The position numbers were made by a program, and so were the translations under genes. From positions 1 through 21,144 of IMG/VR virus record IMGVR_UViG_3300006789_000223: 21,144 nt of DNA; one strand, written 5' to 3'. The notes beneath the pieces are model-generated. The model worked only from the letters and a program-made list of their open reading frames with translations, did not search any database and was not told where the DNA came from. Below, one piece after another: positions 1 to 21,144 of the stretch; position 1 is the stretch's first letter; each line of letters starts with the position of its first letter. Source of the DNA: a virus.

Positions 1-186
1 AAATTCATACAGTACATTTTCCGAGCTGATACTGGAAGATACTCCTCTTCCGCTGTCTCCATCTTCGTCCTTCCAAACCTCATCTCCTTCTTCGTCATAG
101 CCGACAAGGAATCCAACATGGTAGTTACCTTCATGGTCACCTCTGAACCACCACCATGTTCCCGGAGTTTTCTTTTCGTCGCTCAT
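1..186 (-). CDS. Hypothetical protein, 3' end cut off by window edge
   Basis: Only the first 62 codons are visible; the frame is open to the window edge. The N-terminus begins MSDEKKTPGTWWWF, followed by a Gly/Asp/Glu-rich stretch. The start is well supported: a GGAGGAGGAG Shine-Dalgarno lies 5 nt before the ATG, and the start overlaps the TGA of the upstream SprT-like gene in the coupled form ATGA. The WWWF run and short aromatic/acidic pattern suggest a small beta-rich protein, but I recognise no family. It is the most distal gene of this leftward transcript inside the window. The function is unknown. Confidence 0.7.
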   Translation of the reverse strand, partial: MSDEKKTPGTWWWFRGDHEGNYHVGFLVGYDEEGDEVWKDEDGDSGRGVSSSISSENVLYEF

Positions 187-785
187 TTCATCTCCTCCTC
201 ACATGTTCCACAAATCAGTTTCGTTTCGGGTTCTGCTGTAGCTTTTACACCACAACCACATTTGAAAGTCTTCCTCTTGGCTCTGACCTTCTTCTCTTTC
301 GGTTCTCCCTTCGCTTCGCACCATTCGAACTGATGCTTCAAAGGTTTCCAGTGTTCCTCATATACTGTGTCGAACCTGCCTCCTTCCTCGATGTAATGGC
401 TGACCCTCGTCCCTGTCTTCTTACCGCCAGGAAGGCCGGTTGAACTCGGTATGAGACCAACCTTCCGCATCATCTTTCCCCACTCAGAATTGTGGTGAGC
501 GATGTTCTTCGGGATCTTCTTACCTGTCGTCAGATGTTGCAGGTGACACATCTCATGGACCAGTGTGGAGATTATATCTTTGTCCTTTCGCTGCATCGTC
601 TCAGGTGTTAGTGCGATCTCATGCAGTACCTTTCCCGTTTTCTTCTCTTGGAACGCTTTGTGATGGTAGTAACCATGAGCTCCCCTATGTCGATGAACCA
701 GGATAACACACTTCGTCAACTGTCCATAAAACAACTTCATGTTGAACAGGTCGAACGCTCGATCCAATATCTCAGTCGCCTGCAC
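183..785 (-). CDS. SprT-like zinc metalloprotease-fold protein with C-terminal zinc ribbon
   Basis: This is a 200-aa SprT/Spartan-like protein. The zinc-binding HEMCH (HExxH) lies at about residues 77-81 in the context LVHEMCHLQHL, followed by a downstream His/Trp region (HHNSEWGKMM) typical of SprT domains. The last 30 residues carry a CGCG...CGTC zinc ribbon, as in SprT-family proteins. Eukaryotic Spartan cleaves DNA-protein crosslinks; the role of phage SprT-like proteins is not established, so protease activity is inferred from the motif only. The start is GTG with GGGAGA 6 nt upstream. The start overlaps the end of the primase-helicase gene by 14 nt, so the two are probably translationally coupled. 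The replication-gene context fits a role in DNA-protein processing. Confidence 0.85.
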   Translation of the reverse strand: MQATEILDRAFDLFNMKLFYGQLTKCVILVHRHRGAHGYYHHKAFQEKKTGKVLHEIALTPETMQRKDKDIISTLVHEMCHLQHLTTGKKIPKNIAHHNSEWGKMMRKVGLIPSSTGLPGGKKTGTRVSHYIEEGGRFDTVYEEHWKPLKHQFEWCEAKGEPKEKKVRAKRKTFKCGCGVKATAEPETKLICGTCEEEMK

Positions 786-3018
786 TGTCTTCTCCCAACA
801 CTCTGGTCATCAGTTTGTAAACGCGGTCAGTGAGTTTATACGAGACCGTTCCCCGTTTCTTTATTCTACCAGATTTGGATTTCTCAGAGTCGCTTACCTT
901 ACGAACGACCTTAATGGAACGCATGAACCGAATCAGCTTCCTTATCTCTGACTCTGTTGCGTTCACTCTGTTATACAGAGTCTTCATGTTTAACCCTGTG
1001 TCCTGTTCTGCGAACAACGTCTGAGCGATATCGTAGGTCCTACCCTTCGAAGTATCCACCGTCACACGACGTGTCACATCCCAGGAACGCTTGGAGATCT
1101 CTGTTTCCCCTACTGATGCAGCAGCACAACACGCCATCCGCAGGAACTGATGGGTCAGTCTTGTGGGGAGTTCTTTGGTGTCATTGCTTTCCTTCTTCTC
1201 TTCGGGATTCGGTCTTGCTCTAAAGTCTGCCCCAAACTCACCGAAGTCCATACACTGTTCGAACAGTTCTTCCTCATCTACTTTCAACCGTTGGATAAGT
1301 TTCTCGGCATTGTCTCTCAAGTAGCTGACGTATCCACCTGTCAGTTGGTATGCTTCAGTCATCTTACTTTCAGTGAGTGTCTTATCGACTGCACAGCTTG
1401 TCTGCATCACAGAGGTCAAGGCTGAACGAGCAACAGCACGTTGAATCATTCTTCTTTCTGCATGTTCGGGAGTTGCAATACAAACACGCAGGAACCTGTC
1501 CCCCAACCTGCTCTGATCGCTGTCCATCAGTGTTGGTGTACCGGCAATGATCCAAGGCGTTCTCAACCCTGTGTACCTGCTGTCCTCTTTCTGGTTCTTG
1601 AATGATGCTCCAGACGTACCGTCAAAGATCCTTCTTTGCTGCGACATAATCTGAGCGAAGTTGGGAGACGACATCAACACGTCTCCTTCAGGCGTTATCA
1701 ATGTCTTCCTATCGATACGAGCAATCAGAGAATAGTCCTCACCGTCTTCACCTTTCCAACCAGAATGGAACCCTGTGAGATGTTCCAGAGCGTGACAGGT
1801 TGGCGACGTTAGGAACGCATCACAGAAACGAGTCTTCCCCGAACCAGCATCACCTATTACCTGCAGGAAAAGTTGATCGCCAAGTTGCTCAGTCGAGATC
1901 ACGACAGCGAGCATCGATATCAGAACGTGCTCCAGATCCTCTCGCCACCGGAAGCACGCTTTCCAGGCGTCCAGAACCTGCTGGAAATCGTTACACTCCC
2001 GCGTTTTATCTTTGCGGGTTTTCTTGCCCTTCTGGAGCCATTCTTCTGGCAACCCACCCAACCTGCTGCGTAGAGCATTAAAACGCCTTAAACGGCCTCC
2101 CAGAGCCTTTGAGGAGCCTGTTTCGGGTTTGTTTAGCAGGGAAATCGGTTGCAGACCAGAACTGTGTCCATTTTCGAACGGTTCCGGCGATATCTTCCCC
2201 GTTATTACGTCGCGAACGTCTGCCCCACTTTCGACCTCCAGATCATAACCAGAGTCCCCCCACTTCAGCACCTGCAGATCCTCTGGAGGTTCCTGGCAGT
2301 TCGACAACTTCGATCCGACGAACTTAACACCGACAACCCCTCCCTTCAGAGTGCCATCCTCTTTGGGATGGTCATTATCGAACCACAGAACCACCTCAGA
2401 ACCACCAGTCAATTTCGTCCATGGATCTTTGAAAGTTGTAACTCCGGGTAACCCAATCACATTCCGGTTGACCAATCCAAGTTCATACACTTCTGCCATT
2501 GATGCCAGATCCCAAACACCTTCAACGATATCCACCTTCCTTATCTTTGAGTTGAACATGTTCAAACCGAACATGGCAGCACCTAACCCCGGAGTTGGAT
2601 ACGCAATCCTACCCTGTCCAAAATCTGCGTACCGATACAACTGGGTCATCTTCAGGTCAGCATTGTAACCAGGAATCAACCAGTGCTGTCCGTCGAACGC
2701 TAACTCCAACTTTCTAATCACATCGACGCTGACCAACTTTCTATCAACTCGCAACTGTTCCCGATGAAAATCTGTCGTCATGTCCAACATCTTCTTATGG
2801 AACAGACGGATGAAGCTACTTGCGTTCATACCTGTTCCACTCTCGCTGATGTTACATGACCAGCAGCGAGCAACACCAGTGTCAGTTCTCACATAGAAAC
2901 TATGACTCCCACAGAAAGGACAATCCACCTTTTGATCTTCTTCATACCAATCCAACTCTACTCCATGGAACGTATAGGGTCTCAGGTTCTCCGGTTGCTT
3001 CTCAGTCCGTTTAGGCAT
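772..3018 (-). CDS. Bifunctional DNA primase-helicase (zinc finger, Toprim-like region, P-loop ATPase)
   Basis: This 748-aa protein would prime and unwind at the phage replication fork. An N-terminal primase-type zinc ribbon (CPFC ... CWSC, residues 33-55) is followed by a Toprim-like region with IVEGVWD near 165 and LWFDNDHP near 212. A P-loop ATPase follows with Walker A GDAGSGKT near 389-396. A candidate Walker B (RKTLITPEGD) lies near 440. The C-terminal 150 residues are basic and may bind DNA. The helicase part does not look like the T7/DnaB RecA fold to me and is closer in style to D5/DUF3987-type primase-helicases; that placement is uncertain. I chose the internal ATG giving MPKRTEKQ over an upstream in-frame start, because the upstream zinc-ribbon gene stops inside this start (ATGCCTAA) and MPKR recurs in neighbouring genes. 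Confidence 0.88.
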   Translation of the reverse strand: MPKRTEKQPENLRPYTFHGVELDWYEEDQKVDCPFCGSHSFYVRTDTGVARCWSCNISESGTGMNASSFIRLFHKKMLDMTTDFHREQLRVDRKLVSVDVIRKLELAFDGQHWLIPGYNADLKMTQLYRYADFGQGRIAYPTPGLGAAMFGLNMFNSKIRKVDIVEGVWDLASMAEVYELGLVNRNVIGLPGVTTFKDPWTKLTGGSEVVLWFDNDHPKEDGTLKGGVVGVKFVGSKLSNCQEPPEDLQVLKWGDSGYDLEVESGADVRDVITGKISPEPFENGHSSGLQPISLLNKPETGSSKALGGRLRRFNALRSRLGGLPEEWLQKGKKTRKDKTRECNDFQQVLDAWKACFRWREDLEHVLISMLAVVISTEQLGDQLFLQVIGDAGSGKTRFCDAFLTSPTCHALEHLTGFHSGWKGEDGEDYSLIARIDRKTLITPEGDVLMSSPNFAQIMSQQRRIFDGTSGASFKNQKEDSRYTGLRTPWIIAGTPTLMDSDQSRLGDRFLRVCIATPEHAERRMIQRAVARSALTSVMQTSCAVDKTLTESKMTEAYQLTGGYVSYLRDNAEKLIQRLKVDEEELFEQCMDFGEFGADFRARPNPEEKKESNDTKELPTRLTHQFLRMACCAAASVGETEISKRSWDVTRRVTVDTSKGRTYDIAQTLFAEQDTGLNMKTLYNRVNATESEIRKLIRFMRSIKVVRKVSDSEKSKSGRIKKRGTVSYKLTDRVYKLMTRVLGEDSAGD

Positions 3019-3181
3019 GACGCTTGTTTTCTCTTGGGATGTTAATGTACTTGGATCGATGAGCCTGTTTGTCACAGGTGTTGCAAATTCTATTGGAAGA
3101 ACTTTTGGACCTGAACTCTCTCTGACACTTCAAACAGAATCGCTGAGCAGTTCCTGTTTTGGAATAATTTCTATCTGACAC
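3011..3181 (-). CDS. Tiny zinc-ribbon protein (56 aa)
   Basis: This short gene encodes a basic 56-aa protein with two CxxC pairs (CLKC and CNTC, about 15 residues apart), the pattern of a single zinc ribbon. It starts at GTG with a strong GGAGAGG upstream (6 nt spacing). It ends 8 nt inside the primase-helicase start, as ATGCCTAA, so it is probably coupled to it. It also overlaps the end of the upstream 53-aa gene by 52 nt in another frame. The sequence resembles small phage nucleic-acid-binding zinc ribbons, but no specific family can be named. Its position beside the primase suggests a replication accessory or regulatory role; this is inference. Confidence 0.68.
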   Translation of the reverse strand: MSDRNYSKTGTAQRFCLKCQREFRSKSSSNRICNTCDKQAHRSKYINIPRENKRHA

Positions 3182-3291
3182 TGGATACCTCTCCTTTCTC
3201 GGAATGCTTGAGCGTACTCTTCAGCGTTCTGTTTGTCGGCAAAGGAACCGAGTTTTGACCCGGAACCTTTATGTATTATAACATACATCAT
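3130..3291 (-). CDS. Small hypothetical protein (53 aa)
   Basis: The 53-aa reading frame begins MMYVIIHKGSGSKLGSF and is followed by a charged helix-like stretch (DKQNAEEYAQAFRERR). The shape, strand-LGSF-helix-strand, is reminiscent of a minimal SPOR-like beta-alpha-beta fold, but it is too short to assign. The ATG at 3291 overlaps the TGA of the DUF3310 gene (ATGATG); a second ATG at 3288 is possible. No strong Shine-Dalgarno is visible, so expression would rely on coupling. Its end overlaps the next gene by 52 nt, unusually long for this genome, so one of the two short genes could be spurious. The function is unknown. Confidence 0.5.
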   Translation of the reverse strand: MMYVIIHKGSGSKLGSFADKQNAEEYAQAFRERRGIQCQIEIIPKQELLSDSV

Positions 3292-3896
3292 GACTCATCT
3301 ATTTCTGCAGGCTCTCCAAACCCTGAGTTGTTAAACATCAAAGCGTCTTCCCGGTTAGCTTCGTCCATACAACGCTGATTAGATTCTCGCAACTGTTCCA
3401 GGGTGACAGTACCTTCAAGATTTTTATCAACTGTGAAAATCTCTTTGGTTGGATCAGTGAGGTCGTTCCAGGACGGTCCTGGCTTTGTCAGGTCCAACGC
3501 TGGTCCACCATACTCTGCGATCATCTGCTGCAGAACCTCAACACAGTACATCAGCTCATCATTCGTCGGAGCATTACTGAACAGAATCCGCAGCAGACAC
3601 ATTTCATTCGTGTCCACCCGATTCTCCCGATAGAACTTGGTTTCCACTAGGTGGTTCAGCGTTAGAATCCCAGGACGAGGACCAAAGGGTTCACCTTTTT
3701 CGTTCTCGAGGATCTTCTGAACGAAGTGCAGAGCCTTCTCCAGATCCTGCCTCCCGTTCTTCTTTCGATGTCGGAGGATGTACTTCGTTGCACATGCTTC
3801 CAGGTACGGAAGACGAAGCATCTCCACCAGATCCCAGTGCTGAAAATTGCTCTGGTAATGTTCGCCACCGATTTGAGTTTCATTTACTTCAGTCAT
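3288..3896 (-). CDS. DUF3310 family protein (phage nucleotide-metabolism associated)
   Basis: This is a 202-aa protein. Its N-terminal 60 residues match the DUF3310 pattern: IGGEHYQ, then a helix around WDLVEML, then EACATKYILRHRKKNG and DLEKALHF. DUF3310 proteins are widespread in phages, are often annotated as nucleotide kinase-like or MazG-associated, and commonly sit near thymidylate-synthase genes; their reaction is not established. The C-terminal 120 residues are not recognised. I start at the ATG at 3896, because GGAGG lies 7 nt upstream and the ATG overlaps the stop of the ThyA-like gene (ATGACTGA). The longer in-frame extension to 3968 lies entirely within that gene. Coupling to the ThyA-like gene supports a deoxynucleotide-pool role. 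Confidence 0.8.
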   Translation of the reverse strand: MTEVNETQIGGEHYQSNFQHWDLVEMLRLPYLEACATKYILRHRKKNGRQDLEKALHFVQKILENEKGEPFGPRPGILTLNHLVETKFYRENRVDTNEMCLLRILFSNAPTNDELMYCVEVLQQMIAEYGGPALDLTKPGPSWNDLTDPTKEIFTVDKNLEGTVTLEQLRESNQRCMDEANREDALMFNNSGFGEPAEIDES

Positions 3897-5010
3897 TGTT
3901 CTTCCTCCAATTGGTTTCTCGTTTATCGATCCAGTTCTCACACACAAACTTCCAGTCATCACAGTCAATCCGGCTCAGGTATTCTCTGGACCTGAAATAC
4001 TCTCTAGCTTTATGACACTTGAAAGCATTCATCGCCGGTTGAACAACATAGCTTATGTAATCACTATCGTAATGAGAGCAGCAAACTTCCATGCTCCCAT
4101 TGACAAGTACAAATTCCTGCAGGTCGTCTTCCGAAATGTCGTCCATTGCAAGTGGATCATGATGAACAACATCTTCAACTCCGCTGTACTCGTCCCTCAA
4201 CAGAGCATCAGCATCAAACCCGCTGTTGTTCTCTGTGTAGATATGAAGATTGTTCGACGTGTGATACTGTCGCCCAACCTTGACGCCGATTCTGTTCGCC
4301 ATGTATTCGAGCAGGAAACTGAAGTGGACCACGTTCGCTCCAAGCAATCCCCAGATCAGATCATTGCTTCGGTTGTAGATATGAATGTCCAGATATTCAA
4401 TCGGTCTGGCACTGTCCACCGTTCCGCTTCCCCTTCTCTCCTGTCGAATTGAAAACAGTGCGGAGAGGTTGCACGGAACGTCTTTGCCTCCATGAGTTGC
4501 AACGTACAAATCAGAACAGTCGGTGAACGGTGTTCGTTCAGTCGGTCCAGAATTACCTTCAACGTCTGGTCCATGCGACCAGGCATCTCCACCATCCCAC
4601 ATCGAGAGAACACAGCGACGTGACGTTGGATCTTTCTGCAACTCTGCAACGATCAGATCAAGTTGATCGTATCCAAACCAGTTCTTCCAACGGTATCCGT
4701 ACGCTCCATGGAATGTTGTTCCATCGTCGCTGTACTGCTTCATCTGACTGTTGTACAGATCCAGGGATGCAACGTCGTTATTTCCTGCCAACATCCAGAA
4801 AGATTCGAACAGATGAAAGAAACTATTTGCGTCTCTCGTTTGATTAAACAAAACCCGATTTCTCGGATTATTAAAACAGACTGTCACAGGTTCCTGAACC
4901 TGAAGGACTTTCCCGTTCCGGCTGGATCTTTCATTGGTTGGAATAGTTCCGTCTTGAATACTTTTTATCAATCCATGGAACGCAGTGTTAACGCTGTCAA
5001 ATTTGAACAT
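3889..5010 (-). CDS. Thymidylate synthase / dUMP hydroxymethylase-family enzyme
   Basis: This 373-aa protein of the ThyA superfamily would methylate or hydroxymethylate a deoxypyrimidine monophosphate using methylene-THF. Visible motifs are FHLFESFWMLAGNNDV (62-80), YSDDGTTFHGAYGYRW (93-108), the phosphate-binding RRCVLSMWD (131-139), the catalytic Cys in DVPCNLSALF (Cys180), YNRSNDLIWG (212-221) and GANVVHFS. An Asn in GANVV probably corresponds to the uracil-selecting Asn of ThyA, where dCMP hydroxymethylases carry Asp, so dUMP is the likely substrate. It is about 100 residues longer than E. coli ThyA, from an insertion before the catalytic Cys and a C-terminal extension. The ATG at 5010 overlaps the HNH stop as TAATG; an upstream TTG is less likely. 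Whether the product is dTMP or 5-hydroxymethyl-dUMP cannot be decided here. Confidence 0.85.
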   Translation of the reverse strand: MFKFDSVNTAFHGLIKSIQDGTIPTNERSSRNGKVLQVQEPVTVCFNNPRNRVLFNQTRDANSFFHLFESFWMLAGNNDVASLDLYNSQMKQYSDDGTTFHGAYGYRWKNWFGYDQLDLIVAELQKDPTSRRCVLSMWDGGDAWSHGPDVEGNSGPTERTPFTDCSDLYVATHGGKDVPCNLSALFSIRQERRGSGTVDSARPIEYLDIHIYNRSNDLIWGLLGANVVHFSFLLEYMANRIGVKVGRQYHTSNNLHIYTENNSGFDADALLRDEYSGVEDVVHHDPLAMDDISEDDLQEFVLVNGSMEVCCSHYDSDYISYVVQPAMNAFKCHKAREYFRSREYLSRIDCDDWKFVCENWIDKRETNWRKNND

Positions 5011-5510
5011 TAAATATGTCTCCAAGTTGATCGGTTTATGATACTTCGAATAGCTTGTTCAAAAACTCCAAACTCTTTTGCTAATGCTTTGATCCCATCA
5101 ACAGGATCTCTGATCTTCAACTGTCTGCCCTCATATCTTGATCGAATTTCCAACACTTGTTTCTCAGTAAACTTTGAAAGGTGTTGTGTCTCTCCCTGTG
5201 CTTGTCTACCTTTGGAAACTTTGTCATCAATGTTGTCTTGTGTCGTTCCCAGAAATAAATGATCAGGGTTCACGCACTTTTTGTTGTCACAACTGTGGCA
5301 AACAATTTGACCCTTTGGAATCTTTCCTTTTGTCAAAACGAAGGCCATCCGATGTGCTCTGGTTTCACTACCTCGGAATTGACCATATCCAGAACTGTAG
5401 AGTCCTCCCGACCATTCCCAGCATCCTTCGTCTGTCTTTTGCACGTAGGACCAGAACCTATCGTCCTCGCTTGCATTGTACCGCTCTTTGAACGTCATTT
5501 TCGAAACCAT
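5010..5510 (-). CDS. Freestanding HNH homing-type endonuclease
   Basis: This is a 166-aa HNH endonuclease. The nuclease core runs from RAHRMAFVLTKGKIP through the metal-binding CHSCDNKKCVNPDHL. A C-terminal helix-turn-helix-like module follows (TEKQVLEIRSRY ... LAKEFGVFEQAIRSIIN), the layout of many phage HNH_3/NUMOD-type homing enzymes. No group I intron is apparent around it, so it is likely a freestanding mobile endonuclease inserted upstream of the ThyA-like gene, a common homing location in phages. The start at 5510 is chosen because AAAGGAAC lies 6 nt before the ATG; longer in-frame GTG starts lie in the promoter region. It is the first gene of this leftward unit. Confidence 0.85.
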   Translation of the reverse strand: MVSKMTFKERYNASEDDRFWSYVQKTDEGCWEWSGGLYSSGYGQFRGSETRAHRMAFVLTKGKIPKGQIVCHSCDNKKCVNPDHLFLGTTQDNIDDKVSKGRQAQGETQHLSKFTEKQVLEIRSRYEGRQLKIRDPVDGIKALAKEFGVFEQAIRSIINRSTWRHI

Positions 5511-5538
5511 TTGGGTTCCTTTCGGGGTAAATCGACCA

Positions 5539-5544
5539 CCTATA
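5539..5544 (-). promoter_or_regulatory. Possible -10 element for the leftward HNH-thyA-primase unit
   Basis: TTGTTATAGG on the minus strand resembles the GTTATAAT/GTTATACT elements seen elsewhere in the window and lies about 28 nt before the HNH start codon. No convincing -35 box is visible. The assignment is tentative. Confidence 0.3.
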
Positions 5545-5614
5545 ACAAATTGTACCAAAGAAAATTGGTTCCGTTTCGCCAATGAAAACACAGGGTTACC
5601 AGAGGATCTTCAAA

Positions 5615-5632
5615 ACCAGTAACAAAAAACTT
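5615..5632 (-). repeat. Intergenic motif AAGTTTTTTGTTACTGGT (copy 1)
   Basis: This 18-nt minus-strand sequence matches 19871-19887 (one base shorter, AAGTTTTTTGTTCTGGT). Its core is shared with two plus-strand copies, TTTTTGTTACAGGT, at 20296-20309 and 20336-20349. All four copies lie in the two divergent control regions. It is probably a binding site or promoter element. Confidence 0.6.
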
Positions 5633-5648
5633 CCACAATCGAGCAACG

Positions 5649-5664
5649 CGGGGTTGCAACCCCG
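5649..5664. promoter_or_regulatory. Perfect 16-nt palindrome, likely operator
   Basis: CGGGGTTGCAACCCCG is its own reverse complement. It covers the place where a -35 box (TTGCAA) for the rightward promoter core at 5665-5685 would sit, so a dimeric repressor or activator could act here. The 9-nt direct repeat TCGAGCAAC brackets the promoter at 5639-5647 and 5690-5698. Confidence 0.6.
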
Positions 5665-5685
5665 TCGATACTTGTAATACTTCAC
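5665..5685 (+). promoter_or_regulatory. Rightward promoter core, copy 1
   Basis: TCGATACTTGTAATACTTCA, continued by one C, matches 20365-20385 at 20 of 21 positions. Each copy lies about 60 nt before a rightward start codon. It contains an extended -10-like TTGTAATACT. The leaders also share TGTAAAGAAAG and CGAAACGATG at the start codon. This conservation between two otherwise unrelated upstream regions is the main evidence. Confidence 0.65.
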
Positions 5686-5743
5686 TCAGTCGAGCAACAC
5701 AGCACGGCAAACAACTAATCGCAAGTGTAAAGAAAGCGAAACG

Positions 5744-6004
5744 ATGAAAGTCAAACTCGGAACGGCAGTCAGAATCAATGTTGTTGGTGGCGGATTCATT
5801 CGCTGTGTTGTTTCACGAATCAGTGAAGAACTCGGCAAGGTGTTTTTGACCACAATGTCTTCCAGAGGAATTCCAACATCTTGTGGAGTTGCTGTTGGTG
5901 GTTGGGTTGCAGCAGACAATTTTCACATGGAGGGTTCTCCTAATGTTCAACAATGTAACATCCTTCCAATCAAACTCGATTACTCTAAAGGTCTGGTTAA
6001 TTAG
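5744..6004 (+). CDS. Small hypothetical protein, first gene of the rightward unit (86 aa)
   Basis: The gene encodes an 86-aa, probably beta-rich protein beginning MKVKLGTAVRINVVGGG, with no transmembrane segment or cysteine pair. I do not recognise a family. The start codon sits in the conserved leader TGTAAAGAAAG...CGAAACGATG shared with the gene at 20447, which supports both the frame and the start. The Shine-Dalgarno is weak (AAGAAAG). It is one of only two genes in this rightward island, behind a palindrome-controlled promoter, so it may be an early or separately regulated product. Function unknown. Confidence 0.65.
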   Translation: MKVKLGTAVRINVVGGGFIRCVVSRISEELGKVFLTTMSSRGIPTSCGVAVGGWVAADNFHMEGSPNVQQCNILPIKLDYSKGLVN

Positions 6005-6009
6005 TCGAA

Positions 6010-6050
6010 ACACCCTAACGGGTGTCGCAGGGAACTTTATTCTACCCTGC
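6010..6050 (+). other. Two tandem RNA hairpins between rightward genes
   Basis: ACACCC-taac-GGGTGT (6010-6025) is a perfect 6-bp hairpin. It is followed directly by GCAGGG ... CCCTGC (6027-6050, 12-nt loop). Neither has a U-run, so they look like processing or mRNA-stability hairpins, or attenuators ahead of the next gene, rather than terminators. Confidence 0.55.
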
Positions 6051-6093
6051 CTGAAGAGACAGAATTCTCAAACCCAAACTAAGGAACAGAACA

Positions 6094-6438
6094 ATGTCCA
6101 AGTCAACCAAAGCAGCAAACACATCCGCCAAGTCTTCTAAGGCAACTGCAGCAAAGAAGGCAGACAAGAAAACCTTCAATCCAACTAAACTGGCAGTCTA
6201 CTCCATCCTGAAGAAACTTGGAGCAACCAAGTCTGGACAGGCTCGCTCACTCAAGCAAATTTCTGCAGCAGACCCTGAAAACGTTTCCGCTGCGGATGCC
6301 CGTGTTTACTGTACTTGGGGAGCCAAGAAAAAGCTCATGGGAATTTCCAACCTGGAAGACGTTCGTGGGAACGCTTTCTACCTGACAGCAGCAGGCGTCA
6401 AAGCACTCGCTACAGCAATCAAGGCCGGAAAAGCCTAA
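6094..6438 (+). CDS. Basic winged-helix-like DNA-binding protein with H1-like tail
   Basis: This 114-aa protein has a 30-residue Lys/Ala/Ser-rich N-terminal tail (for example SSKATAAKKADKK), similar in composition to histone H1-like bacterial proteins. A domain of about 80 residues follows. Its pattern, an AVYSILKKL helix, SLKQIS, a helix through ARVYCTWGAKKKL, then a hairpin ending NAFYLTAAGVKAL, fits a winged helix-turn-helix. The start has AAGGA upstream with suitable spacing. The gene is followed by a strong rho-independent terminator. A DNA-binding or nucleoid-associated regulator is likely, but the family is not identified. It could be the regulator of the palindromic operators; this is speculation. 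Confidence 0.7.
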   Translation: MSKSTKAANTSAKSSKATAAKKADKKTFNPTKLAVYSILKKLGATKSGQARSLKQISAADPENVSAADARVYCTWGAKKKLMGISNLEDVRGNAFYLTAAGVKALATAIKAGKA

Positions 6439-6466
6439 CCCTCTCCGACAATTCAAACCTCCTTTC

Positions 6467-6493
6467 CCCCGTCTTTACAGGCGGGGATTTTTT
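6467..6493 (+). terminator. Rho-independent terminator of the rightward unit
   Basis: CCCCGTC-tttaca-GGCGGGG forms a 7-bp stem (one G-U pair) followed directly by ATTTTTTA on the plus strand. It closes the two-gene rightward unit. Its T-run overlaps the stop codon of the convergent radical-SAM gene. Confidence 0.85.
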
Positions 6494-7457
6494 ACGTCTT
6501 GGATTCCCAGTCTCGCAACACAGGTTCCGTGTAAGATCTGCCAGCACAGGCTTCCTCAATAATGACCAAATCGGACTCAGATGGACCGCTGAGCTCCTGC
6601 TTTCCCATCTTATCTGGTAAGAGACCTGTCCGGTAAGAAGCAGCGTCACATCCATCACAGGGACCGAAGTCTCTTTGACCGTTGTACAGTTTCTTCCGTG
6701 CTGCCACGAACTCTGGACCGTTCCAGATCTCTTCAATCCCTTCGTCGACTGCGTATCCACACTTGTACACTCCACGCCAGTCATTACAGCAAATTGCGAC
6801 ATTCCCATCCCACCGGATCGACATCTCCCTGAACGGTTTCGCACAACGCTTCCCTTGGAGTCTGTCGTTCTTTGGAGCTCCTGCTCCTGCATGGTTGTTC
6901 AGGGTTGCATGGTTGCCACTGGTTGCAGAGTCGATGTCCTTAATGACAACCAGCAACCGCTCAGAGGGTTTCCGTCTCTTGTGGGGATTCGCTGTCTTAT
7001 CTTTCGGATAGTACCGGACATCATGCTTCCCTTCGTACCGTTTAAGAATCCTGGGAACGATCTTGATACCATCATATGAATCCAGAGCCAACACGTTCAC
7101 CGATTCAAGAACCTGATCAACCAGAGTAATGTCCGACAGAAATCCATATCCGTTACTGGTCATCATCATGTGGTGATTGGGAAGTCTGCTTCGAAACTTC
7201 CTGAGGACCGTGTCCAACTTTCTGTGAGCAGACGGTTCGCCGTGCATAGCAAATTCAAGACGAGGATTCCAACCAAGTTCTGCAATCTGATCAGCAATAT
7301 CTTCAGCATGTCTCAGAGACATCTGCTTGAACTCGTTTTCCTTACCTCGAATGCCGTTCAAACCGCAGAAGGAACATCGTAGGTTACAACCTTCCACCAG
7401 TTCTATCTGAAGGCAAAACGGAGATTCCTGCTGCACTGGTTTTGATCTTTTCGGCAT
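6492..7457 (-). CDS. Radical SAM/SPASM-domain protein
   Basis: This is a 321-aa radical-SAM enzyme. The CNLRCSFC motif (CxxxCxxC, residues 24-31) binds the [4Fe-4S] cluster that cleaves SAM. MHGEPSAH resembles the GGE motif region. The C-terminal third has a SPASM-like set of cysteines (KRCAKPF, ICCNDW, YKCGY, GPCDGC) for auxiliary clusters. The start at 7457 gives MPKRSKPVQQ and overlaps the previous stop as TAATG; an in-frame extension to 7541 would overlap that gene widely and is rejected. It is the last gene of the tight cassette with the aGPT-PPlase-like protein, two glycosyltransferases and the ParB-like protein. Radical-SAM enzymes occur in phage thymidine hypermodification pathways, so DNA-base chemistry is the favoured role; peptide modification is the alternative. 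Confidence 0.88.
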   Translation of the reverse strand: MPKRSKPVQQESPFCLQIELVEGCNLRCSFCGLNGIRGKENEFKQMSLRHAEDIADQIAELGWNPRLEFAMHGEPSAHRKLDTVLRKFRSRLPNHHMMMTSNGYGFLSDITLVDQVLESVNVLALDSYDGIKIVPRILKRYEGKHDVRYYPKDKTANPHKRRKPSERLLVVIKDIDSATSGNHATLNNHAGAGAPKNDRLQGKRCAKPFREMSIRWDGNVAICCNDWRGVYKCGYAVDEGIEEIWNGPEFVAARKKLYNGQRDFGPCDGCDAASYRTGLLPDKMGKQELSGPSESDLVIIEEACAGRSYTEPVLRDWESKT

Positions 7458-7696
7458 TAGTCTTCCTTCACTTCTGGGAGTGTGTCGTGTTCCATTCTGT
7501 CGCCTAACTTTACAAGAGCCTGAGCGAATCCTTTCTTCCACTCTTCAAACTCTTTTCTGGAGAGCCTGATTTGCAGGTTCCTAAAATTCACATGGTACTT
7601 GTGTCCGCTGGTTTTGTAGATCTCGATCCGGTTAGCATGTCGGTCACACGATTCCGGTATGATCTTTGAGTAAACTCGTTTTGCCACCTTAGCCAT
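7457..7696 (-). CDS. Small hypothetical protein of the modification cassette (79 aa)
   Basis: The protein begins MAKVAKRVYSK and is Lys/Arg-rich. It reads as a compact beta-then-helix domain (RIEIYKTSGHKYHVNF, then SRKEFEEWKKGFAQAL). The ATG at 7696 overlaps the stop of the ParB-like gene and has GGAGG 9 nt upstream; a TTG two codons earlier is less likely. Its stop overlaps the radical-SAM start as TAATG, so it is locked between the two and probably works with them, perhaps as an accessory subunit. No family is recognised. Confidence 0.72.
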   Translation of the reverse strand: MAKVAKRVYSKIIPESCDRHANRIEIYKTSGHKYHVNFRNLQIRLSRKEFEEWKKGFAQALVKLGDRMEHDTLPEVKED

Positions 7697-8279
7697 TTGC
7701 AAACGCCTCCGCTAAAATTTTGAAATCAGTTATTCCAAGTCCCAAACGATATCGTCCAGCCTTACCCCAATGGAGATGGATGTTCTCTCGAAATTCCAAC
7801 CTTAGACTTTCTCCATTATACAGATATTGAATCTTCCCTCCTCGCTTTTGGCTCTTGTCGTCTTCTCCATATTCAACTGCTTTGGTGAAGGAACTGTAAG
7901 GTTGTCCTCCACTTTTACATGTTATCTTCCTGCCATCATACCAGAACTGCTTACCCATGTCCTCCGGCTCGCAGACAAAGCATTCAAGCATCGTCATACC
8001 TGCTGCACGCATTCCGAGGATGCGTTTGAACCCGTCCAACTTCTTGAATCTGCCGTTCGGTTCTCTACGGAGTAAAGGAGGCAGAATCTTGGTTCCTCGC
8101 TCTGCCAGTTCTCGGATGTATTCGATACCGTCCAGATGTTCCTGCAGGGTTTTCCCGTCTGTCTTACTCACCCGAACCAACTCTCCATTTTCATCTGGAA
8201 AATGATATCCACGGCCTCCTTGTAATTCTCCCTTGGAGTAAACGTCTATCAACTCCTCTGGAACAAACTCACGTCTCAT
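7689..8279 (-). CDS. ParB/Srx-fold-like protein
   Basis: This 196-aa protein has a ParB-type N-terminal core. ILPPLLRREPNGRFKKLDG and FKRILGMRAAGM (residues 65-95) fit the family pattern of an isoleucine-proline strand followed by dG.hRh.a....G. The C-terminal half holds a CFVCEPED segment and a beta-rich stretch ending in GRYRLGLGI. ParB/Srx-fold domains include nucleotidases, kinases and CTPases. No partition locus or HTH is present, so chromosome-type segregation is unlikely. The start overlaps the GT-A gene by 11 nt, with GGAAGGA upstream. A catalytic accessory role in base modification is suggested by position only. Confidence in the fold is moderate. Confidence 0.65.
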   Translation of the reverse strand: MRREFVPEELIDVYSKGELQGGRGYHFPDENGELVRVSKTDGKTLQEHLDGIEYIRELAERGTKILPPLLRREPNGRFKKLDGFKRILGMRAAGMTMLECFVCEPEDMGKQFWYDGRKITCKSGGQPYSSFTKAVEYGEDDKSQKRGGKIQYLYNGESLRLEFRENIHLHWGKAGRYRLGLGITDFKILAEAFANG

Positions 8280-8982
8280 TATTAACGTCCTTCCATAATT
8301 TTTTGAATTGGATTACAGGTCTTCCATTGCTTTTCTTGGAAACGTATCCAGGCCACAACCTAACCAAATTGTCCACGTCTTGTGAAGGATCTTTTCTCCA
8401 CTCGCTGCATCCTCCTTTTGCGTTCTCTTTCTCTGCGTGAGAAAACATGCAAGTCACAGCGGAAGTGCCTCCTTGGCTGATTAGTTGAAGGTTGAAGTCG
8501 TGGTCTTCGCTTGTCTCCAGTCTGTATTTTAGGTTTTCAGGGTTTGGAATTCTGTCCCGGTTAATAACGACCACTCCGCCGACCTTAGCAATGATCTTCC
8601 ACCTGTCGGGTGATCTGTTCCACATGAATCTGGGATGGGTTCCAGAGATTCCATGGAGGTCGCTTAGTTCGTTACACTCTTCCAGGAGCTCTCGGAAATC
8701 GAAGTCACTGGTTGTTTTTCCATTGGGCAACCGCTTGGAGAATCTAAGATCGTCGTCCATCATCATTACTTTCCCTTCCTTGGAAAATTTATTGTAAATG
8801 AATTGACGCTTCCCTCTAATCCCCTTACCTCGGAACAGAGTAAAATTTGAGAAACCCTCTGGAATGTCTGCCTTGGAGTTACCTACAAGGATGGGACTTA
8901 TACCAACCTCCAAAAAGGTGTTCAAGGTTTTCTGATTGTCCCTTCTTTTGAAGGTCGGGATAACGTAAATCATGTCACCCAT
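8269..8982 (-). CDS. GT-A fold glycosyltransferase (TET-associated/DNA-modification type likely)
   Basis: This is a 237-aa GT-A-like glycosyltransferase. It opens with a nucleotide-binding strand and loop (IYVIPTFKRRDNQKTL) and carries MMMDDDLRF at residues 73-81, the metal/UDP-sugar DxD site. Further on is TSEDHDFNLQLIS (157-169), similar to the EDxDF segment of phage TET-associated glycosyltransferases, which act on hydroxymethylated DNA bases. That subfamily call is inference. ATGGGTGA overlaps the GT-B stop, and a near-perfect GGAGGTGAT sits 6 nt upstream, the best ribosome site in the cassette, so high expression is likely. Glycosylation of a virion or host component is the alternative. 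Confidence 0.75.
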   Translation of the reverse strand: MGDMIYVIPTFKRRDNQKTLNTFLEVGISPILVGNSKADIPEGFSNFTLFRGKGIRGKRQFIYNKFSKEGKVMMMDDDLRFSKRLPNGKTTSDFDFRELLEECNELSDLHGISGTHPRFMWNRSPDRWKIIAKVGGVVVINRDRIPNPENLKYRLETSEDHDFNLQLISQGGTSAVTCMFSHAEKENAKGGCSEWRKDPSQDVDNLVRLWPGYVSKKSNGRPVIQFKKLWKDVNNET

Positions 8983-9946
8983 ACATCACCTCCAAGTATC
9001 TCGGAACAGTAACCTCGGGAGCGTGGAATTTCAACGCTGTCTTACCGTTCCGAACGATTTCGTCAGTCGGAATATTAGAAGTCAATACTTCTTTCAATTC
9101 GTGTTCGTCTTCAACTGCGACACAGTTAACCCCAGACACCATCTCATCTCCATCGATAATCCACTCGGAGTTAACGACCTGTACACAACCAGCGTCCCAC
9201 GCTTCCATGAACGTATACTGAGAGCCTCCACCGTCGTTCTTGATTACAGACAGGTCCACCGCGTATTTCTTTGGTAGGAGAATCTCAACGGACCTGTACA
9301 GATTGTCCTTTGGAAACTTGGTTGGTGATGCTCCACCGACGCTGATTACTTTTGCCCATTCTGGATACTTGTCCTTCAGATAGAATCGGGCATAACTTGT
9401 ATGACCAAAACCATGGATAGCAATCTTCCGCTTCATTAACCGATTGCATTTCAGAACCAATTCAAACCGTTTGTCCGAGTCGATTCTGGATATGGTTGCT
9501 GCTCCACGCTTCTCTTCAGGTAGGAAGAATCCAGAGGGAACGAACGGATGTTGGATAAACTTTCCATATCGTTTGTTCACCCTACGGATCACGATTGTTC
9601 TTTCCTTGGGGGACTTGAAGTATTTGTCTTCCCCCGGATCGTGCTTAACTATCCAAGCACCTCCTTCCAACATTGCAATCGTTTTGTCCTTGTAACGACC
9701 ACCAGCAGCAGTGATGAGGCTCTTCCCTCTCACCTTCAGTGCATCTTCCAAGCACAGGTTCTGATACTGCACTCCGTAACCAAAATCCCGCAACTTGTTT
9801 TCAGTTCTGTTGCCGATCTTGAACAGATTGGATCTCACTCCCATTGCTTCGAACGATTTCATCAAGTGAGTTGTGTACGTCGCCCATCCACCATACGGAT
9901 TGTGAGATAAGTAAAACAAATTAAAAATCGGAGTTCGTTTCGGCAT
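8975..9946 (-). CDS. GT-B fold glycosyltransferase (GT4-like)
   Basis: This is a 323-aa glycosyltransferase of GT-B type. An N-terminal acceptor-side segment SHNPYGGWATYTTHL (14-28) resembles the GG.. loop of GT4 enzymes. The C-terminal donor-binding segment DGGGSQYTFMEAWDAGCVQVV (238-258) matches the E-x7-E/EA..G pattern, and SEWIIDG follows. The start giving MPKRTPIF (9946) is preferred over the ATG one codon earlier: AAGGG is then 6 nt upstream, the start overlaps the preceding TGA as TGATG, and MPKR recurs in this genome. It lies between the aGPT-PPlase-like gene and the GT-A gene with overlaps on both sides. Two different glycosyltransferases in succession suggest stepwise addition of two sugars. 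Confidence 0.8.
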   Translation of the reverse strand: MPKRTPIFNLFYLSHNPYGGWATYTTHLMKSFEAMGVRSNLFKIGNRTENKLRDFGYGVQYQNLCLEDALKVRGKSLITAAGGRYKDKTIAMLEGGAWIVKHDPGEDKYFKSPKERTIVIRRVNKRYGKFIQHPFVPSGFFLPEEKRGAATISRIDSDKRFELVLKCNRLMKRKIAIHGFGHTSYARFYLKDKYPEWAKVISVGGASPTKFPKDNLYRSVEILLPKKYAVDLSVIKNDGGGSQYTFMEAWDAGCVQVVNSEWIIDGDEMVSGVNCVAVEDEHELKEVLTSNIPTDEIVRNGKTALKFHAPEVTVPRYLEVMYG

Positions 9947-10947
9947 CATGTTCCCTTTCTGTATTTTCTCTTGGACCGGCCTTGATCAAACAGGACACGT
10001 TCAAACTTATCGTACTCACAAAGCGAGTGTTCAATCTCCCGCATCTCAAACCGCTTCATCCCTTTAAGTTTTTGAACTTTGTTGAATTCATTGCGTAACA
10101 CCATAAACTGTTTCAACCAATCGGCAGGAGGTTTCGGACGAGCATCCTTCATGCCTGACTTTGGTACTTTGATCTCCTGCCCACTAAGACGCATCAATCC
10201 TCTCGATGCTCCAGGTCCGAGATTACTCCACGTGTTGATGTCGGTAGCGTCTTCCAGCAGTGCTGTATACCGCAGATCACAGACAACCTCATAAGACATG
10301 AAGCCTCCAAGGTGCGGGAACTGCTTCAACTCAGAGTACAGAGCCTCCATGCTGTTCTCGTCTTTACAGACCTTGACCAGTCGCTTACGTGCCTTCCAGA
10401 CGTTCGTGATAGCTTCGCAGACGTTCGGCACTTTACATCCCCGTGGACCGTTACCTGCCTTGATCATGTAGGCTCCAGTGAACACAGGACCGCTCTCATT
10501 AGCTTTTGCGATCACTCGGGTTGCAAGTTTCGGTTTCCACTGTATGTGAAAACCGTGCTTCAAAAACAGTAATCCAGTCGGATCTGGTTTGTTGAACCAC
10601 CGGAACGCAACAGTCGCAAACAAAACTTCATCCATGTCACGCATCGGTTCTCGGATGTTCTCTCTGAACCAGACAGTGACGCGGTCATTCTCTCGGTAAG
10701 GATTGGTGAAGAATTCTGTCTGGAGAATGTGGTCCACCGTCCACGGCGGATCCAGCTTCTGTTTCTTAGCCTTCACATAGATGTTGTGACGCTCCTTAAT
10801 CCAATAGAAGAATCGTTCCTTCGGCGTCATTCTCACAACGGAGTACATTCTGTTGACAGTCTCTTCACTCCAGGACGCAACCGGGAAGTGAGGTAACCTG
10901 TTCAATAGGTACGCTCGTTTGGATTTTCTTACTTTTCGTTTAGGCAT
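9946..10947 (-). CDS. Alpha-glutamyl/putrescinyl thymine pyrophosphorylase (5-hmdU DNA kinase helical domain) family protein
   Basis: This 333-aa protein belongs, by motif recognition, to the aGPT-PPlase clade found in phages with hypermodified thymine. Key segments are TPKERFFYWIKERHNIYVK (41-59) and WTVDHILQTEFFTNPYREN plus DRVTVWF (69-94), the hallmark W(T/S).D.IL....F.N.YRE.DRV block. A third is LFATVAFRWFNKP, and GPGASRGL lies in the C-terminal half. The family is linked to phosphorylation or pyrophosphorylation of 5-hydroxymethyl-dU in DNA before further substitution; the exact activity of this member is unknown. It begins MPKRKVRKSKR, with AAGGAAC upstream, 9 nt after the DNA polymerase gene. 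It is the first gene of the overlapping cassette with two glycosyltransferases, ParB-like and radical-SAM proteins. Confidence 0.8.
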   Translation of the reverse strand: MPKRKVRKSKRAYLLNRLPHFPVASWSEETVNRMYSVVRMTPKERFFYWIKERHNIYVKAKKQKLDPPWTVDHILQTEFFTNPYRENDRVTVWFRENIREPMRDMDEVLFATVAFRWFNKPDPTGLLFLKHGFHIQWKPKLATRVIAKANESGPVFTGAYMIKAGNGPRGCKVPNVCEAITNVWKARKRLVKVCKDENSMEALYSELKQFPHLGGFMSYEVVCDLRYTALLEDATDINTWSNLGPGASRGLMRLSGQEIKVPKSGMKDARPKPPADWLKQFMVLRNEFNKVQKLKGMKRFEMREIEHSLCEYDKFERVLFDQGRSKRKYRKGT

Positions 10948-10956
10948 GTTGGTTCC

Positions 10957-13218
10957 TTAAAGTGCCAATCCTTTTGACCAGTTGTCGGCATGTCGGTCAA
11001 GACCACAAGTCAAGACCACTCCAATGTCCTCTCCTATACTTTCCATCGCTCTACGAACTGCCATGACTTTCGGTTTGTTGGTGTCTCGCTTCCCTTTCGG
11101 TTTCGGGAAGTCCAGAACAATTTCGTCATGGATATTCATAATCATTTTGTACTGCGGTTCATCGAATCCTTCGTTCCAGATGTCGAGCAACTCCTGAACC
11201 TTTATCATAGCACGCATTAGAACCCAACAGGCGGTCCCCTGAACGTGGTAGTTCAACGGCACTGTTTCGACTACGTTGTTCCATCTCCCACGCTTACACC
11301 TGATAGGATAACCTTTGTCCGGGTCAATCGCTTTGTCGATCAGAGTTTCAACGTATCCATGTTTCTTTGCGTACTCAATATATCTTCTGTTGAGTTTTCC
11401 TTTTTCGGTTAGTCTTTGAGAAATAATCGACTGAGCTCCGGGAACATGGAACGCACGATCTGCCGTACCATTTCCATCTCCAGTGTCAACCGCTCCATAC
11501 TGGTCCGCGAAGTTTCCATTCTTTGTTCTTCCATACCATGAAGGGTTCTCATCCTTGGCTCGGAGTAAACCATCGGGATCCTCTGCATCATATTTGTCTG
11601 GATGCAGAATTGAGAAGATGAGGAGGTGATAACTCCCGAAGCATGGTCCTTTGTCTGGATGCTCGAATAGCTCAAGCATCGCAGGTTCCTGGCACTCATA
11701 AGCGGGGATACGCAGTTCCAGATTGTCGTAGTCAAGGGCGAACCATTCCCGTCCTGGTAAGGGACCGAAGATGTATCGAAGATTCCTTCCATTGTGATCT
11801 TTCTGTTTTGAGATTACCTGCTGACTGGGATTGTGACTTGCCCAACGAAGCGTATCCGTTCCGCATGGGTTCAGGGAGGGGTTGAGTCTAAACCATCGAC
11901 TGGACTTTCCGACCTTCCTGTTGTACCTCAGATAACTTTGGATGTACTCTAAGGACTTTCCAAGTTTCCTCTTGACCCTCAGTGCATCAATGAACTCTTT
12001 CTGGTCTGTTCCTTCTTCCAGCGTGTCTTCATAAATTGACATCGCTGCTTTGTTGGTACTGGGGTCACCTGTCTTCTTACTTGTTGCGACAATGGGAAGA
12101 TCCAACCATGAACCTGCTGTTCTTCTGTTGAGACATTTCTCGGAACAGTACAGTCTTCCATTCAGATCTGTCCAGCGAGCCAATCCACGTTCAGTCTTCG
12201 GTCGTTTCTTATTGCAGAGATGACAACCCGTGATCCCATCACCTTTGAAGTTCGGTTCATATCCAAAGCAGAAATTCTTCAGACTGTCGTTGTTCGGTCC
12301 CTTAGGAATATCCAGTAGGTAATCGTACCGATCAGCAACTGCTTTCAAGATTTCGTCGGATGTCTTTACGTGTTCGGTGTAGTCATCTTTGAGTTCGTTT
12401 AACCTGTCGAGATTGAACGTCATACCGTTGTTCTCCATCTGGTAAACAATCGGCAAAATTCGCATCCTCTCCTCAAAGATCTTCACCAACTTTCTGTCCT
12501 GCAGAATCTCCCACATCATCTGCCAGATAGGAAGCGTGACCGCTGTGTCGCTGTTGGCATAAGCAGAGCAGACAGATGACCACGGGTGAGCCTCTGGCTC
12601 ATCCCCTGCGTTCCAGTTATCCAAAATAGGTAGTAAATCTGGCCTGAGGCGTACAATCGCTCTGGGAAGCCACATATCAGCCTTCCAATAGCTCTCATTT
12701 TCGGTCCCTCGCTTCGTCCCTGCTGCCCCACTTTTCACAGAAGGCATATCGGGCATATTTGGAGCAGCTATTCGCCATTCAGGGAGGTAACGTTTACAGA
12801 TCGTTCGTGCTGCATTGGTTGCAGTCTTCACCCGATCTTCAAACGGTTGCACGTCGACCGAAAGATACTCCAGAGTCAGCGACGTTAGATCATGTGGAGT
12901 GTTCGTGCTTAGAAGATGAGAGGCGATCAGTGTGTCCCTTGTCCGACTCCATTCCCACTGATCGCCTAGATCCTTCCGTACCGTTTGAATCGCCTTTACA
13001 TCGAAGACAGGATTGTGAAAGCAGTTCCAGTCATGCTCTTCCAACAGTTCTTCGAACTCATCGAGATCTTCTTCAAGAACTATTGGGTTCCGTGTAAGTG
13101 GATCAACGTGCCACTCCCAAAACTTCTGTTCATTGTTCTCATCGCAGGTGGTAATCAGGTAAGGTTTAGCACCATGATGTAAGTCTATCCCAGTGGTTTC
13201 TGTGTCAATTGATATCAT
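10957..13218 (-). CDS. Family-A DNA polymerase with 3'-5' exonuclease and an unusual zinc-finger insertion
   Basis: This is the 753-aa replicative polymerase. The exonuclease has Exo I SIDTETTG (D5, E7), Exo II FHNPVFD and Exo III YANSDTA (D224). Polymerase motif A is LDYDNLELR (near 495-503), motif B RTKNGNFADQYG (564-575, Phe at the ddNTP-discrimination position), and motif C NIHDEIV (near 697). Between LKNFCFG and WLDLPIVATSKKTGDPST, in the thumb region, lie about 50 extra residues with CHLC (332-335) and CSEKC (358-362), apparently a zinc finger. There is no 5'-3' exonuclease. The start is supported by AGGAACCCGATG. It sits directly upstream of the base-modification cassette, so the modified base may be made from a precursor that this polymerase incorporates. 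Confidence 0.93.
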   Translation of the reverse strand: MISIDTETTGIDLHHGAKPYLITTCDENNEQKFWEWHVDPLTRNPIVLEEDLDEFEELLEEHDWNCFHNPVFDVKAIQTVRKDLGDQWEWSRTRDTLIASHLLSTNTPHDLTSLTLEYLSVDVQPFEDRVKTATNAARTICKRYLPEWRIAAPNMPDMPSVKSGAAGTKRGTENESYWKADMWLPRAIVRLRPDLLPILDNWNAGDEPEAHPWSSVCSAYANSDTAVTLPIWQMMWEILQDRKLVKIFEERMRILPIVYQMENNGMTFNLDRLNELKDDYTEHVKTSDEILKAVADRYDYLLDIPKGPNNDSLKNFCFGYEPNFKGDGITGCHLCNKKRPKTERGLARWTDLNGRLYCSEKCLNRRTAGSWLDLPIVATSKKTGDPSTNKAAMSIYEDTLEEGTDQKEFIDALRVKRKLGKSLEYIQSYLRYNRKVGKSSRWFRLNPSLNPCGTDTLRWASHNPSQQVISKQKDHNGRNLRYIFGPLPGREWFALDYDNLELRIPAYECQEPAMLELFEHPDKGPCFGSYHLLIFSILHPDKYDAEDPDGLLRAKDENPSWYGRTKNGNFADQYGAVDTGDGNGTADRAFHVPGAQSIISQRLTEKGKLNRRYIEYAKKHGYVETLIDKAIDPDKGYPIRCKRGRWNNVVETVPLNYHVQGTACWVLMRAMIKVQELLDIWNEGFDEPQYKMIMNIHDEIVLDFPKPKGKRDTNKPKVMAVRRAMESIGEDIGVVLTCGLDRHADNWSKGLAL

Positions 13219-13236
13219 CGGGTTCCTGACTTGAGA

Positions 13237-13455
13237 TCATTTACTTTTGTCCGCCCTGAATAAGAAGTGAGTGACTCCACGTTTAATACCTTCAGCTCCA
13301 CCTAACATCACCGCAAACGTTCCAAGAGACTTCACTTCATTCTCATCAAACTCGGTTGCATAAATGTACATCGCAGCAGCAGCGAAAAAGCAAATCACGA
13401 CAATTTTAATTATAGACCAGATTGGATGGTCTGGACTGTGCATCGGATTGTTCAT
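13237..13455 (-). CDS. Small membrane protein (72 aa)
   Basis: The 72-aa product has one clear transmembrane segment (IIKIVVICFFAAAAMYIYA, residues 15-33) and a weaker hydrophobic stretch (LGTFAVMLGGAEG), followed by a basic end. The ATG overlaps the preceding zinc-finger gene as TAATG. I see no family signature. Its placement just before DNA polymerase could mean membrane attachment of replication factors or simply a small accessory gene. Confidence 0.7.
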   Translation of the reverse strand: MNNPMHSPDHPIWSIIKIVVICFFAAAAMYIYATEFDENEVKSLGTFAVMLGGAEGIKRGVTHFLFRADKSK

Positions 13456-13628
13456 TAGTATCCCAGTTCATTTCGTTTCCTAGGCTTGCCAGTGCCACCA
13501 CAAGGAAAGCACACTCCGCCCTTTGAATTGTTACCAGTTCCATCACACGGGATACAGATCGTCAAAGCGTCAATAACTGTTTTCGGTTTTCGTGTCTTCT
13601 TTTTCTTGATATGTTTTCGGGAAGGCAT
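13455..13628 (-). CDS. DnaJ-type zinc-finger mini-protein (57 aa)
   Basis: This gene encodes 57 residues: a strongly basic N-terminus (MPSRKHIKKKKTRKPK), then two DnaJ-type repeats, CIPCDGTG and CFPCGGTG. Together these supply the four cysteines of one CxxCxGxG zinc centre, then a basic C-terminus. Such stand-alone DnaJ-like zinc fingers are common in phages and probably bind nucleic acid or protein. AAAGGAAC lies upstream of the ATG and the stop overlaps the next gene as TAATG. It belongs to the set of genes with an MPxR start. Confidence 0.8.
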   Translation of the reverse strand: MPSRKHIKKKKTRKPKTVIDALTICIPCDGTGNNSKGGVCFPCGGTGKPRKRNELGY

Positions 13629-13645
13629 TCAGTTCCTTTATAAAC

Positions 13646-13734
13646 GAGTCAGGCAGGATTTGAACCTGCTAGTCCCCTCTTTGTTGAGGACCATCGTATT
13701 ACATTGAGCAGGGAGCCAAACTCCGCACTGACCC
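13646..13734 (-). tRNA. tRNA-like element, possibly a degenerate class II tRNA
   Basis: An 89-nt segment has a 7-bp acceptor-like stem (GGGTCAG with CTGACTC, one G-U) and a textbook T-arm GCAGG-TTCAAAT-CCTGC. It also has a D-arm-like CGGAGTTTGG-CTCC region and a variable-arm-like TCCTC...GGGGA hairpin, and ends with discriminator G and no encoded CCA. The anticodon arm is poor: the best 5-7-5 fit, TCAAT-GTAATAC-GATGG, has a mismatch and two G-U pairs and would give AAU, so no identity is assigned. Either the tRNA is decayed or the element only mimics one. Confidence 0.42.
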
Positions 13735-13739
13735 AAATG

Positions 13740-13845
13740 TTGCTTCACGGTTGGCAGTAGGTCTTCTCAAACCTTGAAAGTAACCCGGCAGAAACTTTCC
13801 CAACACCGTCCGATTCAGCCCCTCCTCCTTGAAGGCGTGAAGCAA
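13740..13845. ncRNA. Structured RNA candidate with 10-bp closing stem and internal branched helix
   Basis: TTGCTTCACG (13740-13749) is the exact complement of CGTGAAGCAA (13836-13845). Inside it, GTTGG (13750-13754) pairs with CCAAC (13800-13804) and encloses two hairpins: AGGT/ACCT (13759-13774) and GAAAGT/ACTTTC (13776-13799). The nested pairings give a branched fold on either strand. On the transcribed leftward strand the remainder contains AAGGAGGAGG. It lies between the SSB-like gene and the tRNA-like element. No known RNA family is recognised. Confidence 0.45.
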
Positions 13846-13855
13846 TAATCCAACC

Positions 13856-14941
13856 TTAGAACGGTACTCCATCGTCCATGAGTTTGCTCCATGGAACTTT
13901 GGTATACGTTCGGTCTCCCTTGACAGCCTTCAGGTCAACTGTCTTCGCTCGCTTCAGCAACTTAGTGACTGACACCTCAATCGCCTTCTTAGCTTTCGGA
14001 GGTTTGAAAGTGTAGATGGAACCCTTCACAGGTGTGAGATCTTCTTTCTCGTCATCGTCGTCGCTGTCTGCAGCACGGATAGCTTTGACCAGTGTTCCCC
14101 AGTCGGGATACTTGTCGTCGTCTTCGTGGTCGCTAATGCCTGCTGCTTCAGCCAATGCTGCCAACTTATCCTGAGCATCTGTGTCCTCGTCATCTGCTTT
14201 CTTCTGCAGACTATCAAGGTCGTCCCCGTCATCTGAGGATTCTTCGCTGTCATCTTCGGCGTCGTCGTCCTCTTCCGGGGGATCTTCATCGTCGTCAGAA
14301 TCGTCCTCATCTGTGTCGTCGTCGACATCATCATCGTCATCATCGTCGTCGCTGGAATCTTCCTCGGTTTCGTCGACACCATTGAACTGAACGTTGACCC
14401 GAGCGTTCGGATACTGTTCATTGGGATCGCCCATCCACGTTCGAAACTTAACTCCAAGTCCCGATTCAACGACTGCTTCAAACAGTTCGTTCATTTCCTC
14501 TTCATCGCCCTCCAGATCATCGGTACTGATACCGAATGCCTGCAGTACCTGAACCATGAACAACATGTGTTCATCTTCAGTCTTACGCTTTCGGGTTGGA
14601 GTGTCGTGCAACGGTTCCATGATGATGGTGTCAGACAGACCAACACAATCCACAGTTCCAAGATCCGTTTCGACAACATCCCCGTCCTCAAACTTCTTGG
14701 AGAATGCTTCGCAGGTCTTTGGAGCAGTACAGACGCCCCGGACCATGAAGTATTGTTCTCCCTTAGCATTTCCGTTCTCGTAAGTACCGATCTTCATGGA
14801 AGTAACGGTTGCTTTCCCGTAGTCGATTCCAGCAGGGAAACCAGAACCTCCTCCAAGGTCAAGTTTCTGTTCTTTCTTCCCATGTTTCTTCAACGATTTG
14901 ATCGCTGAAGGTTTCAGAAAGCTAGTTCCTTTTTTCGCCAT
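13856..14941 (-). CDS. Probable ssDNA-binding/recombination accessory protein with long acidic region
   Basis: This protein of about 361 aa has three parts. A basic start (MAKKGTSFLK ... KKHGKKEQK) leads into a domain of about 160 residues (25-190). Then comes a very acidic Asp/Glu/Ser tract at about 190-300, written in DNA as a long GAC/GAT/GAG-type triplet-rich stretch. A basic C-terminal segment ends MDDGVPF. That tail resembles the DDxxPF tip that SSB proteins use to dock partners, and the gene is next to a Sak4-like ATPase and a PD-(D/E)XK nuclease, as phage SSB or DUF669-type partners often are. The SSB assignment is inference; I see no definite OB-fold signature. A TATAAT element lies upstream in the 78-nt gap. 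Confidence 0.6.
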   Translation of the reverse strand: MAKKGTSFLKPSAIKSLKKHGKKEQKLDLGGGSGFPAGIDYGKATVTSMKIGTYENGNAKGEQYFMVRGVCTAPKTCEAFSKKFEDGDVVETDLGTVDCVGLSDTIIMEPLHDTPTRKRKTEDEHMLFMVQVLQAFGISTDDLEGDEEEMNELFEAVVESGLGVKFRTWMGDPNEQYPNARVNVQFNGVDETEEDSSDDDDDDDDVDDDTDEDDSDDDEDPPEEDDDAEDDSEESSDDGDDLDSLQKKADDEDTDAQDKLAALAEAAGISDHEDDDKYPDWGTLVKAIRAADSDDDDEKEDLTPVKGSIYTFKPPKAKKAIEVSVTKLLKRAKTVDLKAVKGDRTYTKVPWSKLMDDGVPF

Positions 14942-14987
14942 TGTTCTTACCTCTTAACTGTGAAATGAAAATTGTTCTGGTCTTGCC

Positions 14988-14996
14988 ATTATAGCG
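14988..14996 (-). promoter_or_regulatory. Leftward promoter -10 element before the SSB-like gene
   Basis: CGCTATAAT on the minus strand gives a perfect TATAAT in the 78-nt gap before the gene at 14941. It shares a CTCAAA about 12 nt upstream with the element at 15904. There is no consensus -35 box. Confidence 0.5.
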
Positions 14997-15019
14997 GGTT
15001 CTTTGAGTTGGATTGTGTC

Positions 15020-15874
15020 TTAGTCGTCCATGGCCTCCAACAACTTTTCAAACGTTGGATTGACCATGATCGGGTCCAACTTTTTGCCTCTCGGTTTTCT
15101 GAACTTTGTCATACGATCTTCCGACAATGGAAGATAAGCACAGAACTCAGTCTCACCTGTCTTTCTGGATTTGGTTATGGTCTTACCGGCAACTTTCACC
15201 TCCCTTTCTTCTCTACAGTCTCGGGAAAACATCTGGATATTGAAGTCGAGTGTTCCTGTCAGCCATCCTGCAATAGTCGGCGTCACTGCCGGACCTGCTT
15301 TGGCTACTCCTAACTCACTGTCCTCCTTGGGAGCGAAGACACGCTCATGAGAAATGATCGTCGTGAACAGAGGCAGTTCAATCAGGCATCGTAAGAATCC
15401 CTTCATCAACGATCCATGCTTCTGCCACTGCTGCTGTTGAACGTCTCCCCACGCAAGCTGAGGCTTCACTCGATCCACTCCAAGAATCTGTGCCAGTACA
15501 AGATCCGAGAAGGACGTGAGATGGTCCAGCGAAACTGTCTTGAACTCGCTGTCCACCAGTTCTTCACAGAGGGCTGGCAACTGTTCGCAATCCTCGATGA
15601 CAATCTGCTTGATGTGCTTCCGGTCTGCTTTCGCAATCGACCGAAGCTCCCCCGGTTTCTTAATTCCGCCGGAACACGTCATCATGAGGATCGGTTTCGG
15701 GAATGTGCTCGTCACTGTCGTTTTACCAGTCGCAGGAAGACCAAAGATTCCCATGGAAAAGGGATCGTCTTTGTCAAACTCAACTGCTTTCGCTCTGGAC
15801 AGGAGAGATCCTGTCTCCGCTGGAGGCTTCTTTCGGGTTCTGGTTTTCTTGACCTGTCGTGTCACTTTGGGCAT
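15020..15874 (-). CDS. Sak4-like RecA-fold ATPase (AAA_24 family), recombination
   Basis: This 284-aa P-loop ATPase carries Walker A GLPATGKTT (45-53). A strand ending KTVSLDHL acts as Walker B, and TTIISHERV is probably a sensor strand. The size and sequence style match phage Sak4/AAA_24 proteins, RecA-core single-strand annealing or recombination ATPases that cooperate with the phage SSB. The SSB-like gene follows and a PD-(D/E)XK nuclease precedes, a typical recombination trio. The N-terminus is a strongly basic MPKVTRQVKKTRTRKKPP tail not needed for the ATPase fold. It has its own promoter-like TGCTATAAT and an AAAGGAAA ribosome site. Confidence 0.82.
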   Translation of the reverse strand: MPKVTRQVKKTRTRKKPPAETGSLLSRAKAVEFDKDDPFSMGIFGLPATGKTTVTSTFPKPILMMTCSGGIKKPGELRSIAKADRKHIKQIVIEDCEQLPALCEELVDSEFKTVSLDHLTSFSDLVLAQILGVDRVKPQLAWGDVQQQQWQKHGSLMKGFLRCLIELPLFTTIISHERVFAPKEDSELGVAKAGPAVTPTIAGWLTGTLDFNIQMFSRDCREEREVKVAGKTITKSRKTGETEFCAYLPLSEDRMTKFRKPRGKKLDPIMVNPTFEKLLEAMDD

Positions 15875-15903
15875 CTGTTTTCCTTTGTAGTGTGTGAACC
15901 TGT

Positions 15904-15912
15904 ATTATAGCA
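15904..15912 (-). promoter_or_regulatory. Leftward extended -10 promoter before the Sak4-like gene
   Basis: TGCTATAAT (extended -10 with perfect hexamer) lies on the minus strand 30 nt upstream of the start codon at 15874, in a 51-nt gap. The context TCTGCTATAAT is close to TCTGGTATACT at 19866. It suggests host sigma70-type transcription. Confidence 0.6.
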
Positions 15913-15925
15913 GAATTTTGAGAGA

Positions 15926-17107
15926 CTATTCTTCCTCCAGTTCTGGGAACATACTCGGGTCAACATGAAGATCGGTTTTCATTCCTGTCTTCAGGTATTC
16001 GTCGTATCCACTACCGCCTCCTTCATTGAGCCAGTTGAAGGTTCCGAACGGGTGACGGTAATGTCGGTTTTGATGTTCTGGAAATTTCTCTGCTCTAACA
16101 CTGTAATCAAAGTGGTTCCAGACGTGCTCCAAACAGTAGGACCACCATTCATAATCATCCAGGATGTTCTCCAGGATCGGTTGGAGAAATGTCTGTTCAT
16201 ACAGGTCGATATCCTTCTGTGAAACTTCGACGTTCCATCGCATGAAGAAGTGATCAAGGTTCTCTTCATTTTCGATGATGGTTCCCAGTCGTGCATAGTA
16301 TTGAGGCATCGTTTCGGCAGGAGTATGAATAACTCCCTTCCTGGACTTTGCCTGAAGTGGTCGAATGGAACCAATCCCTCCAGACAGAGGTTTCCGTATC
16401 ACGTTGTACATGACACCGTCCACAGGGATGTTCTTGAGGCCGTACAGACCGTTCCTGGCAGCATGTCTGAGCATGGTGGTGTAAAGCATCGTCTGAATAT
16501 CGAAGTCCAGCAGACGCTCCACCATAGTCTCGTCAATCTTCCCTTTGGTCTTGTTCTCCTTCAGTCGGTACTTCTTACCCTGTCGAATAACACCGTCCCA
16601 CATCCCTCTGAGAATCGCTGTTCTCCCGGAAGGCAGTTTGTAAGGAACCTGGAACTTGACCTCTGTCAGTTCCAACTTCTGCTTCCGGTGTTCTGCAGCA
16701 TAGTGCTTGAGGTAAATCTTGAACTGAACCTTGCAGACGTTCCACCATTTCTCGACCTGATCCTGTTCCAGTGGATACTTACTAATCTCCTTCATCGCTT
16801 CAGTTCGCAACTTGGTTTCCCAGTCGCCATCCATGTACTCCTCACACTTATGCCAGAAGTTTCCATAAGCGAGTGCAGGACTGAACCGTTCAATCGGTCT
16901 TAGACCTTCAATGGATCTGATGCGAAACCTTTCGCGGCAACACAGGTATCCGTTGATCATACTTTGGGTAATCCCTTCCACCGCTGGTCCCCCCCAAATT
17001 GGCTCCGAGAGTTTCGCTCCAGCCTTCTTGATCCTGCTCGCCAGTCCACCATCCTTTTTCTTCACTGTCTTCTTTGTTCGTTTCCTCGGAGCTGATTTCT
17101 TTGGCAT
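15926..17107 (-). CDS. PD-(D/E)XK exonuclease (RecB/Cas4-like)
   Basis: This is a 393-aa nuclease of the RecB/Cas4 type. It shows ITQSMINGYLCCRERF at 46-61, GNFWH (82-86), LRGMWDGV with the metal-binding Asp171, KENKTKG with the ExK pair E184-K186, and DIQTMLYTTML (203-213, the QxxxY motif). Such enzymes resect double-stranded DNA for Sak4/SSB-dependent recombination, matching the following genes. A complete Cas4-style four-Cys cluster is not evident. The N-terminus MPKKSAPRKRTKKTVKKKDGG is highly basic. An upstream membrane-protein frame overlaps its first 200 nt. Confidence 0.85.
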   Translation of the reverse strand: MPKKSAPRKRTKKTVKKKDGGLASRIKKAGAKLSEPIWGGPAVEGITQSMINGYLCCRERFRIRSIEGLRPIERFSPALAYGNFWHKCEEYMDGDWETKLRTEAMKEISKYPLEQDQVEKWWNVCKVQFKIYLKHYAAEHRKQKLELTEVKFQVPYKLPSGRTAILRGMWDGVIRQGKKYRLKENKTKGKIDETMVERLLDFDIQTMLYTTMLRHAARNGLYGLKNIPVDGVMYNVIRKPLSGGIGSIRPLQAKSRKGVIHTPAETMPQYYARLGTIIENEENLDHFFMRWNVEVSQKDIDLYEQTFLQPILENILDDYEWWSYCLEHVWNHFDYSVRAEKFPEHQNRHYRHPFGTFNWLNEGGGSGYDEYLKTGMKTDLHVDPSMFPELEEE

Positions 17108-17318
17108 TGTTCCACTTCCTATCGTTTCGGAAATACATACAGATGAAAAACAGCGACATGGGAAGCAGTCCCCACTCCGCCGCTAACACAACCCACAACA
17201 ACCAGGCGAACTGATTCGCCACTTTGAACTTGAATATCCACTTCGCTTTGTTACCTACCATCCATGAAGCGTATATCGATGAAGCTGAGAGATACCACGG
17301 AAGAACTTCAACCAGCAT
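16908..17318 (-). CDS. Membrane protein with 200-nt overlap into the nuclease gene (136 aa)
   Basis: The first ~75 residues are hydrophobic, with probable membrane segments around VLPWYLSASSIYASWMV and FAWLLWVVLAAEWGLLPMSLFFICMY. The tail then becomes charged and Gly-rich, and is encoded inside the first 200 nt of the nuclease gene in a different frame. The ATG at 17318 has AGGA 5 nt upstream and overlaps the previous stop by 11 nt; an ATG at 17336 is possible. The overlap is much longer than others here, so the tail may be real dual coding, or the gene may once have ended near 17100 and lost its stop. Function unknown. Confidence 0.55.
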   Translation of the reverse strand: MLVEVLPWYLSASSIYASWMVGNKAKWIFKFKVANQFAWLLWVVLAAEWGLLPMSLFFICMYFRNDRKWNNAKEISSEETNKEDSEEKGWWTGEQDQEGWSETLGANLGGTSGGRDYPKYDQRIPVLPRKVSHQIH

Positions 17319-17523
17319 TCGAATCCTGCCTTTCATTGTGTGGGTTCACAGAGGGTTCAGTGACTGCTCCATTGTTCTTGATGTCTGCCCAACTCCAAGA
17401 CTCTGCTCCATCAACATGTAAATGGAACTTGATTTCTGTCTCCGGCAATTCTGGATGCTTCGTTTCACGTAACACCTTTTGAACTGCCTCGGATATTTCT
17501 CGTTTCTGTCTCACACTAAACAT
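17308..17523 (-). CDS. Small hypothetical protein (71 aa)
   Basis: The 71-aa protein starts MFSVRQKREISEAVQKVLRE, a likely amphipathic helix, then has EIKFHLHVDGAESWSW and a polar tail. It has an AAAGGAAC ribosome site and overlaps the upstream gene stop as ATGTTTAG and the next start by 11 nt. No family is recognised. Position in an unbroken coupled series is the main support that it is real. Confidence 0.65.
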   Translation of the reverse strand: MFSVRQKREISEAVQKVLRETKHPELPETEIKFHLHVDGAESWSWADIKNNGAVTEPSVNPHNERQDSNAG

Positions 17524-17767
17524 TCTGGTTCCTTTCTATGATTCGGAAATCTTTCTTTGCACCAGGACCACGGTCCTTAACTGCTTCGTCATTTAACTCT
17601 GTCCAGAATTTCAATCTCCTTTCCAACTTTGGTTTGTCTCCGTAGTCCAAATCTTCCCACGGTCCTACAACAATTTCAGTACTGAAGTGACACCCGTTGT
17701 AACACCTCCGCTGAGGGTCATTGTTCACTTCTTTGTGCTGTCGTCTTTGAAGAACATGTTCGGTCAT
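17516..17767 (-). CDS. Small hypothetical protein (83 aa)
   Basis: This charged 83-aa protein has one Cys pair (CYNGC) and aromatic/acidic segments such as GPWEDLDYGDKPKLE. TAAGGAACCCAAAATG gives a good start, and the Shine-Dalgarno overlaps the stop of the uracil-DNA glycosylase gene. No domain is recognised. It could be a glycosylase accessory or simply a phage orphan. Confidence 0.65.
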   Translation of the reverse strand: MTEHVLQRRQHKEVNNDPQRRCYNGCHFSTEIVVGPWEDLDYGDKPKLERRLKFWTELNDEAVKDRGPGAKKDFRIIERNQNV

Positions 17768-17777
17768 TTTGGGTTCC

Positions 17778-18356
17778 TTAGTTTGGAGAGACTATAGAAT
17801 GGAACAGGTCAGCAAGTTGCACTTGAACACGTTGGATGCTCAGGTCCTGCATCGCTCTGTCTTCTCTCAGTATAGCAGCAGGATGGGTCACTGAGATTGC
17901 TTCGTGTTCTATGAACAACGTGCTGACGTGCTTCTCTGCGACCTTACCAACTGCGACCAGTGCAGACGGTTTACACAGTTCAACAAACTCTTCCAGACGT
18001 GGATAGCACTTCTGGATGGACTCCTTCGGTGGAGTGTGAACTTTCGGCCCTCCTTTCGTATTCTTTGGGATACACGCTATCAGGTTGGTGAACGCAAAAC
18101 GTAATCCACTGAAGTCGTCATACTGGTCCACCACACTGTCGACAATCCTGTGGAACAACTTACCAGCAGGACCAACAAAGGGTTTCCCTATGACGTTCTC
18201 AGATGCTCCTGGAGCCTCTCCAATGAACACTACGTCTGCAGGTATCTTTCCCTTTGCCAGAACAATGTTGATCCGTACGTCGCACAAAGGACACTCAGTA
18301 CAGTTCTTGAACTTTGCTTTGTGGGTCTTCCAGGTTTTCTGTGTTCGTTTAGGCAT
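17778..18356 (-). CDS. Family-4/5-type uracil-DNA glycosylase (Fe-S)
   Basis: This 192-aa member of the uracil-DNA glycosylase superfamily has CTECPLC near residues 19-25, with later Cys95 and Cys117 as probable remaining [4Fe-4S] ligands. It also has the uracil-pocket motif GEAPGASE (46-53), GKPFVGPAG and the HPA-type motif VTHPAAIL. It would excise uracil, or a related base, from DNA. This group is often labelled SPO1 DNA polymerase-related, because the hmU phage SPO1 has a related domain in its polymerase. Here it stands alone among recombination genes. It begins MPKRTQKTWKTHK. In a genome with modified thymine it might edit unmodified uracil or attack host DNA; this is inference. Confidence 0.88.
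   Translation of the reverse strand: MPKRTQKTWKTHKAKFKNCTECPLCDVRINIVLAKGKIPADVVFIGEAPGASENVIGKPFVGPAGKLFHRIVDSVVDQYDDFSGLRFAFTNLIACIPKNTKGGPKVHTPPKESIQKCYPRLEEFVELCKPSALVAVGKVAEKHVSTLFIEHEAISVTHPAAILREDRAMQDLSIQRVQVQLADLFHSIVSPN
17869..17877 (-). promoter_or_regulatory. Possible internal leftward promoter inside the glycosylase gene
   Basis: TGCTATACT on the minus strand is an extended -10 similar to those at 15904 and 19866, and lies about 100 nt before the start at 17767. It is inside coding sequence, so it may be chance. Confidence 0.3.
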
Positions 18357-18365
18357 CGGATACTT

Positions 18366-18626
18366 TCAATGATTTGCACAGATAGAATTCGGAGGACTGT
18401 CTCTCCTAAGAGAAGCTCCTGTGGATCGAAATTCAGGAGAAGGTTCCTCCTTCGTTATCAAATCAGGCATACACCTTTCCAGCGTGTCAATCACCTGTTC
18501 CATTGCCGCGTTCTGACAGCCCTCTTCAATGTCTTCATCTTTTTCCAAGTCCATGACAATTTGTGCAGCCAACATCGACCGGAACCGCTCCGATGACATT
18601 TTGATTGTGAATATGTCTTCGCTCAT
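18366..18626 (-). CDS. Small acidic hypothetical protein (86 aa)
   Basis: The 86-aa protein has a helical, acidic N-terminal half (FRSMLAAQIVMDLEKDEDIEEG) and a polar C-terminal tail, with no motif recognised. The start ATG overlaps the preceding stop as ATGA and sits in the sequence CGAAACAATGAGCGAAG, closely similar to the preceding gene start CGAAACGATGAGCGAAT. That similarity suggests a conserved initiation context rather than homologous proteins. Confidence 0.65.
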   Translation of the reverse strand: MSEDIFTIKMSSERFRSMLAAQIVMDLEKDEDIEEGCQNAAMEQVIDTLERCMPDLITKEEPSPEFRSTGASLRRDSPPNSICANH

Positions 18627-18808
18627 TGTTTCGCCCTTTCACAGGAGTCTTTAATCTCGGAAATTTCATTTTCCAGTTCTTCAATACGTTCTTCACACGC
18701 TCCTTCAAAACATCCTTGACAGAGACAACCACCAAATTCAACTGGAGGTACCCGTGGATCGCTGTATAACTTATCTTCATTGTCTCCACACTCAACACAT
18801 TCGCTCAT
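18623..18808 (-). CDS. Zinc-ribbon plus coiled-coil mini-protein (61 aa)
   Basis: The 61-aa product begins MSECVECGDNEDK, has a second Cys cluster CLCQGC about 25 residues later, and ends in a charged helix (ERIEELENEISEIKDSCE) suited to a coiled coil. I start at 18808, where AGGA is 7 nt upstream and the ATG overlaps the endonuclease VII stop as ATGA. A longer in-frame reading from 18904 would lie inside that gene. It is probably a zinc-binding dimer of unknown role. Confidence 0.7.
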   Translation of the reverse strand: MSECVECGDNEDKLYSDPRVPPVEFGGCLCQGCFEGACEERIEELENEISEIKDSCERAKQ

Positions 18809-19266
18809 CGTTTCGTCCTCAGCTTTCTGTAGAGTTGAGACCGTGCTTTGCTGGTCTTGTGTTCGTCTATTGTAGCCTGAGATGCTCCCCAAGATCGCAA
18901 CCACGAAACCTGTTCCGCTTTCTTCAGAGTGTTGAACCTCTTCATCAGTTGTGTCGCTCCTACGGGATGTAGAATCCCTGTGTCTTCCTGCTCAAGATAA
19001 TCCGCCATGTTATGCAGCACTTGGACAAGGTCTTCATTCGTGCATACACAGCGAGTCTTGAAGAAGTTCTCCACTTTCCCCAGCAAAGAGTTTCCCTGTC
19101 GAGAAACAACACCCCGAATCATGCCGTTGATATGATCGTGGTCCACCACCGGATCGATTTCTTCGTGACCAAGGATGGGACAGGTCTCTGGGACGTTCTC
19201 CTGCCTCCATTTCTTCATCGCTGCCTGTGTTAGATACCTGGGGAGTCGCTTCTTCCGTTTGGGCAT
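18805..19266 (-). CDS. Recombination endonuclease VII-like (His-Me finger) resolvase
   Basis: This is a 153-aa protein with the endonuclease VII His-Me core: VVDHDHINGMIRGVVSRQ and the helix GNSLLGKVENF (41-68), where D42, H43, D44, H45 and N59 form the metal/catalytic block. A CPIL ... CVC set of cysteines may bind zinc. The T4 enzyme resolves branched DNA before packaging, and this one likely acts on recombination or replication junctions with the Sak4/nuclease set downstream. The C-terminus is helical and basic. The start at 19266 (MPKRKKRLPRY) overlaps the csrA stop as TGATG, with AGGAGG upstream. Confidence 0.88.
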   Translation of the reverse strand: MPKRKKRLPRYLTQAAMKKWRQENVPETCPILGHEEIDPVVDHDHINGMIRGVVSRQGNSLLGKVENFFKTRCVCTNEDLVQVLHNMADYLEQEDTGILHPVGATQLMKRFNTLKKAEQVSWLRSWGASQATIDEHKTSKARSQLYRKLRTKR

Positions 19267-19448
19267 CAGCGTTCCCCCTCCTCTCGTTGAATGTCGATCC
19301 GTTCTTTGATCTCTCCACGATGAACCGTAACGTGTCTTGGAGCATCGATTCCCAACCGAACCTTGTCACCACGAACGTCAATAATGACAATCGTGATGTC
19401 ATCCCCGATTGAAATCGTTTCGTCCTTCTTTCTACTTATTACCAGCAT
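19266..19448 (-). CDS. csrA: Carbon storage regulator CsrA (phage-encoded)
   Basis: This 60-aa protein is a full-length CsrA. The first strand is MLVISRKKDETISIG, the core is DITIVIIDVRGDKVRLGIDAP, and the RNA-contacting end is VTVHRGEIKERI, with the key Arg of the VHRxEI motif kept. CsrA dimers bind GGA motifs in mRNA leaders and block or stabilise translation. AAAGGG lies 6 nt before the ATG, which overlaps the upstream gene by 17 nt; a longer reading to 19475 adds a non-homologous stretch and is rejected. Many ribosome sites in this phage contain AAGGAAC, so its own mRNAs could be targets; host mRNAs are the other option. Confidence 0.93.
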   Translation of the reverse strand: MLVISRKKDETISIGDDITIVIIDVRGDKVRLGIDAPRHVTVHRGEIKERIDIQREEGER

Positions 19449-19842
19449 GATTAACCCTTTCCAAAAGGTGTTCAACGTAACTGTCGACCATACGACAGCC
19501 TGTCACATAAAGTCTTGCAGCATTGCAGGAAGATTTCAGATCACTTTCCAGTTTGCTGATGTCGTCTTCTTCCCAACCCTTGAACGTACTTATGATCCTC
19601 GCATACTCAACCGCCTCCTGATTAGTCTTGAATGGTTTCCCTGCCAGCATACCTGTGGGAATGTGATAGACCTTCACTTTATTGTACAGAGCGATGAACC
19701 TACCAAAGCGGAGACATGTCGTCACAACTCTGTCTTCAGTCTCTGAATTATCTCTCCTCATGAACTTCGCGATCTTGGGAGTGACCTGTATCCCATCAAC
19801 TGCTCTGGTTAACTGGTCCATGAGTTTTACTTTTTTGACCAT
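19432..19842 (-). CDS. Hypothetical protein, first gene of the long leftward block (136 aa)
   Basis: This basic 136-aa protein starts MVKKVKLMDQLTRAVDG and has a central beta-rich segment (RFGRFIALYNKVKVYHIPTG) and helical C-terminal region with scattered cysteines (SSCNAARLYVTGC). I recognise no family. AAAGGAAATCGACATG gives a clear start, and an extended -10 (TGGTATACT) lies 24 nt upstream, so it is promoter-proximal and probably an early gene. It overlaps csrA by 17 nt. Confidence 0.7.
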   Translation of the reverse strand: MVKKVKLMDQLTRAVDGIQVTPKIAKFMRRDNSETEDRVVTTCLRFGRFIALYNKVKVYHIPTGMLAGKPFKTNQEAVEYARIISTFKGWEEDDISKLESDLKSSCNAARLYVTGCRMVDSYVEHLLERVNHAGNK

Positions 19843-19865
19843 GTCGATTTCCTTTCTATGTCTGC

Positions 19866-19874
19866 AGTATACCA
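19866..19874 (-). promoter_or_regulatory. Leftward promoter for the csrA block
   Basis: TGGTATACT is an extended -10 in the context CTGGTATACTGCAG, with an upstream T-run that is part of the repeat at 19871-19887. It lies 24 nt before the start codon at 19842. TTCACA further upstream has 19-nt spacing and is a weak -35 candidate. Confidence 0.55.
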
Positions 19875-19887
19875 GAACAAAAAACTT
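19871..19887 (-). repeat. Intergenic motif AAGTTTTTTGTTCTGGT (copy 2)
   Basis: It is the same as 5615-5632 except for one missing A. Here it abuts the -10 of the leftward promoter, so it may be the upstream part of that promoter. Confidence 0.55.
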
Positions 19888-20179
19888 TCTTGTGAACCCT
19901 GTACATACCGGACCCCTTAGAGAAGTTCAACGATGAAAAATCCATCGCCACTTTCTAAGGTATCCAGCAGAGTGTGAACCCTGGAACGTTGTTGAGTACA
20001 TTACGCGGACACCATCACTGATGCCGTTGCCCCTCCCAGCCCTCAACCACCGTTCGTGATACCTGACCCGATGGACGTGGGAATTTTCCTATCCATCTGT
20101 ACTGCACGTCTGTTGTCGGGGTGAGGAAGTATTTAGCCAATCCACCCGTCGTCCTGCAGTTGCCGACGTGCTGCACTGC

Positions 20180-20194
20180 CTGCAGTATAACAGA
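20180..20194 (-). repeat. Second copy of the leftward promoter core
   Basis: CTGCAGTATAACAGA (plus strand) matches 19862-19876 at 14 of 15 positions. On the minus strand it reads TCTGTTATACTGCAG, containing a -10-like TATACT. A transcript from here would carry a leader of over 300 nt before the first leftward gene. Confidence 0.5.
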
Positions 20195-20252
20195 CCTGCG
20201 AAGACGTGTTTTCCGGATTGCAATCGACCAACAACAGAAAAACCACCGAACC

Positions 20253-20324
20253 AGCGAAAATAAATCGGCACGCTTTCGCTAATGTTTTTGCTGGGTTTTT
20301 GTTACAGGTTGTAAAAACCAGCAA
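20253..20324 (+). other. Two hairpins including a 12-bp stem
   Basis: AGCGAAA (20253-20259) pairs with TTTCGCT (20274-20280). TTGCTGGGTTTTT (20288-20300) pairs with AAAAACCAGCAA (20313-20324) with one bulged G. The loop is GTTACAGGTTGT, so one copy of the TTTTTGTTACAGGT motif lies in the stem-loop. No U-run follows directly. Confidence 0.55.
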
Positions 20325-20349
20325 TCCAATTGTCGTTTTTGTTACAGGT
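20296..20349 (+). repeat. Two TTTTTGTTACAGGT direct repeats
   Basis: Exact 14-nt copies lie at 20296-20309 and 20336-20349, 40 nt apart (about four helical turns), just upstream of the rightward promoter core. They are related to the minus-strand copies at 5615 and 19871. Confidence 0.65.
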
Positions 20350-20364
20350 GGGCTTGTGTTCTGT

Positions 20365-20385
20365 TCGATACTCGTAATACTTCAC
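20365..20385 (+). promoter_or_regulatory. Rightward promoter core, copy 2
   Basis: This matches the core at 5665-5685 at 20 of 21 positions, with the same downstream leader elements TGTAAAGAAAG and CGAAACGATG before the start codon at 20447. Confidence 0.65.
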
Positions 20386-20391
20386 CTGTCA

Positions 20392-20405
20392 GACACAAGT
20401 GTGTC
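20392..20405. promoter_or_regulatory. Palindrome GACACA-AG-TGTGTC, likely operator
   Basis: A perfect 6-bp inverted repeat with a 2-nt spacer lies just downstream of the rightward promoter core and is embedded in the direct repeat TCAGACACAA. The position fits a repressor site. It differs in sequence from the palindrome at 5649. Confidence 0.5.
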
Positions 20406-20446
20406 AGACACAAACCCGAAACGACAATGTAAAGAAAGTCGAAACG

Positions 20447-20797
20447 ATGCCAACTGTAACAGAACTTGACAACCTGCTGGTCGGACAGAAAAACAACCTG
20501 ATCAACGAGATCGACGAACACTGCGTTGAACTTTACGAATTCGAAAACCACGGAAAGTTGGTTTTCATGCGACAGTCGATTGAGCGACTGCGAGCAACAC
20601 TGAAGACGATGGAACTGGTCCGACCAATGTGGGAATCCTGTAACTACGGGTACAAGTGGCAGGAGTTGACTTTTCGAATGGAGAATGGTCTCCGTGCTGC
20701 TGTTCGTGCTTGTCTCTGCCACTATGTAAACCCTCGGACCGCCAAAGTTGCAGAACCAGAACTGGAAGCATTCATTAACGAACTGCGATCACTGTAA
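20447..20797 (+). CDS. Hypothetical protein, first gene of the right-hand rightward unit (116 aa)
   Basis: This 116-aa, mostly helical protein begins MPTVTELDNLLVGQKNN and contains likely coiled or helical stretches (LVFMRQSIERLRATLKTMEL). No family is recognised. I start at the ATG in the conserved CGAAACGATG leader shared with the gene at 5744; a longer in-frame reading from 20399 would run through the palindrome and leader and is rejected. It is probably controlled by the adjacent promoter and operator. Confidence 0.7.
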   Translation: MPTVTELDNLLVGQKNNLINEIDEHCVELYEFENHGKLVFMRQSIERLRATLKTMELVRPMWESCNYGYKWQELTFRMENGLRAAVRACLCHYVNPRTAKVAEPELEAFINELRSL

Positions 20798-20811
20798 GGA
20801 CTGTCGCCACT

Positions 20812-20831
20812 TGCCGGGATTGGCTCCGGCA
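20812..20831 (+). other. Intercistronic hairpin
   Basis: TGCCGG-gattggct-CCGGCA is a perfect 6-bp stem between two rightward genes, without a U-run. It is likely a processing or stability element, similar in placement to the hairpins at 6010-6050. Confidence 0.5.
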
Positions 20832-20860
20832 CCTCCCCGAACTCTCTCAGGAACAATCCA

Positions 20861-21061
20861 ATGATTCTCGCAACTGTCAACTCTCCCTTCGTCGCTGCTC
20901 TGAAGAAACTGCAACTGGAAAAGGAAGGCGTGGATTTCGTCTCCTACGAAAACAGTTGCGGACAGACAGTCTTCCGCACAACACCGAAGCGGATCGAAGA
21001 CATGGACGACAGTCCTTGGAATGTTACCTGCACGAACACCACCATCACCAAACTCCGCTAG
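20861..21061 (+). CDS. Small hypothetical protein (66 aa)
   Basis: The 66-aa protein begins MILATVNSPFVAALKKLQLE, an amphipathic helix, and ends in a Thr-rich strand-like tail (NVTCTNTTITKLR). AGGAACAATCCAATG gives the start. Its TAG stop overlaps the AGGA of the next gene's ribosome site. No family is recognised. Confidence 0.65.
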   Translation: MILATVNSPFVAALKKLQLEKEGVDFVSYENSCGQTVFRTTPKRIEDMDDSPWNVTCTNTTITKLR

Positions 21062-21071
21062 GACCGAACCA

Positions 21072-21144
21072 ATGCTGACCTCCAAAGAACAAGAGCTCCA
21101 CAACAGAGCATCAACGGGTCCATTCGCTGTCTTCGGTCTTGACT
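21072..21144 (+). CDS. Hypothetical protein, cut off by the right edge
   Basis: An ATG with AGGA 8 nt upstream opens a frame (MLTSKEQELHNRASTGPFAV) that stays open for the remaining 24 codons. Too little is visible to assign a function. The regular spacing from the previous gene supports it as a real start. Confidence 0.5.
   Translation, partial: MLTSKEQELHNRASTGPFAVFGLD

Follow-up and report, generated by a model that had tools for sequence, protein, structure and literature searches.

A four-cysteine, putatively zinc-binding insertion at the thumb tip of a family-A DNA polymerase from an uncultured phage

The family-A DNA polymerase encoded by an uncultured phage carries an insertion of 54 residues with four cysteines in zinc-finger spacing in the loop between the thumb-tip helices H1 and H2. 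We propose that this insert is a structural zinc finger that assists the thumb in holding duplex DNA and thereby raises processivity, a reading to which we give an even chance of being correct. The DNA analysed, here called the window, is the entire IMG/VR record IMGVR_UViG_3300006789_000223 of 21,144 bases; this phage fragment carries a replication block on its minus strand.

The polymerase gene (10957–13218, minus strand) is a single uninterrupted frame encoding 753 amino acids with a 3'-5' exonuclease and a polymerase domain. The protein matched the Pfam families PF00476 (DNA_pol_A; E = 3.6e-25, 89.2 bits at a cut-off of 34.3) and PF01612 (DNA_pol_A_exo1; E = 4.5e-8, 33.5 bits at a cut-off of 23.6). 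The catalytic residues of the exonuclease (D5, E7, D73, Y220, and D224) are present, as are those of the polymerase motifs A (D496/E501), B (K566/F570/Y574), and C (H697/D698/E699), and all of these except F570 were listed as invariant or near-invariant in the family alignment. An AlphaFold model built on 44 sequences reached a mean pLDDT of 90.3 and a pTM of 0.89; a weak model built on 7 sequences and its Foldseek result were set aside. The best structural match of the model was 1kln_A (Z 31.4, rmsd 3.8, 551 residues), indicating a Klenow-like overall fold, and T7 polymerase chains were also among the matches with a Z of about 28.

The first-pass annotation had reported about 50 residues of the pattern CHLC...CSEKC between LKNFCFG and LDLPIVATSKKTGDPST, interrupting the thumb at a site that usually comprises just a few residues. 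This segment exists; it comprises amino acids 319–372 (GYEPNFKGDGITGCHLCNKKRPKTERGLARWTDLNGRLYCSEKCLNRRTAGSWL) and is encoded at positions 12103–12264 of the minus strand, as are the codons of its cysteines. C332 (12223–12225) and C335 (12214–12216) form a CX2C knuckle, while C358 (12145–12147) lies at the end of a predicted beta-hairpin and C362 (12133–12135) in a predicted short helix, giving a pattern of CX2C-X22-CX3C. In a profile alignment of 44 relatives to the Klenow fragment, the insert falls between LFEK and QGIKPLKKTPGGAPST (QGIK) of E. coli Pol I, which places it at the thumb tip. The insertion point, which we take to be after about residue 593 (K593) of E. coli Pol I on the assumption that the Klenow chain starts at residue 324, is the turn joining two small thumb-tip helices and normally has about 4 residues. 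Accordingly short loops were found in a comparison set of 106 phage polymerases, which came from viral contigs with cultured phages sampled only unsystematically: the median distance from LKNFCFG to LDL was 11 residues, compared to 62 in the window. The set was obtained by scans that yielded 45 loci from the family profile, followed by the addition of relatives. As most of the 106 polymerases are devoid of the insert, we rejected the possibility that it is a standard segment of the family.

The nearest relative of the window polymerase, L002, was obtained from a different sample and is 57% identical. In L002 the insert occupies the identical site and has all four cysteines, the second pair being spaced one residue shorter (CX2C-X22-CX2C). 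Because of this independent relative, an assembly error or a frameshift is an unlikely source of the insert, and together with the clean reading frame the identical insert position led us to reject an artefact. The cysteine arrangement itself is rarely reached by chance, as two CX2-3C pairs occurred in 0.0125% of random 54-residue stretches with the composition of the family, and in 0.5% of draws when the whole window polymerase was shuffled. A second, short insertion is located in the exonuclease domain of the window polymerase (amino acids about 163–177, the SGAAGTKRGTENESY region); among the eight closest sequences it is common only to the window and L002, and residues 166–172 have a pLDDT below 50.

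Between the window and L002, the insert was 58.5% identical, compared to about 46% for the surrounding parts of the thumb and 57% for the remainder of the protein. The higher identity of the insert compared to the surrounding thumb suggests that it has been kept under selection. This bears on whether the insert could lack a function, having been left behind by a mobile element as a neutral remnant or having arisen as an expansion that the loop tolerates. Such an origin would agree with the absence of the insert from most relatives and with the variable length of the loop, which reaches 35 residues without cysteine pairs in the polymerase L036. However, besides the conservation within the insert, none of the four cysteines has been lost in either of the two pairs of relatives compared (window/L002 and L045/L055), and no nuclease or intein-like family in Pfam matched the insert. 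We therefore regard a neutral origin as very unlikely. An intein or homing-endonuclease remnant was rejected, as the segment is too short and has no family match. The family as a whole does not depend on the insert, since most of the close relatives manage replication without it. An insert-specific search of viral contigs returned just L002 again, tblastn of the insert against cultured phages gave only two chance matches in one phage, and a scan of bacterial and archaeal genomes yielded no relative of the window polymerase.

In the AlphaFold model, the insert is predicted to consist of a knuckle region, a helix (343–347), a beta-hairpin (350–352/355–357), and a helix (360–364) bearing the last cysteine. 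The pLDDT was 77–86 across blocks from 331 to 360 and about 62 on either side, as would be expected if a small module were tethered by flexible linkers. The order of knuckle, hairpin, and helix with the last cysteine is that of a treble clef, and the two CX2-3C pairs of both the window and L002 are spaced within the range of about 15–30 residues typical of this fold. The zinc-finger layout suggested by the first-pass annotation is thus borne out by the cysteine spacing and, as far as the fold is concerned, by prediction. In Pfam, the window insert had only sub-threshold matches and reached the cut-off of no zinc family, and we therefore refer to it as treble-clef-like and outside any named zinc-finger family. 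The L002 insert gave a weak match to LIM (E = 0.018, below the Pfam cut-off), and among solved structures no significant match to the window insert was obtained, the best being bacterial metallothionein 1jjd (E = 3.5). Both weak matches agree with the arrangement common to the treble clefs of GATA, LIM, and SmtA, in which CX2C is followed by a hairpin and by CX2-3C at the start of a helix. However, those fingers sit in regulators or in metallothionein, whereas the window module is embedded in a polymerase thumb. Based on motif and model, the four cysteines probably bind one structural zinc ion.

With zinc bound, the GATA-like finger would extend the tip of the polymerase thumb, and its surface, which is mostly basic with a net charge of +6, may grip the newly formed duplex behind the primer end. 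Such a grip would raise processivity, as has been described for the thioredoxin-binding insert of T7 polymerase and other thumb insertions. We favour this reading because of the location in the thumb, the precedent of thumb insertions as a route to processivity, and the basic net charge. Of the five inserts for which the charge was computed, four had values from +4 to +8; the L022-type insert described below has a net charge of 0, and basicity is therefore not universal. The importance of the thumb for DNA binding is illustrated by E. coli Pol I, in which truncation of the thumb weakens DNA binding and lowers processivity (Minnick et al. 1996, cited in PMC10061031).

The second most likely role of the same module is to dock a replisome partner. 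In this case the insert would be a protein-docking site for an SSB-like protein, the primase-helicase (772–3075), or another partner, and contact with DNA would be secondary; the T7 thumb insert offers a parallel, as it binds both thioredoxin and the acidic tail of the T7 SSB. Docking of SSB or processivity factors at the thumb tip is known in T7 and predicted for the polymerase of a C. perfringens element (PMC7699545 and PMC10061031). A candidate partner is encoded just upstream of the polymerase (13856–14941, minus strand), a replication protein whose SSB-like nature and partner role we infer. Its middle is strongly acidic with a long Asp/Glu run, while the insert is basic. The protein matched no Pfam family above the cut-off; its gene is kept beside the polymerase in relatives. 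The same replication block contains a gene for a Sak4-like annealing/AAA protein (15020–15874, minus strand). However, the acidic SSB-like protein occurs in nearly all relatives with or without the insert. Its acidity is likewise not correlated with the presence of the insert, and we rejected an acidic partner specific to insert bearers. Docking as the primary role is, in our judgement, possible but rather unlikely.

The first-pass annotation had proposed that the insert might bind template or a processivity partner, both of which are plausible, and had also considered that it might sense modified bases. The window encodes a protein with a 5-hmdU DNA kinase-type helical domain (HMUDK_hel; PF18723, E = 3.3e-47) in the gene following the polymerase (9946–10947), a TAGT (TET-associated) glycosyltransferase (8269–8982), a radical SAM-SPASM protein (6492–7541), and a thymidylate synthase homologue (3889–5025), all on the minus strand. 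These genes form a probable thymine hypermodification cassette, and the DNA of the phage is therefore probably hypermodified, so that a module able to read, or to cope with, hypermodified template thymine might be of use to it. However, among 51 records, the kinase family was found in 28 and thymidylate synthase in 24, mostly without any insert. Conversely, two large records of 74 and 79 kb, L045 and L055, have a zinc-type insert and encode neither the 5-hmdU kinase family nor thymidylate synthase, although records may be fragments and the absence of a gene is weak evidence. In addition, the insert is located at the thumb tip, which in known family-A structures is far from the templating base. 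Since insert and modification genes show no association, sensing of modified bases is disfavoured, and we consider it the least probable of the roles weighed here.

Other genes of the window were also noted. An HNH endonuclease gene (5010–5591, minus strand; PF13392, E = 9.5e-12) adjoins the thymidylate synthase gene and is possibly a free-standing homing endonuclease. Two proteins encoded beside the modification genes (8975–9949 and 7689–8279, minus strand) had no Pfam match, the former resembling a glycosyltransferase by eye. The phage further encodes a CsrA homologue (19266–19475, minus strand; PF02599, E = 2.2e-23).

Four-cysteine modules were also found in other polymerases of the set. 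In the same loop, L045 and L055, whose polymerases are 56% identical, carry CTYCNYTKRIKHWNGEEANGEVCPKC and CPRCKYVKHVKHWNGGEAVDKHCPKC, respectively, and L022, represented by three near-identical records, carries the different module CEDCNGEGYLWNETGGGKKSCTTCFGKG. The distant L108 has CVWCKGEGCKIC slightly farther along the loop; as viral contigs yielded no further relative of L108, this insert rests on a single sequence. Altogether, six of the eight four-cysteine motifs across the 106 proteins fall in the thumb-tip loop, which accounts for 4.9% of the residues. The remaining two, CxxCxGEGCxxC knuckles, are located in a palm loop following QN[IV]SK, at amino acid 486 of L055 (L055:3977–6298) and amino acid 425 of L069 (L069:3992–6121). 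L055 and L069 belong to divergent lineages, and the palm loop appears as a second grafting site. The L022 insert (CEDCNGEG...CTTCFGKG) and the L108 insert (CVWCKGEGCKICQNTGK) follow the CXXCXGXG pattern of DnaJ and anti-TRAP; the matches stay below the family cut-off (DnaJ_CXXCXGXG, E = 0.01 for L022), and in both polymerases there is a single knuckle within a polymerase loop.

A tree was computed without the loop columns. Window and L002 formed one clade (100/99) and L045 and L055 another (100/100), placed apart from each other, and by parsimony the presence of the module required three changes. A single clade of all insert bearers was rejected by the AU test (p-AU = 7e-6), as were constrained clades of the window, L002, L045, and L055 (p = 0.025) and of the window, L002, and L022 (p = 0.0002); the tested groups were named before testing but after the tree had been seen. 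Because one clade of insert bearers was rejected, the thumb-tip loop appears to be a site of repeated grafting. One ancient gain of the module followed by many losses is formally still compatible with the tree; against it, the inserts of different lineages share no resemblance past the cysteines. We tentatively suggest, at somewhat below even chances, that a clade of uncultured phages has repeatedly grafted zinc modules of differing origin into DNA-contacting loops of the polymerase (the thumb-tip H1–H2 loop in four lineages, the palm in two), where they would serve as exchangeable built-in grips replacing an external processivity factor.

Accessory insertions at the thumb tip are already known, and in several family-A polymerases (T7, mitochondrial, and plant organellar) thumb insertions gave processivity or new activities. 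In a literature search covering few subscription journals, we found no family-A polymerase described with a zinc finger in its thumb, and the zinc version thus apparently lacks an earlier description within this literature. Polymerases that naturally have or lack small zinc modules at one defined loop suggest that unrelated folds can come to occupy the same loop time and again. Such a series would allow a direct test of whether thumb insertions confer these gains, and the modules represent ready-made parts to study how a polymerase holds on to DNA.

Of the known family-A polymerases, the window enzyme is structurally closest to the E. coli Klenow fragment, with which it shares the catalytic motifs and the alignable thumb-tip helices flanking the insert, but Klenow has just a turn (LFEK-QGIK) where the window polymerase carries its insert. 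The gene 5 protein of T7 is, like the window polymerase, a phage replicative family-A enzyme that starts with an N-terminal 3'-5' exonuclease and has an accessory insertion at the thumb tip. The T7 insert comprises about 76 residues and binds thioredoxin, whereas that of the window has 54 residues and a four-cysteine motif. The positions also differ. The T7 segment FNPSSRDHIQKKLQEAG-WVPTKYTDKGAPVVDD aligns across the window insertion point without an insertion; this comparison is based on a separate alignment, as hhalign misplaced T7 in the thumb region. The thioredoxin-binding insert precedes FNPSS and the helix FNPSSRDHIQKKLQEAG, while the window insert comes after the equivalent helix; a T7-type insertion would lie in the thumb upstream of the helix corresponding to FNPSSRDHIQKKLQ. 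We therefore rejected identity with the thioredoxin-binding domain and regard the T7 insert as a neighbour one helix upstream, a distinct insertion. According to PMC7699545, T7 and human mitochondrial polymerases engage processivity factors via thumb insertions, and lesion bypass and DNA handling are changed by lineage-specific insertions that plant organellar polymerases and human Pol theta carry in loops contacting DNA. These thumb and palm insertions act via lysine or arginine, and the passages describing them do not mention a zinc finger; unlike the window polymerase, which belongs to a phage, these enzymes work in organelles or the nucleus.
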